Positions 1-64,000 of a stretch of 64,000 nt of DNA are shown piece after piece. Source of the stretch: a virus; the IMG/VR virus record IMGVR_UViG_3300036820_000011, positions 18,853 to 82,852 of that record; one strand, given 5' to 3'. The position numbers and the translations under genes are program-made. The notes beneath the pieces are model-generated. The model was not told the DNA's origin. It searched no databases and was given only the letters and a program-made list of their open reading frames with translations. How positions within the stretch are numbered: position 1 is the stretch's first letter; each line of letters opens with the position of its first letter.

Positions 1-34
1 AGCCTCCCCGGGATGCCGCCTGCCCGGGAAGGCT
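1..34. terminator. Hairpin upstream of first gene
   Basis: Arms 1-12 and 23-34 pair with one mismatch (AGCCTCCCCGGG against CCCGGGAAGGCT) around a 10-base loop. It lies at the window edge before the first rightward gene, so it probably ends an upstream transcript. There is no T-run, so a classical intrinsic terminator is not proven. Confidence 0.4.
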
Positions 35-56
35 GCCGCCACGTCCACCGACCGAA

Positions 57-78
57 CCGACCACCGAAGGGAACCGCC
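57..78 (+). promoter_or_regulatory. Recurrent leader element, copy A
   Basis: CCGACCACCGA followed by AAGGGAACCGCC ends directly at the ATG at 79. Similar blocks precede genes at 1148, 2380, 52975, 55953, 58320 and 63200 and, on the minus strand, the gene starting at 52054. It contains the ribosome binding site plus a conserved stretch upstream of it. Its function is unknown. Confidence 0.5.
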
Positions 79-285
79 ATGGCCGCCACCGTGCGCCAGG
101 AACTGGAGCAGCACCTGATCAACTGCGGCAACTGCCTCGGAGACATCGACGCCGGAGGCAACATCGTCCCGGTCAGCCTGTGCAGGACCGGGCGTCGGCT
201 GCACTTCGCCTACGCCTGGGACCTGGACGTCCAGGACGCCGTCCTGTCCGCCATGGAACGCGACCTGGCCGGGGGCACCGCATGA
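79..285 (+). CDS. Small hypothetical protein, 68 aa
   Basis: I do not recognise this protein. The ATG at 79 is preferred over an in-frame ATG at 13 because an AGGGAA ribosome binding site and the recurrent leader element sit just before it. A CGNC motif near the N-terminus could bind metal. The stop overlaps the next start in an ATGA junction, so it is the first visible member of a rightward operon of very small genes running to 3.1 kb. Confidence 0.75.
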   Translation: MAATVRQELEQHLINCGNCLGDIDAGGNIVPVSLCRTGRRLHFAYAWDLDVQDAVLSAMERDLAGGTA

Positions 286-581
286 AGATCCTGATCAACA
301 TTGAGGTGCTGCTGCCGGACGACGAGGACAGCCTGGAGTTCTGGGCCGAGTTCGCCGACCGCCCGGTCCCCCGCGTGGGGGACGCCGTCCAGTTCGACCT
401 CGCCCATGACTTCGTGGTCGAGCGCGTCCAGTACGTGTTTCCGGCGGAAGGCGCGGCGGACGCCGGACCCGAAGTCTGGCTCTACTGCGTCCAGGGCGAG
501 GTCGAGTCCGGCATGGGCTGCACCGTCGCCACCTACCGCGAATACCTGGCCAGATTCGCTGCTGTCAGCTGGGAGCAGTGA
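282..581 (+). CDS. Small acidic hypothetical protein, 99 aa
   Basis: It starts with MKILINIEVLLPDDED and overlaps the previous stop by 4 bases. It is soluble-looking and acidic, with no signal peptide or membrane segment. No family is recognised. Tight coupling to both neighbours argues that the frame is real. A function in early host takeover is possible only by position. Confidence 0.75.
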   Translation: MKILINIEVLLPDDEDSLEFWAEFADRPVPRVGDAVQFDLAHDFVVERVQYVFPAEGAADAGPEVWLYCVQGEVESGMGCTVATYREYLARFAAVSWEQ

Positions 582-582
582 C

Positions 583-819
583 ATGACCGTCTACTCGATC
601 CTGATGGGCCTGAACGGCATGTGGGGCGCGTACCTGGCCGGGAAGGCGAAGCCGCGCGGCTGGGCGATGCTCTTTCTCGGCCAGGTGCTCTGGCTCGGTT
701 ACGAGGTGATGGGCTGGGCCACGCTGAAGTGGCTGATCCCCAGCACGCTCGGCTACCTGGCTGTCTACATCGTCAATTACCGGCGGCTGCGCCGGTCCCG
801 AGCAGAAGAGGACACCTGA
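583..819 (+). CDS. Small membrane protein, 78 aa
   Basis: The ATG at 583 lies one base after the previous stop. The protein has two to three hydrophobic stretches (roughly residues 3-18, 25-43 and 50-65) and ends in a basic tail (RRLRRSRAEEDT), so it is probably an inner-membrane protein with a cytoplasmic C-terminus. No catalytic motif is visible and the role is unknown. Confidence 0.75.
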   Translation: MTVYSILMGLNGMWGAYLAGKAKPRGWAMLFLGQVLWLGYEVMGWATLKWLIPSTLGYLAVYIVNYRRLRRSRAEEDT

Positions 820-821
820 CC

Positions 822-1019
822 ATGCCCATCCGCTACAGCCACAAGACCACGATCATCCCTGGCCTGCTGGCCATGCACGTCAACAAGGAATCGCACAGCT
901 GGACCTGGGGCAACGCGCTGATCGGGCACCTGACCCTCTCCAGTAACGGCACCCGGACCTACTCCCACGTCCTGCTCGGCGGGGCCAGCTACCGCAGGAC
1001 GAGCCGGAGGCAGCCGTGA
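822..1019 (+). CDS. Small hypothetical protein, 65 aa
   Basis: The ATG at 822 follows the preceding stop by two bases. The protein is basic and His/Ser/Thr rich, with no membrane segment and no family I recognise. It precedes the parS-like palindrome at 1073 and probably ends the first transcription unit. Confidence 0.6.
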   Translation: MPIRYSHKTTIIPGLLAMHVNKESHSWTWGNALIGHLTLSSNGTRTYSHVLLGGASYRRTSRRQP

Positions 1020-1060
1020 GCCACTACGCATACGCCTACGCCTACGTCGAGAACTGCTGA
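1016..1060 (+). CDS. Possible 14-residue peptide
   Basis: A GTG at 1016 overlaps the preceding stop (GTGA) and opens a frame for a Tyr/Ala-repeated peptide (MSHYAYAYAYVENC) that stops just before the palindrome. Only the overlap geometry supports it. It may be untranslated. Confidence 0.2.
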   Translation: MSHYAYAYAYVENC

Positions 1061-1072
1061 GCGCAGCACGGT

Positions 1073-1100
1073 GGGAGCCGTTTCACGTGAAACGGCTCCC
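1073..1100. promoter_or_regulatory. parS: parS-like centromere palindrome
   Basis: This is a perfect 28-bp palindrome (14-bp half sites) centred on GTTTCACGTGAAAC, which is identical to the 14-bp parS core used by chromosomal ParB of Streptomyces and other bacteria. It lies between two small-gene operons, 47 bases before the ATG at 1148. It could recruit host ParB, act as an operator or also fold as a hairpin. The match is seen directly; the function is inferred. Confidence 0.65.
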
Positions 1101-1122
1101 GGCCACGGGTGCTCAGCCCGCA

Positions 1123-1147
1123 CGACCAACGACCGAGAGGAACCGCC
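1123..1147 (+). promoter_or_regulatory. Recurrent leader element, copy B
   Basis: CGACCAACGACC followed by GAGAGGAACCGCC sits directly before the ATG at 1148. It is nearly the same as the copies before 79 and 52975. Confidence 0.5.
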
Positions 1148-1387
1148 ATGTCCGACACTTACGCCATCCGCACCGATCGCCTCCGCCCGGGGGACGTCAT
1201 CGTGGAGCGGGAGCACACGTTCACCCGCCGTACCGAGGTCGTCATCCTTCCGGCCCCGGTCACGATCAACTACGGCCCGCTGACCGTGGACGTCTTCGAG
1301 GTCAGCGGATTCGACAACGCCCACGGCACGGACCGCAAGGTCCGGTTCGTCGCTCCCGGGTCGCGGCTGTGGTCCGTCGCCCGGTGA
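1148..1387 (+). CDS. Small hypothetical protein, 79 aa
   Basis: The ATG at 1148 is preceded by GAGAGG at good spacing and the recurrent leader element. The sequence looks like a small beta-rich soluble protein (GDVIVEREHTFTRRTEVV). No family is recognised. Its stop overlaps the next GTG start. Confidence 0.7.
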   Translation: MSDTYAIRTDRLRPGDVIVEREHTFTRRTEVVILPAPVTINYGPLTVDVFEVSGFDNAHGTDRKVRFVAPGSRLWSVAR

Positions 1388-1722
1388 CCGGGCTCCCGCT
1401 GTCCGCCATGGAGCTGTTCATCCTCCAGCGCATGGCGCTGGGGGACACCTACACCGAATCGGGCAGGCGGTGGGGGACGACCGGGAGGAGTGCGGGATTC
1501 GCCGGGTACCGGGCCATCCACAAGCTCGGTGCCCGGAACATCGTGCACGCCGCAGTCATCGCCCTGACCACCGGTCTCATCCACCCTGAGGAGTGCGGGA
1601 CGGTCCGGACCTACTACTGGCACAAGGCGCACGGCGAGAAGCCGTGCACCGCCTGCAAGGCCGCGCGCGGGGACCACGACCGGCCACTCGCCTACTACCG
1701 CCGAAAGGACCAGCAGTCATGA
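1384..1722 (+). CDS. LuxR-type HTH protein with C-terminal GExPCxxCK motif
   Basis: Residues about 6-65 resemble the DNA-binding domain of LuxR/GerE regulators: an LSAMELFILQRMALG opening and an HKLGARNIVHAAVIAL recognition-helix segment. The C-terminal third has CGT..YYWHKAHGEKPCTACKAA, a short Cys motif I recall from other actinobacterial phage regulators. It is probably a DNA-binding regulator. Start GTG 1384 overlaps the preceding stop. DNA binding is family-based; the target is unknown. Confidence 0.6.
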   Translation: MTGLPLSAMELFILQRMALGDTYTESGRRWGTTGRSAGFAGYRAIHKLGARNIVHAAVIALTTGLIHPEECGTVRTYYWHKAHGEKPCTACKAARGDHDRPLAYYRRKDQQS

Positions 1723-1904
1723 CACGCAAGCCGAAGGACATGCCCGACCCGGTCACCGATCCCGAGGCGTTCGACGCCTGGGCCACGGAGCTGGCGAAGG
1801 AGACAGCGAAGTCGGCCCACAAGAGCCGCGTCGTGAACAACTCCGGGATCATCAACACCGGAACAATGATCAACGTCCAGAACGGCGGAGGTGACCAGCG
1901 GTGA
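1719..1904 (+). CDS. Small hypothetical protein, 61 aa
   Basis: It overlaps the previous gene (ATGA at 1719). The N-terminal half is charged and helical (DPEAFDAWATELAKETAKSA). The C-terminal half is Asn/Gly/Ile rich (NNSGIINTGTMINVQNGG), a pattern also seen in coiled-coil-plus-repeat peptides. Function unknown. Confidence 0.65.
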   Translation: MTRKPKDMPDPVTDPEAFDAWATELAKETAKSAHKSRVVNNSGIINTGTMINVQNGGGDQR

Positions 1905-2107
1905 GCTGCAAGCGCTGTCCGCACGGGTACGAGACCCTGGTCCGCCTGCCCTACCACGGGGCCCGCCGGGACAACGGCCCGGCCGCCGACGCCATCGCCG
2001 AGATGACGGGCGACGGCGCGCACGTCCACCACAACATGGACACCGACAACTTCGACGTCGTCCGGCCCCTGAGCGACCCCGGTCTCCGGCTGCGGGCGCA
2101 CCCGTGA
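1901..2107 (+). CDS. Small hypothetical protein with CxxC, 68 aa
   Basis: A GTG start overlaps the previous stop. An N-terminal CKRC and several histidines (GAHVHHNMD) could bind a metal, but a full zinc-finger spacing is not visible. No known family. It is part of the translationally coupled small-gene string. Confidence 0.65.
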   Translation: MSCKRCPHGYETLVRLPYHGARRDNGPAADAIAEMTGDGAHVHHNMDTDNFDVVRPLSDPGLRLRAHP

Positions 2108-2352
2108 GCAGGCCGGTCTGGACCCATCGCGTCCTCCTGGCCTATGAGCCGGGAGCCAGCCCTGTGCATCTGGCCAGGCAGCTGCCCGGCACGCGGTGGA
2201 TGGTCACCGCCTGCGCCGTCACCGCCTCGCGGATCAGTTGGCACGACTGGATCAGCGACGACACATCCGAGCCCGCCACCTACCGGGACTGCCTCGCCGT
2301 GCAGGCATCCCTGCAGAACGGCCGGGTCCGGGAGAACACACGCCGGAACTGA
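2104..2352 (+). CDS. Small hypothetical protein, 82 aa
   Basis: GTG 2104 overlaps the previous stop. The protein is soluble-looking with several Trp residues (WTHRVLL, WHDWISDD). No recognised domain. It is the last gene before another copy of the leader element, so a new translational unit starts after it. Confidence 0.65.
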   Translation: MSRPVWTHRVLLAYEPGASPVHLARQLPGTRWMVTACAVTASRISWHDWISDDTSEPATYRDCLAVQASLQNGRVRENTRRN

Positions 2353-2379
2353 CCACCGACGAACAGAGAGGAAACGACC
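2351..2379 (+). promoter_or_regulatory. Recurrent leader element, copy C
   Basis: GACCACCGACGAACAGAGAG then GAAACGACC runs straight into the GTG at 2380. The upstream GACCACCGAC core is shared with the other copies. It overlaps the preceding stop codon. Confidence 0.5.
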
Positions 2380-2781
2380 GTGCCGCACATCGACTCGTAC
2401 AGGATCAGGGAGGTAGGTACCCGGGCCGGTCTGCGGATCGGCCCCCACTACCGCACCCCGCAGGACGACACGGCGCTGGTCGCCGTGTCCCGCTCGGCCT
2501 CCGACACCGGGATATCGTTCCTGCTGGAGCGCGACCAGGTCGCCCCGCTGGCCGACTTCCTGGCCAGCGGCGGCCAAGTACTCGCCTGGGAGACCGCGTC
2601 CCGGACCCTGACCGTCCACCGCTCCGGCGGTTCCTGGCGGTGGTCCGTCGGGAGCAGCACCGTCGACGGGTCCTCGCGCAGCGTCTGCCTGGACCGGGCG
2701 CAGATGCTGGAGCTGGCCGACTGGCTCTCGCACATCGACGCCTTCGGCTGGGCCGGATGGAAGTCGGGTGTATCCGCATGA
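2380..2781 (+). CDS. Hypothetical protein, 133 aa
   Basis: GTG 2380 is preceded by AGAGAGGAAA. The protein alternates beta-like segments (GISFLLERDQVAPLADFLA, TLTVHRSGGSWRWSVG) and ends in a helix with Trp residues. No membrane segment, signal peptide or known domain is visible. Its stop overlaps a possible 16-residue peptide. Confidence 0.75.
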   Translation: MPHIDSYRIREVGTRAGLRIGPHYRTPQDDTALVAVSRSASDTGISFLLERDQVAPLADFLASGGQVLAWETASRTLTVHRSGGSWRWSVGSSTVDGSSRSVCLDRAQMLELADWLSHIDAFGWAGWKSGVSA

Positions 2782-2828
2782 TCCAGGCGTACCCTGCGGC
2801 CAGGACCCCGCTGCAGGAGGCGCTGTGA
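2778..2828 (+). CDS. Possible 16-residue linking peptide
   Basis: ATG 2778 overlaps the previous stop and its own stop overlaps the next GTG start (2825). It encodes MIQAYPAARTPLQEAL, and its last codons carry the GGAGG that serves the next gene. It may exist only to couple translation. Confidence 0.3.
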   Translation: MIQAYPAARTPLQEAL

Positions 2829-3118
2829 TCCACGACATCCTGATCTGGTTCGGTGTCACCAACGGCTCCGGCCACGCCTACCTCGCGTGGTCCGGTGCGG
2901 GGTCCGATATAGGGGAGATCACCATCATCGGTGGTCTCGCCATGGTCCTGCGGAAGCACAACTGCGAAGTGAGCGGCTGCTGGCGGCTCGGCCGCCACGA
3001 CACGGCAGCAGGGCACACGGTCTGCCGCAGGCACCATCCGGACGGAGCACCGACCCACGCGGACATCGTGGCCGCACACCATGCCGCCCTAGCGGCGGCG
3101 CGGGACTCCTCACAGTAA
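2825..3118 (+). CDS. Small membrane protein with Cys/His-rich tail, 97 aa
   Basis: GTG 2825 has a strong GCAGGAGG site. The N-terminal part carries hydrophobic stretches (IHDILIWFGVT; GEITIIGGLAMVL). The second half is Cys/His rich (HNCEVSGCWRLGRH, HTVCRRHHPDG), suggesting metal binding on one membrane face. Related-looking short proteins are common near regulators in actinobacterial phages. Role unknown. Confidence 0.75.
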   Translation: MIHDILIWFGVTNGSGHAYLAWSGAGSDIGEITIIGGLAMVLRKHNCEVSGCWRLGRHDTAAGHTVCRRHHPDGAPTHADIVAAHHAALAAARDSSQ

Positions 3119-3130
3119 CCGCATCATCTC

Positions 3131-3153
3131 GAATCCCCCGGACCCCGGGATTC
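3131..3153. terminator. Hairpin between 3118 and 3219
   Basis: GAATCCC (3131-3137) pairs with GGGATTC (3147-3153) around a 9-base loop, in the 100-base gap after the small-gene operon. No T-run follows. It is a weak terminator or leader structure for the WhiB-like gene. Confidence 0.3.
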
Positions 3154-3218
3154 CCCGGCACCCCGCGAGCCAGCACACTCGTGCCAGGTGCACCTGTCCA
3201 CCGGCCCGAGGGGACCAC

Positions 3219-3671
3219 ATGACCATGGCCGCGCACGTCCCGCCCGTCCGCATCCCGGCCTGGGAGGACTCCGCGCTCTGCCGCAGAGCGACGCCGGAGC
3301 AGATCGAGGCCGATTTCTTCCCGCTCATGGAGACCGAACTCCGGGCCCAGCGCACCTACGACCGCTGGTGCGGCGAGTGCCCGGTGATACATGAATGCCT
3401 GACCAGGGCACTGCTGTGCCACTCCGAGGGCATCTATGCCGGGACGACCACCGGCACCCGCACCAAGCTGCTGAAGCGCCGCAGCCGGGCCAGGTGCCCG
3501 GTGCCGGGATGCCACGCGGCTGTCGACATAGAGATCACTGACCCGAGGGATGGAGAGATCATGCTGTCCGAGGTATGCCGCTGCTGCGGTGCGTCCTGGA
3601 AGGCCGACGGCCCGCCCGGCTCCAAGCCGGTGGCCCTGAGACTGAGCACATCCCCTGCGGTGGAGCCGTGA
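3219..3671 (+). CDS. whiB: WhiB-like iron-sulfur regulator with extra C-terminal Cys ribbon
   Basis: WhiB proteins are actinobacterial [4Fe-4S] transcription regulators that bind sigma factor region 4. This one has the exact spacing C21-X29-C51-X2-C54-X5-C60 and a GIYAGTT segment in place of the usual G-I/V-W-G-G turn. After a basic stretch (KLLKRRSR) there is a second Cys group (CPVPGC near 93, CRCCG near 123), unusual for the family. GAGGGGACC precedes the ATG. It probably controls phage or host transcription. Confidence 0.85.
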   Translation: MTMAAHVPPVRIPAWEDSALCRRATPEQIEADFFPLMETELRAQRTYDRWCGECPVIHECLTRALLCHSEGIYAGTTTGTRTKLLKRRSRARCPVPGCHAAVDIEITDPRDGEIMLSEVCRCCGASWKADGPPGSKPVALRLSTSPAVEP

Positions 3672-3874
3672 GCGCGGCCTACACCGCCGCCGATCTGGCC
3701 GACCACGCCGACCGGCTGACCGAGCTGCTGGAGGCCAAGCGCGAGCAGTGCATCCAGGCCAGCCCGCAGTACACGATCTGGATCAACTGCCAGATCAAGG
3801 CGTTGTCCGAGCGGCTGGCAGAGATCGACCGCCAGTGCCGCGTCCTGCAGCGGAAGACCCCCCGCGCTGGATAG
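3668..3874 (+). CDS. Small helical protein, 68 aa
   Basis: GTG 3668 overlaps the whiB-like stop. The protein is almost entirely helical and heptad-like (DLADHADRLTELLEAKREQ, IKALSERLAEIDRQ), so a coiled coil is likely. Its 3' end overlaps by 80 bases the 3' end of the convergent glycosyltransferase gene, marking the end of the rightward block. Confidence 0.65.
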   Translation: MSAAYTAADLADHADRLTELLEAKREQCIQASPQYTIWINCQIKALSERLAEIDRQCRVLQRKTPRAG

Positions 3875-4925
3875 CCAGCGCTTCTGCCCAGACCTCAGCC
3901 CATCGCCACGCATGATCACTAATCCTGAGCCCGTCTGTGGCTGCCCGACCCTGGTCGGACAGCTCCAGGCGGGCTCTTTCATTTGTCCGCAGCAGATTGA
4001 TCTTGGAGTACCAGGTGCGCGGCCGATCGGCCAGCAGGCCCACCCCGAGTGCGTGCAGCCGGACGTAGTCCTCACGCGGGGACATCACACACGGCACACC
4101 AGTCACTGCCATCTCCATCGGCTTGAGCGCCGATTTTCCGGCGTTGAATTTCGTGTCCGCCAGCGGGGCGATGCCGATGCCGAGCCGGGCCACGGCGGCG
4201 GGCCACTCGGCCATGTCGATGATGTCCCCGCCGGGCGGGTCCTTCAGCAGCCCGAACGCCTCGCCGCATCCGGCCGGACCGCCCACGATGCGGAACTGCG
4301 CACCCTCGTTGACCAGCCGGGCCACGGCCCCGCCCAGGACCGAGGGGTCGTCCGGGTGGGAGACCAGGGTAGCGGGCCAGCCGATCACCTCGCTGTCGGT
4401 GCGCGGCAGGCCGTAGTAGTGGTCCGGCAGGAAGTTGGGGATCACCCGGCCCCGGCCGTGCTGGGCGTAGACCTTCAGCAGCGCGGGCGTGGTCGCCGTC
4501 ACCAGGGTTGCGTCCCGGCACGCTTGCGCGAGGTAGGTCCAGGAGTGCCGCTGCTGCCTGCCGCGCTGCTGCGGGACCCGGGTGTGCCGGGGATGCAACT
4601 GCTCGTACGCCGGGTTCCGGGGGTGGATCGAGGACAGGTCGTCGTCCACGTCCACCACCACGGCGACCCCCTTGCCCCGCAGGATCGAGACGGCCTGGCA
4701 CAGCCAGGGGTGGGTGAGCCGCTGGAAGACCACCACGTCGGTGTCGTCCGTGGTCATCAGGACGTCGGAGACGATGTTGTCCGCACCGACGATCAGTTTG
4801 ATGTCCCGGCCGCTGGGCTCGATCACCTCGACGTCCAGGCCCTGGGCCTGCAGCGCGCGGGCGGGCCAGGTCAGCCGGAAATGCCCACACGCGAAGACAT
4901 CCGCCGGGTAACAGGTGACACGCAT
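3795..4925 (-). CDS. GT-B-type glycosyltransferase
   Basis: This 376-residue protein looks like a GT4-like sugar-nucleotide-dependent glycosyltransferase. Features include a Rossmann-like start (MRVTCYPADVFACGHFRL), an acidic VVVDVDDDLSS segment and the C-terminal donor-site signature KPMEMAVTGVPCVMS near residue 270. It is the last gene of the leftward virion operon, which suggests it glycosylates virion or cell-wall targets. Its 3' end runs 80 bases into the convergent gene. Confidence 0.75.
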   Translation of the reverse strand: MRVTCYPADVFACGHFRLTWPARALQAQGLDVEVIEPSGRDIKLIVGADNIVSDVLMTTDDTDVVVFQRLTHPWLCQAVSILRGKGVAVVVDVDDDLSSIHPRNPAYEQLHPRHTRVPQQRGRQQRHSWTYLAQACRDATLVTATTPALLKVYAQHGRGRVIPNFLPDHYYGLPRTDSEVIGWPATLVSHPDDPSVLGGAVARLVNEGAQFRIVGGPAGCGEAFGLLKDPPGGDIIDMAEWPAAVARLGIGIAPLADTKFNAGKSALKPMEMAVTGVPCVMSPREDYVRLHALGVGLLADRPRTWYSKINLLRTNERARLELSDQGRAATDGLRISDHAWRWAEVWAEALAIQRGGSSAAGRGTGGRSLPAARTTP

Positions 4926-4934
4926 GTTCAGTCC

Positions 4935-5252
4935 TTACACGGCGGGGTTGGCAGTGGCGTGCCCGGCAGCGAGCCCGGCAGTGGCGACGACGACTGGCAC
5001 CGGCTGGGGGGCGACGACCGGCTCCGGCGGGTACCGACCGGCCAGTGCCGTGTCCAGCTCGGCCAGGAGTTCGCTGTCAGTGATCACGCCGCTGTCCACC
5101 AGCAGCTTGATCAGAATGGATACGATGAACAGCACGCTGACCACGGCGACCCGGATCGACTGGCTCTCCATCGCCAGGTCGACCCCGAGCGAGGCGGAGA
5201 ACTTCTCGACGGCGGGTCGCAGCACGCCGCCGTACTGCCCGATCGTGGTCAC
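4935..5252 (-). CDS. Small single-pass membrane protein, 105 aa
   Basis: GTG at 5252 overlaps the stop of the upstream gene (GTGA). One hydrophobic segment (VAVVSVLFIVSILIKLLV, residues about 36-53) is followed by an acidic stretch and a Pro/Val/Ala-rich tail. It lies between a tail protein and the glycosyltransferase. It might be a holin or tail-associated membrane protein; the sequence does not settle this. Confidence 0.7.
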   Translation of the reverse strand: MTTIGQYGGVLRPAVEKFSASLGVDLAMESQSIRVAVVSVLFIVSILIKLLVDSGVITDSELLAELDTALAGRYPPEPVVAPQPVPVVVATAGLAAGHATANPAV

Positions 5253-5794
5253 AGCGGGATCACCGTGATCCACCGGTCGGAGAAGGTGCCGGTACCAGAG
5301 CCGACCCGGTAGGCAGCCGTGAACGTGTTGCTGCCCGCCGTCAGTCCGGTGAACAGGCCGAACCAGCCACTGCGCCCGCCCTGGGTACCGAAGTTGCCGC
5401 CTGCGCTGGTGTCGTCCACCGCACTGATCGAAGACGCGCCGGAGACCTCGAAGCTCATGACAGAGCTGACCGTTCCGGAGTTCTGGCTGGCGCAGTAGAC
5501 ACTCACCAGGGCGTGCTGACCGGTCGTGACGGTGACTACCGGTCCGCTGGTCGTCGTCAGATTCGTCGTGTAGGTGGCCGAGGTCGTGGTATCGCTGGTT
5601 GCCACTTCCTGGGCGGCGATGGTCCGGGCGGCCAGGGCGTTGGCCCCGGTGGCCACCAGGATCTGGGCCCCTGCGGAGACCAGGGCGTTGCAGGAGGCGT
5701 TGAAGTTGTCCCGGACGGAGGCGTTCCATTGCGCAGCCGTCAGGATGGCTCCGGAAACCGCAGTCAGCGGCGCGGTCCACGCAATCTTGATCAC
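5249..5794 (-). CDS. Minor tail/receptor-type structural protein, 181 aa
   Basis: The start (IAWTAPLTAVSGAILTAAQW then NASVRDNFNA) is a common opening of phage tail fibre or minor tail proteins. The rest is Thr/Ser/Gly rich and beta-like, fitting a virion-exposed jelly-roll or fibre tip. GAAGGAGG precedes the ATG. Its position after the distal tail protein agrees with a tail role. Confidence 0.75.
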   Translation of the reverse strand: MIKIAWTAPLTAVSGAILTAAQWNASVRDNFNASCNALVSAGAQILVATGANALAARTIAAQEVATSDTTTSATYTTNLTTTSGPVVTVTTGQHALVSVYCASQNSGTVSSVMSFEVSGASSISAVDDTSAGGNFGTQGGRSGWFGLFTGLTAGSNTFTAAYRVGSGTGTFSDRWITVIPL

Positions 5795-5815
5795 CTCCTT
5801 CCGGATAAGTCGGTC

Positions 5816-6079
5816 TCAGGGGTTGGCGGTACCGGACGCCTTCGCCGTTCCGGTCCTGACCGTGGCCGACCGGGACGCCGTCGGGGACGCCGTCGGGGAC
5901 GCCAGCCTCCCCTCCAGTTCGAGCAGCCGGGCCTCCAGTGCGGCGACCTGGGCGGCTAGCGCAGCGGTCTCCTGTGCGGCCCTGGCCCGTATCTTCTCCT
6001 CGGTGCTGGCGACCGCCGCCTCCAGGCGGGCCTCCATCGCCTGGACAGCTGCCTCGATCGTCTGTGCGTTCACGCCCAT
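5816..6079 (-). CDS. Coiled-coil protein with ASPT-repeat tail, 87 aa
   Basis: The ATG at 6079 is chosen over the upstream in-frame start because GGGAG precedes it. Residues 5-65 form a long Ala/Glu/Leu coiled coil (AAQETAALAAQVAALEARLL). The tail ASPTASPTAS is encoded by a tandem 12-bp repeat near 5878-5900. It is probably a virion accessory or chaperone. Function unknown. Confidence 0.65.
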   Translation of the reverse strand: MGVNAQTIEAAVQAMEARLEAAVASTEEKIRARAAQETAALAAQVAALEARLLELEGRLASPTASPTASRSATVRTGTAKASGTANP

Positions 6080-6119
6080 GTCTCCACTCCCCTGCCTCGT
6101 TCCGGACGGTGCCAGGATG

Positions 6120-6509
6120 TCACGTCCGCGCCCTCCTGCCGTCCGGGACGCCGTGCGCCTCGTTCTCGGCCCGCAGGTCGGCGATGCTCTGGCCGTGGGG
6201 AACATGAAATGCCACGGCTACCGGGTGGTCCGCCGGGTACCAGTTGCGGGTGCCGGGTACGGGCCGCTGATGCAGGACGGCCATCGCGGCAGTAGCGAAC
6301 CGCTGGGACGGCCAGCTGATCTCCGCCGAGGCGTTGCACTCCGAACAGCGGAACAGCAGTCGGGGAACGTCCCGGGGGTTGTCCGGTCCGACCGGCAGGT
6401 GTGGCCTGCGCAGAGCGAACAGGAACTCAGTGTCCGCGCAGTCCGGCCGTACGCAGTCGGCTACCCATTCACCCCGGTAGACGTAGGCGCGTGCTTCCAC
6501 GGTGCTCAC
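6120..6509 (-). CDS. Putative zinc-binding protein, 129 aa
   Basis: The start overlaps the stop of the distal tail gene (ATGA). It has CVRPDCADTEF and CSECNASAEI, two Cys pairs about 30 residues apart that resemble a zinc ribbon, followed by a Trp/Pro-rich region. Similar small Cys-containing proteins occur in actinobacteriophage tail operons. Role unknown. Confidence 0.7.
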   Translation of the reverse strand: MSTVEARAYVYRGEWVADCVRPDCADTEFLFALRRPHLPVGPDNPRDVPRLLFRCSECNASAEISWPSQRFATAAMAVLHQRPVPGTRNWYPADHPVAVAFHVPHGQSIADLRAENEAHGVPDGRRART

Positions 6510-8632
6510 ATCCCGAAGACGTTGGTGTTGAACAGGCCGTTAGTGGCGCTGTTGAAGATGAACACGTTGGCCGGGTTGTTGTACAGGGGGTCCTCGTTCT
6601 GCTGCTCACAGGCGAGCACCACGGCATGGACCGGCGGGACCCCGAGCTGGTTCATGCGCTGGATCGTGTGGGCGACGTTCTCCACGTAGTAGGTGTTGTC
6701 GGAGCCCAGCTCGTCGTTCTGAATGGCCACCAGATCGGAGATCGTCCGGCTGATGACGTGGGTGTAGTGGCCCGGGTCGCCGCTCACCAGCCGCATGGAG
6801 ATCGTCGGCACCCGCTGCGCGTACCGGCGGACGATCAGTTCGGCGATGGCCTGGGCATCCCACAGCCCGGCCCACGGGCACGGGTTCTGGTAGTCCTGCT
6901 CGCCGTGTTCACCGATGCTGGTCAGGTCCTGGTAGACCACATTCAGGGTCTCGGTGACCGGGATCGGGTAGGCCTGCAACTGGAGTCCGGACAACTGGAC
7001 GACCGACCCGGTCGCCGTATAGGTGATACTGACCGCTGCACCGGATGTCTGGCTCAGGCTCACCGCCACGGTACCTGACCCGATCACGGTGTAGTCGACT
7101 CCCAGTTGCGGCACGACGGCTCCGGTGAACGGGTCGGACGTGGTGACGATGAGCACGTACGGCGTTCCCGGGGTGACCGTGATCGTGTCGGTAGACGACC
7201 AGACCGGGCCGAGGACCCCGGTCGGGGCCCGCTGGGTCACGCTGAACTGCACACTGTTCAGGATGGCCAGCCAGCCGTGGTCGTAGGTGAACGGTGGCGT
7301 GAAGGTCAGTGCCGTGACCGGCGGGGTTCCGCAGCCGGGCGGGTCCGTGATCTCGGGTGTGTAGAAGGAGCCCTGCACGTTCTGGCTCGCCGCGTACAGC
7401 GCCCGGTGGCTGCGGTCCCGGAAGGTGAAGGTCCCGTCGGGGGCCACGTAGGCGATCGACGGCGGTCCCTCGGACTGGATGATGTCGTTGATCGCGTTCC
7501 CGGCCGCGTAGGCGCTCAGCCACCAGTACGGGAGGTAGCTGACTCCCGGGTCGATCGACGTCGGACCCGTCCAGCCGACGGCGTCCAGTATGTAGTTGAT
7601 CGCGTCCCCGGTCCGCAGTCCGGTGTAGAGCGGTGTCGTAATCAGGTTGTTGGTCCAGAACTGCTCGTCGTCGCTGACCGTGAAGTCGACGGTGCGGTTG
7701 CCCCAGTCGACGTTCACCGTGTAGTTGTTGATCCGGCCGTGCAGGATGTCCGTGGTCGCACCGTTCCAGGTGGTCTGCAGGGACACAGTGCGGGCAGCGT
7801 CCAGGTTGCCGTACAGCGGGGAGTCGGACCGCTCGGGGGAGTAGGTCCGGGCGGTGTTGTTCAGCGAGAACGCACCCTGCCCGAGAGAGGCCGGAGTGGT
7901 CTGGCGGTAGGTGTCCCGGCCGTAGCTGTAGGTGATCCCGCCGCTGAGCAGGTCCGGCAGGGCGAAGTCGAGTGGCGGGACCGAGTTCATGTTCTCGGCC
8001 CCGGTGGGGTCCATGAGCATGAGCCCGTAGACATAGAAGACGTTGGACGGTCCCGGCGTACCGCTGGCGCGGGCGTACACCTCGGCCTGGGAGGAGGACG
8101 ACGGCGCGGTCAGTGGCGCGGTCAGCCGGGTCCATTGCCCGGCCGGAATCGCCGTGCTGCTCCCGGCACTCCCGGACAAGAGCGTTCCGGACGAGTTGTA
8201 CCAGTTGGTTCCTACCTGGATGCCTGCCGCCCACCCGCCGGGAGAGTAGACCCAGCAGTCGCCGGTGTAGGAGTTGGAGGGGACGATCGTACCGGTTGCC
8301 GTGTGTACTGCTCCGTTGACCCCGCAGGTACTGAACCCGCCGGTCGGCAGGACTTCGATGCACGGCACGGCGGGCTGCGTCGGAGCATTCTTCACCCAGT
8401 TGATTGAGCACTGGAAGGACTGCCAGCCGGAGGCGTCGAACAGCATGTAGGGATTGGCAGTGAGCACGTTCCCGGCGGCGGTGAACCCGGCCTGCTCCCA
8501 GTCGATGCCGAGCACGTAGGTCGGCATCGCGGAGGCGTTGCACAGGTTCCACTGCGGGACCAGGTACGGAGTCCCGCCCAGTACGGTCCCGGTGGCAGTG
8601 GCGACTCCGGGATGGGCGGTCGTGGACGGCAT
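6506..8632 (-). CDS. Large minor tail protein with CBM-like domain
   Basis: This 708-residue protein is encoded directly after the tape measure, the usual place for distal-tail and baseplate proteins. Residues about 110-215 (YTGDCWVYSPGGW, GQWTRLTAPLTA) resemble a carbohydrate-binding jelly roll (CBM_4_9 type). The middle (WNNGATTDILHGRINNYTVN-like segments) resembles siphovirus minor tail proteins. It probably contacts the tail tip and host surface glycans. The start is 1 base from the tape-measure stop. Confidence 0.8.
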   Translation of the reverse strand: MPSTTAHPGVATATGTVLGGTPYLVPQWNLCNASAMPTYVLGIDWEQAGFTAAGNVLTANPYMLFDASGWQSFQCSINWVKNAPTQPAVPCIEVLPTGGFSTCGVNGAVHTATGTIVPSNSYTGDCWVYSPGGWAAGIQVGTNWYNSSGTLLSGSAGSSTAIPAGQWTRLTAPLTAPSSSSQAEVYARASGTPGPSNVFYVYGLMLMDPTGAENMNSVPPLDFALPDLLSGGITYSYGRDTYRQTTPASLGQGAFSLNNTARTYSPERSDSPLYGNLDAARTVSLQTTWNGATTDILHGRINNYTVNVDWGNRTVDFTVSDDEQFWTNNLITTPLYTGLRTGDAINYILDAVGWTGPTSIDPGVSYLPYWWLSAYAAGNAINDIIQSEGPPSIAYVAPDGTFTFRDRSHRALYAASQNVQGSFYTPEITDPPGCGTPPVTALTFTPPFTYDHGWLAILNSVQFSVTQRAPTGVLGPVWSSTDTITVTPGTPYVLIVTTSDPFTGAVVPQLGVDYTVIGSGTVAVSLSQTSGAAVSITYTATGSVVQLSGLQLQAYPIPVTETLNVVYQDLTSIGEHGEQDYQNPCPWAGLWDAQAIAELIVRRYAQRVPTISMRLVSGDPGHYTHVISRTISDLVAIQNDELGSDNTYYVENVAHTIQRMNQLGVPPVHAVVLACEQQNEDPLYNNPANVFIFNSATNGLFNTNVFGM

Positions 8633-8633
8633 G

Positions 8634-11600
8634 TCAGACCCCCGGGATCAGGCCACGGAGGCGGCCGTGCTGCTTGGCGTCCTGGAGCGCGGAGATCAGC
8701 CAGTTCTGCAGCTCGTGCCTGCTGCCGACCGGTCCGTGGAAGTGGGCGTGCACGTGCAGTTCCCCGCCGCCCGCCGACTGCCCGGGGCCGAGCACCCGCT
8801 CCGGCCGCCCGGTGCCGTTGTTGGCGATCGAGCGGCCGACGGGGAGGTAGCCGCCGGAGTCGTACCAGTTGTTGCTGTTCCCGGTCAGCATCGGCTGACG
8901 GTCCTGGCGCATGGTCCACGAGCCGAGTTCCGTGGTTGCGCACCACACGGACTCGGTCCCCGCGTCCCCGGTCCGGATGCTCTCACCGCCCAGGAACGGC
9001 TTCGCCTCCCGGATGGCCACACCGGTCCGAGGAGTTGTGCAGCCCAGATTGCTCCGGCCGCTGCGCTTCCACTCGGTCATGGCAGGGCGCTTCCCGCTGA
9101 GGTAGACCGCCAGGACGATGGCGTCCTGCTGCGCACCGTCCGCCTGCGAGTAGCTCTTCCCCCCGGAGTAGTGGCCCTTCCCCAGAATCGGCCCTTCCTG
9201 GATCTTCGTCACGCCTTCCGCCCCGAACACCCCGCGTAGGAAGGCTTCCCGCTGCGGCTCGGACAGCGATAGGACGAAGGGGACCGGATCGGCATGGTCG
9301 TACCCACTGCGCCTGAGCAGTTCCGCCGACCACGGCCGGTGAAACTCCCAGGTGGTCAACGGGAGTCCCGGCTCCCCACTGGGCTTTGTCATCGGGCGCA
9401 CGGTACGGGTGAACGGGAGTCCGGACACCAGCGACTCGATCGCCTTCACGTGTTCCGGCTTGGACTGACCGAGCCGAATGGACGGCCGGGACCCGCGAAG
9501 GGTCCGCCAGTGCGTGCTGTTCGGCGTACGACTCTTGGGCTTGATCACCCAGCCGTCGCCCAGGACCCATCCCAGCAGCTCGGCTTCCTGCAAACTGACC
9601 GAGGCGTTTTCACCGACATCCGACGGTGCGGCGAGTCGAAGGGTGTGCCGAGTGGTGATCTTCTGTGCTTCCACGAAGACGTCATCAGTCCGGAATTCGT
9701 TCTTGGTGCGTCCGCCAACACCCTTCCGGCCGACGTGCTTGCGGTGGACCGCCACCCATCGGTGGTGCGGAGTGCACACCGCGTGCCATGTCTTGTTGGT
9801 GAGTCGGACCACTGGGACGTCATCATACCGGTGAATGTCCGTGACCCGGGTCCACTCATTGCGTTCGGTCCCGGGGTTGTACCCGACCGTCATGTCTCCG
9901 ATCTGGACGTTCTCGTAGGTCAGCCATCCGCGCTGTGTCAGAATCTCTACACTCAACGGTACGCACATCTCGTGGGACCAGGCAGCACCCGGAGAGCCGT
10001 ACCTCCCGGCGATGTAGCCCAGGCCCCAGCGGATCTGGGTCTGGTAGTTGCTGTGCCAGTCGGGTCCGGCGGATGCCATCTTGTCGGCCGGAAGCGCCTG
10101 AGGAATCCCGTAGGCCCCACTGGATGCATTGAGTGCGTTCCAGCGCCAACCGCTTTCCTGGTTCCACAGCTTGATCAGCGGGCCCATCTGGTTGCTGCTC
10201 CAGTAGTACCGGCCGAGCAGGCTCTGGGCGTAGTTCTGCGCCGCGCCTGCCGCGACGCCGGAGAAGCCGCCGTTGTTGTTAAGTCCGGAGTTGGCCGATG
10301 CGGCTGCGGTGACCGCCGCGTAGATGCTGGCCGCGTTGCTCTGGGAGAACGCCTGCGTCCACGCGGCGATATCCCGGGTCACCGTGTTCGAGGTCGGCTC
10401 GGTCACGTGGACGCCGACCGCGCCGCCGACGGAGAACTTGCCGATCCTCCCGGCCTTCACCATCTGGCGCAGGGTCAGCATGGCCTGCTGACCGCCGAGC
10501 GCGTTGACCTCGTCCGCCGTCCAGACGTGCTCGCCCTTCGAGAGCCAGGTTAGGTTCGAGTCGGAGGTGGCCGTGCCGATCCCGCCGACAGGCCCGCCGA
10601 ACGCCAGGCCGGGCAACCCTTTCTTGTTGCCCGCCGTCGCCGCGTTGTTGAAATCGACGGAGAGGTTGACTGTCTTGTTCTGGATTCCGCCCAGCGAGGC
10701 GTTGACCGATGCCCGGAAGTTGTCGAACGCCTTCTCGGCGGACTTGAGCTTGCCGCCGACTCCGGGCACCCAGCCGAGCATGTCGGACGCACCGTGGAGT
10801 ACGTCGCCGACCATGGTCATGAAGCCGTTGACGATGAACCGCAGCGCAGGCTCGATGCCGTTGGTCCACAGCCACATGAACGCTGATTCGATCGGGTGGA
10901 TCACGTCGTTGAACAGGAAGTTGTATGCCCCCAGGGCAGCGCTCTGAATGACGTGCCATGCGCTGACAAAGAAATTGACGAACGGCCCGGCAAACCAGTT
11001 ACCGATATTCAGGAAGAAATTGACGAACGGCCCGGTGAACCACCGTCCAATACTCAGGAAGAACCCGACAAAGGGACCGGTGAACCAGTTACCAATACTC
11101 AGAAAGAAATTGACAAAAGGTCCCGTGAACCATCTTCCGATATTCAGAAAGAAATTGACAAAAGGTCCTGTGAACCAACGACCGATGTCCAGGAAGAACC
11201 CGACGAAGGGACCGGTGAACCAGTTCCCGATACTCAGGAAGAATCCGACGAAGGGTCCCGTGAACCATCTTCCGATATCGATGAAGAAGTTCACGAAAGG
11301 ACCGCTGAACCAGCGGCCGATATCCAGGAAGAAGTTGACGAACGGCCCCGCGAACCAGTTGCCGATGTCAATGAAGAAGTTGACGAAGGGCCCGGCGAAC
11401 CATTCGCCGATGCTCTCCATGATTGACCTGAACAACTGGCTGTGGGTCCACGCATACGCGAATCCTGCCGCCAGGGCGGTAAGCCCGAGCACCACCAACA
11501 TGATCGGGTTGGCGTCCATGACAAGATCCAGCGCGCCTTGGGCGATCGTCTGCAACTTGGTCGCCACTGTAACGATCCCGCACCACAGATTGTAGATCTT

Positions 11601-13448
11601 GAGGGCGATCCCACCAGCGATCATTTGGATATTGAGCAGTAGCAGGCCCGCAGTAAACACACCGATGGTGATGGCCAGCGAAGTGATCAGCGTCTTGTTC
11701 TGGGCCAGAAAACCAGTGAGCCCCCGGAACGCCGGACCGATCACATTGTTCAGGGTCACGCCTACCAAGGACAGTGCCGGGCCGAGAACATCTCCCACCA
11801 ACTGCGCCAGCGGGGAGATCATCTGAAGCAGCGGGTTGATGAAGATCGTCAGATTCCGGAACGAGGGGATCACAGTGTTGTCGATGAAATTCGCGGCGAT
11901 CTTGAACGCACCGGTCACGATCGGCATACCGACCGAGACGACAGTCTGAATCACGCCGAGCACGTTGGAGAAGACACCCCCCACGGCTGGGAGCCCCTTG
12001 GTCACGATCTCTTTGATCACCGTGACACCGGTGGACATGATCGACTCTACGCCTTTGAACGCTATGGACGCGATGGAGCCAATCGAGGCGAACGAGGAGC
12101 TGAACTCCTTCGTCAGCTGTGAACCCATGCTTGCCGCCGGATTGGCCACCGATGTCGTCGGCATGAGGGACTTGTTGACCCCGCCCCGGTTCAGGGTCAT
12201 GGCCGGAGCCATCTGCGCTTTGGTCGTCGTCCCGAAATTGCTCTTGAAAAACCCCCCCATGACCTGGGTCAGGGTGTTGAGCCCGGACTGGATCGCCTTG
12301 GTGGGGATCATGTTGACCATGGCAGTGGTGACCCGGCTCGCGGAGGGGATCAGGGTCGTGTTCAGGAAGGTCACGAACGCGGTGACCGGCGGGAGCAGCG
12401 CCTCACCGACCTTGATCCCGAAGTCCTCCAGATTGGTCTTCATCATCGCGAACTGAGCCGACAAGGTCTTCTGCTGCGCGGCCACAGCGGCGGGCAGGTC
12501 TCCAGCAGTCTTGTTGATCTGCACTAGCTTGCCCTGGAGCACACTGTAGTTCTGGACCAAGGCCTCGATGGTCGAGGCCGACTTACCGCCGCCGAACGCC
12601 TTGGACAACAGGATGCCCTGCTGGGACAAGGACAGGCCCGACTTGTCCAGTGCCGCCTTCAGCAGGCCGATGGTGCCGACCAGCCCGGCGGGGGAGCGCA
12701 TCTCGTTCGCCATCTGTAGCCCGGTCAGGCCGATCGTGGCCAGCTGCTTGGCCGCTGTCGCCGACGGAGCGGCCAATAGCGAGAATGAGGTCTTGAGCCG
12801 GGTGGCCGCCTCCTCCGCCCCCTGGCCGGAGTCGGTCATCAGCGCCAGGGCCGCACCTACCTGGTTGAGCCCGATACCGAAAGTTTTCGCCGCCGGAAGG
12901 ATGCCTGTGCCGACTGCGCCGACGAATTCGGTCATGGTCATGTTGCCTGCGCCGATGATGGCGTTGACCGTCCCGGCCGCTTCACCGAAGGTCTGTGCAC
13001 CCTTGATGCCGGAGCGCCAGGCACCGGCCAGAGCGTTGGTCGTCGCCTCCAGGTTCGACCCGCCGACCGAGGCCAGGTCGGATGCGACCTTCAGGTCCTT
13101 CATCGCCGTAGTGTTGTCGAGTCCGACCGACTTGAGGTGGTAGAGCGCTTCGGCCAGCTGGTCGGGCCCCTGTTGGGCCGTGGACAGATTCAGCACCGCG
13201 TTGCTCAGCACCTTGACGTCGGCCGCCGACCCGCCCGCCTGAGTCTGGATCTTCAGCATGGCGTTGTTGAAATCGTTGGCCATGTGCACGGTGACGGCCG
13301 CTGCCGCACCGACGGCCAGCACGGCGGTGGCGGCCCCGGCCAGGCCGATGCCCACCTTCCCCAGGGACGTCTCGGCGTCGGCGGTGTCCGCCGTGATCGC
13401 GATGTAGCCGATCCCGAGCAGGGTCCCCTTGCCGATGCCGAGCGCCAT
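8634..13448 (-). CDS. Tape measure protein with transglycosylase domain and intein
   Basis: The precursor has 1604 residues. The N-terminal part is TP901-type tape measure (NNAMLKIQTQAGGSAADV, LPAAKTFGIGLNQVG); several hydrophobic segments follow. Residues about 683-830 hold ten copies of a 15-residue W-F-x-G-P-F-V repeat. Residues about 1075-1161 form a lysozyme-like transglycosylase domain (WNQESGWRWN with likely catalytic Glu; SGAYGIPQALP). A 363-residue intein (1162-1524) interrupts this domain near its end (SHEM/SNNWYD). It fixes tail length and probably digests peptidoglycan on entry. Confidence 0.92.
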   Translation of the reverse strand: MALGIGKGTLLGIGYIAITADTADAETSLGKVGIGLAGAATAVLAVGAAAAVTVHMANDFNNAMLKIQTQAGGSAADVKVLSNAVLNLSTAQQGPDQLAEALYHLKSVGLDNTTAMKDLKVASDLASVGGSNLEATTNALAGAWRSGIKGAQTFGEAAGTVNAIIGAGNMTMTEFVGAVGTGILPAAKTFGIGLNQVGAALALMTDSGQGAEEAATRLKTSFSLLAAPSATAAKQLATIGLTGLQMANEMRSPAGLVGTIGLLKAALDKSGLSLSQQGILLSKAFGGGKSASTIEALVQNYSVLQGKLVQINKTAGDLPAAVAAQQKTLSAQFAMMKTNLEDFGIKVGEALLPPVTAFVTFLNTTLIPSASRVTTAMVNMIPTKAIQSGLNTLTQVMGGFFKSNFGTTTKAQMAPAMTLNRGGVNKSLMPTTSVANPAASMGSQLTKEFSSSFASIGSIASIAFKGVESIMSTGVTVIKEIVTKGLPAVGGVFSNVLGVIQTVVSVGMPIVTGAFKIAANFIDNTVIPSFRNLTIFINPLLQMISPLAQLVGDVLGPALSLVGVTLNNVIGPAFRGLTGFLAQNKTLITSLAITIGVFTAGLLLLNIQMIAGGIALKIYNLWCGIVTVATKLQTIAQGALDLVMDANPIMLVVLGLTALAAGFAYAWTHSQLFRSIMESIGEWFAGPFVNFFIDIGNWFAGPFVNFFLDIGRWFSGPFVNFFIDIGRWFTGPFVGFFLSIGNWFTGPFVGFFLDIGRWFTGPFVNFFLNIGRWFTGPFVNFFLSIGNWFTGPFVGFFLSIGRWFTGPFVNFFLNIGNWFAGPFVNFFVSAWHVIQSAALGAYNFLFNDVIHPIESAFMWLWTNGIEPALRFIVNGFMTMVGDVLHGASDMLGWVPGVGGKLKSAEKAFDNFRASVNASLGGIQNKTVNLSVDFNNAATAGNKKGLPGLAFGGPVGGIGTATSDSNLTWLSKGEHVWTADEVNALGGQQAMLTLRQMVKAGRIGKFSVGGAVGVHVTEPTSNTVTRDIAAWTQAFSQSNAASIYAAVTAAASANSGLNNNGGFSGVAAGAAQNYAQSLLGRYYWSSNQMGPLIKLWNQESGWRWNALNASSGAYGIPQALPADKMASAGPDWHSNYQTQIRWGLGYIAGRYGSPGAAWSHEMCVPLSVEILTQRGWLTYENVQIGDMTVGYNPGTERNEWTRVTDIHRYDDVPVVRLTNKTWHAVCTPHHRWVAVHRKHVGRKGVGGRTKNEFRTDDVFVEAQKITTRHTLRLAAPSDVGENASVSLQEAELLGWVLGDGWVIKPKSRTPNSTHWRTLRGSRPSIRLGQSKPEHVKAIESLVSGLPFTRTVRPMTKPSGEPGLPLTTWEFHRPWSAELLRRSGYDHADPVPFVLSLSEPQREAFLRGVFGAEGVTKIQEGPILGKGHYSGGKSYSQADGAQQDAIVLAVYLSGKRPAMTEWKRSGRSNLGCTTPRTGVAIREAKPFLGGESIRTGDAGTESVWCATTELGSWTMRQDRQPMLTGNSNNWYDSGGYLPVGRSIANNGTGRPERVLGPGQSAGGGELHVHAHFHGPVGSRHELQNWLISALQDAKQHGRLRGLIPGV
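8877..9965 (-). mobile_element. Intein with LAGLIDADG endonuclease in tape measure
   Basis: The intein runs from Cys1162 (CVPLSVEILTQRGWLTY) to Asn1524 (MLTGN), followed by extein Ser. Block B has HHRW, block F has VWCATTELGSW and block G has LTGN, giving a W/C/T pattern of class 3-like inteins although Cys1 is present. The insert carries LAGLIDADG-type motifs LLGWVLGDGWV and AFLRGVFGAEG, so it may still be a homing element. The length is an exact multiple of three (1089 bases). Confidence 0.88.
10965..11402 (-). repeat. Ten-copy 45-bp repeat in tape measure
   Basis: Ten tandem copies of a 15-residue unit, consensus N/R-WF-T/A-GPFV-N/G-FF-L/I-x-IG, lie in the tape measure gene. Period and reading frame stay exact, but copies differ at single codons. 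Several copies are AT-richer than the flanking gene (AGAAAGAAATTGACAAAAGG). Copy-number change would alter tail length by whole units. Confidence 0.9.
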
Positions 13449-13460
13449 CAGTCCACCGTC

Positions 13461-13838
13461 CTAGTCGAGCACGACGCCCATGGACGCCAGGAAGGAGTCG
13501 GACGCCTCCTCGTCGGAGACCCACCACGCCGGAGCGCTCGGGTCGCGCGTGTCGGCCTTCTGCTCCTGCTCCCGGCTGATCCGCCACACCGACACGGAGA
13601 GGCTGTTGTCAAACTCCTGGTGTACCGCGTCCAAGGTCTTCCCCTCCTCCGCCGACAGGCCCTCTTTGATCGTGAAGTAGACGACGTTCAGGAAGCGGTC
13701 GAAGGGGAGCTGACGGAGATCAACTCCAGCGGCGGAGTGCTTCCCGTCGAGCTGGTGCCAGATCCCGGGGCGGGTGGCCCATCCGAGGAGTTCCCGGATG
13801 GCGGCGTAGGGCGCAGCCCGTACTGCTCGAACAGCCAC
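13461..13838 (-). CDS. Tail assembly chaperone, -1 frameshift extension
   Basis: This frame overlaps the 3' part of the upstream chaperone gene by about 150 bases in the -1 frame and lies just before the tape measure gene. That is the conserved arrangement of G/GT tail chaperones made by programmed frameshifting. Its useful reading begins around APYAAIRELLGWATRPG, so the nominal GTG at 13838 is probably not a real start. I find no canonical slippery heptamer. The most plausible shift zone is 13790-13860. Confidence 0.75.
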   Translation of the reverse strand: MAVRAVRAAPYAAIRELLGWATRPGIWHQLDGKHSAAGVDLRQLPFDRFLNVVYFTIKEGLSAEEGKTLDAVHQEFDNSLSVSVWRISREQEQKADTRDPSAPAWWVSDEEASDSFLASMGVVLD

Positions 13839-14113
13839 CCGGAGACGTCGTCCAGCTGCTGCAGGTCGATGCCGTTGGTCTTGCTGGAGAGCCGGGCCAC
13901 GAACCGCTGGTAGGAGACCGGCTCCAGGGTCAGTTCCAGCAGTTCGCGGTATGCCCCGTACTGCGCCTTGGTGTCGGCACCCGCCAGCTCCTGGAGCTTG
14001 ACCGCAGCATCGATCAGGTCGTCAGCCGGGATGGTGTCGTACGCGGTGAACGTGTCGGGGTCGATCGTGAACTCGATCGGCTCCCGTGCCTTCGAGAAGT
14101 CCTTCTTCGCCAT
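13688..14113 (-). CDS. Tail assembly chaperone (G-type)
   Basis: The 141-residue acidic protein (MAKKDFSKAREPIEFTIDPD) matches in shape and position the first tail assembly chaperone of siphoviruses, which coats the tape measure during tail assembly. ATG 14113 is taken as start. An in-frame GTG at 14149, 6 bases after the preceding stop, is the alternative. The C-terminus (Pro/Ser/Gly rich) is the unshifted end; a minority of ribosomes should shift into the 13461 frame. Confidence 0.82.
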   Translation of the reverse strand: MAKKDFSKAREPIEFTIDPDTFTAYDTIPADDLIDAAVKLQELAGADTKAQYGAYRELLELTLEPVSYQRFVARLSSKTNGIDLQQLDDVSGWLFEQYGLRPTPPSGNSSDGPPAPGSGTSSTGSTPPLELISVSSPSTAS

Positions 14114-14155
14114 GCCGACCACGGTAGTTCCGAGTCGGTCATGATCCACCCGGAG

Positions 14156-14542
14156 CTACATCCCGCCGATCGTCATCGCCTTCGCCATGAAAAAATTCGG
14201 ATGCGTGCCTGGGTGGTTGACCCTCATCGCGAACACGGTGCCCCCGCCCATGACGAACCGCAGGGCTTTCTTGTTCGACGGCATGATCACGTGCGGCCGG
14301 GTGCCCTTGGACACGAAGATGATCGCCGGGTGGTCGCAGTACACCGTGACCGTGGTCCCGGTCAGCACAGACCCGGCCACCGTCAGATGCACGTAGCTGC
14401 CCATGGTCCCCGGGGCCAGTTTCTTGGCGGCCTCCTCGATCCGCTTCCCGCGCTCCGCCAGGTTGCGCCCGACCTCCCCGGTCGGTGAGCGGAACATCTT
14501 CCGGATCGCCACCCGGTCCCAGTCGATCTTTATGTCAGCCAC
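14156..14542 (-). CDS. Head-tail connector / tail completion protein (HK97 gp10-like)
   Basis: GTG 14542 overlaps the upstream stop by 8 bases and fits better than a longer frame. The fold pattern (helix RNLAERGKRIEEAAKKLAPG, strands, then IIFVSKGTRPHVIMPSNKKA and VNHPGTHPNFF) is that of HK97-gp10-like neck proteins, which often show GT.PH.I and H.G. motifs. It lies between connector genes and tail chaperones as expected. Confidence 0.8.
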   Translation of the reverse strand: MADIKIDWDRVAIRKMFRSPTGEVGRNLAERGKRIEEAAKKLAPGTMGSYVHLTVAGSVLTGTTVTVYCDHPAIIFVSKGTRPHVIMPSNKKALRFVMGGGTVFAMRVNHPGTHPNFFMAKAMTIGGM

Positions 14543-15050
14543 GGGGCATCGCCACCGCCACGCGCAGTTCCACGCCGACACATCCGCCCTCGGGACCCTG
14601 CGGCGACACTGGACCGACCACGTAGTCCCAGATCGCGTCGTCGCCCTTGAGCTGGCACATCAGGTTCGTGGTCCCGGACAGCACGGCGTAGGCGTCCGAC
14701 GCCAGGATCTGCGCCGCCGTCTGCTGCGCACCCTCGGACGGGTATATGGTGCTGCTCGCACCCGCGCTGGGTGAGGGGGCGCACCGGATGATCTGGATCA
14801 CGATCTCCGTGCCCTCCATGACCGGCGGGCAGTTGCCGTACGGCAGTCCCTCCGGCTCCGGGAAGTCGTTGGTCAGGTACACACTGCCGACCGAGACGGC
14901 CAGCATGCCGCAGTCGCAGGCGTCCCAGGGGATCGTGCCGGGCACGACGCAGGCTCGGTCCACATCCGAGGTGAGCAGGTCCTGGATGGTGGTCACCAGC
15001 GTGCTGGCGATGCTGTAGTACTTCATCGCCCCGTACAGCGGCAGCGTCAC
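14535..15050 (-). CDS. Head-tail connector / tail terminator-type protein
   Basis: The protein has 171 residues from GTG 15050 (overlapping the upstream stop); an ATG at 15026 is an alternative start. It has several Cys (DRACVVPG, WDACDCGM) and a beta-rich core. Adjacency to the adaptor and gp10-like genes suggests a neck or tail-terminator protein. Recognition is by context rather than motif. Confidence 0.7.
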   Translation of the reverse strand: MTLPLYGAMKYYSIASTLVTTIQDLLTSDVDRACVVPGTIPWDACDCGMLAVSVGSVYLTNDFPEPEGLPYGNCPPVMEGTEIVIQIIRCAPSPSAGASSTIYPSEGAQQTAAQILASDAYAVLSGTTNLMCQLKGDDAIWDYVVGPVSPQGPEGGCVGVELRVAVAMPRG

Positions 15051-15853
15051 GTGTCGGTCCTCCGGACGAAGGGCCGGTCGATGTTGTAGACCCGGGCGCG
15101 GGCGGTGAGCCGGTTCGGGTTCTCCGCCGCCAGGAAAAGGTCGCACAGGTAGAGCCCGGTCCGGCCCTCGGTCAGGAGTTCGTTGATGTCCGGGAAAGTG
15201 ATCGACACACCCTGCCGGACGAGCCCGGTCACTGTCGACGGCAGGCCGCAGGAGTCGTCCCCGGTCGCTGCCTTCAGGATCTCGTAGGCCAGTTCCCCGA
15301 CCGCGAACTGCGCGCTGATCGGCACCGCGAGGCCCACGTCTGCGGTGACCGACCAGGTGCCGACCTCGGTGGCCGCTTTCGTCAGGTCGTTGCAGCGGGG
15401 CCAGTGCTGGCCGTCGGTCCGCACCAGGATGCGGGTGTTGTCGATCCGGTAAGACGAGGACGGCAGGACCGCGCCGTCGACCAGTACCTGGGTGACGTCG
15501 GCGACCGGGGCCGGGAGGATCGTCTCGGAGACGTACGAGCACGAGCAGCTGTCGGAGTTGCAGCCGCCGCACATGAACGGGAACCAGTAGGCGAAGTCCC
15601 AGGCGGCCGACGCCAGCGGAGCGCCGTAGCTGGACCACGGGTAGGCGTACGAGCCGCCCGGCCACATGTCGTAGCAGTCCTTGCGGCACGGCCGCCAGGT
15701 CACCTGGCAGGTGCCGAACCTCCGGCCGGACAGCGCCCACAGGAAGCGGGTGGCCGACTCGACCGCGTAGCCGGTGAGCACCGGTGAGAAGGTGCTGACG
15801 TCGGACGCCCAGTAGGGGGTCCAGCTGGAGCAGGGTCCCGCGTCGACCGTCAC
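15047..15853 (-). CDS. Head-tail adaptor protein, Cys-rich
   Basis: The 268-residue protein contains a Cys-rich insertion (MCGGCNSDSCSCSYVS near residue 95) and an ordered beta/alpha remainder. Its position directly before the neck proteins matches the head-to-tail adaptor of actinobacterial siphoviruses, whose members often carry such clusters. The Cys cluster could bind zinc or form disulfides in the virion. Confidence 0.7.
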   Translation of the reverse strand: MTVDAGPCSSWTPYWASDVSTFSPVLTGYAVESATRFLWALSGRRFGTCQVTWRPCRKDCYDMWPGGSYAYPWSSYGAPLASAAWDFAYWFPFMCGGCNSDSCSCSYVSETILPAPVADVTQVLVDGAVLPSSSYRIDNTRILVRTDGQHWPRCNDLTKAATEVGTWSVTADVGLAVPISAQFAVGELAYEILKAATGDDSCGLPSTVTGLVRQGVSITFPDINELLTEGRTGLYLCDLFLAAENPNRLTARARVYNIDRPFVRRTDT

Positions 15854-15862
15854 AGCCGCCTC

Positions 15863-16201
15863 CTAGATCTCCGGTACCGCGCCGACGGGGAGCTGCACGG
15901 TGAACTGGATCGGCACCGAGGCGTAGCGCTGGGTCCCGTTCCCGCACCACAGGTACGCCGTGTACCGGCCCGCCGTGGCGAACTCCGCCCCGGTCCAGAT
16001 GTAGGTGACGACGCCGTTGGTGGGATCGCTCACTGAGGCGCTGCCGCCGAACGGTGAGCCGTCGTGCTCCTGGCAGGAGAAGTCGGCCTGGTACCCGAAC
16101 AGGTCGATGGCCGCCCCGGTCGAGTCCAGGAAGGTGTAGCTCAGCGGCGGCGGGATCTCACCGAGGGTGTAGGGCGTACTGATCACGACAGCGTTGCTCA
16201 C
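15863..16201 (-). CDS. BppU-like / immunoglobulin-like virion protein
   Basis: The 112-residue all-beta protein has the pattern of the BppU N-terminal domain (FLDSTGAAIDL... GVVTYIWTGAEFATAGRYTA), a module found in baseplate and capsid-decoration proteins. ATG 16201 overlaps the stop of the upstream Ala-rich gene (ATGA). It is probably exposed on the virion. Assignment rests on pattern and context. Confidence 0.65.
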   Translation of the reverse strand: MSNAVVISTPYTLGEIPPPLSYTFLDSTGAAIDLFGYQADFSCQEHDGSPFGGSASVSDPTNGVVTYIWTGAEFATAGRYTAYLWCGNGTQRYASVPIQFTVQLPVGAVPEI

Positions 16202-18447
16202 GGCTCACCTCCTGCCAGTGACGATACCGGTTCGCGCCCCTTGATCCCGGCGGTCTGCTCGGAGCCGGACGGCGTGGCGAACGGCTCCTTCCCCCGGAGT
16301 CCGGCGGTCTGCTCCGCTCCGGCGGCCACCGTCACGGGCTCGCGTCCCCTGATCCTCGTCCGGACAGTCGTCACCGGGTAGCGGGTGAGCACGCCGGACG
16401 CCGCACCCGTCGCCGGGGCGGTCCCGGCCACGGTGACCACGGCCACCGTGGCGAACTGCACGTACCCGGACGCGTAGGCCGACGCAGGCACCGCGTCCAG
16501 GGCGGGGGGCACGCCCAGAGCAGTACCGGCAGCCGCCGCTGTGCCCGCTGTCACCACCGCAGCCTGCACGGAGGCCACCTGGTAGCCGGTACCCGCTGCC
16601 GGGGCCGCAGACGGTAGCACAGTGATCCCGGTCTGGGCCGCCGGTGCGGTACCCGCAACCGCCGCCAGCCCGGCCACGGCCTGCGGGTCGAAAGTGATCG
16701 GCTCGCCGGTGCCCGTGGCAGCGGCTGCCCCGGCGACCGCTCCCGCGTCCGTGCCCGCAGGCCCGGCAGCGCCGTCGGCCGCAGCGGTCCCGGCGGTGGT
16801 GACGACGGCAGCCTGCGGTGCGGCAGCGGTTCCGGTGGCAGCCGCCGCACCGGCCGCAGCAGTGATCCCTGCTGCCGCAGGCAGCGCAGCACCCGTTGCC
16901 GCAGCGCTGCCTGCGGTGGCTTCGGGGTCGAACACCAGGGAACCGGCAGCTCCGGTTGCCGCAGCGGTGCCTGCCGTGAAGACGATCGACACAGACGGGT
17001 CCAGGGCCGCGCCAGCAACCGCCGCGCATCCGGGCTGGGCCGTGGCCGTGCTCTCGCTGGACACCGCAGGCGCGTACGCCTGGCCCACCACTGCGGCGGT
17101 GCCGGGCACAGCAGCGGTCCCGGCAGCAGCCTGCTCGCCGGTACCGGTGACGGACGCCGTACTGGGCACGGCAGCCGGGGAGGCGGTGACGGTGTAGGCC
17201 GTACTGGTGGCCGCAGCCGTCCCGGCGACGACGGCCACGGCGGCGGTCGGCGGCAGGCCGGTGCCCGCTGCGGCGGCGCATCCGGTGTTCGGTCCGGGCA
17301 CGGGTCCCAGGCCGGTACCGGTACCGGCGGCGGTATCCGCGACGGCTGCCGGGGACGCGAGCGGCTGCAGTGCGGCAGCAGTGGCGGTGGCAGTGGCCGG
17401 GACAGCTGCCACTGCTGCGGTAGCGGGAAGTGCGGCACCGGTTCCGGCCGCCGACCCGGCAGGGGCACCCGGACCCGCCGCAGGCGGTTCGCCCGTGCCG
17501 GTACCGGCAGCGGTGCCGGTGCCCTGGACGACTGCGGCCACCGACGGGGCCAGTGCCGTGCCTGTGCTCGCGGCGGTGGCCGGGACCGCTGCCGGAGCGG
17601 GCACCGGTGCGTACGCCGTCCCGGTCGCTGCCGCGAGTCCGGCGGGAGCAGCCACCCCGGCTACCGGCTGCCGGGCCGTCCCCGTGGCTGCCGCGCACCC
17701 GGTGTTCGGTCCGGGGACCGGCTGGAGCGCGGTGCCCGTGCCTGCCGCTGTCCCGGAGATCCCGGCCAGGGCAGCGACCGGAGGCAGCGCGGTGCCTGTC
17801 GCGGTCGCGACGCCCGCCAGCGCGATGGTGCCCGAGTAGACGGACGGCGGGTAGCCGGTCCCGGTCGCCGCAGCCGAGCCCGCCGGTACGGCGATGGCCG
17901 CTGCAGCGGCGTACGCCGTGCCGGTGGCTGCTGCCGATCCGGTCGGGACAGCGACCGCTGCGGCCGGTGCATAGCCCGTGCCGGTGGCTGCGGCGGTGCC
18001 CGGGATACCGGCGAGCCCGGCGAGGACGCCGTACGCGGTACCGGTGGTGTTCGCCACTCCGGCCGGGGCACCGGGTCCGGCGGGTGCGGCGTACGCCGTA
18101 CCGGTAGCGGCGGCCAGCCCGGCGGTGACGACTGCCTGGACGGCGGGGCTGTAGCCCGCGCCCGTCGCCGCTGCGGTGCCTGACAGAGCAGCCGGTGCCG
18201 GGACAGCGGTGTAGGCGGTCCCGGTCGCGGCAGCGAGTCCGGCCGTGGCAGTGACACCGGCCGCCGGGGCGTAACCGGTACCGGTGGCCGGTGCGGTGAC
18301 CGGCGCGGCCTCGGGGTCGAACACCGGGCCGTTGGCGGTACCGGTGGCGTTCGCTGCTCCGGCTGTCGCCGTCGTGCCGGTGACCAGCGTGTCGACCAGC
18401 AGGTTGTGCCGGGCCTGGATCGGGATCGCCCTGCCGAGGCGTGCCAT
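16198..18447 (-). CDS. Ala/Gly/Thr repeat structural protein, 749 aa
   Basis: Apart from the N-terminus (MARLGRAIPIQARHNLLVDT) and the end, it consists of about thirty degenerate units of 20-21 residues, consensus GTAAATGTAYAPxxAxAxxP. The C-terminus has three copies of a different unit (GREPVTVAAGAEQTAG type). No enzyme motif is visible. A fibrous or decoration protein is likely. The Thr/Ala richness would suit O-glycosylation, which is inference only. Confidence 0.8.
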   Translation of the reverse strand: MARLGRAIPIQARHNLLVDTLVTGTTATAGAANATGTANGPVFDPEAAPVTAPATGTGYAPAAGVTATAGLAAATGTAYTAVPAPAALSGTAAATGAGYSPAVQAVVTAGLAAATGTAYAAPAGPGAPAGVANTTGTAYGVLAGLAGIPGTAAATGTGYAPAAAVAVPTGSAAATGTAYAAAAAIAVPAGSAAATGTGYPPSVYSGTIALAGVATATGTALPPVAALAGISGTAAGTGTALQPVPGPNTGCAAATGTARQPVAGVAAPAGLAAATGTAYAPVPAPAAVPATAASTGTALAPSVAAVVQGTGTAAGTGTGEPPAAGPGAPAGSAAGTGAALPATAAVAAVPATATATAAALQPLASPAAVADTAAGTGTGLGPVPGPNTGCAAAAGTGLPPTAAVAVVAGTAAATSTAYTVTASPAAVPSTASVTGTGEQAAAGTAAVPGTAAVVGQAYAPAVSSESTATAQPGCAAVAGAALDPSVSIVFTAGTAAATGAAGSLVFDPEATAGSAAATGAALPAAAGITAAAGAAAATGTAAAPQAAVVTTAGTAAADGAAGPAGTDAGAVAGAAAATGTGEPITFDPQAVAGLAAVAGTAPAAQTGITVLPSAAPAAGTGYQVASVQAAVVTAGTAAAAGTALGVPPALDAVPASAYASGYVQFATVAVVTVAGTAPATGAASGVLTRYPVTTVRTRIRGREPVTVAAGAEQTAGLRGKEPFATPSGSEQTAGIKGREPVSSLAGGEP

Positions 18448-18460
18448 GGCCTGCCTCCCG

Positions 18461-18973
18461 TCAGATCGTCTCGATCCAGCGGGCTCCGACCTTGAGGGTC
18501 ACCGTGGCGAAGGTCTGCACACGGAACTGGAGGTAGACGGCGCTGGACCCGCCGATGGGCGGATAGTCGGCCAGTGGCCAGATCTTGCCGTACGAACTGT
18601 AGACGTACTGGCTGTCCAGGGTCTTCAGCGTGGTGTTCGTCGTGATCAGTCCGGTGCCGTATCCGGTCGACGCGGTTCCCATGGTGAGGCGGGACGCCAG
18701 GAGGCCGGTGTCGTCCATGACCGGGAACACGGTCGTGGTCGTGTGCGCCGTGGACATGGTGGACGCCGACGCCGTGGTGGCGACCTCGAACAGCGCGCCC
18801 GCCGTCTGGATGGAGTTGAGCGAGCACCACCACTCGACCAGCTGGATCTGGCCGTTGGCGGGCACACCGAGCTGGAGCGTGCAGCCGGTGGCCGTGTTGA
18901 TGGCCTCGCCGCCGTTGATCGCCGTTCCGGTCGACACCCCGGCGTTGTACGTCTGGAACATGGAGCCGGGCAC
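18461..18973 (-). CDS. Beta-rich virion protein, 170 aa
   Basis: Thr/Ser/Gly-rich protein (MPGSMFQTYNAGVSTGTAIN) with no signal peptide or transmembrane segment. It is in the block of virion-surface genes between the major tail protein and the connectors. It looks like a trimeric fibre or decoration protein. No specific family recognised. Confidence 0.75.
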   Translation of the reverse strand: MPGSMFQTYNAGVSTGTAINGGEAINTATGCTLQLGVPANGQIQLVEWWCSLNSIQTAGALFEVATTASASTMSTAHTTTTVFPVMDDTGLLASRLTMGTASTGYGTGLITTNTTLKTLDSQYVYSSYGKIWPLADYPPIGGSSAVYLQFRVQTFATVTLKVGARWIETI

Positions 18974-18981
18974 AGATCACC

Positions 18982-19521
18982 TCACCAGACCGAAGCGCGC
19001 GAGACGGCCTCGTGCCGCTGGAACAGCGGGCCGACCGGGTCCTCTGTCGGCGTGCCGAAGAAGTGGACGTCCGTGTAGAAGATGTCCCCGCCGGTCGTGG
19101 CGATCGGCAGGAACATCGGGATGCAGGTGACCGACAGTGCCGCCGGGGCAGCCCGGAGGACGACATGCGTCCACGCGTTCTGTGCCAGGGGAATGGGGCT
19201 CCCGGACAGGTCGGTGTCCGAGATGTAGGTTCCCCCGGAGTTGTACCAGTCGATCTCCGCACTGCACGTCCGGCTGGCCAGTGCCGTGTACACCCAGCAG
19301 GACAGGGTGTAGGTCACGCCGATTGTGACGGCGATCTTCGCGTCGTTGTACTGCGGCCCGGTCGTCCCGGCAGCCGTGGCCGTGATCTTGATCGAGTGCG
19401 TGTCGCTGTAGGCAAAGGTCGTGGACGAGGCGACTGTCCCGTTCCCGGCGGTGACCCAGTCGCCGATGCCCCCCTCGACGTCCTCCGCCGCAGCCGAGAA
19501 CTTGTTCCCGTAGAGCGCCAC
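18982..19521 (-). CDS. CBM-like jelly-roll virion protein, 179 aa
   Basis: Strand pattern and key segments (DTHSIKITATAAG, VTYTLSCWVYTALAS, WTHVVLRAAP) resemble carbohydrate-binding modules of the CBM_4_9 type. A similar domain is in the distal tail protein at 6506-8632. It probably helps the virion bind glycans. There is no catalytic residue pattern. Confidence 0.75.
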   Translation of the reverse strand: MALYGNKFSAAAEDVEGGIGDWVTAGNGTVASSTTFAYSDTHSIKITATAAGTTGPQYNDAKIAVTIGVTYTLSCWVYTALASRTCSAEIDWYNSGGTYISDTDLSGSPIPLAQNAWTHVVLRAAPAALSVTCIPMFLPIATTGGDIFYTDVHFFGTPTEDPVGPLFQRHEAVSRASVW

Positions 19522-19539
19522 TGGGGACTCCCATCGGGA

Positions 19540-19803
19540 TTACCGGCTGCAGCCGTAGGCACAGAGGATCACTGAGTCGCCGCTGGCCCCGGTCGGGATA
19601 GTGACCACTGTGCCGGACACGGCGGCGCTTCCGGTGAACACGACGGTGACCCCGAGGATCGATGCCCGGCGCACGGACGAGAACTCGTTGGACAGATCAG
19701 CGGTGTCACCGCCGTTGACGTTCAGGAAGGCGTAGGCGGCAACCCGGTCGGTGTCACCGTTGAGCCACTTCAGCGGGTACTGCGACACGGGCAGGACGGC
19801 CAT
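19540..19803 (-). CDS. Small virion-associated protein, 87 aa
   Basis: ATG 19803 is preceded by GAGAGGAG. The protein (MAVLPVSQYPLKWLNGDTD) is beta-rich with one Cys pair at the end (LCAYGC). It belongs to the structural block. No known family. Confidence 0.7.
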   Translation of the reverse strand: MAVLPVSQYPLKWLNGDTDRVAAYAFLNVNGGDTADLSNEFSSVRRASILGVTVVFTGSAAVSGTVVTIPTGASGDSVILCAYGCSR

Positions 19804-19842
19804 CGGTCTACTCCTCTCCGGGACGTTTCCGCAGGTCACATA

Positions 19843-20328
19843 CTAGACCGTGAAAGTAAAGATTCCGGAAGCGCTGAAATTGACAGAGAAAGTTCCTGCG
19901 GTGACTGTCTGTACACCGCCAAAATAATTGAAGCAGATGCCCTGCTTGGCCACAGTGCCACCGGTGATCGTGCTGTCGTAGACCAGGATTCCGTAGGCGG
20001 TGATCGTAGCCGTGGCTGAACTGGAGATGTTGGCTGCCGCGTACGTGAGCACCCCGGCGCTGACGGAGACCGCCGCACTGGCCAGTGCTATGCCGCCAGC
20101 GACCCAGTCAGTACCCGAGTTGACTTCGTTCCCAGTAGTCCAGGTACTGGTGTTGTACCCCGTAGACGTAACAGCTGCGGTCCGGTCCGGTGCGGTCGTG
20201 TTGTCGTAGAGCGTCACCTTGACCGTGTCGGCCACCAGTCCCGCATACGAGGTCGGCAGGCTCGCCTTTGGCCCGCACATCGGGTTGTTCACCCACTGCA
20301 CGAAGATATTGCTCGAAGACCATGCCAT
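19843..20328 (-). CDS. Beta-rich virion protein, 161 aa
   Basis: The sequence is Thr/Ser/Ala/Val rich with aromatic positions typical of viral beta-sandwiches (NIFVQWVNNPMCGPKAS; FSVNFSASGIFTFTV). Nucleotides near its end are AT-richer than the neighbours. It is likely a surface protein. No enzyme motif. Confidence 0.75.
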   Translation of the reverse strand: MAWSSSNIFVQWVNNPMCGPKASLPTSYAGLVADTVKVTLYDNTTAPDRTAAVTSTGYNTSTWTTGNEVNSGTDWVAGGIALASAAVSVSAGVLTYAAANISSSATATITAYGILVYDSTITGGTVAKQGICFNYFGGVQTVTAGTFSVNFSASGIFTFTV

Positions 20329-20329
20329 G

Positions 20330-20635
20330 TCAGGCCGCCCCTCCGCGTGCCGTCGGCACGTTCGACAGCAGATCGTTGGAACCGTCGGGCCGCTCGACGG
20401 ACACCGCCATGATCGGGCGTCCGTCGCCGTCGTAGTGGACGATCTCGTTGCCGACGTAGTCTTCGCGCTCGACCGCCCGGACCCGGCACACGGTACCCTC
20501 CAGGACCATCGGGGCGAGCAGGCCCTTCAGTCCACGGCACTGGTGGTACCTGTTCGTCTGGCCCCGGGCAGCTTCCCGGACCGGGCAGTTGGGGCACACC
20601 CAGACCTGGAGCACGGGAGTGAGAATCGGGATCAT
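20330..20635 (-). CDS. Cys-containing small protein, 101 aa
   Basis: CPNCPVREAARG near residue 14 and HQCRG near residue 31 form a possible zinc site, followed by a beta-rich domain (GTVCRVRAVEREDYVGNEIV). It lies 10 bases from the tail gene. Small zinc proteins at this place recur in Streptomyces-type phages. The role is unknown. Confidence 0.7.
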   Translation of the reverse strand: MIPILTPVLQVWVCPNCPVREAARGQTNRYHQCRGLKGLLAPMVLEGTVCRVRAVEREDYVGNEIVHYDGDGRPIMAVSVERPDGSNDLLSNVPTARGGAA

Positions 20636-20647
20636 GTCAGCCGCCCG

Positions 20648-21343
20648 TCAGTTCAGCGTGACCGGGTTGCACCCGGCCGCCGGTGGCTGGACGGTGGTCA
20701 CGGTCCACAGCCAGTGGTCCAGGCTGCTGACGACGTTGCTGCCCGGCAGCCAGGTCGTCCCGTTGCCGGGCCCGGCTCCCCACCCGGTCGTACTGACCAC
20801 GCCTGCCGCCCTGGTCTGGCCGATGATCTGGACCGAGGTGCGGGCGTTGGCGATCGTGTACTGCCCGATCTTGCCCATGCCCACGTTCGGCCACGCGTTG
20901 TAGATCCACCGCTGGAGTCCGGTGACCGGGTCGCACTGGGAGGTCCCGGCGACGCGCTGCCACACCTCCAGGGAGAAGTGGTTGGACATCAGGCCCTGCA
21001 TGGCCGCGAAGCCGTAGCCGGTGGTCGAGATGGCCAGTTCCCGGGCGCTCATCATATAGGCGATCGCAGTCTGGTTGACCTCGCAGAAGTCCATGGTCAG
21101 CTGGAAGCGCTTGAGGACCGGGTCGTCCATCTGGTTCACGCAGGGGCTGCCGTCGGCCGTCAGCTCCATGAACTCGACGCCGTCGTTGTACTGCGGGTCC
21201 ATCTGGACCTGGACGAAGCCCTGGGAGACGATCTGGATGCTGCTGGTTCCGGTTACCGGGTTGCCGCAGGCGTCGACCGCACACATGCGGTAGTAAGATC
21301 CTTTGATCGGAGTTACGCAGGTAGCTACAGCGGACATGGACAT
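20648..21343 (-). CDS. Probable major tail protein
   Basis: The 231-residue protein has the phrase pattern of major tail proteins of actinobacterial siphoviruses: an early DACGNPVTG, then VSQGFVQVQMDPQYNDG and VLKRFQLTMDFCEVN, alternating strands. It follows the capsid and the 304-residue structural protein in the operon. A strong AAGGGGTG site precedes the ATG. No competing major-tail candidate is seen. Confidence 0.7.
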   Translation of the reverse strand: MSMSAVATCVTPIKGSYYRMCAVDACGNPVTGTSSIQIVSQGFVQVQMDPQYNDGVEFMELTADGSPCVNQMDDPVLKRFQLTMDFCEVNQTAIAYMMSARELAISTTGYGFAAMQGLMSNHFSLEVWQRVAGTSQCDPVTGLQRWIYNAWPNVGMGKIGQYTIANARTSVQIIGQTRAAGVVSTTGWGAGPGNGTTWLPGSNVVSSLDHWLWTVTTVQPPAAGCNPVTLN

Positions 21344-21350
21344 TCACCCC

Positions 21351-22265
21351 TTACGTGGGTACTCCGAGCAGGACGTTGGCGGCCAGGTGGGCGCACTCCC
21401 AGCCGAGGCAGTAGGTGCGCATGGCCAGGCGCTTGACCGTGTTCTTGCTCCGGTCGAAAGTGCCCGGCATCTGCATGATCTCGATGTCCGAGCGGTAGCC
21501 GAACACCGCCCCGGTGGCGTAGATCCACACCTGGACCGAGGTGGCGGCCGACCCGGCAGGAGAGCTGCCGGTGTAGCCGCCTCCGGCCACGACCAGGTTC
21601 CCGGCCGGAGTGTAGAGCTTGCCGTCGTCCGGGTTGAGCAGGACGAGCTTCCAGGCCCGGAAGGTGCTCAGGGCCTGGCGCGGGATGTGGATGACGCCCT
21701 GGCCGCCGTAGCTGGCCGCCAGCTGGGTCTCCAACTGGCCGAGCGCCGTGGCGGCGTCCACCCCGGTCCCGGTGACCGTCTGACTGGCAGCCGTCTGCAG
21801 GGTGATGCCGTTCGGGTCGCTGAGCGTGCCCGCCGAGGCCAGGTGCGGCCACACGGTGGGCTGGCCGCCTGCCTGCCCGGTCCAGAACGCCTGCTCGACC
21901 ACGAAGGACTCGACGCGCTGGAGGTTGGTCTCCGCCAGTGCCCGCAGGCCGAGCGAATCGAGACCGACCGGCGAGGCGTCGAACTCGGCGTAGACCGTGA
22001 ACGGCGTCGCACCCCGGTAGGTCTCGGTGACGTTGGATGACAGGGCGGAGTTGACCGGAGGGGAACCGCCGGTGCCGGTGACCGCGATGCAGTCGTCGTA
22101 GGCCGTGACCGAGGCGGACACCGTGGACGGGCAGAGGTCCACCCACGTGATGCCGTTCTGCCAGTGCGGGTCCCCGGAGGGCCGCTGCTGGACCCCGGTG
22201 TCCCACAGGCCGTAGGGGAGCGCGGTGAAGTCGGGACTGTCGACTACCTGACGGGCTCCGGCCAT
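21351..22265 (-). CDS. Structural protein following the capsid, 304 aa
   Basis: It is immediately downstream of the capsid gene. Segments such as LPYGLWDTG, GATPFTVYAEFD, and RALAETNLQRVESFVVEQAFW recall a family that follows the capsid gene in several Streptomyces phages and is found in virions. It could be a second capsid-like or head-associated protein. Exact role not established. Confidence 0.75.
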   Translation of the reverse strand: MAGARQVVDSPDFTALPYGLWDTGVQQRPSGDPHWQNGITWVDLCPSTVSASVTAYDDCIAVTGTGGSPPVNSALSSNVTETYRGATPFTVYAEFDASPVGLDSLGLRALAETNLQRVESFVVEQAFWTGQAGGQPTVWPHLASAGTLSDPNGITLQTAASQTVTGTGVDAATALGQLETQLAASYGGQGVIHIPRQALSTFRAWKLVLLNPDDGKLYTPAGNLVVAGGGYTGSSPAGSAATSVQVWIYATGAVFGYRSDIEIMQMPGTFDRSKNTVKRLAMRTYCLGWECAHLAANVLLGVPT

Positions 22266-22301
22266 GACTCACACTCCCTTCGCGCCTACGGTACGGACGG
22301 T

Positions 22302-24086
22302 CTAGTACGCGGGAGTGATGGTGCCGGAACCGGCACCGCTGGTCTGGTAGGTCACGGTGTAGAGCCGCGACTCGTGCCCGACCTTGGCGATCAGGTGCGC
22401 CTCTTCTGCCCAGGCTGCCGTGAAATCGTTCTCCGCGTTCAGGATCGAGTCCCGGACGATGCCGAGGTCGAGGCTGAGCCCGGTGCCGTGCAGGAAGGTC
22501 CCGGCGGCGTAGAGCATGAACTTCGCCGTGGTCTGCCAGGCCGTGACGTTGGCGGCCGACTGGCCGAACTGCCCGGAGCCACGGACCTGCCAGTCCGAGA
22601 CGAACTGGACCGCGATGCCACGGTCGGCGAACATCCCGGTGATGACCGAGTCCGGCACCGACAGCATGCTGTCGTCACCGTAGGTGCGCCACGCGAGGTC
22701 GGCCCGGATGTTGGCGAGGACCCAGGTGGGCAGCACGCATTCCAGGACCGCCGTGTCCGACATGGCGAACTTGTTCCGGTAGTCCACCGCTGCCAGCTCG
22801 ACGCCGTTCATGATGCCGTTGAACGCGGTCATGGTGGAAGACCCACCGATACCGATCGAGTTCGTGGACGCCGTCTGCATCAGCGAGATCAGCCGGGCGT
22901 TCATGGCGTGCGCATAGGCGTTGCGCAGCAGCCGCAGGAAGTTCTGGGTCGCCTCGGGATAGGCCGAGTCGGTCAGGTTGCCTGCGGTGAGCGTGAGGCC
23001 GTACGCCTCAAGCCGGGTGGTGTTGAAGCTGGCACACGGTACCCGCAGGGTGGGCTTGTTGACCGAGCCGGTAACGGTGAGGATGTCGTCGGTCTCGGAC
23101 CACAGCCACGGGTCGGAGGCGTTGCTGAAGGCGAAGGCGAACCCGCCCATGCCGGACGCGGCGTTGGACGCCCCGGCGGTGTAGAACACGTCCGAGATCG
23201 CCGGGCTGGTCGGGTACATGATCCCGCCACGGGACACGCCCACGGTCGGCAGGTCGATCATCCCGGACGGCGTGTCGGAGATGTTGAACAGGTCGTACTT
23301 GATCTCGCTCGGGGCGCACCACCCACCACCGGCCAGCAGCGACTCCTGCCGGTCCTTGCTGGTGAGGTCCCGGACCAGGCGCTCGATCTGGGCCGGGGAG
23401 GTGCGGTCGTCCACCGTGTGGGAGAACTCGTTCTTGATCGACGCCACCTGGTAGCGCGGCGCGCCCTTGCCCATGGCGGTCGCCGGGATGGACTTGGCCC
23501 GGTCGATGAAGGCTTCGGCCAGCGCGTCGATGCCGGGCACGTTGGCCCCGGCGTGCAGGCTGCGTCCCGGCATGTCGACGGCGATGACCGTCTGGAGCGT
23601 GGAAGCGGTCTGGACCTTGGGGTCGGGAGCCGCTGCCTGGGTGGCGCTGAGTCCGGCCGCGCGGCGGACGACCTCGGCCGCGCCGTTGCTGCGCTGCGGT
23701 CCCATGGCTGCGATCAGGCCCTGGGTGACGCCGCGCGCCGCCGCTGCCGCGATGGCTTCCTCGTCCAGGGTGTGGGCCGGGGCCGCAGGCTCGCCCTCGT
23801 TCCCGTGCACCCGGGCCGCGAGGCGGGCCATGGTCTGAGCTGCCGCGTCCTGGGACGACTTGGCGTTGAGGTCGGCGCGGACCTTGCGGACTTCGAGTTC
23901 GGCCCGGAGGCGGTCCAGCGAGTCCGTCAGGACCATCGCGTACTGGATGACCGCCGTCGAGAGGTTCTCCGGGTCGTTGACGCGCTCGAACTCGGCCTCC
24001 GCCCGGTCACGAAGGGTCGACAGCTCCGCATCACTCACCAGGGTGAGGTCGTCGGGGCAAGAGAACTGTTCCTCAGGCACCGGCAC
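22302..24086 (-). CDS. Major capsid protein with N-terminal scaffold-like region
   Basis: GTG 24086 has an ideal GGGGAGG site and gives 594 residues. The first ~200 residues are helical and acidic (DAELSTLRDRAEAEFERVND, scaffolding-like). The remainder has an HK97-type capsid pattern (VSRGGIMYPTSPAISDVFYT; P-loop-like LLRNAYAHAMNARLISLM; DFTAAWAEEAHLIAKVGHE). The protease in the preceding fusion gene probably removes the N-terminal part during head maturation. Confidence 0.85.
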   Translation of the reverse strand: MPVPEEQFSCPDDLTLVSDAELSTLRDRAEAEFERVNDPENLSTAVIQYAMVLTDSLDRLRAELEVRKVRADLNAKSSQDAAAQTMARLAARVHGNEGEPAAPAHTLDEEAIAAAAARGVTQGLIAAMGPQRSNGAAEVVRRAAGLSATQAAAPDPKVQTASTLQTVIAVDMPGRSLHAGANVPGIDALAEAFIDRAKSIPATAMGKGAPRYQVASIKNEFSHTVDDRTSPAQIERLVRDLTSKDRQESLLAGGGWCAPSEIKYDLFNISDTPSGMIDLPTVGVSRGGIMYPTSPAISDVFYTAGASNAASGMGGFAFAFSNASDPWLWSETDDILTVTGSVNKPTLRVPCASFNTTRLEAYGLTLTAGNLTDSAYPEATQNFLRLLRNAYAHAMNARLISLMQTASTNSIGIGGSSTMTAFNGIMNGVELAAVDYRNKFAMSDTAVLECVLPTWVLANIRADLAWRTYGDDSMLSVPDSVITGMFADRGIAVQFVSDWQVRGSGQFGQSAANVTAWQTTAKFMLYAAGTFLHGTGLSLDLGIVRDSILNAENDFTAAWAEEAHLIAKVGHESRLYTVTYQTSGAGSGTITPAY

Positions 24087-24163
24087 GGTGTCCTCCCCAA
24101 GGCAGGTGGATGGTCTGGCGGAACCATACCACCGCACCTGCGATTCTCAGGGGATCTCGCTAT

Positions 24164-24190
24164 TTCACTTAACCGATGCGGTTAAGTGAA
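24164..24190. terminator. Hairpin before the capsid gene
   Basis: TTCACTTAACC (24164-24174) and GGTTAAGTGAA (24180-24190) are perfect 11-bp arms around a 5-base loop, between the small gene ending at 24192 and the capsid start. It could cause partial termination or RNA processing that sets capsid expression. No strong T-run. Confidence 0.5.
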
Positions 24191-24191
24191 G

Positions 24192-24326
24192 TCACTCCTC
24201 CATGGATTCCACGAACACCGGCTCGGGGATCTCTGCGTTCTCCAGCCCGGTCGCCTGCTGGATCGGCTGCGGTGCCTGGTAGGCGGGCGGGGGCGGGAAG
24301 TAGGGCTGCTGCGAACACCCACACAT
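24192..24326 (-). CDS. Pro-rich Cys-containing peptide, 44 aa
   Basis: ATG 24326 is preceded by GAAGAGG. It begins MCGCSQQPYFPPPPAYQAPQ and ends acidic (EPVFVESMEE). Such short Cys/Pro peptides are often found between the MuF/protease and capsid genes of actinobacterial phages. Role unknown. Its start is 6 bases from the fusion-gene stop. Confidence 0.65.
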   Translation of the reverse strand: MCGCSQQPYFPPPPAYQAPQPIQQATGLENAEIPEPVFVESMEE

Positions 24327-24331
24327 GATCG

Positions 24332-27300
24332 TTACCTCTTCACCTTCCGGACCAGCATCGCCATCACACGCTGCATGGCCTGCTGGTCGAGGTCTTCCTC
24401 GGACAGTTCCACGGTACGCGGCGGCGGGGAGCCCGCAGCCACGAGCGACTGCAGGACGCCGCTGGCCACCCGGACGCGGGGGGACGGCGCGGCGAACCCG
24501 CCGACGTTGACACCCAGCAGACCGACCAGCCGGAGCTTGCCGCCGATGCGCCGCCAGTCGCCGGAGACGCGGCCGGACGCCCGGAGCGCCGCGACCTTCG
24601 CCGGGTCGGCGTCGGGCCGGATCGCGCCCGCCACCCAGATGCCGACGCTGTCGTTGCCGCAGGTGACGTCGGCGACCACGGCCCCGGTGTGGTCGTAGTG
24701 GTCCACCGCTGCCTGCGCCCCGGCGTTCGGGGAGGCGTGGCCGGTGGCGATGGTGATCTGCCCGACGGCCACGGTGGTGTCGTCGTCGCACAGGATCTCG
24801 CCGGTCAGGTAGTAGGCGTGCTGGTCCTCGACCGGCATCGTCACGCACTGGTTGGCGTAGCCGATGTGGCAGCTGCCCTTCGCGGCGGCGTGCCCGTACA
24901 CCCGGCCGTCGGCGGTCACCGTGATGTCCGTCCACAGGTTCAGGCCCGGGTTCTCGAACCACTCCGCAGGGGGCGCGTAGTCCATGACCGGCGCGGCGTA
25001 GGCCACCAGCGCCTCGGGTTCCGGCTGGGCGGCTTCCCACTCGGCCGGGTCCATCGCGCCTCCGGCGACGACCGATCCGGTGTCGGGGTCGGTCAGCTGG
25101 ATATAGGCTTCGGCGAACGCCGGGATGTCGCACAGTGTGGCGGCGGAGATCCGGCCACCGTGGTAGATCACCTTGTCCGGTGGGGCGAACAGCGCCAGGA
25201 ACGGGTCGGCGTCGGGGTCCTCACCGTCGACCTGCGGATAGATCATCTCGACGTCGGCGTCCTTGATCGAGTCGGCATCGATCGACACGCCCCGCAGCAT
25301 CTGGTTCTGGACCTTGCTGTAGGCGGTCTGGCCGTCCGGGGTGGACAGGTCGAAGACACCGGATGCCTTGATCAGTCCGCCGTCCCGGTTGATCGAGTCG
25401 ATCCGGCCGACGTTGACGGCTTCGGTCCTGGGCTCGCCGCCGTGGCTGTCCACCCGGTTCCAGCGCAGCGGGATCGGCAGGTCCCGCCAGGTCAGGGCAT
25501 CTGGTGCGAATTCCCGGCCGTCGCCGGAGGTCTTGCCCTCGGGAGCCAGTACGCCTTCCCACGGCGCGGTCTGGCCGCCTTCGGGCATCGCGACCGGGGC
25601 AGGCGCTGCGGGCTCGGGGACGAACAGGTGGCTGTGGCCGGTCGCCGAGAGGTTGTCCGGCACGGGCTCCCCGATGGCGTGGTAGTGCGCGACCAGGTGG
25701 GACTTCGCTGCAGCGACCGCCGCCGGGCTGTGGCCCTTGAGCCCGCTGAACCGGCCCGCCGCTGCTCCGAGCCCGGCCCGGCTCAGTTCGCCGTCCGGTT
25801 CGTGGTGCGGCAGGAAGCACGCCGTCTTCGGCGGCTCATCCCCGGGGTCGCAGGCCGCCGACGCGGTCTTGTACTGCTGGTCGGAGAACCGGGAAGCCGC
25901 GCCGTCCCAGGGCGCGTCGCTGACCGACGGCCCGGAGGCGAAGTGCGCCGCGTCGTCCGGGCAGTCCGCGCACGGCGCGCCGTTGATCTCGCTCATCTCG
26001 CTGCCCGGGGCGGTGCTGCCGTTCGGCTTGTTGGCCTTGAGCCGCTTGTCCTTGGCGGTGCCCGTGCTGGGCTTGCCGCCGAGTTCCTCTTCGGTGACGG
26101 TGGTCACAGTCGTTTCCTCCTCGGCGGATGCCAGCATCCCCTGGTCCCACACAGCGTAGATGGTGCCCCGGCAGTTGCCGCCGCCCAGGCAGTCGATGTA
26201 GCCGCCGCCAGGATAGGCGCTCTCCGCGTCGTCCAGGCTGGAGAACGCCTTGCCGTCGATCGCGGTGCAGTTGGAACAGGTGCGGTCGTCCATCAGTTCG
26301 GTGGCGTAGTACGTAGCCGCCGGAGCCGCTTCCAGCACCGCGATGCGCCCGGCGTTCTGGGCAGACGACATGGCGTTGCCGAGCCACTGCTTCTCGAATG
26401 CGTCGGTCAGGCTCTGCAGGAACTGCTCGATCTCGGAGGCGAGCCGGATGCCGGAGAACGTCCCGAGCAGGGACATGGCCCGCTGCACCGCCGACTGGAC
26501 CAGCCGGGTGCCCAGCGTGCGCGAGGTGAGCTGGGAGACGCTGCGCAGCAGGTCGAGTCCCTTGAGGGAGGCGGTCAGGCTCCAGTCGCCGACGGTGACG
26601 CCCTGCTGCTCGGCCTCCCGCTGCTGGGCCTTCCCGGCTGCCTGGGCCACGATGGTCATGCGCTGGTAGAGCACCTCGGCCGCCGCGCTGGTGTCGACGC
26701 TCAGGCTGCCCAGGTCGTCCGCGCCGCCGAGGGAGATCTGGTTGTAGATCTGGTTCCGCCAGTCGGCGGTGATCCCCTTCCAGTCGTGCAGCGCCCCGCT
26801 GACAGCCGTGTCCCAGGACCGCTGGTGCTGCGCGAAGTCGACTTTCGCCGCCTGCTCGGTAGCGTTCGGCAGCCTCCGGAACTCGCCCGGGTGCTTGGGC
26901 GGCTTCACTTTCGCGGCGGCCGTGACCCCGGAGCTACCGCTCAGCGGGATGTCCGTGTCCTCGCTGCCGAAGGAGACCCGGACCCGGTCGAAGGTCACCG
27001 GACCCAGCGCCTTCTCCAGGGTCGGGGCCAGGGTCAGGTCATCGGTGTAGGCGGCACAGATATGGGCTGCCCAAGGCGTGTGCTGGTCCGGTGCGTTGAC
27101 GTCGTCCGGATCACTGCCGAGTACAGCATCCAGGACGGCGTCCACAGTGCCGTGGATGTGCTCCAGATCCGGGCAGTCCACCGCCGGGTCGTCGCCGATG
27201 TTCCAGATCCAGGACGGAGAAGACCCGGTGCCGTTCCAGTGCCCGATCCCGAAGATGTTCGCCTGGACCGGAGCGAGCCCGCCCAGCATGTCCGTGGCGG

Positions 27301-27553
27301 CAGCGATGATCCCCGCTCGCAGGTCGGCGGAGTAGATCGATGCGTTCGGGCCCAGGTAGTAGAGCGTGCAGTGCAGTTCGGCTGCCGCCTCGCCTCCCTT
27401 GACCGCCAGCCGCTTGGCATCGGCAGGCGTTGGCATCAGCGCGATCATGCAGCCGGTGTGGGCGACGGCACTGGCGTCACCGTTCGCCAGCGCGGTCCGG
27501 CGGCCGTGGGCGGACTGCACGTGGTGGCCGCGCTGGTGGAAGTCCTCAGGCAT
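24332..27553 (-). CDS. 2H-phosphoesterase / MuF / capsid protease fusion
   Basis: One 1073-residue polypeptide. Residues about 32-180 resemble a 2H phosphoesterase (AELHCTLYYLG; HTPWAAHICAAY). Residues about 230-470 are MuF-like, ending in MDDRTCSNCTAIDGKAF and GGNCRGTIY. Residues about 660-780 match actinophage capsid maturation proteases (GVLAPEGKTSGDGREFAP, LRGVSIDADSI). The tail is hydrophilic. It should be a minor head protein and maturation protease. Start overlaps the portal stop by 8 bases. Confidence 0.82.
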   Translation of the reverse strand: MPEDFHQRGHHVQSAHGRRTALANGDASAVAHTGCMIALMPTPADAKRLAVKGGEAAAELHCTLYYLGPNASIYSADLRAGIIAAATDMLGGLAPVQANIFGIGHWNGTGSSPSWIWNIGDDPAVDCPDLEHIHGTVDAVLDAVLGSDPDDVNAPDQHTPWAAHICAAYTDDLTLAPTLEKALGPVTFDRVRVSFGSEDTDIPLSGSSGVTAAAKVKPPKHPGEFRRLPNATEQAAKVDFAQHQRSWDTAVSGALHDWKGITADWRNQIYNQISLGGADDLGSLSVDTSAAAEVLYQRMTIVAQAAGKAQQREAEQQGVTVGDWSLTASLKGLDLLRSVSQLTSRTLGTRLVQSAVQRAMSLLGTFSGIRLASEIEQFLQSLTDAFEKQWLGNAMSSAQNAGRIAVLEAAPAATYYATELMDDRTCSNCTAIDGKAFSSLDDAESAYPGGGYIDCLGGGNCRGTIYAVWDQGMLASAEEETTVTTVTEEELGGKPSTGTAKDKRLKANKPNGSTAPGSEMSEINGAPCADCPDDAAHFASGPSVSDAPWDGAASRFSDQQYKTASAACDPGDEPPKTACFLPHHEPDGELSRAGLGAAAGRFSGLKGHSPAAVAAAKSHLVAHYHAIGEPVPDNLSATGHSHLFVPEPAAPAPVAMPEGGQTAPWEGVLAPEGKTSGDGREFAPDALTWRDLPIPLRWNRVDSHGGEPRTEAVNVGRIDSINRDGGLIKASGVFDLSTPDGQTAYSKVQNQMLRGVSIDADSIKDADVEMIYPQVDGEDPDADPFLALFAPPDKVIYHGGRISAATLCDIPAFAEAYIQLTDPDTGSVVAGGAMDPAEWEAAQPEPEALVAYAAPVMDYAPPAEWFENPGLNLWTDITVTADGRVYGHAAAKGSCHIGYANQCVTMPVEDQHAYYLTGEILCDDDTTVAVGQITIATGHASPNAGAQAAVDHYDHTGAVVADVTCGNDSVGIWVAGAIRPDADPAKVAALRASGRVSGDWRRIGGKLRLVGLLGVNVGGFAAPSPRVRVASGVLQSLVAAGSPPPRTVELSEEDLDQQAMQRVMAMLVRKVKR

Positions 27554-29840
27554 GGCTGGTGCCGTTCACCCGGGGCACCGACGGCTGGAGCACGGTGGAG
27601 ACCATGTGCGTGGTGTCCAGGTAGGGGTTCATGCCGTCGATCCGCAGCAGTCCGAAGGCGTCCAGGTGGCAGACGTACGTGCCCGGCGCGCCGGGCCGGG
27701 CCACAGGCGCGTCGGTGACCACCGCGTGGGTGAACGGGCAGCTGTAGGCGTACTCGGTGCACACCGCCGGGTGCTTGAGGTCCCAGCGGCCGTCAGTCCG
27801 GAAGACCAGCGCGTGCTGGGTGCTGGACTGCTGGGCGCGCAGTTCGGCCGACGCCGTCTTGGACGGCGGCGTACCTCCGGACGGTGGCGGACTGCTGCCT
27901 GCCTGCGGCGGGCCGCCCGGAGGCGCGCCCGCGACCGGCGGCCCCTCGTCCACGGGCTCCGGCTGACCGGGCTCGGGAACGGGCCCGGCGATCTCGGACA
28001 CCGCACCGGGGCCCGCCGTGGCGGGCACCATCAGGTCTTCGCCGATCAGCAGGTCGAACGCTGCCGGGGTCGCCCCGTGGGTGAGCCGGATCATGGACTT
28101 CAGACCCATGTTCTTCAGATCCTCGGTCGTCGGCGCGTCGTCCTCATCGAACCCGGCCTCGCGCCGGTACGCCTTCGGGGACAACTCCATCCGGTCGAAC
28201 GCCTCCATGGCGTTCTGCGACCGGTCGGGGCGCAGGGTCAGCTCCGACATGTCGTACCAGGTCACGATGTCCGTGGCGTCCACGCCGGGCGTGGCCGTCA
28301 GTCGGGGGGTGAGGTAGCCCTTGGTCAGTGAGTCGCAGATGATCTCAGCATAGGGGGCAATATGGACTTTGAGACCACTCTCCTCAACTGCCCATGCGCT
28401 GTTCCCGGTGTAGAAGACGTGGCCGTTGTCCTCAGCCAGCCAGGTGCCGTTCCCCGTGGTGGGGCACCAGACCGTTCCGGTGTACGGCTCACTGGAAATG
28501 ACCGCTGCTGCCAGGTCTCCGTCATCCGCGTTCCACGTCAGCAGATGACGATCAGAAATGTCGTATGCATCACGGAGATCTGCGCTCGTCATCCACGTAC
28601 GCGCACCACTCCGGGTAACCACCGGCCAACGGTGCGCCTCAGTGGACAGGGATTCGTGACCCGGGGTCTTGATCCGCACCATGGTCTCGGCGGTGACATC
28701 CCAGGTGTTGATCGCCTCAAGCGGCTGCCACTCGGACAGTCCGGTGGCGTGGTTGAGCGTCAGTACTGCATCCCCGACCGCGAGATCCTTCCGGTACGCC
28801 CAGCCGGTCTGGGTCCAGATACGGACATGATCCGGCACGCACCAGTGATTCGCATCAGCAAGCCCCAGCATCACGTCCGAGGGAATGTCCAGCTTGGTGG
28901 CCAGACGCCGGATCACCTGGTCCCGCTTCTCCAGGATCTGGTCATCGATCTTGAGTGTGAAATCGATCAGCTTGATGTCGCCGATGAACTCGGCGGGCAC
29001 CCGCAGCGGGATCGGCACGACCGAGGACGCGGTGCCCGGCTTCTTGATCGCGGTGGCAGCGATCTCGATCCACTCGGACATGAACGGGTCCTCCTGGTCC
29101 GCGAACTCCTCGCGCACCGGGAACGTGATCTCGTCCGGGAGGATCAGCACTCCGGCGGAGGCCAGCCGGGACAGGTACTGGGCGGTGATGTGCCGGTTGA
29201 CCAGCTCCAGCTCCTGCATGATCGTCAGTGCGGAGCGGGCCGGGCTGTCGGCCAGGTGGTAGAACCGGGCGTGCGGCTGCCAGACCCGGATCACGGCGGA
29301 ATCGGGGGCCAGGTTGCGCCACTTGTTGCCCAGCAGCGGGTTGTACTCCTCGGTGACCTGGTACTGGCCGCCCATGGCGCGGACCTCGTCCACGGCCCGG
29401 ACCATCCAGTTCTCGGTGCCGTCCGGCTGTGTCTCGCCGATCAGGTAGCACTCGCCCGGGACGGCCAGGTGGACCGTGAGCCGACGCATGATCTCGGACT
29501 TGCCGCCGATCCCCTTGCCCAGTTTCTGGATCAGCTCAGCAGGGAGACCGGTGTCCAGCACGGTGGGCTCGTCGTTGTCCGGTGCGAGCTGCCCGGCGCG
29601 GAGCCGGACCCGGCTCATCATGTTCGCCAGCCAGGTCACGGCGTAGTTGAACTCGCCCAGGGTGTCGTAGTAGCCCCAGCACTCGTTCTGCCAGCGGTCG
29701 GTGTGCCGCAGGTACTGCGCGAGCGGTGCCTCGGCCGGAACGGCGGCGGCCGTGAGCGACCTGGCCCGGAAGGCGGCAGGTACCGCTGGTCCGGCCGGGG
29801 CGGGCAGCGTGCGGTTGAACTTGAAGTTGTACCAAGCCAC
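27546..29840 (-). CDS. Portal protein with mini-intein
   Basis: The precursor has 764 residues from GTG 29840, preceded by GGGAGG. Portal hallmarks include WQNECWGYYDTLGEFNYAV, QELELVNRHITAQYL and the motif LGLADANHW-SAWAVEES, split exactly after NHW by a 147-residue intein (residues 334-480). The C-terminal ~100 residues are Pro/Gly rich and then carry a Cys/His segment. It forms the head vertex for DNA entry and neck assembly. Confidence 0.9.
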   Translation of the reverse strand: MAWYNFKFNRTLPAPAGPAVPAAFRARSLTAAAVPAEAPLAQYLRHTDRWQNECWGYYDTLGEFNYAVTWLANMMSRVRLRAGQLAPDNDEPTVLDTGLPAELIQKLGKGIGGKSEIMRRLTVHLAVPGECYLIGETQPDGTENWMVRAVDEVRAMGGQYQVTEEYNPLLGNKWRNLAPDSAVIRVWQPHARFYHLADSPARSALTIMQELELVNRHITAQYLSRLASAGVLILPDEITFPVREEFADQEDPFMSEWIEIAATAIKKPGTASSVVPIPLRVPAEFIGDIKLIDFTLKIDDQILEKRDQVIRRLATKLDIPSDVMLGLADANHWCVPDHVRIWTQTGWAYRKDLAVGDAVLTLNHATGLSEWQPLEAINTWDVTAETMVRIKTPGHESLSTEAHRWPVVTRSGARTWMTSADLRDAYDISDRHLLTWNADDGDLAAAVISSEPYTGTVWCPTTGNGTWLAEDNGHVFYTGNSAWAVEESGLKVHIAPYAEIICDSLTKGYLTPRLTATPGVDATDIVTWYDMSELTLRPDRSQNAMEAFDRMELSPKAYRREAGFDEDDAPTTEDLKNMGLKSMIRLTHGATPAAFDLLIGEDLMVPATAGPGAVSEIAGPVPEPGQPEPVDEGPPVAGAPPGGPPQAGSSPPPSGGTPPSKTASAELRAQQSSTQHALVFRTDGRWDLKHPAVCTEYAYSCPFTHAVVTDAPVARPGAPGTYVCHLDAFGLLRIDGMNPYLDTTHMVSTVLQPSVPRVNGTSHA
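28401..28841 (-). mobile_element. Mini-intein in portal gene
   Basis: The 147-residue intein starts at Cys334 (CVPDHVRIWTQTGW) and ends VFYTGN before extein Ser481. Block B has EAHRWPV, block F has VWCPTTGNGTW and block G has YTGN, the same W/C/T pattern as the tape-measure intein. No LAGLIDADG or HNH motif, so it has lost or never had an endonuclease. The extein codons on both sides are AT-richer than usual. Confidence 0.88.
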
Positions 29841-29913
29841 GGTGTACGCCTCCCTGCCTGTCGGCTGGGAGCAGCGTACCGTCTGGCAGCCCGGCAGCAT
29901 CCCGGGAAGGCCG

Positions 29914-30189
29914 TCAGTGCGGCAGGATCAGCCCGTTCATCTCGCTGATCTTCTTACTGATCACGTCCCGCCAGTTCATCGCGTCGTCCTTGGCCAGCGG
30001 GACCGACAGCGTGGTGTTGGCCACCCGGAAGGTCAGCATCAGCCGCTGGCCCTTGGGGCTGTCCACCAGCTCGGCGTCCAGCATGGCCGGGTAGTCGCTG
30101 ATGTAGGGGTTGCTCGGGTCCATCAGGAAGTGCGGGGCCTGCGGCGGGGCGGGCACCGCCTGCGGCGGCATACCGTTCGGCGGCGTCAT
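29914..30189 (-). CDS. Hypothetical protein, 91 aa
   Basis: A Pro-rich N-terminus (PPNGMPPQAVPAPPQAPHF) is followed by a compact alpha/beta domain (GQRLMLTFRVANTTLSVPLA). It lies between the methyltransferase and the portal. The segment resembles small head-associated proteins but I do not recognise the family. Confidence 0.7.
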   Translation of the reverse strand: MTPPNGMPPQAVPAPPQAPHFLMDPSNPYISDYPAMLDAELVDSPKGQRLMLTFRVANTTLSVPLAKDDAMNWRDVISKKISEMNGLILPH

Positions 30190-30782
30190 CGGGCCAGCAC
30201 CACCTGGAACAGGCCCACCTGCTCATGGCGCTCGATCTCCCAGCCCGCTCTGCTGATCATGTTCGCGTACCCCTCCGTGTCCCACGCCCAGGCGTGCTCC
30301 GGGCAGTGGTTGCCCGGTCCCTCGTTCCAGGGGCTGGAGCAGACCAGCCGCTGCGCCCCTGCCGCTCTGGCCCAGCCGAGTGCGGTCAGCGGTTCGGCGA
30401 TGTGCTCCAGCACCTCGGTCATGACCACGATGTCCCCGAGCACCGACCGCTGGCGGTCGGCCCCGAAGACGTCGCGCTGCCAGGCCCGGACACCGCGCTC
30501 CTTCCAGCCCGCCGCGTTCGTCGGCTGGAAGTCGTACCCCCAGGCGTCCAGACCCGGCAGGCCCTGCACCAGCGACAGCAGGCCGCCGTCACCGCAGCCC
30601 AGGTCGGACAGCGTCGCCAAGTTGTCCAGCTCGGCGAACGCCTGCCGGATGAAGTCGGCGGCCCGCTCCAGCCGGGGACGGTGGCCCTCCTGCTCCAGGT
30701 GCGGAGCCCTGGGCCGGTCGGCGTGGAAGGCGGCCGTCGAGACGTACGGCACGTCCTCGGTGGTCAGTCGGTGCTCGGTCAC
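30186..30782 (-). CDS. SAM-dependent methyltransferase
   Basis: The 198-residue class I methyltransferase has motif I LSDLGCGDGGLLSLV (residues about 58-72), an acidic residue at WGYDFQ, and a motif IV-like VVMTEVLEHIAEPL typical of small-molecule or O-methyltransferases of the UbiE/BioC type. DNA methylation motifs (DPPY/NPPY) are absent. The target is unknown. Start overlaps the upstream stop. Confidence 0.8.
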   Translation of the reverse strand: MTEHRLTTEDVPYVSTAAFHADRPRAPHLEQEGHRPRLERAADFIRQAFAELDNLATLSDLGCGDGGLLSLVQGLPGLDAWGYDFQPTNAAGWKERGVRAWQRDVFGADRQRSVLGDIVVMTEVLEHIAEPLTALGWARAAGAQRLVCSSPWNEGPGNHCPEHAWAWDTEGYANMISRAGWEIERHEQVGLFQVVLAR

Positions 30783-31021
30783 GGGGCACGGTCCTCTATC
30801 GGGTCGGGCACGCCGCCGGGGCAGTCGGCGGGGCCCTTGGCGGTGTTGCGCCGGTGCGGCTGCACCCGGAATCCGGCGGTGCCGACCATGCGGCTGCCGA
30901 TCCGGCGCACCTCGTGGCAGCTCGGGCAGTAGTAGCGGGGCACGCTCTCCCAGCGCCGCCGGGCCCTGGTGTCGGACATCGACGGCGGATTGTTGGCGGT
31001 GTCCTCAAGCAGACTGGGCAC
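30779..31021 (-). CDS. Small zinc-ribbon-like protein, 80 aa
   Basis: GTG 31021 lies inside the end of the hydrolase gene with CAGGAG 7 bases upstream. A shorter start at ATG 30979 is possible. RYYCPSCHEVRRIG and a later single Cys suggest partial zinc binding, and the rest is basic. No known function. Confidence 0.6.
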   Translation of the reverse strand: MPSLLEDTANNPPSMSDTRARRRWESVPRYYCPSCHEVRRIGSRMVGTAGFRVQPHRRNTAKGPADCPGGVPDPIEDRAP

Positions 31022-31526
31022 GGGTCTGCTCCTGCTGGTCGTAGAGCTTGTGAAGATCACCAGGTGTGATCGACCCCACCCACCGGTTGTCGGTGAACAG
31101 GTGCCAGCCTCCGGCCTGGGCGGCGGCGTCGGCCAACTGGCTGCAGATCATGTGTCCCGTGCTGGCGATGTACGCCTTGAGCTGCGGATACGGGATGTGC
31201 ACCCGGTGCGCGGCGATGGCGGCGTAGTCCAGGAAGCTGTACGGCGTGCCCAGATAGGTGATCGCGGCAGCGGCCACCGCCGGGCCGAACTCCGGCGGGC
31301 AGCGCAGCCACTCGATCGTGTCCGTGGCGTACTCCCGGATGTCCGCCTTCCGTGCACCGCCCGGCTCGGCCTCGATCAGCAGGCCACTGCCGATGAAGAC
31401 GAAAGCGTGCTCGTAGTCGGCGAAGCCGTCCCCGTTGAGCCACTGCCCGAACCGGATGCCGAAGCCGACCTCTCCGCCGATCTGAGTCAGCCCGATGTCC
31501 CCGGGCTGCGGGATGTAAGGGCTCAT
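31005..31526 (-). CDS. Permuted papain-like (YiiX/C92-type) hydrolase
   Basis: Permuted NlpC/P60-type hydrolases place the His before the Cys. Here YEHAFVFIGSGLLIEAEPGG supplies the His (near residue 39) and GHMICSQLADAA the Cys (near 131). Such enzymes cleave peptide or amide bonds in cell wall or lipids. It could be a virion lysin or an assembly factor. No signal peptide. It lies between small genes of the head operon. Confidence 0.7.
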   Translation of the reverse strand: MSPYIPQPGDIGLTQIGGEVGFGIRFGQWLNGDGFADYEHAFVFIGSGLLIEAEPGGARKADIREYATDTIEWLRCPPEFGPAVAAAAITYLGTPYSFLDYAAIAAHRVHIPYPQLKAYIASTGHMICSQLADAAAQAGGWHLFTDNRWVGSITPGDLHKLYDQQEQTRAQSA

Positions 31527-31527
31527 A

Positions 31528-31797
31528 TCACAGGTCTGCCGGGTCGATCACACCGAGAACCAGGGCCAGCTTTCCGAGCAGCACGGTGGCGTCCGCTTCG
31601 GTCATCGTGCCGGATGTGGCGAACACCGGCGAGGCAAAGCCTCCCGCAGCTGCGGTGTCCGGGATGTTCCCCTGAACCACGTAGTACGTGCCGTCGTTCG
31701 GATTGGCCGCCACATACAGGCTGAGCAGGGTGCCCGTGTTGATCGGGGTACCGTTCCAATCCTTGAACCACATAGCGCTCTCCTTCGAGTCGGTCAT
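31528..31797 (-). CDS. Hypothetical protein, 89 aa
   Basis: ATG 31797 is preceded by GAGGAAG. The sequence (WFKDWNGTPINTGTLLSLYV) and its repeated Gly/Ala/Thr strands suggest a small beta protein ending in a helix (LLGKLALVLGVIDPADL). Unrecognised; probably virion-related because of the operon. Confidence 0.7.
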   Translation of the reverse strand: MTDSKESAMWFKDWNGTPINTGTLLSLYVAANPNDGTYYVVQGNIPDTAAAGGFASPVFATSGTMTEADATVLLGKLALVLGVIDPADL

Positions 31798-31849
31798 GCC
31801 ATCTTCCTCGATCCGATCGGTACGGCTCCGGCCCACACGGCGAAACCGC

Positions 31850-31981
31850 TCACGACCCGGCCCCCGTGGTCCCGGACCGGCGCGCTGCCTTGCGCAGACG
31901 GCGTGCCTGCGCCGGGGTCGGCCGGAACTCCTCCTGGCGGTTCTGCCTGTGGTAGGCGCTGACGCGCGCTGCCGTGGTCAT
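31850..31981 (-). CDS. Basic small protein, 43 aa
   Basis: ATG 31981 opens a 43-residue frame starting MTTAARVSAYHRQNRQEEFR and followed by TPAQARRLRKAARRSG. The very basic composition and position resemble short basic proteins that precede terminase genes in actinobacterial phages. No strong ribosome binding site. Function unknown. Confidence 0.5.
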   Translation of the reverse strand: MTTAARVSAYHRQNRQEEFRPTPAQARRLRKAARRSGTTGAGS

Positions 31982-32112
31982 CTTTTTCGGTACCCTGCTC
32001 ACTCTCGCTCCTTCTCTCGACATCGGCAGGGAGGCGGCTTGCGCACGTCACGGCTGTCCGTCGGCCTGTCCCCTGCACGGAGGGGCGGATATCGACGGAG
32101 GTGCCGTTCAGC

Positions 32113-32529
32113 TCACGCGCCCGTCCTCCATGACGCCAGCAGTGCCGCAGCCCCCCACACGGCGGGTCCCGCCAGCCAGGGTGCGGGCAGACTGGTGGTC
32201 AGTGCGGTGGCGGCCGTCACGGCTCCGGCGAGCCATCCGGATGTGCACCACGGACAGGTAATCAGTTCGGCGAGCCAGTGCGGTGACCAGGCCGCCCGGA
32301 CCACGAACCGGTTCTCCACCTTGTTGATGTCCCGGTGGGCGAACGGCTCCGGCGCACCCGCGTCCCTCGGCTTCGCCAGGAGCAGCCACTCCGGTTCCGT
32401 CATCGGACGCCAGCCCCCGGCCAGGTGATCGCGTAGCGCGAGCACGGGCGGGAAGTCGTCCGTGGTGACCAAGCGGGTCAGCCGGAAGACCGTGAACACC
32501 ATCAGGACCAGCAGGAGCCATGCGGGCAT
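32113..32529 (-). CDS. DUF1360-like membrane protein
   Basis: 138 residues from ATG 32529. N-terminal transmembrane segment (PAWLLLVLMVFTVFRLTRLV), then a soluble loop, then CPWCTSGWLAGAVTAA with a second membrane segment. The CPWC...GxW pattern is characteristic of DUF1360 proteins, small membrane proteins of phages and sporulating bacteria. Function unknown. Confidence 0.75.
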   Translation of the reverse strand: MPAWLLLVLMVFTVFRLTRLVTTDDFPPVLALRDHLAGGWRPMTEPEWLLLAKPRDAGAPEPFAHRDINKVENRFVVRAAWSPHWLAELITCPWCTSGWLAGAVTAATALTTSLPAPWLAGPAVWGAAALLASWRTGA

Positions 32530-32711
32530 CAGTGCTTCGGCCTCCAGCGCATGGAGCCCGGAGGGGTCTCGTTCCGCAGATGGGTGCCGTGCTCCCGGTT
32601 CCAGCGGGCCAGTTCCTGCTCGGCGATGTGCCAGTCGGAGGGCACGACCTCGGTCCAGGCATCGGGAGTGGGCCGCAGCGCCTTCCGCATCCGGTCCCAG
32701 AACCTGATCAC
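32529..32711 (-). CDS. Small hypothetical protein, 60 aa
   Basis: Short basic/aromatic protein (MIRFWDRMRKALRPTPDAW) whose stop shares a base with the next ATG and whose start overlaps the holin-like gene (ATGA). Rich in Trp and Arg. No known family. Confidence 0.65.
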   Translation of the reverse strand: MIRFWDRMRKALRPTPDAWTEVVPSDWHIAEQELARWNREHGTHLRNETPPGSMRWRPKH

Positions 32712-33049
32712 TGGCCGCTCTTGGCGGTCGGCGTGACACCGTGGCGGGTGATCAGCATCAGGACGGCGAGGACCAGCATGTTGACCGCGCCCACCGTGGC
32801 GGTGCTCACGTGCAGGTTGAACGCGGCCACCAGGTCGGCGACGGCTGTCACCAGTCCGGTGAAGGCGGCCGGGGCGATCGGCCTGGTGGCGACGGCAGCG
32901 ACCACGGCGAAGACAGCGGTGATCACTGCGGTGATCGCACCCGCCTTGTCGGTGGTGAGATGGAACGCACCCAGGGTGACCAGCAGTCCGAGTGCAGAGC
33001 TGATGACCGTGGTGAGCAGGACGGGCTCGTCGCCCAGGTTCAGCCGCAT
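32708..33049 (-). CDS. Holin-like membrane protein, 113 aa
   Basis: Three hydrophobic segments (about residues 11-30, 36-57 and 88-104) with short charged turns and a small hydrophilic C-terminus. Size and topology match class I/II holins or small phage membrane proteins. It lies next to the large terminase rather than the endolysin, so holin function is not certain. Confidence 0.6.
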   Translation of the reverse strand: MRLNLGDEPVLLTTVISSALGLLVTLGAFHLTTDKAGAITAVITAVFAVVAAVATRPIAPAAFTGLVTAVADLVAAFNLHVSTATVGAVNMLVLAVLMLITRHGVTPTAKSGQ

Positions 33050-33079
33050 GGAGTTCCTTCGATCGACGGAATGTCCCGG

Positions 33080-34936
33080 TCAGAGTATGACACTGCGCAG
33101 GTTCACTTCACCGATCTGCCGCGAGGCCGCCTCACCGCCGCCGAGACGGCCCATGCCCGCCGACGTGGTGTGCGCCAGTTTCAGTGCCCATGCTGCCCAG
33201 ACACTGTTGTGCACCAGAATCCCGTTGGCGAAGAACTCCGGCACTTCCTCCACCGTCAGGTCATAGACCGGCTGCCTTGTTCCGAGCGCGCAGATACGCT
33301 CCACAGGAGCTGGAGCAAGTAGCGGGTACCGGTCTGAAGGTGATGCCGTTGGAGACAACTGACTCAATTCCGGGTGCCATGCCCCCGGGCTGTCGCCCCA
33401 GACTATTGCGTCCAGTCTTACGAACCCCTTTCCGAGCACCCATACCCGGTGGTTGGCCGTCCCGGTGAGAGACCCGCCCGGGGTGTCCACCCGGAGGACT
33501 TCAGCGCTGGGCGACGTCATCCAGGAGCGCAGGACGCACCGCCATCCCTGCCGTGTCATCACCTGGTCGTCCGTGGTCACCGCTTCGATCGGGACTTGCC
33601 CTCGGCGAGTGGTGACCAGAGTCCCCGCTACCAGGCAGGCGTCCACACGGTCCGGGCTCCAGTTGAGTTCCGGATGCCAAGTGACCATCTGGTCCTCCAG
33701 CGCCTCGAAGGTGCCCGCGTGGTGCCAGCGGCCCTGGGCCGTCATCGCGCTGACCGGCTGCGCCCGGATCACCTTGCCCCGGGACGCGGTGACCTTGCGC
33801 ACCGGGATGCTGACGCCCAGCGCCTCGGCTGCGGATCTCAGTGTTGACACGCACATATCACCTCCGAAGTTCACCTCGCAGACCACCTCGTGCGCCTGCC
33901 AGTCGACAGCAGCCTGGATAGCCCGCTTGCCCCAGCCGTCCGGAGACAGGTGGCAGGTGCGATCGTCCAGGACGTAGCCCTGGTGCTGCGGGCGGGTCGA
34001 CACCGGCAGGTCGATGTCCGGGTCCACCGGCATGGCAGAGGACGGGAGCAGCAGTTTCGACCGACCGGCGACCACGATGCCCTGCTCGCCCGCACCGCCG
34101 GACGGGTCGACACCGACCACGATCCGGCTGAGGTCCGGCAGACCGGCAGCAGGCACCCGGGCCGCGTCGATCGTGGCCATCTTCCACAGGGCGTTGACGT
34201 CCTCGCCGATCAGCTGGCCCATGAGTTCCTGGCGGCCGAGCTGGGTCCCGCCGTAGGCGTCCTCCAGTGCCTCGCGGACCTCCAGCGGCAGGTGCGGGTT
34301 GTCGTAGGTGGACGCCCGGGTGACGACCGTGTTCGGGATCTCGCCGCGTTCCAGCCGCTTGATCAGCGGACGGGACTTCGGAGTGGTCGACGCCACCCAG
34401 TGCGGATGCGGTCCCGTACGCAACCCGAATCGCATGTGGTCCCAGCAGTCATCCAAATACCTCCAGGCTGCTAGCTCCTCAAGCCAATTCAAGCATCGAT
34501 TTCCGCCACTCCTTAGTCGTTCTACATCTTCCGGGTTATTCGTACCGAACAGCTTCGCCTCACTGCCGTTGGGCCACAGGATCGACAGCCCGCCGGGGCG
34601 CTGCACCATCCGGGCGTCGGGGGAGTGCACCCGGATGCCGGACGGCCCGGAGAAGCAGGACGTGGCCGCGTCACCGAGGGTCGGTGCGATGATCCCGATC
34701 CAGTGCGGGACAGGGCCGGGCAGGCAGGGCGGTCCCTTGACGTGCTGGGAGATGTAGTTGGCGCATACATCAGTTTTTCCAGCCCCCCGGCCTGCAAGGG
34801 TTACCCAGCCAGCGAAGCCGGGCGGTGGCGGGACCTGGTGCGGCAGCGGTGTCCAGCGCGGCGACGACAGCTGGCTGATCTGCTGCGCCAGCTTGTCCGC
34901 TGCCTTGGCCGCTACCTCCTGCGGACCGCCCGCCAT
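33080..34936 (-). CDS. terL: Terminase large subunit with mini-intein
   Basis: 618-residue precursor. Walker A GRGAGKTD at residues 49-56, Walker B-type CLNWLEELAAW near 147, and an RNase H-like nuclease with RIVVGVDPSGG near 270 and VVCEVNFGGD near 350. A 144-residue intein (434-577) sits after DRVDA, next to a likely catalytic Asp of the nuclease, and is followed by SVWAAWALK. It packages DNA and cuts the concatemer. Walker A and B codons are unusually AT-rich. Confidence 0.92.
   Translation of the reverse strand: MAGGPQEVAAKAADKLAQQISQLSSPRWTPLPHQVPPPPGFAGWVTLAGRGAGKTDVCANYISQHVKGPPCLPGPVPHWIGIIAPTLGDAATSCFSGPSGIRVHSPDARMVQRPGGLSILWPNGSEAKLFGTNNPEDVERLRSGGNRCLNWLEELAAWRYLDDCWDHMRFGLRTGPHPHWVASTTPKSRPLIKRLERGEIPNTVVTRASTYDNPHLPLEVREALEDAYGGTQLGRQELMGQLIGEDVNALWKMATIDAARVPAAGLPDLSRIVVGVDPSGGAGEQGIVVAGRSKLLLPSSAMPVDPDIDLPVSTRPQHQGYVLDDRTCHLSPDGWGKRAIQAAVDWQAHEVVCEVNFGGDMCVSTLRSAAEALGVSIPVRKVTASRGKVIRAQPVSAMTAQGRWHHAGTFEALEDQMVTWHPELNWSPDRVDACLVAGTLVTTRRGQVPIEAVTTDDQVMTRQGWRCVLRSWMTSPSAEVLRVDTPGGSLTGTANHRVWVLGKGFVRLDAIVWGDSPGAWHPELSQLSPTASPSDRYPLLAPAPVERICALGTRQPVYDLTVEEVPEFFANGILVHNSVWAAWALKLAHTTSAGMGRLGGGEAASRQIGEVNLRSVIL
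33206..33637 (-). mobile_element. Class 1-type mini-intein in terL
   Basis: Starts at Cys434 (CLVAGTLVTTRRG), block B GTANHRVWVL, block F VYDLTVEEVPEFFANG, ends LVHN before extein Ser. Asp at block F and penultimate His fit class 1 inteins, unlike the other two. No endonuclease motif. Insertion in the active-site core of the nuclease is typical of inteins. Confidence 0.88.
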
Positions 34937-34938
34937 GG

Positions 34939-35994
34939 CTAGGCAGCCGCCCAGACCCGGGCGTAGTCCACCAGCATGGTCGTCGGCGTGACGTGCGGTC
35001 CGCCGTAGGTGCCCGAGGTGTTGTTCAAGATCATAAACATCGGGGCGTCGGTGATGCCCTGGGACACATTGCCGACCTTGACGCCGTCGTACCAGTAGTC
35101 GACGTTGCCCTCGGTCCAGTGGGCCGCGAACGTGTGCCAGCCGCTGCCGGTGTTCGAGCAGTTGCCGCTGGCACCGTTGTCCTGCGGGGACTGGAAGTGA
35201 CAGCCGGTACCGCCGGACAGCCCCTCCATGACGTCCATCTCGCCAGTGGCTGGCCAGGCTCCGAGCCCGTCACACCAGGCCGCAGGCCAGTTGTAGACCG
35301 TCTCACCGCTGCCGGGCAGGAACACCCGGAATTCGACCACGCCGTAGGTGAAGGAGAACTGCTTGGACGACTCGACCAGCGCGCCGTACGCGGAGGTGAG
35401 AACCAGGTTCAGGCTGCCGCCGGACACCGAGACGTTCTTGGAGTCGTAGCCCTGGTCCTCCGCACCGTTGACGGGCCCGGTGAACTCGTTGCTCGACAGC
35501 CAGCCGTTGTTCCACTTGGTGGTGTCCAGCGCGGTGCCGTCGAACTCGTCACTGAAGACCAGGTCCCAGATGCCCGGGATGCCGGTCGGCACCGGGTTGT
35601 CCGGCACCGGCGGAGTAGGCGTCGGCGGCACTGGTACGGGCGGCACCGGCGGCACAGGCGGCGTGACGGACGCCGGAGTGACCACCAGGGTCCCGGACGG
35701 CTGCGGATGCCAGGTGCCGTTGATCTCGTACGAGCCGAAGATCTCATAGACCCCGGTCGGGAGCGACCGCATCCCGGACAGGTAGGTGGTCCCGGCCGGA
35801 ATGATTGTAGCGGCGACCGCACCCGGGAAATCGAAGTTGTTCCCCAGGGCGTCCCGCACCGCGACTGTGACCCGGTCGGCGTGCAGGGAGGCCGTGGCCG
35901 ACAGCCGCAGCATGGCCTGGGCCTGGACTCCGGCGGTCATGGCGGCGGGGCCGACGCTGTCCTGGGTGACGATGACAGGCGTGCTGCGTGACAT
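34939..35994 (-). CDS. GH16 glucanase-like protein with Ig-like N-domain
   Basis: 351 residues: an N-terminal beta-sandwich (1-115), a Pro/Val linker (PPVPPVPPVPVPPTPTPPVP, about 116-140) and a GH16 domain with WDLVFSDEFDG and the catalytic ExDxxE motif GEMDVMEG near 250. GH16 enzymes cleave beta-1,3/1,4-glucans or related polysaccharides. No signal peptide, so it is probably virion-borne. It lies between the terminase genes. Confidence 0.85.
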   Translation of the reverse strand: MSRSTPVIVTQDSVGPAAMTAGVQAQAMLRLSATASLHADRVTVAVRDALGNNFDFPGAVAATIIPAGTTYLSGMRSLPTGVYEIFGSYEINGTWHPQPSGTLVVTPASVTPPVPPVPPVPVPPTPTPPVPDNPVPTGIPGIWDLVFSDEFDGTALDTTKWNNGWLSSNEFTGPVNGAEDQGYDSKNVSVSGGSLNLVLTSAYGALVESSKQFSFTYGVVEFRVFLPGSGETVYNWPAAWCDGLGAWPATGEMDVMEGLSGGTGCHFQSPQDNGASGNCSNTGSGWHTFAAHWTEGNVDYWYDGVKVGNVSQGITDAPMFMILNNTSGTYGGPHVTPTTMLVDYARVWAAA

Positions 35995-36010
35995 GGCGCT
36001 CCGATCCAGC

Positions 36011-36277
36011 TCAGGTATGCATCGTGATCGTGGTCTTACCGATGTTCCGGTGCTTCAGTGCCTTGGTCTTGTGCGGCCGGTGGCGACCGGCAGCGGCACG
36101 GGCATCCATCGCCTTGATCTCGGCCCGCCTCGCCAGGACGGCCTTGCTCGGCGGCTTCCGCTTACGCGGCTTCTCGTGCCTCTTGACCTTGTGCGTGGCC
36201 TTGGGCTTGGCCGTGATCTTTTTGACCTTGTGGTGCTTGACGGCCTTCCGTTTCTTGGCAGGCTTCCGAACGGTCAC
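36011..36277 (-). CDS. Lys/Arg-rich basic protein, 88 aa
   Basis: Extremely basic throughout (KPAKKRKAVKHHKVKKITAK; RHEKPRKRKPPSKAV), with no hydrophobic core. It looks like a histone-H1-tail or DNA-condensing peptide. Position beside the small terminase suggests a role with packaged or packaging DNA. Sequence bias is also compatible with RNA binding. Start overlaps the terS stop. Confidence 0.7.
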   Translation of the reverse strand: MTVRKPAKKRKAVKHHKVKKITAKPKATHKVKRHEKPRKRKPPSKAVLARRAEIKAMDARAAAGRHRPHKTKALKHRNIGKTTITMHT

Positions 36278-36882
36278 GCCGGACCCTCCTCGATCTCGCC
36301 GACCACTTCGCCGTCCACCACGCCCGACAGCTTGACCTGCGCCGCCTCCAGCGCCTTCATCCGCAGCGCAGGCGACAGTCCGGCGGCATCGAACCCGGCC
36401 AGGATCGCCTCGACCACGATGGTCGACTCCAGGTCGGTCCGCTGCGCGAAGGCGATCTCCAGCTTCTCGTTGGCGTCCAGGCCGTGCAGCCGGGCGTACT
36501 GCCGGGAGATCGTCAGCAGCCGGTCCATGGCCTTGAGCGCGGGTTCGTCGTCCACCAGCGGATTGCCGTCCAGGCCGGTGACGACCTTGCCGCCCTGGAC
36601 CACGTAGTGCGGCCTGGTCATGATCGCATAGGCCCGCCGCCGGTAGCTGTCGTACCGCTCGTCCTCCATCTGGATCAGGTCTTCGAGACTGGCGTCGATC
36701 TCCCGCCGGGACTGCTTGAGTGCGGCCTGCACGTCCTTCCAGACGGCCGACTTGGCACCGTGGTAGTCGTCGTACATCTGATCGGCGATCTGCTGCCAGG
36801 TCATGCCGGTGTTCTTGAGCTGGATCGCCTTGGACCGGCGCGCGGCGTCCTCGGCCGCGTCGCCCATCGGTACACGCCCCAC
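36274..36882 (-). CDS. terS: Terminase small subunit
   Basis: 202 residues from GTG 36882, with GGAGG upstream. N-terminal helix-turn-helix (AIQLKNTGMTWQQIADQMYD) for packaging-site recognition, a long helical middle (oligomerisation), and an acidic tail (VVDGEVVGEIEEGPA). First gene of the leftward virion operon. A divergent spacer with the endolysin gene lies upstream. Confidence 0.8.
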   Translation of the reverse strand: MGRVPMGDAAEDAARRSKAIQLKNTGMTWQQIADQMYDDYHGAKSAVWKDVQAALKQSRREIDASLEDLIQMEDERYDSYRRRAYAIMTRPHYVVQGGKVVTGLDGNPLVDDEPALKAMDRLLTISRQYARLHGLDANEKLEIAFAQRTDLESTIVVEAILAGFDAAGLSPALRMKALEAAQVKLSGVVDGEVVGEIEEGPA

Positions 36883-36906
36883 GGCAACCACCTCCAGGTC
36901 AGGACT

Positions 36907-36924
36907 GTCCCTAGACTAAGGGAC
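36907..36924. promoter_or_regulatory. Small inverted repeat in terS/endolysin divergent spacer
   Basis: GTCCCT and AGGGAC flank AGACTA in the 74-base gap between the divergent terS and endolysin genes. It could be an operator or leader hairpin for late expression in both directions. I see no clear -35/-10 pair. Confidence 0.3.
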
Positions 36925-36956
36925 GGGAACCACCGCACCAGCCCGAGGGGGCGTAC

Positions 36957-37910
36957 GTGACAGGAATCTACGGTCAGGACTGGTCAGCCTACTCACCCGG
37001 TCAGCCGGGCACGGCCGGTCTGGCGTTCGCGTTCGTCAAGGCCACTGAGGGTGTCGGCTGGATCAACCCGCTCTACACCGAGCAGAAGGCGCACGCCGAA
37101 GCCGCCGGGCTGATCACCGGGTCCTACCACTACCCGCACATGGCGAACAGCGCCGTGGCAGAGGCCGAGTACTTCCTGGCGCACGCCGACACCTCGCCCG
37201 GGCAGTTCCTCTGGCTGGACTGGGAGGGCAACGGTCAGGGCGAGGCCAGCTACGGGCTTTCGAACGCCGAACTGGAGTCGTTCAAGAACAACTTCCTGGC
37301 CTACGTCAAGGCCCGGTTCCCGCTCACCGTGGTCGGGGTCTACTGCGACAAGGACTTCTGGCTCAACATCGACACCACGTCCTACTGCCAGGACGCGCTG
37401 TGGATCGCCACCGCCGGACTGCCCGCAGGCGAGCCCGGGATCTCCTACCCGTACCTGATCCACCAGTACGGCACCGGAAGTGGTGTCGATCTGGACTTCT
37501 GTCCGCTGCCCGACAAGGCGACCCTCGCCCAGTGGGTCGTCAACACCATCGGAGGAACCGTGTCCACTCCCGCAGAGATCGCCACTGCCACCGTCAACCT
37601 GATGAACACCGACCGGGACACGCTGGCGTTCGCCGGGCTGTACTGGCTCCGGCTCGGTCTCGACCCGGCCACCGTGTTCACCCCGAGCCAGCTGGCGCTG
37701 CCCGTCGGTCAGCAGGCGTCCCTGCTCCAGGTCCTGGTGCTCGACCAGATCGATACCATCTCCGCGCTGACCGACAAGGTCGACGCACTGGCTGCCGCCG
37801 TGGCCGCAGCGGGCACCCTGTCCGACGCCCAGGCCCAGCTCGCCGGGACGGCGGGCGCGACCGCCGCGCTGGCGATCCTGGGCAAGGATCTCGAAGGCCC
37901 GGCCAGCTGA
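36957..37910 (+). CDS. GH25 muramidase endolysin
   Basis: 317 residues from GTG 36957 (GAGGGGGC upstream). GH25 lysozyme hallmarks: GIYGQDWSAYSP with catalytic-region Asp, FAFVKATEGVGWINPLY, GSYHYPHM and FLWLDWEGN (DxE motif near residue 90). Residues about 205-310 are helical, with ALTDKVDALAAAVAAAG, and may bind cell wall or oligomerise. It hydrolyses peptidoglycan to lyse the host. Two hairpin terminators follow. Confidence 0.88.
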   Translation: MTGIYGQDWSAYSPGQPGTAGLAFAFVKATEGVGWINPLYTEQKAHAEAAGLITGSYHYPHMANSAVAEAEYFLAHADTSPGQFLWLDWEGNGQGEASYGLSNAELESFKNNFLAYVKARFPLTVVGVYCDKDFWLNIDTTSYCQDALWIATAGLPAGEPGISYPYLIHQYGTGSGVDLDFCPLPDKATLAQWVVNTIGGTVSTPAEIATATVNLMNTDRDTLAFAGLYWLRLGLDPATVFTPSQLALPVGQQASLLQVLVLDQIDTISALTDKVDALAAAVAAAGTLSDAQAQLAGTAGATAALAILGKDLEGPAS

Positions 37911-37921
37911 TCCCGAACGCA

Positions 37922-37963
37922 CGAGGACCCCGCCGTGAGCGCCATTCTCCGGCGGGGTCCTCG
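37922..37963. terminator. Strong hairpin after endolysin
   Basis: Perfect 14-bp arms (CGAGGACCCCGCCG and its complement) around a 14-base loop, 12 bases past the endolysin stop, in a convergent gap. Probably terminates the endolysin transcript. Confidence 0.75.
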
Positions 37964-37981
37964 CGTTGCAGCGTACATGCA

Positions 37982-38021
37982 GAAGCCCCTGCGCCGGTCG
38001 CCGCACAGGCGCAGGGGCTTC
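37982..38021. terminator. Second strong hairpin, opposite gene side
   Basis: Perfect 14-bp arms (GAAGCCCCTGCGCC and its complement) around a 12-base loop. It lies between the first hairpin and the convergent lipoprotein gene. The arms are unrelated to the first, so each probably serves one direction. Confidence 0.7.
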
Positions 38022-38055
38022 ACCGTGCTCCGAGGAGCGGGAACGGACCACGGGT

Positions 38056-38553
38056 CTAGGGGGAGGCCAGCGCACCGATCTGGGTGGACGCCGACTCCAG
38101 TGCAAGGGTTCCGCTGTCCAGCTCGGCGACGGCCTTCGCCAGGTCGGCGGTGTTCTGCCCCGTGCTGCCCGCTGTGCAGTCCGACGCGGCACTGCCGTAG
38201 TCGGACATCGCCGCCGACCAGCTGGCCTGAACAGCGGCATCGGGGACCGGGCCGTAGGCGACCATACCGGACACGTCGGTGCCGAGCTTCGCGCAGTCGG
38301 TGCCCAGCTTGGCGTAGTCCAGGCTGCTCGCATCGTTGCCTGCGGCCGTCAGGTCGGTCTCCAGCACGCCGACCTGTGCGGACATGCCGCCGGTCCACCA
38401 GGCGGCCACCTGCTGCGCGGTGGTCTGGCTGCTGGTCGTCGTGGCCGCGACCGGACTGGGCACCGGCGCTGGCGCGGACGGCGAGGACGAGCACGCGGCC
38501 ACGGAGAGCAGACCTGCCGCCAGAGCCAGGGCTGCCTCTACAGCGCGCCTCAT
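38056..38553 (-). CDS. Lipoprotein, 165 aa
   Basis: ATG 38553 gives a type II signal peptide (MRRAVEAALALAAGLL, lipobox SVAAC) followed by a Ser/Pro/Ala linker and a helical domain with two Cys (TDCAKL, SDCTAG). It should be exported and lipid-anchored on the host membrane. A superinfection-exclusion or host-surface role is possible, as for other phage lipoproteins; not shown here. Confidence 0.8.
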   Translation of the reverse strand: MRRAVEAALALAAGLLSVAACSSSPSAPAPVPSPVAATTTSSQTTAQQVAAWWTGGMSAQVGVLETDLTAAGNDASSLDYAKLGTDCAKLGTDVSGMVAYGPVPDAAVQASWSAAMSDYGSAASDCTAGSTGQNTADLAKAVAELDSGTLALESASTQIGALASP

Positions 38554-38783
38554 CCGAGTCCGTCCTGGCAGAACCCGGCGTGCACCACGAACGAGTTCTT
38601 GGCCTCCCACAACCTGCGGAGTCCTGCGGTCAGCTCCGGGCCGTCCGGCGTGTGGTCGATCACGTGCTGCGCCAGATCGCTGCACGGCTTGCTGACCAGT
38701 TGCAGGTGCTCCGGCAGGTGCTCATAGGCGAACAGCGGTGCGAAGTGCACGGTGGCCGGGTGGCGGCCCTCGACGTCGAGCAC
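38550..38783 (-). CDS. Possible Acb2/Tad1-like small protein, 77 aa
   Basis: Helical protein with HLPEHLQLVSKPCSDLAQHV, PDGPELTAGLRRLWEAKNSF. The spacing of His-x-Pro, DLA and L-x-E-A-K resembles the helical hairpin domain of phage Acb2/Tad1 proteins, which sequester cyclic-nucleotide signals of CBASS and Thoeris defence. The match is from memory of family shape and is weak. Neighbours overlap (ATGA), placing it in an accessory operon. Confidence 0.5.
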   Translation of the reverse strand: MLDVEGRHPATVHFAPLFAYEHLPEHLQLVSKPCSDLAQHVIDHTPDGPELTAGLRRLWEAKNSFVVHAGFCQDGLG

Positions 38784-39724
38784 TACAGCCCCTGGGAGGT
38801 CAGGTAGGCACGGACACCGGTGGCCACCTGCTCAGCCGTGACGGTACCCGGCACCGGCGGCACGGGGACAGGCGGAGGCGTCGGCGCGGGCGGGGTGACC
38901 GCCGGGAACGGGTCCCCGGTGATGTCCGTCCAGTCGGCCTCGAAGGTGGTCAGGTTGACCCCCGCCAGGAACGCGGGATCAGTCAGCATCTCGGGCCACA
39001 GGACGACCCACGCCTCCTCGATCTCGTGCTTCCAGAAGGTGTCGGTGAAGCTCGTCTCCTCGGCCCAGGTGATGAACCGCTCGTCACCGCCCAGCTGTCC
39101 GGCACCGGCCGGACCGTAGCCGCCGACCACGACCGAGTGGCCGCCGTCGACCGGGCTGCCCTTGACGTAGTTCCACGGCTGGCCCTCATCGAACTCGGTC
39201 ATGTTCGCGTCCAGGACGTTGAGCCCGACCCAGATGCTGCCGAAGATCGCGATGGCAGCCTGGACCTCGGCCGCGTTGGTGTAGTCAAGACTGGCGTAGC
39301 CGAGCGACTTGACACCGTCCGGGCCACCGGTTTTGACCAGGTAGTCGAGCAGGGTCTGGATGTCCATGCCGTTGTCGTACGAGGACCCGGGGCCGTTGGT
39401 GTCGGCGGAGCCGTTCGGGTCGAAGCCGGGGTTCTGGGTCTCGTAGACCGCCCAGACCTGGCTGATCGGCGGGTAGTTCTCGACAGCGAGAACGGCGGTG
39501 ACCAGGCGGCGGACGTTGGCCCAGGTGACTGCCACACAGTCACCGGCGGTGTCATTGCCCAACATTTGCCACTCTGACAACCTGGAGAGGTAGTCGGCGG
39601 CAGCAGGGTGGATGGGCACGACACCTGTGAGGTGCCGACCGAGCTGGACGGCGGGCTTGCGCGTCGGAGGCTTGCGACCGTAGCGGCGATCCGGGTGGTC
39701 CCGGTGGTGGCGGTTGAGGCTCAT
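38783..39724 (-). CDS. Papain-like cysteine protease-fold protein
   Basis: 313 residues. GNDTAGDCVAVTWANV supplies a candidate nucleophilic Cys after a Gly/Asp-rich loop, and PVDGGHSVVVGGYG the His, as in C1-like peptidases. The C-terminus has a Pro-rich linker (PPAPTPPPVPVPPVPG) and a short helix. The N-terminus is basic and has no signal peptide. It could act on cell wall or host proteins. Confidence 0.75.
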   Translation of the reverse strand: MSLNRHHRDHPDRRYGRKPPTRKPAVQLGRHLTGVVPIHPAAADYLSRLSEWQMLGNDTAGDCVAVTWANVRRLVTAVLAVENYPPISQVWAVYETQNPGFDPNGSADTNGPGSSYDNGMDIQTLLDYLVKTGGPDGVKSLGYASLDYTNAAEVQAAIAIFGSIWVGLNVLDANMTEFDEGQPWNYVKGSPVDGGHSVVVGGYGPAGAGQLGGDERFITWAEETSFTDTFWKHEIEEAWVVLWPEMLTDPAFLAGVNLTTFEADWTDITGDPFPAVTPPAPTPPPVPVPPVPGTVTAEQVATGVRAYLTSQGL

Positions 39725-39887
39725 GCGCGCACTCTACCCGAGCGGCCCGGACAGACCGCTCCTGGCGTGGACGACCGTGCATCTGCACGTGCAACAACTG
39801 GGATATGGGGCCCGGGAATGATCCCTGACAGCCCGGACATCGGGCATCATGTGCGCAGTGAACGTACGTACGGGGACGGAGGACGGC

Positions 39888-40211
39888 ATGGGCACCGCAA
39901 CCGGAGTCCTCCTGCAGTACGGGGCCGTCGGTCTGATCGCCATTCTGGCGCTGATCGTCGCCAAGATGATGTACGACCGCTGGTGCGACGACAGGGACCA
40001 GGAGGTGCAGCGGCTGACCACGACGATCGAGCGCGAGCAGCAGCGGGCCGACCGGGCTGAGGAACGGGCTGACCGCATTCAGGCAGAACTGGGTAGGCTC
40101 AACGAAACGGTACGCAATGACTACGTACACACGCTCAGTGCCGCCAACCTGGCCATGGCCGAGTCCAGCCGGGCCGTTGCAGATGCCCTCGCCGCCGTGC
40201 GCAGGAGATGA
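39888..40211 (+). CDS. Single-pass membrane coiled-coil protein, 107 aa
   Basis: ATG 39888 (GGAGG upstream). One N-terminal membrane segment (GAVGLIAILALIVAKMMY), then a long charged coiled coil (IEREQQRADRAEERADRIQAEL). This resembles a holin or an Rz/spanin-type i-protein. It starts a three-gene rightward set between convergent blocks. Confidence 0.7.
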   Translation: MGTATGVLLQYGAVGLIAILALIVAKMMYDRWCDDRDQEVQRLTTTIEREQQRADRAEERADRIQAELGRLNETVRNDYVHTLSAANLAMAESSRAVADALAAVRRR

Positions 40212-40215
40212 CCCC

Positions 40216-40410
40216 ATGGCCAAGCCCAGCCCGGTGGACAGGCTGCTGGCGGAATCCGAGCGGCTCCGTGAGGAGCTGCGCCGGACCATCGACGGCCTCC
40301 GGGAGTTCTCCACCGAGCTGCTGGCCGAGTCCCGGCTGCTGCGGCACGAGGCGGCACCGCCGAACGTGAGCCTGGTCAAGGACGACGACAAGGGAAGTGA
40401 TCAGCCGTGA
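40216..40410 (+). CDS. Small helical protein, 64 aa
   Basis: ATG 40216 follows by 4 bases. Charged helix (ESERLREELRRTIDGLREFS) with an acidic tail. It may interact with the membrane coiled-coil proteins on either side. No known family. Confidence 0.65.
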   Translation: MAKPSPVDRLLAESERLREELRRTIDGLREFSTELLAESRLLRHEAAPPNVSLVKDDDKGSDQP

Positions 40411-40880
40411 GCGACGACCCTCCGGCTTCCGCACCCGACCGGCTGGCTCAGCTGGCCGAACTGGCGTCCGGCCTGATGGGCGAGGTCGAGGAGCTGACCG
40501 AGGCCAGCGGCAACCAGTTCGTCTCCCTGGCCGAGCGCTCCGCCGCCAACCTGCGGCTGACCCAGCGGGTACGCAGGTTCGCCCGGTGGCTGGCCGTGAG
40601 CGTCGCCGTGGACATCGCCCTGTCCGGTGCGCTGGCGTACAGCCTCGCCCAGGTCAGCGACAACACCCACAAGGTCAACGAGCTGACCCAGCGGCTCAAC
40701 ATCTCCCAGACGGTCACCCGGCAGGACACGCTCTGTCCGCTCTACACCCTCTTGCTGGCCGGAGACACGGCCGCCAACCGGGCGAAGGCCCCCGACAAGG
40801 CTGCGTTCGACCACTCCTACACGGTGATCACTGCTGGGTACAAGGCACTCGACTGCACAGCGGTGACCGCCAAGAACTGA
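40407..40880 (+). CDS. Membrane-anchored hypothetical protein, 157 aa
   Basis: GTG 40407 overlaps the previous stop. Helical N-terminal half, one transmembrane segment (WLAVSVAVDIALSGALAYSL, about residues 62-81), then an extracytoplasmic domain with two Cys (TLCPLY, LDCTAV). Topology fits a small envelope protein, perhaps part of lysis or superinfection control. Confidence 0.7.
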   Translation: MSDDPPASAPDRLAQLAELASGLMGEVEELTEASGNQFVSLAERSAANLRLTQRVRRFARWLAVSVAVDIALSGALAYSLAQVSDNTHKVNELTQRLNISQTVTRQDTLCPLYTLLLAGDTAANRAKAPDKAAFDHSYTVITAGYKALDCTAVTAKN

Positions 40881-41039
40881 TCAGCCGGACGCCTCGTCCT
40901 GGGCCCGGTGCCAGTCGATATGCACCGGGGCCGTGGTGTCCAGGGTCAGGCAGCCGCAGTCCCGGCAGACCAGGACCGTGGCCCGGTTGTCGGCGGGGCC
41001 GATGTCCACGACCGGGTCGAACCTCGGGATACCGGCCAT
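40881..41039 (-). CDS. Zinc-ribbon-like peptide, 52 aa
   Basis: ATG 41039 shares a base with the stop of the PLD-like gene. It has LVCRDCGCLTLD, a single CxxCxC group, in an otherwise acidic peptide (MAGIPRFDPVVDIGPADNRA start). It is convergent with the membrane protein gene ending at 40880. No known family. Confidence 0.55.
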   Translation of the reverse strand: MAGIPRFDPVVDIGPADNRATVLVCRDCGCLTLDTTAPVHIDWHRAQDEASG

Positions 41040-41599
41040 CAGGAGCGGGGCACCCGGGTGGCGCTGACCGTCTGGTAGTGGGCCACGACCCAGGCGTGGA
41101 TGGCGTCGATCCGGGCGGTCGCCTCGGCGGCGACGCCTGCGTCCATGATCACAGTCAGCTCGTTGTCCTGCTTGGCCTCGCCGCCCGCCGACCAGTTGGT
41201 CGAGCCGCTGACGCGGATCGCCCCGTCGATCACGAACTCCTTGAGATGGATGATCGCTCCCTTCTCGGACCGGCCGATGGCGATGTCCGAGTTCGGGTAC
41301 TCTTCGTGCTCCAGGATGCGGCGCTCGGTCGCGCCGCCCGCCTGGCTGGAGTCCAGTGTCAGGCTCACGGCGATGGCCGGGTTCTGGAGCGCCGCTTCGA
41401 TCGCGTTCGCCAGTTCGAGGTCATCGAATCCGTACATCGCGATGTCCAGGCTCACCGTGGCGGAGGAGACCAGCGCCACCAGGGCGGCGTGCACCTGGTC
41501 CACCGGGCTGTAGAGCGTGCGCACACCCGGCAGGTCCCAGGTGGCGGGCAGCGGGACGGCGCGGTACTGGTCGAGCACGGTCAGATCGGTGAAAGTCAC
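41039..41599 (-). CDS. Phospholipase D-like nuclease (single HKD motif)
   Basis: 186 residues from GTG 41599 (AGGAGG upstream). One PLD motif IIHLKEFVIDGAIRVSGSTN (HxK...D then GSxN) near residue 130 with an upstream strand pattern typical of Nuc-type PLD nucleases, which dimerise to make an active site. Substrate could be DNA or phospholipid. Divergent from the ferric reductase-like gene. Confidence 0.78.
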   Translation of the reverse strand: MTFTDLTVLDQYRAVPLPATWDLPGVRTLYSPVDQVHAALVALVSSATVSLDIAMYGFDDLELANAIEAALQNPAIAVSLTLDSSQAGGATERRILEHEEYPNSDIAIGRSEKGAIIHLKEFVIDGAIRVSGSTNWSAGGEAKQDNELTVIMDAGVAAEATARIDAIHAWVVAHYQTVSATRVPRS

Positions 41600-41654
41600 G
41601 CTTGCCTCCTGGGCCGGATCGGCAGCAGCCGCCGCCGTGAGGGATGCTACCCGC

Positions 41655-42425
41655 ATGACACAATTCGCCGTCCAGCTCCGCAAAGCGCCCCGGTGGCAAC
41701 GGGCCACCGTGTACGGCCTGGGCAGTCTCGCCCTGGCACCGGTCGTGTTCATGAGCCGCGTGATCGTCACTGGCAACTTCGCCGGGATGGCCGACGTGGT
41801 CGCCGACGTCCTCGGCAGCGGGGCACTGATCGTGTTTCTGGCGATGCTGACCGTCACCCCGGCCATGACCGTCACCGGGCAGCGCTGGTTCGTCCCGCTC
41901 CGCTGGTGGTTCGGGATCATGTTCTTCGCCATCGCGCTGACCGACCTGGTGATCGCCTCCATCACCACCGGCGGCGACTTCAAGGGCGGCTTCGTCTCCC
42001 GGCTCGCCGGGCACACCTTCCTGCTGGTCGGCACCGCGATGGTGCTGCTCTCCGCCGTGCTCGCCGCCACCGCCTCGCACCGGGCCCAGCGCTGGCTGGG
42101 CCGGTACTGGAAGCCGCTGCAGCGGACCACCTACGCGGTCTGGGCCCTGGTCCTGCTGCACCTGGCCCTGCTGTTCGGTGTCGGACCGGCGAGCAGGTTC
42201 ACCGAGGCCCTGGCCGCGTCGGTGCCCCTCGCCGTGCTGCGGGTCCCGGTCGTACGCCGGTGGTGGGAGCACGAGCGCCGCAGAGCGGGCTGGCGCAGCC
42301 CGTGGCTGTGGACCGCCGGACTGGTACTGGCGGCCCTGTTCGTCTTCGGCATGGCGCACCTGGTCGGCGAAGAGGTCAACCGGGGCGTGGACGCCCTGTC
42401 GAACACTCCGGACAACCCCGCGTGA
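41655..42425 (+). CDS. Ferric-reductase-like transmembrane protein
   Basis: 256 residues, about seven hydrophobic segments. The segment RWLGRYWKPLQRTTYAVWAL then VLLHLALL matches the MsrQ/ferric-reductase transmembrane family, which binds haem through paired His. Here the usual His in the earlier helix appears replaced (FFAIALTDLVIAS). It may have altered haem binding or no redox activity. Unusual for a phage; host origin is likely. Confidence 0.7.
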   Translation: MTQFAVQLRKAPRWQRATVYGLGSLALAPVVFMSRVIVTGNFAGMADVVADVLGSGALIVFLAMLTVTPAMTVTGQRWFVPLRWWFGIMFFAIALTDLVIASITTGGDFKGGFVSRLAGHTFLLVGTAMVLLSAVLAATASHRAQRWLGRYWKPLQRTTYAVWALVLLHLALLFGVGPASRFTEALAASVPLAVLRVPVVRRWWEHERRRAGWRSPWLWTAGLVLAALFVFGMAHLVGEEVNRGVDALSNTPDNPA

Positions 42426-42682
42426 CGCCCGTACACCACGCCGCGCCGCGCCGTCCGAAGCCGAGGCACGCGAAGCCGACCCGACGCCAGGTGCTGGCCC
42501 GCCGCAGGACGGCCGCAGCCGTGGCCGCAGCCGTCCTGGTCGTCCTGGGTGCGGGCACCGAGCAGCTGGCCGTCCACGGAGCCCGGTTCTTCGTCACCCG
42601 ACCGCCGGGAGTGGGCAGCGAACCCGCCGCGCCTACCTCGGCAGGTGCAGGAACGCTGCGGCCACCGGCCAGTAGTGGCTGA
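42422..42682 (+). CDS. Basic small membrane protein, 86 aa
   Basis: GTG 42422 overlaps the previous stop (GTGA). A very basic start (RRPKPRHAKPTRRQVLARRR) is followed by one hydrophobic segment (AAAVAAAVLVVLGAG) and a Pro/Ser/Gly tail. It is a likely type II membrane protein. Its end overlaps the convergent gene at 42633. Confidence 0.6.
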   Translation: MTPVHHAAPRRPKPRHAKPTRRQVLARRRTAAAVAAAVLVVLGAGTEQLAVHGARFFVTRPPGVGSEPAAPTSAGAGTLRPPASSG

Positions 42683-42800
42683 ACCGGTAGCCGACGGCGA
42701 AGGCGAGGACGGCGATCAGCATCCCCATCCGGTGGCCACGGTTCTCGACCACGAGCACGACCAGGATGGCAGCGAGGATCAGCCAGATGGCGAAGGTCAT
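42633..42800 (-). CDS. Small membrane protein, 55 aa
   Basis: ATG 42800. Two hydrophobic segments (FAIWLILAAILVVLVVE and MLIAVLAFAVGYRF). It overlaps the upstream gene's stop (ATGA) and runs about 50 bases into the convergent gene. No known family. Confidence 0.6.
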   Translation of the reverse strand: MTFAIWLILAAILVVLVVENRGHRMGMLIAVLAFAVGYRFSHYWPVAAAFLHLPR

Positions 42801-43495
42801 AGCGGAAGGCAGATCCCTAGAATGCAGACCGGCTTGTGTGTCGGCCGCTGGGTGGGAGTGCTGGACGGTGCCGACGATACCGGAGCAGCACTGGACGAGG
42901 ACGGCGCGGGCGGCTCGAACGGTGCCGCACTGGTACTGGTCGGCTCCGTGGTCGTCGGTGCCACAGTCACCGGAGCGGTGGTCGTCGGCTGCTGGGTCGG
43001 CTGCTCTGTGGGCGTAGTGGTCGGCTGCTCCGTGGGCGGCGTGTAGACAGGCGCGGACACCGGAGTGGTCGGTACGGTGTCTGTCGGCTCAGCAGGTGTC
43101 CCCGCGACCGTGGTCGGTGCGGTCACCGGGGCACTCGTCAGCACCCCCGCAGCCGATGACTGCACCCGCACGAGCACCGGTACGGAGCTGACCGCGCGAC
43201 TGGCCGAGGACGCCGACGCCAGGGCGATCGTCATCGCCTCCCCGGCCGTGAACGGGATCGTGACCGGCTCGGCCGGGACCGTGGCGAACGGCAGGGTGGA
43301 CGCGGCCGTGGTCGACAGCGGTGCACCGCGCGACTGCAGCGGGGACGGCTGACCGGCCGCAGCCGGGGGAGGCGTGCTGGACCCCGTGTCCAGCTGGGCG
43401 AGGGCGACGCCTCCCCCAGCTGCGGAGAACAGGACGACCAGAGCGAGGCGGGCACGCCACGGCTCGGGCCGTCGGTGCTGGGCGGTGCTGCGCAT
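42797..43495 (-). CDS. Secreted or anchored Pro/Thr/Ser-rich protein, 232 aa
   Basis: N-terminal hydrophobic segment (LALVVLFSAAGGGVALAQ) after a basic start, so it is a signal peptide or anchor. Most of the rest is Thr/Pro/Ser-rich with short repeats (PTEQPTTTPTEQPTQQPTTT), ending KPVCILGICLPL. Mucin-like cell-surface protein. Function unknown. Confidence 0.7.
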   Translation of the reverse strand: MRSTAQHRRPEPWRARLALVVLFSAAGGGVALAQLDTGSSTPPPAAAGQPSPLQSRGAPLSTTAASTLPFATVPAEPVTIPFTAGEAMTIALASASSASRAVSSVPVLVRVQSSAAGVLTSAPVTAPTTVAGTPAEPTDTVPTTPVSAPVYTPPTEQPTTTPTEQPTQQPTTTAPVTVAPTTTEPTSTSAAPFEPPAPSSSSAAPVSSAPSSTPTQRPTHKPVCILGICLPL

Positions 43496-43513
43496 GCTGC
43501 CACCGTAGCGCCG

Positions 43514-44488
43514 CTACGCCGGGCGTACAGCGAACCAGCCCATCCCCTGGGCGTCGTAGCCGACCGTGCGCACCCGGATGCCGGTCAGCGGGTTCTCCGC
43601 CACCACCACGTCCCCGTGGCCGATGTAGAGCCCGACGTGGCTGCCGCCGTAGTAGACGATGATGTCTCCGGGCCGCACCTCGCTGTCCGGCACCCGGCGC
43701 AGCCCGGACGCCTGGGCCTCGCTGGTGCGGGGCACGCTCACCCCGGCGTGCTTCCACGCCTCCATGGTCAGTCCCGAGCAGTCGAACACGTTCGGTCCCG
43801 TACCGCCGAAGACGTACGGCTTGCCGACCTGGTCCAGCGCGAAGGCCACGGCCCGCGACGCTGCGGATGCCGTGGCCTGGTGGACGACTGCCTTGTGCAC
43901 TGCCCTGCGTACCGCTGGCCTGGTCACGGCCTTCACAGCGGGCTTCACCGCCAGCGGCTTCTGGACCGGGTGGACGACCGCCGTCGCCACCCGCTTGACC
44001 GCCGTCCTGGCCTTCGGCTTCACCACGGCCTTCGGCTTCGGCTTCGGCTTGGCCGCAGGCTTCGGTGTGATCGCGAACTGCGGCACCGGACCGCCCTCGG
44101 TGAGCCCGGCACGCGGTCCGCAGACCGGCCACGCTCCCGGTCCCTGGGCGGCGGCACGGCCCGGCCAGCCGTTGAGCACCCGCTGCCCGATGATGATCTG
44201 ATCGTCCTTCGTGGCCCGGTTCGCCGTTTCAGCGAACACCCCGCCGCCGTAGGCAAGCCAGGTAGACCCGCTGAACTGCAGTCCGCCGAAGAACCCGTTG
44301 CCGGTATTGATCGACCAGTTCCCGGACGACTCGCACGCCGCGACACGGTCCCAGACGGATACCGTTGCGGCCTCCGATACCGGTACACTCACCAGCGTCG
44401 ATCCGGTGCCGATCACCCCGGTCATCGCCGCTGCAACCATCCCTCGACGCAGTCGCGTCGTCTCCTTCGGCCGCCTGTGCATGCCCAT
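43514..44488 (-). CDS. Rpf-like transglycosylase fused to NlpC/P60 peptidase
   Basis: 324 residues. N-terminal signal-type segment (residues about 14-40), then a resuscitation-promoting-factor domain (VWDRVAACESSGNWSINTG, GGLQFSGSTWLAYGG, likely catalytic Glu in ACES), a Lys/Pro/Ala/Val-rich linker, and an NlpC/P60 domain with FDCSGLTMEAW and HVGLYIGHGD. It should cut both glycan and peptide bonds of peptidoglycan outside the cell. Confidence 0.85.
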   Translation of the reverse strand: MGMHRRPKETTRLRRGMVAAAMTGVIGTGSTLVSVPVSEAATVSVWDRVAACESSGNWSINTGNGFFGGLQFSGSTWLAYGGGVFAETANRATKDDQIIIGQRVLNGWPGRAAAQGPGAWPVCGPRAGLTEGGPVPQFAITPKPAAKPKPKPKAVVKPKARTAVKRVATAVVHPVQKPLAVKPAVKAVTRPAVRRAVHKAVVHQATASAASRAVAFALDQVGKPYVFGGTGPNVFDCSGLTMEAWKHAGVSVPRTSEAQASGLRRVPDSEVRPGDIIVYYGGSHVGLYIGHGDVVVAENPLTGIRVRTVGYDAQGMGWFAVRPA

Positions 44489-44615
44489 GTTGTGCCCTCT
44501 AGATTCCTGTCGCCCCACGACGGATGTCCTGACCGGGACACAATAACGGAGCACAGGCGGCTGTCCAGCAGGCCCGGCCCTGGCGAATTCAGCAACCAAC
44601 GGGGATGACAGATCG

Positions 44616-45308
44616 TCAGATCTCGTACCGGCCATCCTTGTTGCGCAGGTTCGACCGACGCCAGGCGTCGTCCCGGAACGGCTCGGAGACGGTCTCACCC
44701 CGGTACTCGACCCGCACTCCCGCACCCGCCCTGCCATAGGTGCCGGGAGCGTCCCAGGGCGGTGCCACACCGTCCCGGACAGCGGGGACGACCGCCTCCC
44801 CCTCGACCAGCTTCGCCAGTGCAGCGGCCTGCCGGACGACGAAGTGGCCCGGCTCGGTCCCTGCGAGGGCCTTGAAGGCGAGCCAGAGTCTGGCGGCGGT
44901 GTCACCGATGTAGACCGGTATGTAGCCGGTATGGTCGCCCCAGGCCCGTGCCTGTGCCACAGCGTCGAACGACCGGCCGTCGAAGTCGTCCCGCAGGGAC
45001 ACCCAGCGGACCCCGAGCCGGACCGCCTCGGCCGCCGGGTCGACTCCCCAGGACTGCCAGGTCTGCGCCCGGATGTTGTCCACCACCACGTCGTACCGGC
45101 CCGGTTCCAGGTCTGCAACATCCCGGGCATGCCGGAAGGTCACCGACTTGTCCCAGTTGAGCCAGTCCCACAGGAGGCTGCCGTCGGCGAGTTCCTGCAC
45201 CGGGTCGGGCCGACCGCTGACCCATTTGTCGACCGTGTGGCCCTGCTCCGCCAGGATCATCCCACAGTAGGCGGGAGCCAGGTACACACCGAGTTCCAGG
45301 ATATTCAC
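44616..45308 (-). CDS. CaiB/BaiF-like CoA-transferase, short form
   Basis: 230 residues against about 400 for family III CoA-transferases. N-terminal match ILELGVYLAPAYCGMILAEQ, LNWDKSVTF, and YDVVVDNIRAQTWQSWGVDP. SFDAVAQARAWGD near residue 113 resembles the motif holding the catalytic Asp. Later parts are reduced. Members move CoA between acyl groups. The start overlaps the ABC-GNAT stop, so the two are coupled; in this context it may supply an acyl donor. Confidence 0.72.
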   Translation of the reverse strand: MNILELGVYLAPAYCGMILAEQGHTVDKWVSGRPDPVQELADGSLLWDWLNWDKSVTFRHARDVADLEPGRYDVVVDNIRAQTWQSWGVDPAAEAVRLGVRWVSLRDDFDGRSFDAVAQARAWGDHTGYIPVYIGDTAARLWLAFKALAGTEPGHFVVRQAAALAKLVEGEAVVPAVRDGVAPPWDAPGTYGRAGAGVRVEYRGETVSEPFRDDAWRRSNLRNKDGRYEI

Positions 45309-46387
45309 GCTTCCGCCTTGGGTGCGATGTACTCGAACGACCTGGTCCCCAGCCGCCGGGCGGCCGTCTGGGGCCGGTTCATGGGGGTCCTAAGTCGGTC
45401 GGACCCAGGCGTGGTGTCCCGCCACCTGGGCGACGCCTGGTAGTAGTGGATCAGCGCAGGATGGGACGTGACCGCCCGGAACCGGTATTCCTGATCCCAG
45501 AGGTACTGGCCCAGCCAGTCATTCATCCGGCCGCCGATGCCCAGGCCCTGGTAATCGGGCAGCACGACCAGCCGGTGATTCATCTTGATGTTGCGGGTGT
45601 GAGCATGCGGGAAGTGCCGGTAGGAGTCGAAGGCCACCAGATCGTCTCCGATGAACCCGCCGAAGCAGACCGCCGCCGTGGCCAGATCACCGCTCAAATA
45701 ATGATGATCTTTAAAGAGGGGCCAGACGGAACGATCGACCTGGTGGACGCGGAGGTCCAGTGCTGGCCGGGCTGGAACCGACCCCCAGGTGAGCGTATCC
45801 GTGGCGACCTCGTAGACCCAGTCCGGCTGCAGCCACTCGGCGATGTCGTAGTGGCAGGTCACAGCGACAAACCGGCGTCCACTGCGCCGTACGGACTTCT
45901 GGACGGTGTGCGAGGCGACCTTGGCGACCTGGCGGTCCACGACCGAGGTGAACTCGTCCACCACGGTCAGGCCCGGCGACTCGGCCAGGGAGCGGGCGAT
46001 GTCCGCCCGAAACTGCTCGCCGTTGGACAGGGTCCGGTACGGGCGGAGCCACACCGGCACCGAGCCGAGACCGACCGCCCCGAGCAGGCCCGTGATTTCC
46101 TTGATGCCCATCCCGGCCGGGAAGTCGTCCACCAGGGAGCGATCGGGGGACCAGCGGTGACCGTGGCTGTAGGCGTCCGGCCACAGGGCCCTAGCGACGG
46201 ACGACTTGCCGGAGCCGGACGGGCCGACCACCATGCCGACCGACCAGTCCTTCTCCTCGACCGGGAGGTGGACGTCCCAGGAGTTGGACGCCTTCTCCTC
46301 GACGGAGACATCCATCAGGGAGCTGATCTGCGCCAGCCGCGAGGTCGCCTGGACCGGTGTGCTGACCTCGACCCTCAGCTCAGGCAC
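45305..46387 (-). CDS. ABC-ATPase fused to GNAT/Mom-like acyltransferase (COG2401-like)
   Basis: 360 residues. N-terminal ABC ATPase: Walker A GPSGSGKS (residues 55-62), signature-like LSNGEQFRADIARSLA, Walker B LTVVDEFTS, switch-like AVTCHYD. C-terminal half is GNAT-like with FKDHHYLSGDL, VVLPDYQGLGIGGRM (near 275-290) and FRAVTSHP. This fusion is COG2401. GNAT-fold Mom of phage Mu modifies adenine, which suggests DNA modification, but that is inference. Codons at FKDHHYL are AT-rich. Confidence 0.78.
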   Translation of the reverse strand: MPELRVEVSTPVQATSRLAQISSLMDVSVEEKASNSWDVHLPVEEKDWSVGMVVGPSGSGKSSVARALWPDAYSHGHRWSPDRSLVDDFPAGMGIKEITGLLGAVGLGSVPVWLRPYRTLSNGEQFRADIARSLAESPGLTVVDEFTSVVDRQVAKVASHTVQKSVRRSGRRFVAVTCHYDIAEWLQPDWVYEVATDTLTWGSVPARPALDLRVHQVDRSVWPLFKDHHYLSGDLATAAVCFGGFIGDDLVAFDSYRHFPHAHTRNIKMNHRLVVLPDYQGLGIGGRMNDWLGQYLWDQEYRFRAVTSHPALIHYYQASPRWRDTTPGSDRLRTPMNRPQTAARRLGTRSFEYIAPKAEA

Positions 46388-46396
46388 GGGGGCACC

Positions 46397-46966
46397 TCAC
46401 GTGATCAGCGCCTTGACGTCCAGGCCCTCGGCCGTGAACCGCTCCAGCAGGGACGTCTGCTCGGCCTCGTCCGCGCAGTGGACCACCAGGGCCCATGCCT
46501 CCTGGATGGCCTCGGTGTCGGCGTCCCCCGCCTCCGGCATGACCTCGTCATGGCCGAGCAGCTTTACCAGGTCGGCGTCGGTGTAGCCGGTGCCGTACAG
46601 GAGTGCGCCCTCGGACCCGGCGTCGTTCTCCGCCGCCTCGGTGAGCAGGGCGACCAGGGCCTGTTCGTCGTACTCGCCCAGGTCTGCGGTGCGGTTCGCG
46701 GCCAGCAGGATCTTCACCGCCCTGGCGTCGTCCACGTCCACATACACCACGTCGATGGTGTCCCACTCCAGGTTCCGCGCCGCCCGCAGGGTGTGGTTCC
46801 CGGACAGGACGTGGCCCGTGCTGCGCTGGACCACGATCGGGGCGAACAGGCCGTTCGCCCGCAGCGACTCCTGGATGGCCCGCACGTCACCCCGCCGGGC
46901 GTTCCTCGGATGGAGGGTCACCGAGCCGATCGGCACCCGTTCCACCTTGTTGACCAAAGATCCCAT
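46397..46966 (-). CDS. ParB/Srx-like nuclease-fold protein
   Basis: 189 residues. ParB N-domain signature: VPIGSVTLHPRNARRGD, IQESLRANGLFAPIVVQ, and the GNHTLRAAR box near residue 62. No DNA-binding HTH of segregation ParB follows; the tail is acidic. Such stand-alone ParB-like proteins act as nucleases or in DNA-modification operons. It is 9 bases upstream of the ABC-GNAT gene. The parS-like site at 1073 lies 45 kb away and a link is unproven. Confidence 0.78.
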   Translation of the reverse strand: MGSLVNKVERVPIGSVTLHPRNARRGDVRAIQESLRANGLFAPIVVQRSTGHVLSGNHTLRAARNLEWDTIDVVYVDVDDARAVKILLAANRTADLGEYDEQALVALLTEAAENDAGSEGALLYGTGYTDADLVKLLGHDEVMPEAGDADTEAIQEAWALVVHCADEAEQTSLLERFTAEGLDVKALIT

Positions 46967-47008
46967 TACCGCTCCCTGCCCGTCGTGGCCTGCTGGCCAT
47001 TGTGCCGC

Positions 47009-47302
47009 CTACAGCGAGGGGGTCATCCCCAGCGCCAGCCCGCTCCCGGGCATCTGCCTATCGACCCACTCCGCGCAGCCGCCGTGGGCGACCGCCGGAG
47101 CGACCAGGTCGTCCATCCCGCAGACGCAGCAGGTGCCGGGCGCGGGATACGGGCACCTGATGACCGGGCGCAGGCCCTGGGCGGCGGCGAGGCGGTACGG
47201 TCGCTCCCGGCGGTAGGCGGCGTACATGAGCAGCAGTCGGAGACCGGCCACGAGGCAGGCAGTGGCGGTCAGGTCACCGATCAGCCAGACAGCTATGATC
47301 AT
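47009..47302 (-). CDS. Membrane protein with Cys-rich tail, 97 aa
   Basis: ATG 47302 (a GTG at 47305 is also possible). One to two hydrophobic segments at the N-terminus (MIIAVWLIGDLTATACLVAG), then CPYPAPGTCCVCGMDD with several Cys. Possibly a membrane-bound metal-binding protein. Unrecognised. Confidence 0.65.
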   Translation of the reverse strand: MIIAVWLIGDLTATACLVAGLRLLLMYAAYRRERPYRLAAAQGLRPVIRCPYPAPGTCCVCGMDDLVAPAVAHGGCAEWVDRQMPGSGLALGMTPSL

Positions 47303-47817
47303 CACGGCTCCCAGTCGTCGTCATCGGTGTACGCCGGGTCCAGCAGTTCAGGGAACCACCGCGCGGCGTCGCTGCTGTCCGACCAGTCATACCCGGTACC
47401 ACTGATCCGTTCAATGGTGTCAGGAACCTCCGGTAGCCGGTAGGCAGAGCAGGCACGGAGCAGCGTGACCAGATGCTCCGACACCCGGCCACCGAGGGAG
47501 TGGGCCATGTTCTCGGCCGCGTGCCGCATCGCGTTGCGCTGGTCTCCGGGCACAGCTCCCAGAAGACCGGTGATCAGTGTCTGCTCCAGCCCCTCGGCCA
47601 GTCTCCGCTGCCGCACCGCAGCGGCGAGCACGGTCTGAACCCCGAACGCACCCGACGAAGCAGCGGCACACCACAGGGCGTCCGGGAAGTCCCTGCCGCC
47701 GTCGGCGTATCCGTCGTGCGGCACCGGCACCTGGGCCCAGATCTCCGCGCTTTGTGTCCGCAAGCGCTGGATCGCGGCCTCGCGCCAGTCCGGGTCGTCC
47801 ACTGACCTGTTCACCAT
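47302..47817 (-). CDS. Hypothetical protein, 171 aa
   Basis: ATG 47817 with AGAGGAACAC upstream. Largely helical and soluble (MVNRSVDDPDWREAAIQRLR; QRNAMRHAAENMAHSLGGRV). Acidic C-terminus. No family recognised. It shares stop/start bases with the next gene. Confidence 0.7.
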   Translation of the reverse strand: MVNRSVDDPDWREAAIQRLRTQSAEIWAQVPVPHDGYADGGRDFPDALWCAAASSGAFGVQTVLAAAVRQRRLAEGLEQTLITGLLGAVPGDQRNAMRHAAENMAHSLGGRVSEHLVTLLRACSAYRLPEVPDTIERISGTGYDWSDSSDAARWFPELLDPAYTDDDDWEP

Positions 47818-47921
47818 GTGTTCCTCTCTGCGCACTTGCCGTAGAAGATCCGCATCGCCAGGTGCCACGGGGTGAACCGCAGTCTCAGGCAGTGGCCGCA
47901 CACGGGCCAGTTCAGGATCAT
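47811..47921 (-). CDS. Small Cys-containing peptide, 36 aa
   Basis: ATG 47921 overlaps the upstream stop (ATGA). MILNWPVCGHCLRLRFTPW has CxxC, and YGKCAER a third Cys, a partial zinc-finger pattern. Its stop lies next to the following start. Confidence 0.55.
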   Translation of the reverse strand: MILNWPVCGHCLRLRFTPWHLAMRIFYGKCAERNTW

Positions 47922-48205
47922 CCCCATCCCCAGACGTCGTTGACCGCCGTCATCAGCCGCTGGAGCGTCGGCTCCGCCACGTGGGCCCTCACCTCGCCGT
48001 AGCGCCACACCTGCTCGTGGAACAGGCCGTCCTCGAACCAGACCCGGCCGTTGAACTCCCGCCCCGCGTGGTGGCCCCAGACACGCCCGGTCCGCAGGCG
48101 GTCCTCGAAGCCGTCATCGATCGTGTACATGAAGTTCGACATGCCTGTCCAGTCCGGCAGCTCCGCGTAGCCCTCCGGCACTCCCCTGATCTCCTGCCGG
48201 TTCAC
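47918..48205 (-). CDS. Hypothetical protein, 95 aa
   Basis: GTG 48205 overlaps the upstream stop. Mixed alpha/beta, with aromatic-rich region (FEDGLFHEQVWRYGEVRAHV). No known domain. Part of the coupled leftward small-gene string 47.0-49.2 kb. Confidence 0.65.
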   Translation of the reverse strand: MNRQEIRGVPEGYAELPDWTGMSNFMYTIDDGFEDRLRTGRVWGHHAGREFNGRVWFEDGLFHEQVWRYGEVRAHVAEPTLQRLMTAVNDVWGWG

Positions 48206-48417
48206 AGCTCGATCCCCTTGCTCCGGAGCCATTCGATGGTCAGTTGCCTGGTCTGCGCTTCACTGACGGCCGACCAGATCACTGCCTGCGGGTCGAGCCC
48301 GGCGACCAGGATCGCCTGCTCCAGAATCTCATGATCGCCAGGCTCATCCGGCAGCTGCCCTTCGTCGTATGCTGTACCGGCCAGCCGAACGATCAGTGAC
48401 GCCTCGCGCTCGTTCAC
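48202..48417 (-). CDS. Small hypothetical protein, 71 aa
   Basis: GTG 48417 overlaps the upstream stop (GTGA). Helical (NEREASLIVRLAGTAYDEGQ; QTRQLTIEWLRSKGIEL). No motif. Coupled at both ends. Confidence 0.65.
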   Translation of the reverse strand: MNEREASLIVRLAGTAYDEGQLPDEPGDHEILEQAILVAGLDPQAVIWSAVSEAQTRQLTIEWLRSKGIEL

Positions 48418-48824
48418 CGGAACGTCCACCACCCGTCGTAGCCGTCCGGGATCTCCGGGAAGTTCTCCAGCATCGGCCGGAGCAGCGCCATCTGCTGTGC
48501 GACCGTCTCCGGCCTCTCCGCGCCCCAGTACCCGGTGCCGTCCCAGCGTGCCCAGCAGTCGCCGCCGTACCGACTGTCCAGGTCGGCCGACAGGACGGCG
48601 ACCGGGTCCAGCGGATCGACCGGCTCCTTCAGGTTCTGACTCCAGAGCCCGAGAACGCCGACACAGGCCCGGGTCTCGCCATCCTTGCGGCGGTACCAGA
48701 CAGCATCGATCTTCGCGTGGACGGAGAACCGGCCGCCGTGGTCGTACAGCTCGCCGTCCCGGAAGGTAGCCAGGTCGACTGCGAACGGCTTGTGCGACAT
48801 GACGAACTTCTCTTCCCGCTTCAT
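48414..48824 (-). CDS. Hypothetical protein, 136 aa
   Basis: ATG 48824 (a second in-frame ATG 8 codons later is possible). Beta-rich with many Trp/Tyr (FSVHAKIDAVWYRRKDGETR; WARWDGTGYWGAERPE). No transmembrane segment. Role unknown. Confidence 0.7.
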   Translation of the reverse strand: MKREEKFVMSHKPFAVDLATFRDGELYDHGGRFSVHAKIDAVWYRRKDGETRACVGVLGLWSQNLKEPVDPLDPVAVLSADLDSRYGGDCWARWDGTGYWGAERPETVAQQMALLRPMLENFPEIPDGYDGWWTFR

Positions 48825-49201
48825 CGGTCTGTTCCCCTCTGTCCGTCATCGGCCGTACTGTCCGTACCGGTCCCGCTACCGGATGGTTCGCCCAGTAATG
48901 CATCGGCGATTTCCGGCCACTGGTGACCGGCCCTGCGGTGCGCCCTCAGGTGGCGGCGCATCCGCGAATCGCTCCAGGGGCCCTGTACGGGCCTCGCAGC
49001 CCCTCGCCGGTACCGGAGCCCGGGACGCAGCCCGCAGGCCGTACAGAGCCACCCTGAGGCCGTCTCACGGTGCACGGTGACCCGGACCTCCGCCGCCGGT
49101 CGGTCGGCGCGGCGGTCCAGCCGGACGGCGGCCACGACCAGGACGATCTCCACGAGGACGGCGGCCGTGGTGCCGGTGATGATCCAGACGGCGCTGCTCA
49201 C
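48821..49201 (-). CDS. Membrane protein with Cys pair, 126 aa
   Basis: GTG 49201 with AGAAGGGAA upstream. An N-terminal membrane segment (VWIITGTTAAVLVEIVLVVA), then a basic cytoplasmic part with WLCTACGLRPGLRYR and HLRAHRRAGH. Possibly a small membrane-tethered nucleic-acid-binding protein. Unrecognised. Confidence 0.65.
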   Translation of the reverse strand: MSSAVWIITGTTAAVLVEIVLVVAAVRLDRRADRPAAEVRVTVHRETASGWLCTACGLRPGLRYRRGAARPVQGPWSDSRMRRHLRAHRRAGHQWPEIADALLGEPSGSGTGTDSTADDGQRGTDR

Positions 49202-49221
49202 TGATCCAATTCCCTTCTAAA

Positions 49222-49237
49222 ACCAATGGTCATTGGT
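49222..49237. promoter_or_regulatory. 16-bp inverted repeat
   Basis: ACCAATG, a 2-base centre and CATTGGT form a perfect dyad 21 bases upstream of the leftward gene starting at 49201. It looks like an operator for a dimeric repressor. The 49202-49309 spacer has only a 22-codon frame (49230-49298) of low credibility. Confidence 0.45.
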
Positions 49238-49309
49238 CCGCTGCTTTTGTGTTTCCGGGAAGAACGGCCACGTCAACGGGGTTCCCGGCTTGATCCATGC
49301 GGGCGGCTC

Positions 49310-49585
49310 TCACAGCCCGCGCCTCCGTTCCGTGACTGTGACCGCCAGGTCGCCCGCCGCGCTGCGCCTGCTCCGCCAGGTGGCCACGGCCCGGCTGAAG
49401 CGGTCCTCCCGCCTCAGGTGGCTGCGCCGCCCATACTTCGCGAGGATCTTGCACTCCTGCCCGGCGGCGGCACCGCACTCCCAGCAGGGCACCGCGACCG
49501 CGTCGGCAGGCTTCGGGTGCTTGCGCTCCCAGTCGTCCCGGGCCCGCCGACCGATCTCCGCCGGGCTGTCCGTGCTGCTGTCCAT
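49310..49585 (-). CDS. Zinc-binding-type small protein, 91 aa
   Basis: ATG 49585. VPCWECGAAAGQECK (Cys-x2-Cys, later Cys) followed by RRSHLRREDRFSRAV. This CxxCGA..G..C...H-R pattern is common in short phage proteins and resembles a zinc knuckle. Role unknown. The inverted repeat at 49630-49715 lies just upstream. Confidence 0.7.
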   Translation of the reverse strand: MDSSTDSPAEIGRRARDDWERKHPKPADAVAVPCWECGAAAGQECKILAKYGRRSHLRREDRFSRAVATWRSRRSAAGDLAVTVTERRRGL

Positions 49586-49629
49586 CGATCTTCCTTTCCG
49601 TGGTCTTTGATCTTCCTTAACGATCGTTC

Positions 49630-49715
49630 AGTGTATAGTTGTGTAGGGTTCTCCGCTGACCCACACGCACGCACTAATTGCTGGTTCAGCGGAGAACCCT
49701 ACACAACTATACACT
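49630..49715. repeat. Perfect 30-bp inverted repeat with 26-bp spacer
   Basis: Arms 49630-49659 and 49686-49715 are perfect complements. They contain GTGTATAGTTGTGTAGGG, and the spacer is GC/CA rich. Adjacent to the left arm is the palindrome AACGATCGTT (49619-49628). It lies between the primase-helicase stop and the next leftward gene. The arms are AT-richer than flanks. It could be a terminator, replication or recombination site. No T-run downstream in the direction of transcription. Confidence 0.85.
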
Positions 49716-49723
49716 TTTGCAGG

Positions 49724-52054
49724 TCACAGCGTTTCGCCCTCTTCGGGATCTTGCAGTGAAAGTCCCATGTAACGGTTCCCCGACGACCCCCGGCGGCGTT
49801 CGTGCCCCTTGGTGACCATCGCCTCCCCGAAGGTGGTCGAATTGCCCGCATATTCGTTGTTCGCCGAGCACCACACCGCCCACGCCTGGAACAGCTCCGA
49901 CGCCTTCACCGACTGCCGGGGGACGGAGACCGTGCACTCGCCCAGGAACCGCCCCAGGGCGTCCGTGTCGGCCCGGTAGGCGGCCGTGCGCTCCGCCACC
50001 GCCCCCGGGGCCCGCAGACCCATCCTCCGGAACTCCTGGAGCCCTTCCAGGGCCCAGGCCAGGACCGCCCCGCCGTCCCGGCACAGCCGCTGCGGGAGGT
50101 CGTGGTCCTGCTCGTCCTCGGTGAAGACCCGTTCGAAGGGCACCACCCGGAGCCGCCGCCAGCAGGCCGGGTCGTCGCTCACGCGCGGCAGCTTGTTCGT
50201 GATCATGACGAGGGTGTGGGTGGGGGCGAACTCGACCGGGTCCATCCGCATCCGCCGGGCCCGGATGTCCTCACCGCCGGTCAGCCGCTTCATCGTGGAC
50301 TCATCGAACCGCCGACCTGCCTCGGTCTCCGAGATGAAGACCATGCGCGCGCCCATCAGGTCCATCCGCTCGGTGCTGTGGCCCTCGTGCTTGCTGGCGA
50401 TCAGCATCTCCGGGTCGACCTCGATCGAGTAGTCGCCGAACGCGGCCTTGACCGCGTCCCGCAAGGTGCTCTTGCCGTTCGCGCCCTCGCCGGTGAAGAT
50501 CGGCATCACGTGCTCGGTGACCCGCCCCAGCATCGCGTAGCCGACCAGGCGCTGGACGAACCGGCGGACGGCGTCGTCGGGCAGCACCTCCGCCACGAAG
50601 GCCCGGAACTCGGTGCCGTCCCCGCCCGGCGTGAACGGTGCCAGCTTCGTAATGAGGTCGTCGGGGTCCGGTGGCCGGATCTCGCCTGTGGTCAGGTCCA
50701 GCGTGCCGCCCGCCGTGTTGAACAGGTCCCCGTCGGCGTCGAGGCGCTCGGCAGCCACGGAGAACACCTCCAGCGAGGAAGCGATCTTCAGGATGCCCTC
50801 GATCCCGCCCGCCGACTCGCACTTGCGGACGTCCTGGTACAGGGCGTCCCGGGCGCGGGTCTCCAGCTCCTCCAGTCCCCGCAGGGAGGTCTTGAGGACG
50901 TCGACCACGGCCCGCACCGCGAACCGGTCCTTGTCCTCGGTCCACCGCTGGCCGTCCCACACGTGCCAGCCGACCCCGTGGGCGTGCAGCAGCCTCCCGG
51001 TGTACTGCACCGCCAGGCGCTCCGCCATCCTCAGCTGGCCCCGGTGCATCTCGTTGACGGCGTCGGGGTCCTCGTCCGCGACGGGCGGCTCGTACGGTGC
51101 GGCGGTCCCCTCGTCCAGGGAGCGCCGGATCGTCCAGGCGATCCGGGGGTCGTCGGTGCCGCGCTCCCGCACGGCCGCCAGCAGCTGCTCCTCGGCGGAC
51201 TCCCGGGAGATCCAGCCGCGCGGGATGTACTGGCCGATCATGTAGGCCATGCGGTTGGTGGTCGCGTTGCCGGTCCCCGGTGCGGCGTCGCGCACGGCCG
51301 CGACCTTCTCGGCGACCGACGCGGCGAGCCATCCCGGGACCGCGCGCCGGACTGCGGGAGCAGGTGGTGGCTGGCCGGGCTCCGGCGGCCCGGCGATGTC
51401 CTCGATGATCCCGAACTCCCGCAGCAGGCCGGTCAGCCAGCCGGGGGGCACGGCCACGGCCGCGTCCCGGACGGTCCGGTAGGCCCCCTTGCCGGAGACC
51501 GAGGGCGGGGCCACCACCTGGCCGCCGTCGCCCTTGACGTCGATGTCCGGGTAGCGGTCGCCGAACACCCGGCTGTCGCTCTTGACCGTCGTCCCGGGCG
51601 GCATCCGGAAGTAGTACTGGGTGCCGCCGCCGCCGGTCCGGACCGTGTGGGTGTCCGGCAGGTCCCCGTACTCGGTGGTCAGCGCGACCAGCGAGTCCAG
51701 GCCCTGCTTGTAGGTGCCGTCCGGGCGCAGGCCCTCGTCCACGTCCAGAACCCAGAACCCGGAGGCGGCTCCGGTGGCGATCCCGATGTTGGCGCTCCGG
51801 TGCTCTGCCCAGACGGCGGCGATCGTCTGCGGGTCGCCGGTGGCCTGCCGGGTCCAGTCGCCCAGCATCGGGTGCTTGCCCGCCGACGCGCACGCGGCCG
51901 TCCAGCTCACCCCCAGGCAGCTGCACTGTCCACGGTCGGTGATCCAGTGGACCGGCAGTACCTTCCAGCCGCGCTCCCCGTAGCCCAGTGCCGCGTACGC
52001 GCGCGGGAACTCCCGGGCGAACGCCTCCTCGTCGGTGTCGACGTCTGTGGTCAC
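49724..52054 (-). CDS. Primase-polymerase / SF3 helicase
   Basis: 776 residues from GTG 52054. N-terminal bifunctional primase-polymerase: SCLGVSWTAACASAGKHPM, GFWVLDVDEG with metal-binding Asp, TGGGGTQYYF, DVKGDGGQVVAPPS. C-terminal D5-type SF3 helicase: Walker A GEGANGKST near 520, Walker B MVFISETEAG, motif C MITNKLP. It starts and unwinds DNA during phage replication. A leader element with AAGGAGGGGG precedes it. Confidence 0.9.
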   Translation of the reverse strand: MTTDVDTDEEAFAREFPRAYAALGYGERGWKVLPVHWITDRGQCSCLGVSWTAACASAGKHPMLGDWTRQATGDPQTIAAVWAEHRSANIGIATGAASGFWVLDVDEGLRPDGTYKQGLDSLVALTTEYGDLPDTHTVRTGGGGTQYYFRMPPGTTVKSDSRVFGDRYPDIDVKGDGGQVVAPPSVSGKGAYRTVRDAAVAVPPGWLTGLLREFGIIEDIAGPPEPGQPPPAPAVRRAVPGWLAASVAEKVAAVRDAAPGTGNATTNRMAYMIGQYIPRGWISRESAEEQLLAAVRERGTDDPRIAWTIRRSLDEGTAAPYEPPVADEDPDAVNEMHRGQLRMAERLAVQYTGRLLHAHGVGWHVWDGQRWTEDKDRFAVRAVVDVLKTSLRGLEELETRARDALYQDVRKCESAGGIEGILKIASSLEVFSVAAERLDADGDLFNTAGGTLDLTTGEIRPPDPDDLITKLAPFTPGGDGTEFRAFVAEVLPDDAVRRFVQRLVGYAMLGRVTEHVMPIFTGEGANGKSTLRDAVKAAFGDYSIEVDPEMLIASKHEGHSTERMDLMGARMVFISETEAGRRFDESTMKRLTGGEDIRARRMRMDPVEFAPTHTLVMITNKLPRVSDDPACWRRLRVVPFERVFTEDEQDHDLPQRLCRDGGAVLAWALEGLQEFRRMGLRAPGAVAERTAAYRADTDALGRFLGECTVSVPRQSVKASELFQAWAVWCSANNEYAGNSTTFGEAMVTKGHERRRGSSGNRYMGLSLQDPEEGETL

Positions 52055-52057
52055 GTG

Positions 52058-52085
52058 TCCCCCTCCTTCGGTCGGTGGTCGGTGT
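52058..52085 (-). promoter_or_regulatory. Recurrent leader element, minus-strand copy
   Basis: On the minus strand ACCGACCACCGACCGAAGGA precedes the primase-helicase start by a few bases, with GGGGG in between. It is a near-consensus copy on the strand opposite to most others, so it travels with gene starts rather than with one operon. Confidence 0.5.
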
Positions 52086-52093
52086 TCGGGAGA

Positions 52094-52660
52094 CTACGCG
52101 GAGCGGGAGGCGTCGTCTGCGGTGTGCGGCGCGATCAGTGCGTCCAGTTCAGGGATGGAGACGAATACTTGATCAAGACCGTTCACGTACCTGGTCAGTT
52201 GTTTCGTACGGAGCCAGGTATTGATGCGGCACAGGGGCACTCCTGCACGCCGCGCGGCAGCAGTTCTGCGCAGGAACGGTCGCTCCGGCGGCACGTAAAC
52301 CGCTTCGGGTTCACGTACCTGACGGCGTGATCGGTACGGGATGGACCGCTGGGTGTTGACCTGCGGAGTGACAGGATCGCCGTGCCAGGGGTTCCAGCAG
52401 GCATGGACCCGGCACAGGTGGTCTATATCCAGTTCCTGTGGGAGGTCTCCACGGAGCAGGTGCCATGAAACCCGGTGCGCAGAATACACATGGCCCCAAC
52501 CAGTGCTGCACGCAGAGTAATTGGTGCGCTTCGTGTTTTTCGGTACCCAGCAGTACGGGTGCAACCCCCTGACCAGGCAGGGGACCTCGATGGACCGCAC
52601 AGTCAGGCGTTCGATCATCTGGAACGCGGTGTCGGGGATCGGACGGCCAAGGCGGCTCAC
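52094..52660 (-). CDS. HNH endonuclease
   Basis: 188 residues from GTG 52660 (overlapping the upstream stop). HNH core: YSAHRVSWHLLRGDLPQELD, then DIDHLCRVHACWNPWHGDPV and QVNTQR. The C-terminal part has an HTH-like region (RRTAAARRAGVPLCRINTWL). It resembles phage homing endonucleases and is inserted between an HTH regulator and the primase gene. Confidence 0.85.
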   Translation of the reverse strand: MSRLGRPIPDTAFQMIERLTVRSIEVPCLVRGLHPYCWVPKNTKRTNYSACSTGWGHVYSAHRVSWHLLRGDLPQELDIDHLCRVHACWNPWHGDPVTPQVNTQRSIPYRSRRQVREPEAVYVPPERPFLRRTAAARRAGVPLCRINTWLRTKQLTRYVNGLDQVFVSIPELDALIAPHTADDASRSA

Positions 52661-52878
52661 GGCGTGACGCTCTTCTCTTCGTCGGTCACCGGAATGTCCC
52701 GGCCGGTGATCCGGTCCAGCTCCAGTGTCTGGATCACGACCCGTGCACGTCGTGATCCGCGTCGGGTGTGCTTGGTCAATGTGCCGTCCGCCAGCCATCG
52801 GGCCACCGTGCGGATGTGCACCCCGGCACGTTCGGCCGCCTGCTTCTGGGTGAGGTATTGCGGGGTGTCAGGAGTCAT
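52657..52878 (-). CDS. MerR/excisionase-type HTH protein
   Basis: 73 residues. YLTQKQAAERAGVHIRTVAR then WLADGTLTKHTRRGSRRARV is the classic helix-turn-helix plus wing of excisionase/MerR-like (HTH_17) proteins. With no integrase in view, it may be a regulator rather than an excisionase. It is divergent from the strong promoter at 52908. Confidence 0.82.
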   Translation of the reverse strand: MTPDTPQYLTQKQAAERAGVHIRTVARWLADGTLTKHTRRGSRRARVVIQTLELDRITGRDIPVTDEEKSVTP

Positions 52879-52907
52879 GGGTCCACCATAGCAGTTCTCG
52901 CCAGTTA

Positions 52908-52936
52908 TTGACAGATACCGTCATGCCGAATATTCT
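52908..52936 (+). promoter_or_regulatory. Sigma-70-type promoter
   Basis: TTGACA (52908-52913) and TATTCT (52931-52936) are separated by 17 bases, near consensus for the principal actinobacterial sigma factor. The expected start is near 52943, so the first gene at 52975 has a leader that includes element D. It should drive the rightward early/replication block. A weaker divergent TATGGT -10 for the HTH gene is possible. Confidence 0.78.
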
Positions 52937-52947
52937 GGAGGGGACGC

Positions 52948-52974
52948 ACCGACCAACGACCGAAGGACTGCCCC
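52948..52974 (+). promoter_or_regulatory. Recurrent leader element, copy D
   Basis: ACCGACCAACGACCGAAGGA followed by CTGCCCC precedes ATG 52975, within the untranslated leader of the strong promoter. Nearly identical to copy B at 1123. Confidence 0.5.
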
Positions 52975-53175
52975 ATGACCGCCCAGAGGATCACCATCGC
53001 CGACCTGGCCACGGAACTCGGCCACACGCACACCCACTACGTGACCACTGCGGTCTCCGCCCTGGCGAAGCGGCACGGACCCACCCGGGTGATCGCCGAG
53101 GCCCACGGCTTCCGGCTCACCGTGCTGACCGGCTGGGGAGCCGACCAGGTGCGCAGCGCGCTGGCGACGCCGTGA
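52975..53175 (+). CDS. Small HTH-like protein, 66 aa (paralogue 1)
   Basis: ITIADLATELGHTHTHYVTT resembles a short helix-turn-helix, and the C-terminal LTGWGADQVRSAL matches LTDWGAQQVRQYF of the next gene. It is probably a DNA-binding regulator. First gene after the strong promoter. Confidence 0.7.
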   Translation: MTAQRITIADLATELGHTHTHYVTTAVSALAKRHGPTRVIAEAHGFRLTVLTGWGADQVRSALATP

Positions 53176-53381
53176 GCGCCCCGCTGACCGTGGGCGCGCT
53201 CGCCCGGGAGCTGCGCCCCGCCGACGTCCGGGACATCGGGCTGATCGTGAGGCGGCTGGTCTTCGTGTTCGGGGCGGCGGACGTGATCGCCGAACCGGGG
53301 CCCGTCCGGACCGCTGTCCTGACCGACTGGGGCGCGCAGCAGGTGCGCCAGTACTTCGACCGGAAAGGGAACGGATCATGA
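53172..53381 (+). CDS. Small HTH-like protein, 69 aa (paralogue 2)
   Basis: GTG 53172 overlaps the previous stop. LTVGALARELRPADVRDIGL and LTDWGAQQVRQYF share layout with the preceding gene, so the two look like a diverged tandem duplication. Function unknown; regulator likely. Confidence 0.68.
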   Translation: MSAPLTVGALARELRPADVRDIGLIVRRLVFVFGAADVIAEPGPVRTAVLTDWGAQQVRQYFDRKGNGS

Positions 53382-53698
53382 ACGACTACGAGCGGGCACG
53401 GGACGGCCTGGTAGCGCAGCTCCCGACTCAGATCCTGAGCAGGGACTACGTGGCCGAGTTCGAGATCGCCGTTCGTGCCGATCAGCGGGAGCAGGATATC
53501 CCGGAGATGGCAGGTGCTCGTCTCGTTACCGGGATCTACCGGGTTGAGCCGGACGAGATTGCCGGTGTCCAGGGCTCTGTCTCGCTTCGGGTTCTCGGCG
53601 GTCCGAAGAGGTACGTCCGGATCTTCGACGGCTCAGACCGCTTGGAGAACGGCTGGACCCTCTACGGGTCGGCCCTGACGCTGTGGGAGGTGTCATGA
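53378..53698 (+). CDS. Hypothetical protein, 106 aa
   Basis: ATG 53378 overlaps the previous stop (ATGA). Beta-rich, with RYVRIFDGSDRLENGWTLYG. Codon use is less GC-biased than neighbours near 53500-53640. No domain recognised. Confidence 0.7.
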   Translation: MNDYERARDGLVAQLPTQILSRDYVAEFEIAVRADQREQDIPEMAGARLVTGIYRVEPDEIAGVQGSVSLRVLGGPKRYVRIFDGSDRLENGWTLYGSALTLWEVS

Positions 53699-53949
53699 AG
53701 TTCACCATGACCCAACCGGCAGACCCGGGTACGGAGTTCGCACCGGACTGCTTCGCTGGCGACGTCGGCAGGCAGATACCGATGGACCTCGGTGGCCGCA
53801 CCGTGACGGCCACGATCACCGCTGTGAAGATCAGTGACAGCGGTCGATCGGCGGACATCACCTACGAGATCCCGGACGACGATCCGTTCGCCCGCCGACT
53901 CACCGGGTTCGGACTGCAGGGCATCAGCATCGACGGTGACCAGTCGTGA
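53695..53949 (+). CDS. Hypothetical protein, 84 aa
   Basis: ATG 53695 overlaps the previous stop. Beta-rich (RTVTATITAVKISDSGRSAD), ending GISIDGDQS. No transmembrane segment or motif recognised. Confidence 0.7.
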   Translation: MKFTMTQPADPGTEFAPDCFAGDVGRQIPMDLGGRTVTATITAVKISDSGRSADITYEIPDDDPFARRLTGFGLQGISIDGDQS

Positions 53950-54086
53950 AGTCGATGCTCGGCACCGCTCTGGCGGTCGCCGTCGTCCTCGCCGCCATCT
54001 GGTGCTTCGGCAAGGCCAGCGACCCGGCCGGGATGACCGCGCCCGCACCCTCCGTGCACGTGACCGCTCCGGCGGTGCAGCGATGA
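53946..54086 (+). CDS. Short membrane or secreted protein, 46 aa
   Basis: GTG 53946 overlaps the previous stop. KSMLGTALAVAVVLAAIWCF is a membrane anchor or signal peptide, followed by a short Pro/Ala/Thr tail. A possible small inner-membrane protein. Confidence 0.6.
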   Translation: MKSMLGTALAVAVVLAAIWCFGKASDPAGMTAPAPSVHVTAPAVQR

Positions 54087-54328
54087 CGTACGCGGACATC
54101 GTCCGCGCAGCCCTGCTGACGGACGACAGCCGGGTGTGCCGCTGCTGGCCGCACGGACCGGACGACCCGTGCCTGTGCAACGGCCGGTACGCCAGCGGCG
54201 CATCCGGCTGCTGCGCCGGGCACGAGCCTGGATGCTGCTGCGACATCGGCTGGGACTGCGAACACGCTGCCGGACAGCGCGCCGCTGGTGCGAAGTTCTG
54301 GACAGAGCTGAAGGAGGGCAGCCCGTGA
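54083..54328 (+). CDS. Cys-rich hypothetical protein, 81 aa
   Basis: ATG 54083 overlaps the previous stop. Twelve-odd residues are Cys in RVCRCWPHGPDDPCLCNGR and CCAGHEPGCCCDIGWDC, suggesting metal binding. No family recognised. Confidence 0.65.
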   Translation: MTYADIVRAALLTDDSRVCRCWPHGPDDPCLCNGRYASGASGCCAGHEPGCCCDIGWDCEHAAGQRAAGAKFWTELKEGSP

Positions 54329-54549
54329 GCACCGGCCTGGACGAGACGCTGACCGCGAAGCAGAACGCGTTCCGGCGCACGCTCTGGACCCGCGAAGAGG
54401 TGCTGGGCCTGCTGCTGCTCCAGCGCCGGGACGACGCGGCTGCGATCCGTGCGCACGTCGTGACACCCGGCCACTGCGCGGGCTGTGACATGGCGAACGT
54501 CATCGCTGATGAGATCGACCCGACGACCAACGGAGGAACCGGTGCCTGA
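54325..54549 (+). CDS. Small helical protein, 74 aa
   Basis: GTG 54325 overlaps the previous stop. Mostly helical (TREEVLGLLLLQRRDDAAAI) with CAGC near the C-terminus. Its last codons hold the GGAGG for the next gene. Unrecognised. Confidence 0.65.
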   Translation: MSTGLDETLTAKQNAFRRTLWTREEVLGLLLLQRRDDAAAIRAHVVTPGHCAGCDMANVIADEIDPTTNGGTGA

Positions 54550-54922
54550 CACCCGCTACCTGCCCCGTCCCGCCGACCCGCCGGACACGGAGTTCCGCGA
54601 GACCGAGGGCGGCGGCCACGCCCTGGTCCTGGAGTACGCTCCCGGCCACGCCCTGATGATCGAGTACGGGGACTGCTCGTTCTCCATGGTCTGCCAGTGC
54701 TTCCAGGTCATCGCCCGGGACCTGCGGCCGGACCGGTCCTGGTTCGGGCCGGTGAACCGGTGGCTGGCGCATGCGCCCGGGACTCCTACGGGTGCGGTCA
54801 TGAGCGGCCACTGCCAGTGCGGCCGGACTCTGGCCATGGCGGGTTCGACCATAGAGGTCCGGTTGGCCGCCGTCTGCCGGGCCTGGGAGCACCACACGAT
54901 AACAGGAGGAACCGATGCCTGA
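54542..54922 (+). CDS. Hypothetical protein, 126 aa
   Basis: GTG 54542, within the end of the previous gene. Mixed fold with Cys (CQCFQ, CQCGRTLA) that might bind zinc. No known domain. Overlaps the next gene by 8 bases. Confidence 0.7.
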   Translation: MPDTRYLPRPADPPDTEFRETEGGGHALVLEYAPGHALMIEYGDCSFSMVCQCFQVIARDLRPDRSWFGPVNRWLAHAPGTPTGAVMSGHCQCGRTLAMAGSTIEVRLAAVCRAWEHHTITGGTDA

Positions 54923-55397
54923 GCAGCGGGAACTGACCGCCGAGGACATCGAGCTCCTGACCGCGCTCATGCTCCCGGTCAGAGAGGCGCTTGAGGAGTG
55001 GACCCGGGTGGTGCACACAGCCGCCGAGGCGTTCGCCACCGCAGTCACCATGGTCACAATCGAGTGGAGCCGGTTCGTCCAGGAGAACCAGGCTGTGCTG
55101 GCGGCGGTCTCCCCCGCTCCGGAGGAGCGGTACTGCCCGTCCCGGATGCGGCACCTCTCGCACGTGTGGACCGACAGCACCGGTACCTACGGCTGTCCCG
55201 GCTGGTCGAGCCCCGGCAGCGATGCCATGCACTGGACCCCGCCGGAGGGCCCTGAGGCCGTGTCGATGGACTTCCCGTCCGTGCGCGACTGCCTGGAGCC
55301 GTACGACCACGACGCCCACACCTGGACGTCCCGGGGTACCGAGTACTGGTGCACCAGTCGGTCGCGGCCTTCGGACGGTATCCGTGAACGAGGCTGA
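54915..55397 (+). CDS. Hypothetical protein, 160 aa
   Basis: ATG 54915 with AGGAGG upstream. The N-terminal half is a long amphipathic helix (REALEEWTRVVHTAAEAFAT). The C-terminal half is Pro/Ser/Cys rich with Trp (HLSHVWTDSTGTYGCPGW). No family recognised. Confidence 0.7.
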   Translation: MPEQRELTAEDIELLTALMLPVREALEEWTRVVHTAAEAFATAVTMVTIEWSRFVQENQAVLAAVSPAPEERYCPSRMRHLSHVWTDSTGTYGCPGWSSPGSDAMHWTPPEGPEAVSMDFPSVRDCLEPYDHDAHTWTSRGTEYWCTSRSRPSDGIRERG

Positions 55398-55683
55398 TCC
55401 CAAGGAACTGCTGCCGCTGCGGCAGCTGGTCTACCACGAGATCCGGTCCCGGCCGGTCATGCTGACCGATCCGGGCATCGCCGACCTGGCGGCCCGGATC
55501 GCCGTGGCGACCGCCGTCTGGATGGGGAAGGTCGTCGGCAGGACCGAGGACCTCGCCCCGGGCGACCCGGTGCCGGACCCGCACCGCTGCGCCGGGTGCG
55601 GGGAGCCCTACACGGAGACGAAGCACGGCCGGGCCTGCCTGCACCTGGCCGCCTGCGCCCGGCTGGCCGGACGGACGCTGTGA
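55384..55683 (+). CDS. Hypothetical protein with Cys motif, 99 aa
   Basis: GTG 55384, overlapping the previous 3' end by 14 bases. Helical N-terminus and HRCAGCGEPYTETKHGRACL with two CxxC-like groups, plus CLHLAAC, resembling a zinc ribbon. Function unknown. Confidence 0.68.
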   Translation: MNEADPKELLPLRQLVYHEIRSRPVMLTDPGIADLAARIAVATAVWMGKVVGRTEDLAPGDPVPDPHRCAGCGEPYTETKHGRACLHLAACARLAGRTL

Positions 55684-55871
55684 GGTCCGGCGGTCCGGAA
55701 CGGGACGACCTGGTGGCGGCCCTGGCCGCCCGCCGCCACCGGGACAGCGCACTGCTTGAGGCGGTCGGTGTGCTGGAGCGGCTGATCGCCGATCCGTTCT
55801 TCGCCGAGGACGTGAAGGGACTGCGGATCGCCGTGTCCGCCGTGAAACGGATGCGGGAGAACGACGTCTGA
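55680..55871 (+). CDS. Small helical protein, 63 aa
   Basis: GTG 55680 overlaps the previous stop. Helical and charged (LLEAVGVLERLIADPFFAED). Last of the small-gene string before polA. Unrecognised. Confidence 0.65.
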   Translation: MRSGGPERDDLVAALAARRHRDSALLEAVGVLERLIADPFFAEDVKGLRIAVSAVKRMRENDV

Positions 55872-55881
55872 TCAGCGTTCG

Positions 55882-55905
55882 GAGTCTGCCCGATCGGGTA
55901 GACTC
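55882..55905. promoter_or_regulatory. Palindrome before polA
   Basis: A 24-bp palindrome (GAGTCTGCCCGA against TCGGGTAGACTC, one imperfect pair) lies 48 bases before the polA ATG. The AT-rich TTAATTAA (55914-55921) follows. It could be an operator or a leader hairpin. Confidence 0.5.
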
Positions 55906-55925
55906 TGAATTAGTTAATTAACGAT

Positions 55926-55952
55926 ACGACCACTGACCTGGGAGAACATCGC
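55926..55952 (+). promoter_or_regulatory. Recurrent leader element, copy E
   Basis: ACGACCACTGACCTGGGAGA then ACATCGC runs to the polA ATG. It differs from consensus by a T in CACTGACC, and contains the ribosome binding site GGGAGA. Confidence 0.5.
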
Positions 55953-57797
55953 ATGAGCCTGGACGAGGTCACCGCACTCCACCTGGTGGAGAACACCGAG
56001 GACGCCATGGCGTGCCTGCGCTGGCTGTCCACCAGGGATCGGATCGGGTTCGACACCGAGGGCACCGGCCTGAAACCGGAGACCGACCGGGTCCGCCTGG
56101 TGCAGATCGGGGACCGGCACGAGGGCTGGGCCATCCCGTACGAGATCAATCAGATGCTGGTCCAGGACATCGTCAAGCGGTTCGAGGGACAGTACGTGAT
56201 GTTCAACGCCCCCTACGACGTGGCCATGACGCGGTCATCCGGCATTCAGCTGCCGGTTGAGCGGATCGAAGACACCCGGCTCAAGGCCCACGTCCTGTCC
56301 TCGACCGGGCCACTGGCGCTGAAGCCCCTGGCGGCCCAGCACGTCGACCCGGGTGCTGCCGGGCTCCAGGACGACCTGAAGTCCGTGTTCGCGCAGCACG
56401 GCTGGAACTGGGCCACCATCCCGTGGAACTTCCGGCAGTACTGGCAGTACGGTGCGCTGGACCCGGTTCTCACCATGCAGCTGGACGACGCCCTGGACCC
56501 GGTCGTCCGTCGGGTCTCGCCCAAGTCCTACGACCTGGAGATGGCCGCCGCCTGGTCCTGCGAGAAGATGATGCGCAACGGCGCGGCCGTCGACCGGCCG
56601 TACGTCACCGGCTTCCTGGCCGACCTGGAGGGCCAGGTCGCCGAGCTGCTGGCCGCCTGCCGGTCCGCCTACGGGATCAATCCCGGCTCCTCCGACCAGG
56701 TGGCCGACGCACTGGTCCGGGACGGTGTCCAGATGCGGCACCTCACCTCCGGCGGCAGGTTCAAGACCGACAAGAACGTCCTGGGCGCGATCGACCACCC
56801 GCTCGCCAGACTGGTACTGGAGTACCGCACCACGACCCGGCTGGCCAACACCTACCTGGCGTCCTACCTGCCGCTGTCCGAGCGGGACGGCCGCATCCAC
56901 CCGTCGATCAACACGGTCGGCGGCATCGCCAAGAACCCGTTCGAGAACGGCGGCGAGGCCGGGGTGCGCACGGGCCGGATGTCCGCCAGCGATCCCAACG
57001 TCCAGAACGTGCCGATGCGCACCGAGCAGGGCAAGCTGATCCGCCGGTCCTTCACCGCCCGGTGCTCGGATCGCTGCGGCTGCGGCGGCCCGCACACCTG
57101 GGTCAAGTGCGACTTCGACCAGATCGAGCAGCGGGTGATGGCCCACATGTCCGGTGACCGGGGTATGCGCGAGGCGTTCCTGGGCCCCGACGACTTCTTC
57201 GTGGCACTCGGCCGTCGGCTGTACAACGACCCGACCATGCAGAAGTCAGATCCGCGCCGGACCCCGGTCAAGAACGCGGCCTACGGGAAAATCTACGGAG
57301 CTGGACCTGACAAGTTCGCCCTGATGACCGGCATGCTGCTGGACAGCGGCGAGCCCGACGTAGCTCAGGCTCAGGCGTTCCTGAAGTCCATGGATGACAT
57401 GTACCCGGGCCCGCAGCGGTTCACCAAGGCCGTGATCAGGCAGGGCAACAAGCGGTTCCGGGAGGAGGGCGCGGCCTACGTCCGCTCCCCGCTGACCGGC
57501 CGCCGGGTGGTCGCCGAGCGGGGCCGCTTCTACGCCCTGGTGAACTACATCATCCAGATGATGGCCGGGGAGATCCTCAAGATGAAGATCGTGGAAGCCG
57601 ATGCCGCCGGGCTCGGCCAGTACATGGTCATGCCGGTGCACGACGAGATCGACCTGGACGTGCCGACAGCCGACCTGCCCGAGGTCGTGGCCACCCTGCA
57701 CGAGGTGTTCAACGACAGCGACCTGCTGACCGTCCCGGTCACCGCGTCGGTCGAGACAGGCCCCAACTGGGGCGAAGTGAAGGAGTGGCAGGAATGA
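55953..57797 (+). CDS. polA: Family A DNA polymerase
   Basis: 614 residues. 3'-5' exonuclease start GFDTEGTGL with metal-binding Asp-Glu (near 32-40). Polymerase motif A KCDFDQIEQR near 387, motif B RTPVKNAAYGKIYG near 435, motif C PVHDEIDLD near 563. No 5'-3' exonuclease domain. It is the replicative DNA polymerase of the phage. The codons at motif B are AT-richer than surroundings. Downstream neighbours overlap or adjoin. Confidence 0.92.
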   Translation: MSLDEVTALHLVENTEDAMACLRWLSTRDRIGFDTEGTGLKPETDRVRLVQIGDRHEGWAIPYEINQMLVQDIVKRFEGQYVMFNAPYDVAMTRSSGIQLPVERIEDTRLKAHVLSSTGPLALKPLAAQHVDPGAAGLQDDLKSVFAQHGWNWATIPWNFRQYWQYGALDPVLTMQLDDALDPVVRRVSPKSYDLEMAAAWSCEKMMRNGAAVDRPYVTGFLADLEGQVAELLAACRSAYGINPGSSDQVADALVRDGVQMRHLTSGGRFKTDKNVLGAIDHPLARLVLEYRTTTRLANTYLASYLPLSERDGRIHPSINTVGGIAKNPFENGGEAGVRTGRMSASDPNVQNVPMRTEQGKLIRRSFTARCSDRCGCGGPHTWVKCDFDQIEQRVMAHMSGDRGMREAFLGPDDFFVALGRRLYNDPTMQKSDPRRTPVKNAAYGKIYGAGPDKFALMTGMLLDSGEPDVAQAQAFLKSMDDMYPGPQRFTKAVIRQGNKRFREEGAAYVRSPLTGRRVVAERGRFYALVNYIIQMMAGEILKMKIVEADAAGLGQYMVMPVHDEIDLDVPTADLPEVVATLHEVFNDSDLLTVPVTASVETGPNWGEVKEWQE

Positions 57798-58282
57798 CCG
57801 TCGTGATCATCGGAGTGGACCCCGGACTCAGCACGGGAGTGTCCGTGCTGGCGGACGCCAGGCTCTCCAGTGCCTTCCAGGGCATGCCGGAGGACGCCCT
57901 GAACGAACTGGACGGCGTTCTCCGGCGCTGGACGGACCACTGCACCGACACCGGCACGGGCACCGTCCTGGTGGCCTGCGAGCGGTTCCAGGCCGCAGGC
58001 CGGTCGACCCACAGCCACCAGCCCGACGCGGAGCGCGTGTTCGCCCGCACGGCCGCGCTCGCTTCGCTCTACGGCGTGGACTTCGTGGAGCAGACCCCGG
58101 CCGACGCCAAGCGGATCGCCTCGGACGCGCTGCTCCGCCGCAACGGCCTGTGGACGCTGCCGCGCGACGTAGGCTGCCGGGACGCGAACGACGCGAACGA
58201 CGCCATGCGCCATGCTGTCCTGCTGCTCGCCCGCCGCCGGGCCACGATGTTCAATGCCCTGTTGACACAGGGTGCCAGCTAG
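57794..58282 (+). CDS. RuvC-like Holliday junction nuclease
   Basis: 162 residues from ATG 57794. RNase H-fold with VVIIGVDPGLSTGVSV (first Asp), LVACERF (Glu), and DANDANDAMRHAVLLL (C-terminal Asp). It would resolve recombination junctions or debranch replicating DNA. Overlaps the polA stop. Confidence 0.82.
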   Translation: MTVVIIGVDPGLSTGVSVLADARLSSAFQGMPEDALNELDGVLRRWTDHCTDTGTGTVLVACERFQAAGRSTHSHQPDAERVFARTAALASLYGVDFVEQTPADAKRIASDALLRRNGLWTLPRDVGCRDANDANDAMRHAVLLLARRRATMFNALLTQGAS

Positions 58283-58300
58283 ATTTACATTAATCAAAGA

Positions 58301-58319
58301 ACCACCGACCAGAGGACCA
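58301..58319 (+). promoter_or_regulatory. Recurrent leader element, copy F
   Basis: ACCACCGACCAGAGGACCA directly precedes ATG 58320. It is the shortest copy. The 37-base gap upstream is AT-rich (ATTTACATTAATCAAAGAA). Confidence 0.45.
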
Positions 58320-61300
58320 ATGACCATGGCGACAGCCGAACGGACAGGCGACCGCATCACCGTCACGCTGTCCTGGAACGAGAAGACCCAGGCGGAGAAG
58401 ATCCCCGGCGGCCGGTTCCGCCGGATGGACCTGGAACTGCCGCTGTCCTGGGGCTCGTGCCAGGCGCTGCGCGGCGTCTTCGGCAAGAACCTGGTGGTCG
58501 GCCCCGAGCTGACGGCCTGGTCCCGGGCCGAGAGCACCCGCCGGATCAAGCCGTCGCTGGCGCTGCGCCCGATGCTCGCCCCGCAGACGGTGGCCGGACT
58601 GGTCGAGCCGTCCTGGGGCATCCTGCACCCGCTCCGGCCCTACCAGAAGGCCGGGGTCATGTGGATGCTGGCCACCGGCTCCGGACTGTTGGCAGATGAG
58701 CCGGGCACGGGCAAGACCGTGCACACCCTGGAGTTCCTGCGGCAGCACACCGTGGACGCCAAGGACTTCGACTCCAATGCGACCAGCACCGCGCTGCCCG
58801 CTCTGGTGATCGTCCCCAACTCGACCAAGTACCACTGGCGCAGCCTGGCGCAGAAGTTCCTGCCGGAGGCCCGTACCTATGTGGTCGACGGCAGCGCCAC
58901 CCAGCGCGCCAAGACCGTCAGGGAGGCGGCGGAGGACCCGATGGCCCTGGTCATCATGTCGATCGAGTCCGCCCGGCTGCTGTCCCGCCTCGCGCCCTAC
59001 GGCTCGACCCGGCTCAAGCGCTGCCAGGAGTGCGACCCGCACCACGGCGACGACCTCAAGCCCGCGCAGTGCGAGGTGCACCCGAAGCCGTTGAACGCCA
59101 TCGTGTTCCGCACGGTCGTCGTGGACGAGGCCCACCGGATCAAGGACCCGGCCTCCAAGCAGACCCGGGCCATCTGGCACCTGATGCACACCGACGGCGT
59201 GCGCTACCGCTGGGCGCTGACCGGGACGCCGATCGCCGACCACCCGGGCGACCTGTGGTCGCTCATGCACGCCGTGGCCCCCGAGGACTTCCCGGTCCGC
59301 ACCAAGTTCCTGGAGCGCTTCTGCCTCGCGGACTGGAACCCCTTCGGCGGCATGGACGTGGTCGGGCTCGACCCGGCCACCAGGGACGAGTTCTTCCGGG
59401 TCTTCGATCCGCGCTTCCGCCGGATGCTCAAGTCCGTGGTCCTGCCGCAGCTGCCCCCGGTCGTCCGTGAGGTCCGCACCTGCGAGCTGACCCCGGCCAT
59501 GCGCCGCACCTACACCGAGATGCACGCGGGGCTGGCCACCAGGCTGGAGGACGGCACCCTGTTCATCACCTGGAACGACATGGTCAAGCAGGGCCGCCTG
59601 CAACAGCTGGCCTCCGCCTCGGTCGAGGTGGAGAAGCCGGACGAGGACGACATCCTGACCTGGAAGGTCACGCTCAAGGACCCCTCCCCGAAGCTCGACG
59701 TGATGGAGGAGATCCTGGACGATCTCGGCTACCTCGACGGGCAGGGCCCGGCCACGGTGATCGCCGCCGAGAGCCGCCAGCTGATCCGGCTCGCCGCCGC
59801 CCGGCTGGAGAAGCGGGGCATCCCGCACGCGGTGATCGCCGGTGACGTCGCCGCCTTCGAGCGGGAGAACGCCCTGGACGCGCTGCGGCAGGGCGACGTC
59901 AAGATCGTGCTGTTCACCATCCGGGCGGGCGGGGCCGGACTCGACATGTCGGCCGCCGACACTCTGGTCATGTTGCAGCAGCCATGGTCGATGGTTGACC
60001 GGCTACAGACCGAGGGGCGCGTCCACCGCTTCGGCTCCGAGGTCCACGCCAGTGTCCGGATCATCGACGTGGTGACGCGGGACACGGTCGAGGAGGAGCA
60101 GATCGCCCGGGTCAACCAGAAGCTGCTCCGGCTGGAGGAGATCACCCGGGACCGGGAGCAGCGGCCGGACACCGTCGAGTGGCTGGACGCAGAGGAGACC
60201 GCGATCTACCGTGAACCGCTGCTGGCTCCCGTGTCCTGCGCTGTGCTGCTCGATGCGGACCAGAACGAATCAGTTGTCGATGCGCCCGTATCTCCAGTGG
60301 CTGCTCCGCACGACGTGTCGAAATTCTGTGTTCTCTGCCGGAGCGGCGAACATGATCACACGGTCCACGCTTCGCCGGAGTCCGACGCCGCCCGCGCCCG
60401 AATCGTGGCCGGACCGTCTGCCGGACCCAATCCGTGTCGGCCGCCGCTGCCGACGGACACGGTGAAGCCGTCCTGGACCGGTGTCGATCCCTGGCACCGC
60501 GATCAGCTGCCGACGTCAGTGCAGGGACTACTGGCCACGGAACCATCCGGCGACCTTCACGATCCGAGACTGTGCGACGTGTGCGGGCTCACGCTTCCGA
60601 GCCATGACGAGGAGTGCTCAGAACGCCATTCCGTCTCTGCACCTGCGGGCATTGATCGTGTCCTGCACACGGACGCGACCGGCGTCCAGTGGTCGATGCC
60701 CCGGGACGCGCCCGACCTGCGGCCGTCGCCGACCGTCCAGAAGGTCAGCAACTCCAAGATCGGTACCTGGAACCGGTGCCGCCGCCAGTGGTGGCTCACC
60801 TGGTACCGGCAGCTGGAGCTGCCCGAGGACCCCTACAACCTGCGGGCGGTCGGCCACCGGGTGCACCGGGCCCTGGCCGGGTGGTACGTGCCGGACGCCG
60901 ACAGCCCGGTCCCGCTGATGGACGGTCTGGAGACCGCGATCCGCGAGGACTGGGAGAAGATCGCCGCCGGGCTGACCGGCGACGACCTGGAGGTCCAGGC
61001 GGCCCGGTTCCAGTCGGCTGTCTCCCTGGAACGGGCCATGGTCGAGGGCTACGCCGACTGGCTCCGGGAGAGCGGCGCGGACTCGGGACTCGTCTTCGTG
61101 GCCTCCGAGGCGGAGCTGTCCGTCGACATCCCGGCCACGGGCCACGACGGCAGGCCGCTGCTGGTCCAGGCCGTCGGCAGGCTCGACGCCCGGGTGGTCC
61201 GCGAGGTGGACGGGGCCCGGCTGATCATCGACCACAAGACGGTGGCGAGTCTGACCGAGCCGCTCAAGATCCTGCACATCAACCCGCAGATGAAGCACTA

Positions 61301-61697
61301 CGGCCTCCTGGAGTGGCTGAGCACCCGGGACGGCGAGGCCCGCTGCGACGGCGCGCTCTACAACATGCTGCGCCGCGTCAAGCGCACCGCTGCCGCCAAG
61401 CCGCCGTTCTACGCCCGGGAGGAGGTCCGCAACACCGACCTGGAACTCCAGACCTACCAGCGCCGGATGCTCGCGGCGGCCCGGGACATGGCCGAGGCCG
61501 AACGGCGGCTGGACGCCGGGGAGGACCCGATCGACGTGGCCTACCCGTCGCCGGACAGCGACTGCTCCTGGAAGTGTGATTTCTTCCTGGTGTGCCCGAT
61601 GTTCGAGGACGGCTCACGGGCCGAGGACATGCTTGCTGCGCTCTACCGCCCGGACGACCCCTGGGCGCGCTACGACCGAATCGAGGGAGGCAAGTGA
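58320..61697 (+). CDS. SNF2-type helicase fused to RecB/Cas4-like nuclease
   Basis: 1125 residues from ATG 58320. N-terminal SNF2 helicase: LRPYQKAGVMWML, Walker A ADEPGTGKT near 125, DEAH-box VVVDEAHRIKD near 266, RVHRFG near 568. Middle has two Cys/His groups (KFCVLCRSGEHDH; LCDVCGLTLP). C-terminal PD-(D/E)XK nuclease: KIGTWNRCRRQWW near 810, LIIDHKTV near 968, and CSWKCDFFLVCPMF near 1082 (Cas4/AddB-type Cys cluster). Likely a DNA-end processing recombinase. Confidence 0.87.
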   Translation: MTMATAERTGDRITVTLSWNEKTQAEKIPGGRFRRMDLELPLSWGSCQALRGVFGKNLVVGPELTAWSRAESTRRIKPSLALRPMLAPQTVAGLVEPSWGILHPLRPYQKAGVMWMLATGSGLLADEPGTGKTVHTLEFLRQHTVDAKDFDSNATSTALPALVIVPNSTKYHWRSLAQKFLPEARTYVVDGSATQRAKTVREAAEDPMALVIMSIESARLLSRLAPYGSTRLKRCQECDPHHGDDLKPAQCEVHPKPLNAIVFRTVVVDEAHRIKDPASKQTRAIWHLMHTDGVRYRWALTGTPIADHPGDLWSLMHAVAPEDFPVRTKFLERFCLADWNPFGGMDVVGLDPATRDEFFRVFDPRFRRMLKSVVLPQLPPVVREVRTCELTPAMRRTYTEMHAGLATRLEDGTLFITWNDMVKQGRLQQLASASVEVEKPDEDDILTWKVTLKDPSPKLDVMEEILDDLGYLDGQGPATVIAAESRQLIRLAAARLEKRGIPHAVIAGDVAAFERENALDALRQGDVKIVLFTIRAGGAGLDMSAADTLVMLQQPWSMVDRLQTEGRVHRFGSEVHASVRIIDVVTRDTVEEEQIARVNQKLLRLEEITRDREQRPDTVEWLDAEETAIYREPLLAPVSCAVLLDADQNESVVDAPVSPVAAPHDVSKFCVLCRSGEHDHTVHASPESDAARARIVAGPSAGPNPCRPPLPTDTVKPSWTGVDPWHRDQLPTSVQGLLATEPSGDLHDPRLCDVCGLTLPSHDEECSERHSVSAPAGIDRVLHTDATGVQWSMPRDAPDLRPSPTVQKVSNSKIGTWNRCRRQWWLTWYRQLELPEDPYNLRAVGHRVHRALAGWYVPDADSPVPLMDGLETAIREDWEKIAAGLTGDDLEVQAARFQSAVSLERAMVEGYADWLRESGADSGLVFVASEAELSVDIPATGHDGRPLLVQAVGRLDARVVREVDGARLIIDHKTVASLTEPLKILHINPQMKHYGLLEWLSTRDGEARCDGALYNMLRRVKRTAAAKPPFYAREEVRNTDLELQTYQRRMLAAARDMAEAERRLDAGEDPIDVAYPSPDSDCSWKCDFFLVCPMFEDGSRAEDMLAALYRPDDPWARYDRIEGGK

Positions 61698-62464
61698 CCA
61701 CGATCTTCGACACCCACCAGCGGCTGTCCATCCTGGTGCACGGGGACACCAAGCTGGGGAAGTCCACCCTGTCGGGCACCGTCCCGGCCCCGGTCATCGT
61801 CCTGGACGCCGAGGGCAGCTGGCGGTTCACCTCCGGCCGCAAGGTGTACTGGGACCCGGCCACCGAGGAGCTGCCCGCGTACGACGGCACCTGGGACATG
61901 TGCATCGTCCACGTCCGGGACTGGGCCACGGTCAAGACCGTGTTCGACTACATCACCACCGGGCAGACCGTCTTCGTCTCCGTGGTGCTGGACTCGATCA
62001 CCGAGCTCCAGCGCCGCCTCAAGCGGAGCCTGAAGCCGAACCTGGACCCGTTCAAGATCCAGGACTGGGGTGAGCTGCTGGCCCGCATGGACGCCGCGAT
62101 CCGGGACTTCCGCGACCTGGCGATGATCGCCGACATCACCGTGCGGTGCGTCGTGTTCATCGCCGAGACCACGGAGAAGAACGGAAAGTGGCGGCCCCAC
62201 ATGCAGGGGCAGATCGCCAACAGCCTGCCGTACGCGGTGGACCTGTGCGGCTACATGTACCGCTACCAGGAGCTGGACGACGACGGCAGCCCGGTCCGGG
62301 ACACCCGCCAGCTCTGGATCGCCCCGCACGACGACTTCATCGCCGGATCGCGTGTGATGGAGACCCTCGGGTCCTCCGTCGAGATCCCGGCACCGACCCC
62401 CGGCAACCCGGGAACGGTCATCCAGGACTGGATGACCGCGATCTTCAAGACCGAAGGAGCATGA
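61694..62464 (+). CDS. Sak4-like recombination ATPase
   Basis: 256 residues from GTG 61694 (overlap with previous stop). P-loop ATPase: LVHGDTKLGKSTLS (Walker A near 21), VIVLDAEGSW and SVVLDSITELQ (Walker B-like). Length and motif set match phage Sak4, a single-strand annealing/RecA-like recombinase often next to SSB, as here. Confidence 0.8.
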   Translation: MTTIFDTHQRLSILVHGDTKLGKSTLSGTVPAPVIVLDAEGSWRFTSGRKVYWDPATEELPAYDGTWDMCIVHVRDWATVKTVFDYITTGQTVFVSVVLDSITELQRRLKRSLKPNLDPFKIQDWGELLARMDAAIRDFRDLAMIADITVRCVVFIAETTEKNGKWRPHMQGQIANSLPYAVDLCGYMYRYQELDDDGSPVRDTRQLWIAPHDDFIAGSRVMETLGSSVEIPAPTPGNPGTVIQDWMTAIFKTEGA

Positions 62465-63045
62465 CCATGGACATCGACTTCAAGGCCCTGCTGGCCGACG
62501 CCAAGTCGGCCAGCGCGCTGATCCCCGACGGCGACCACCAGTTCGAGTGCGTGGCCGCCGAGGCGCGGCTGTCCAGCACCGGCAGCCCGCAGATCCAGGC
62601 GGACTTCCTGTGCCAGACCGAGCGCTACAGCAAGCGGACCGTCCGCAACTGGTTCACCCTGACCATGGACAACCCGGTCGCCCTGGCCATGTTCTTCCGG
62701 CACATGAAGGCGCTGGGCATGGACGAGGCGTTCTTCCTCAAGAGCGGCGACCGGATCGCCGCCGCCGCCGTCCAGATGATCGGGACCCGGGTCACCTGCA
62801 CGATCAAGACCGAGGCGTGGAACGGCGAGGACCGCAACAAGATCGCCGGGTTCAAGGGCGTCAACGGCGCGGCCCGCAAGGCGTCCGGCGGCGGTCCCGC
62901 AGCGCCTGGACGGCCCGCTCCGGCTCCCGCTCCGCGCGCTGCGGCTCCTGCCCCGGCACCGGCGCGGGCAGCCGCTCCGGCCCCCGTGCAGGACGCTGCG
63001 GACGACGCCGGGGACAACGGGTACGACGAAGAGCCGCCGTTCTAG
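62461..63045 (+). CDS. SSB-like single-stranded DNA-binding protein
   Basis: 194 residues. N-terminal ~145 residues form a beta-rich core (QFECVAAEARLS; RTVRNWFTLTMDNPVALAMF; VTCTIKTEAW) resembling the DUF669/phage SSB group. Then a Pro/Ala-rich linker and acidic tail ending DEEPPF, like the protein-binding tip of bacterial SSB. ATG 62461 overlaps the Sak4 stop. Confidence 0.78.
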   Translation: MTMDIDFKALLADAKSASALIPDGDHQFECVAAEARLSSTGSPQIQADFLCQTERYSKRTVRNWFTLTMDNPVALAMFFRHMKALGMDEAFFLKSGDRIAAAAVQMIGTRVTCTIKTEAWNGEDRNKIAGFKGVNGAARKASGGGPAAPGRPAPAPAPRAAAPAPAPARAAAPAPVQDAADDAGDNGYDEEPPF

Positions 63046-63061
63046 TTCCCCGGTGCCTGTT

Positions 63062-63089
63062 TGAGTAATTCACGCGAACGGGTACCGTA
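63062..63089 (+). promoter_or_regulatory. Possible weak promoter
   Basis: TTGAGT and TACCGT are separated by 16 bases, after the SSB gene and ahead of a terminator hairpin. The -10 is poor. If real, the hairpin at 63105 would be transcribed and could attenuate the next gene. Confidence 0.25.
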
Positions 63090-63104
63090 GAGACAGCACC
63101 GACG

Positions 63105-63147
63105 GCCCCGCCAGGGCTCCCATCCCCCGAGGGCCCTGGCGGGGCCC
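63105..63147. terminator. Strong hairpin between SSB and 63200 gene
   Basis: Perfect 14-bp arms GGCCCCGCCAGGGC and complement around a 15-base loop. The gap 63046-63199 holds this and leader element G. Few T's follow. It probably terminates the replication operon. Confidence 0.7.
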
Positions 63148-63170
63148 GCTTATGATGATCGCAGGAAACC

Positions 63171-63199
63171 GACCACCGACCTAGGAGACGACGACGACG
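63171..63199 (+). promoter_or_regulatory. Recurrent leader element, copy G
   Basis: CGACCACCGACCTAGGAGAC then GACGACGACG leads to ATG 63200. Matches the CGACCACCGACC core of the other copies exactly. Confidence 0.5.
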
Positions 63200-63661
63200 A
63201 TGGACACCGTATGGCCGACCGGCACCGGGGCCGGGCGCGACGGCCACTGGGTCTTCACCGACCGGCGGGGCCGCGAGACCCGGTGGACCGGGACCTTCCT
63301 GGGCATGGGGACCTCGTTCAAGACCGACCACATGCACCACGACGATAAGCCGTTCGCCGGGCACGGCCAGGGCTGCTCCCGCTGCCGGTGGATCGAGATC
63401 CGGCTGTTCCGGGAGCAGGGGGCGGGCGGGTTCGCGCGCTACCTGGTGGTCCGCCGGGGCGTCTCGGTCGTCCCGGGCGAGACCGACCGGATCACCTGCA
63501 CGGAGGTCGACGGCCCGTTCCAGGCGGTCGAGACCGTGACCAGCCGTCCGGAGGACGGCACCGTCCCGTTCATGATCCGACCTGCTGCCTTCATGCTCGC
63601 CCAGGCAGCCCAGCACGACACCGGCATCCGGGACGCGTACGTGAACCGTGCCGTCGCCTAG
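63200..63661 (+). CDS. Hypothetical protein, 153 aa
   Basis: ATG 63200 (TAGGAG upstream). Alpha/beta protein with GRETRWTGTFLGMGTSF, GCSRCRWIEIRLFRE and a Cys pair. No transmembrane segment. I do not recognise the family. It starts a new unit after the terminator. Confidence 0.7.
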   Translation: MDTVWPTGTGAGRDGHWVFTDRRGRETRWTGTFLGMGTSFKTDHMHHDDKPFAGHGQGCSRCRWIEIRLFREQGAGGFARYLVVRRGVSVVPGETDRITCTEVDGPFQAVETVTSRPEDGTVPFMIRPAAFMLAQAAQHDTGIRDAYVNRAVA

Positions 63662-63681
63662 ACCCGAGAGGAACCCCGTCC

Positions 63682-63942
63682 ATGAGCACCATCACTGATC
63701 CGGGCCTGCGGCGGCACCGGGGGCGACCGCGCCCGAAGGAGACCATCGCGCGGGATGTCAACATTATCCGGCAGCTGACCACGGGCGGCCCGCAGACCCG
63801 GAACCAGATCGCCAGCGCCCTGCACCTCAAGCAGTCGCTGGTCTACCTGGCGCTCAACCGACTCCGCAACCAGGGAAGCGTGCGCAAATGCGCCGGTGAG
63901 GGTCCGTACACTATCTGGGCTGCCGGGCAGGACTGCCCGTGA
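63682..63942 (+). CDS. Winged-HTH regulator with basic N-terminus
   Basis: 86 residues. An N-terminal AT-hook-like stretch (RRHRGRPRPKE) is followed by NIIRQLTTGGPQTRNQIASA and LHLKQSLVYLALNRLRNQGS, a helix-turn-helix of the MarR/wHTH type. It probably binds DNA as a regulator. Overlaps the next gene. Confidence 0.72.
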   Translation: MSTITDPGLRRHRGRPRPKETIARDVNIIRQLTTGGPQTRNQIASALHLKQSLVYLALNRLRNQGSVRKCAGEGPYTIWAAGQDCP

Positions 63943-64000
63943 CCCGGCTCACCGTCACCGTGGCCATCCCCACCATCCCGGGCCGGGCCGGGTTGCTGGC
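63939..64000 (+). CDS. Glycosyltransferase-type gene, cut by window end
   Basis: GTG 63939 overlaps the previous stop. Only VTRLTVTVAIPTIPGRAGLL is visible; VAIPTIPGR at the start is typical of GT2 family glycosyltransferases. Too short to confirm. Confidence 0.45.
   Translation, partial: MTRLTVTVAIPTIPGRAGLL

Follow-up and report, generated by a model that had tools for sequence, protein, structure and literature searches.

We analysed a window of 64,000 nucleotides (positions 18,853 to 82,852) of the IMG/VR virus record IMGVR_UViG_3300036820_000011, which is 82.9 kb long and possibly incomplete. The part described here carries a primase-helicase gene, a perfect inverted repeat just beyond its 3′ end and a small gene that follows in the same direction. 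The features of the locus are as follows.

49310 to 49585, minus strand: zinc-finger-like small gene, next in the same direction, given for context only (weakly matches a family of zinc-finger DNA-binding proteins of phages)
49630 to 49715, no strand: whole element, a perfect 30-bp inverted repeat with a 26-bp loop, proposed replication origin (sequence and fold)
49631 to 49640, plus strand: iteron 1, GTGTATAGTT (sequence)
49641 to 49650, plus strand: iteron 2, GTGTAGGGTT, in tandem with iteron 1 (sequence; unrelated viral contigs contain the same 20-mer)
49651 to 49659, plus strand: arm extension past the iterons, CTCCGCTGA, perfectly complementary to 49686-49694 (sequence)
49651 to 49694, no strand: 44-bp spacer of about 0.60 GC that separates the facing iteron pairs, where unwinding is proposed (scored as 49651-49695)
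49662 to 49674, no strand: loop tract of 13 nt with alternating pyrimidines and purines, CACACGCACGCAC (tract statistics)
49695 to 49704, minus strand: iteron 3, GTGTAGGGTT (sequence)
49705 to 49714, minus strand: iteron 4, GTGTATAGTT (sequence)
49724 to 52054, minus strand: primase-helicase gene, proposed initiator (Prim-Pol, D5_N and SF3 helicase profiles; C-terminal winged-helix model)
49727 to 50107, minus strand: C-terminal 127 aa of the primase, proposed iteron-binding domain (predicted RFX/P4-alpha-type winged helix)

The inverted repeat is far beyond chance expectation. Its perfect 30-bp arms (49630-49659 and 49686-49715) and 26-bp loop were confirmed as initially annotated, and when one mismatch is allowed the arms extend to 34 nt and the loop shortens to 18 nt. 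No other close inverted repeat in the window comes near this length, the runner-up perfect repeat measuring 14 bp, and in 20 simulated windows of the same dinucleotide make-up (Markov-1 runs) the longest close inverted repeat was at most 14 bp. The arms are indeed AT-rich for this genome (GC content of 47 % against 68 % for the window). A 10-bp palindrome pointed out beside the repeat (AACGATCGTT, 49619-49628) does exist, but it carries no significance, as 0.73 such palindromes are expected and one was found with one mismatch allowed. The repeat does lie just past the primase-helicase gene, 9 bp beyond its 3′ end. Its description as lying between replication genes is only half right, because the zinc-finger-like neighbour on the other side has no shown role in replication.

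The element is predicted to fold into a very stable hairpin, both as RNA (-69 kcal/mol, z -10 against shuffles) and as DNA (30-bp stem and 26-nt loop, z -11). This RNA stability is what would be expected if the hairpin ended the primase mRNA, as a transcription terminator or as an RNA-processing structure, one of the functions considered in the initial annotation. However, the transcribed (minus) strand lacks the T-run that should come after the hairpin of an intrinsic terminator, and a terminator scan found nothing at the element. Moreover, relatives retain the repeats as DNA, often without a long unbroken stem and with copies that are extra or unevenly spaced, and in the Sulfolobus plasmid pRN1 the terminator and the origin stem-loop are separate elements (PMC4234260). 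We regard transcript termination or processing as a very improbable main function.

The initial annotation missed that each arm opens with two tandem 10-mers, GTGTATAGTT GTGTAGGGTT, so that the element consists of two iteron pairs in facing orientation, 44 bp apart. The useful unit is the 10-bp iteron GTGTAKRGTT and not the hairpin. In the whole 82.9-kb record the pattern GTGTANRGTT has exactly four matches, all within the inverted repeat, and the CTCCGCTGA bases carry the symmetry of the arms past the iterons. Short direct repeats in two sets, placed directly downstream of an initiator gene, are what an iteron origin should display, and both are found here, with two tandem 10-mers per side in facing orientation.

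The neighbouring gene encodes a 776-aa product with an AEP Prim-Pol domain (PF09250), D5_N (PF08706) and an SF3 helicase (PF19263 / TIGR01613), and the TIGR01613 match makes it a member of the P4 primase family. Its last 127 residues align with those of other motif-bearing primases, with near-invariant W18, L72, W79, R106 and G110. The structure model of this part is a winged helix with pLDDT of about 96 over residues 51-120, and its closest fold in PDB is the DNA-binding domain of hRFX1 bound to DNA (E 5.7e-4), followed by the tail of ASFV C962R. The latter has been likened to the origin-binding domain of P4 gp-alpha (PMC10516667). The protein thus combines the D5_N/SF3 helicase with a C-terminal DNA-binding domain, a winged helix according to the model, as expected of an initiator of an iteron origin.

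We searched for the iterons in other genomes. The exact 20-mer was found in two other viral contigs, and in one of them (L003) it starts right where a D5-type primase gene ends, at the stop codon. Scanning IMG/VR for tandem GTGTAKRGTT resulted in 26 contigs. In 20 of them a profile search detected a D5-type primase ORF whose 3′ end is at most 400 bp, and mostly no more than about 110 bp, from the tandem pair. Lactobacillus gasseri phage phiadh (L020) is the 21st IMG/VR contig with iterons at the 3′ end of the primase, which is visible in its full record. In GTDB genomes we recovered 54 tandem-iteron loci, and the 12 that show the arrangement with a D5-type primase include Methanoregula, a beta-proteobacterium, Limobrevibacterium and several Bacillota. 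In ten bacterial genomes searched in full, the tandem pair was present 1-8 times each and the reversed control 0 times. The pairwise identity of the 24 motif-bearing primases left after removal of near-duplicates has a median of 33 % and falls as low as 21 %. A search for the arm sequence in relatives, proposed in the initial annotation, was decisive at the level of the 10-mer, with iterons standing beside distantly related primases. The iteron motif alone is not sufficient, because of the 80 loci from the viral and GTDB scans, 48 (mainly from GTDB genomes) showed no D5 primase within 400 bp in the sequence examined. Most contigs gained with a looser iteron, GTGYANRGTT, had no primase next to it, so the strict iteron appears to be the informative form.

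As a survey independent of the motif, we fetched 48 primase loci by protein similarity and compared the 510 bp after the primase with other stretches. At least two exact units were present after the primase in 4 of the 48 loci (two of them already in the motif scan, and two near-duplicates of each other); among 747 other 510-bp stretches taken from these loci, none had as many. Related repeats stand after the primase in many of the remaining loci (TGCAGGGTT, GGTGCATAGTT, GGTGGATAGTT, TTGAGGGTT, TCTGGAGGGTT). Repeats in this position are therefore common and GTGTAKRGTT is one recurring version. Mapping the iteron on the primase tree required 13 changes compared to 19.7 in shuffles, on a tree with long branches and unsure deep placements in which many rows were chosen for having the motif. 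The iteron is clustered on the tree, yet it has been gained or lost many times.

Two other readings of the element are very unlikely. A long perfect inverted repeat could be the remnant of a MITE-like mobile element or a recombination or attachment site, as the initial annotation allowed, and some Clostridia chromosomes do carry similar elements as scattered orphan copies. However, the element is single-copy in its genome, its flanks differ and show no target-site duplication, and across phyla the iterons are linked to primase genes, not to integrases or transposases; we give this reading almost no weight. Equally little goes to an operator role, in which binding by the primase-helicase, or by some other protein of the phage, would serve autoregulation or copy control. 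Iterons of iteron plasmids often serve both replication and control by handcuffing, which would fit such a role, but here the element is downstream of the gene to be regulated and a promoter scan, which covers actinobacterial promoters poorly, found none nearby.

Several known origins have a comparable layout. The closest is that of phiadh (AJ131519, 13084-13469), where the depositors' rep_origin lies directly after primase ORF771 and is built of GTGTATAGTT / GTGTAGGGTT iterons. It shares with the window the P4-family primase gene directly 5′, the identical iterons and the facing sets around a spacer. In contrast, this low-GC phage has ten iterons and a very AT-rich spacer, whereas in the window the iterons number four, the 44-bp spacer is GC-rich and the hairpin is perfect. 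The annotated origin of Streptococcus phage Sfi21 (AF115103, 34487-34784) is a 302-bp non-coding stretch right after the primase gene, also with facing repeats around a core, but its repeat is TAGTTACT-like and its spacer AT-rich. In P4, the crr site immediately 3′ of alpha contains type 1 repeats in the order ++ ... --. The window has the same ++/-- repeats just 3′ of its initiator gene, and its primase shares with alpha a winged-helix origin-binding domain (putative, by model, in our case). The differences are the GGTGAACA-type repeat of P4, the Toprim primase in alpha and the separation of crr from ori. The crr site of P4 is needed for replication, which starts elsewhere.

Further parallels come from SaPI rep and SCCmec Cch2, which have iterons directly downstream of a gene for a self-loading helicase, to whose C-terminal domain they bind (PMC7581432). 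Cch2, a D5-type helicase, was shown experimentally to bind direct repeats downstream of its own gene via its C-terminal domain, and this binding was described by analogy with SaPI Rep (PMC7581432). It differs in the iteron (AAGTG), in lacking a fused primase and in that inverted repeats are dispensable for binding. In pRN1, the essential origin is a stem-loop of ~100 bp located 3′ of an AEP-SF3-wHTH gene, and the authors saw no iterons in it (PMC4234260). A large stem-loop likewise follows the AEP-SF3-winged helix replication gene of the window, although its sequence is different. The 21-bp stem arm of pRN1 (L201:5084-5183) resembles two tandem 9-bp near-repeats, TGTCCATAG TGTCCAACT, matching at 7 of 12 positions at offset 9, and pRN2 gives a similar hint at offset 9. 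That pRN1 may share the design of the window is suggestive only.

Based on these comparisons, we propose that the inverted repeat is a phage replication origin of the iteron type, bound by the neighbouring P4/D5-family primase-helicase, with a probability of roughly 0.87. An origin was among the options in the initial annotation, and it is now strongly supported by the facing iteron pairs beside the primase gene, their recurrence elsewhere and the rep_origin annotation in phiadh. The support comes chiefly from the arms being paired iterons and not from their ability to form a cruciform. The anatomy of the element, its recurrence and the primase linkage are read from the sequence itself. Among the points against an origin are that there are only four iterons and that the AT-rich unwinding element is missing. 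The cumulative GC skew declines across 43-51 kb and levels off afterwards, a course that is confounded with gene orientation and not decisive.

The main live rival is a serious one, namely that the element is a cis-required site like crr, to which the primase-helicase binds while initiation takes place at another, unrecognised origin. P4 crr has exactly this ++/-- layout just 3′ of alpha, and the initiating ori is about 4.5 kb away. But P4 has type 1 repeats at ori too, and in our case no further unit is present in the 82.9-kb record (possibly incomplete), and this lack of other iterons weakens the rival. The phiadh and Sfi21 annotations also name the corresponding site itself as the origin. 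Altogether we consider an auxiliary site improbable.

The spacers of low-GC relatives contain a strongly AT-rich stretch, but no AT-rich region separates the iteron sets in the window, where the lowest 30-bp GC content is 0.53 (p=0.096 within the window). The GC-rich spacer contains instead the alternating tract CACACGCACGCAC, with p=0.003 against window stretches of the same size and p=0.015 in a test on the 200 bp that follow the primase. Four other loci with little AT (L010, L012, L018 and L059) have alternating tracts of 15-22 nt (p=0.004-0.009), and in the GC-rich loci found later the 200-bp test gave p=0.020 (L213), p=0.15 (L214), p=0.040 (L237) and p=0.11 (L253). Ten loci combined, with the discovery set included, yield a Fisher p of 6e-6. 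The alternating tract is thus a hypothesis with partial support, because it was drawn from the data and the discovery set is among the ten loci. It is absent in L014, and in L040 neither an AT-rich stretch nor a tract is clear. We also noticed a 31-nt alternating tract, CGCGCGCGTGTATATATACGCGCGCGTGCGT, after the D5 primase of L253 (700-1100), amid GTGCA-type repeats.

We infer that the C-terminal winged helix of the primase-helicase docks on each iteron and that the facing pairs would load two helicase rings (hexamers) pointing in opposite directions. The GC-rich spacer with its alternating pyrimidine-purine tract would then melt, possibly assisted by cruciform extrusion of the 30-bp arms, to which the arm extension may contribute. 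The N-terminal AEP domain would prime, and the phage family A polymerase (55953-57797) or host enzymes would extend.

An iteron origin 3′ of a P4/D5 primase is a kind already known. The window element is a variant of it, because it has no AT-rich element and its arms are extended to a perfect hairpin. Compared to the described origins, a GC-rich spacer with an alternating tract takes the place of the AT-rich unwinding element, and compared to the described iteron origins the hairpin resembles the stem-loop origin of pRN1. We found no published description of GTGTAKRGTT as a cross-phylum motif in the literature covered, which excludes most subscription journals. Within the same coverage the 19-20-mers had no match in published text, and none of the papers containing two of the 10-mers concerned phage replication, judging by title and abstract. 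One tentative extension, which we would rather bet against, is that P4/D5 primase-helicases read the single iteron GTGTAKRGTT, through their RFX-type winged helix, as a deeply conserved docking code. This code would be shared by phages and prophages from (probably) Actinobacteria, Pseudomonadota and Bacillota and by an archaeal genome. GC-rich members would have a Z-prone alternating tract in place of the AT-rich element, in the window together with a perfect arm able to form a cruciform, and pRN1-type stem-loops would follow the same design. If such a code were real, unrelated phages might recognise each other's origins.

Origins are unmapped in most phages. An iteron at the 3′ ends of P4/D5 primases would make them predictable by sequence in many uncultured phages and prophages, and, being recognisable, it tells which repeats to test. 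It also unites the iteron origins of SaPI and phiadh, P4 crr and the pRN1 stem-loop in one testable layout. The GC-rich members pose the question of how an origin melts without an AT-rich element, and the presence of one iteron with primases of about 21-35 % identity raises the question of whether the recognition is conserved or convergent.

BLASTN of the element against phages gave chance matches only, the 24-kb neighbourhood had no near relative in the phage collection, and viral contigs searched with the primase alone yielded no relative. The plasmid collection contained no iteron match, and tRNA and Rfam scans of the window gave no match. The ORF at 43517-45130 (minus strand) contains Transglycosylas (Rpf-like) and NlpC/P60 domains, and this protein together with the GC content of 68 % suggests an actinobacterial host. 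Three genes stand in a row on the minus strand (44616-46966), encoding a ParB-like protein (46397-46966), an ATPase-GNAT fusion (45305-46387) and a product that looks CoA-transferase-like by eye with no Pfam match (44616-45308). The row may be a DNA-modification cluster.

In Clostridia/Ruminococcus genomes, pairs of GTGTAKRGTT also face each other across an AT-rich spacer at places where no D5 primase is adjacent (L043:1515-1621, L050:1570-1676, L056:4962-5068, L061:173-300, L044:6092-6262 and L082:4720-4905). Several of these origin-like elements are located near housekeeping genes (RmuC, NadA, a flippase), and the assembly G007 contains two complete elements and a single one, with no D5 primase found in it. 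They are possibly decoys against phages, or remnants. In Paludibacteraceae genomes we observed arrays or pairs of GTGTAGAGTT (L035:1248-1277, L064:7467-7516 and L053:3744-3763), which occur at several places per genome, none adjoining primases, and probably represent an unrelated dispersed repeat.
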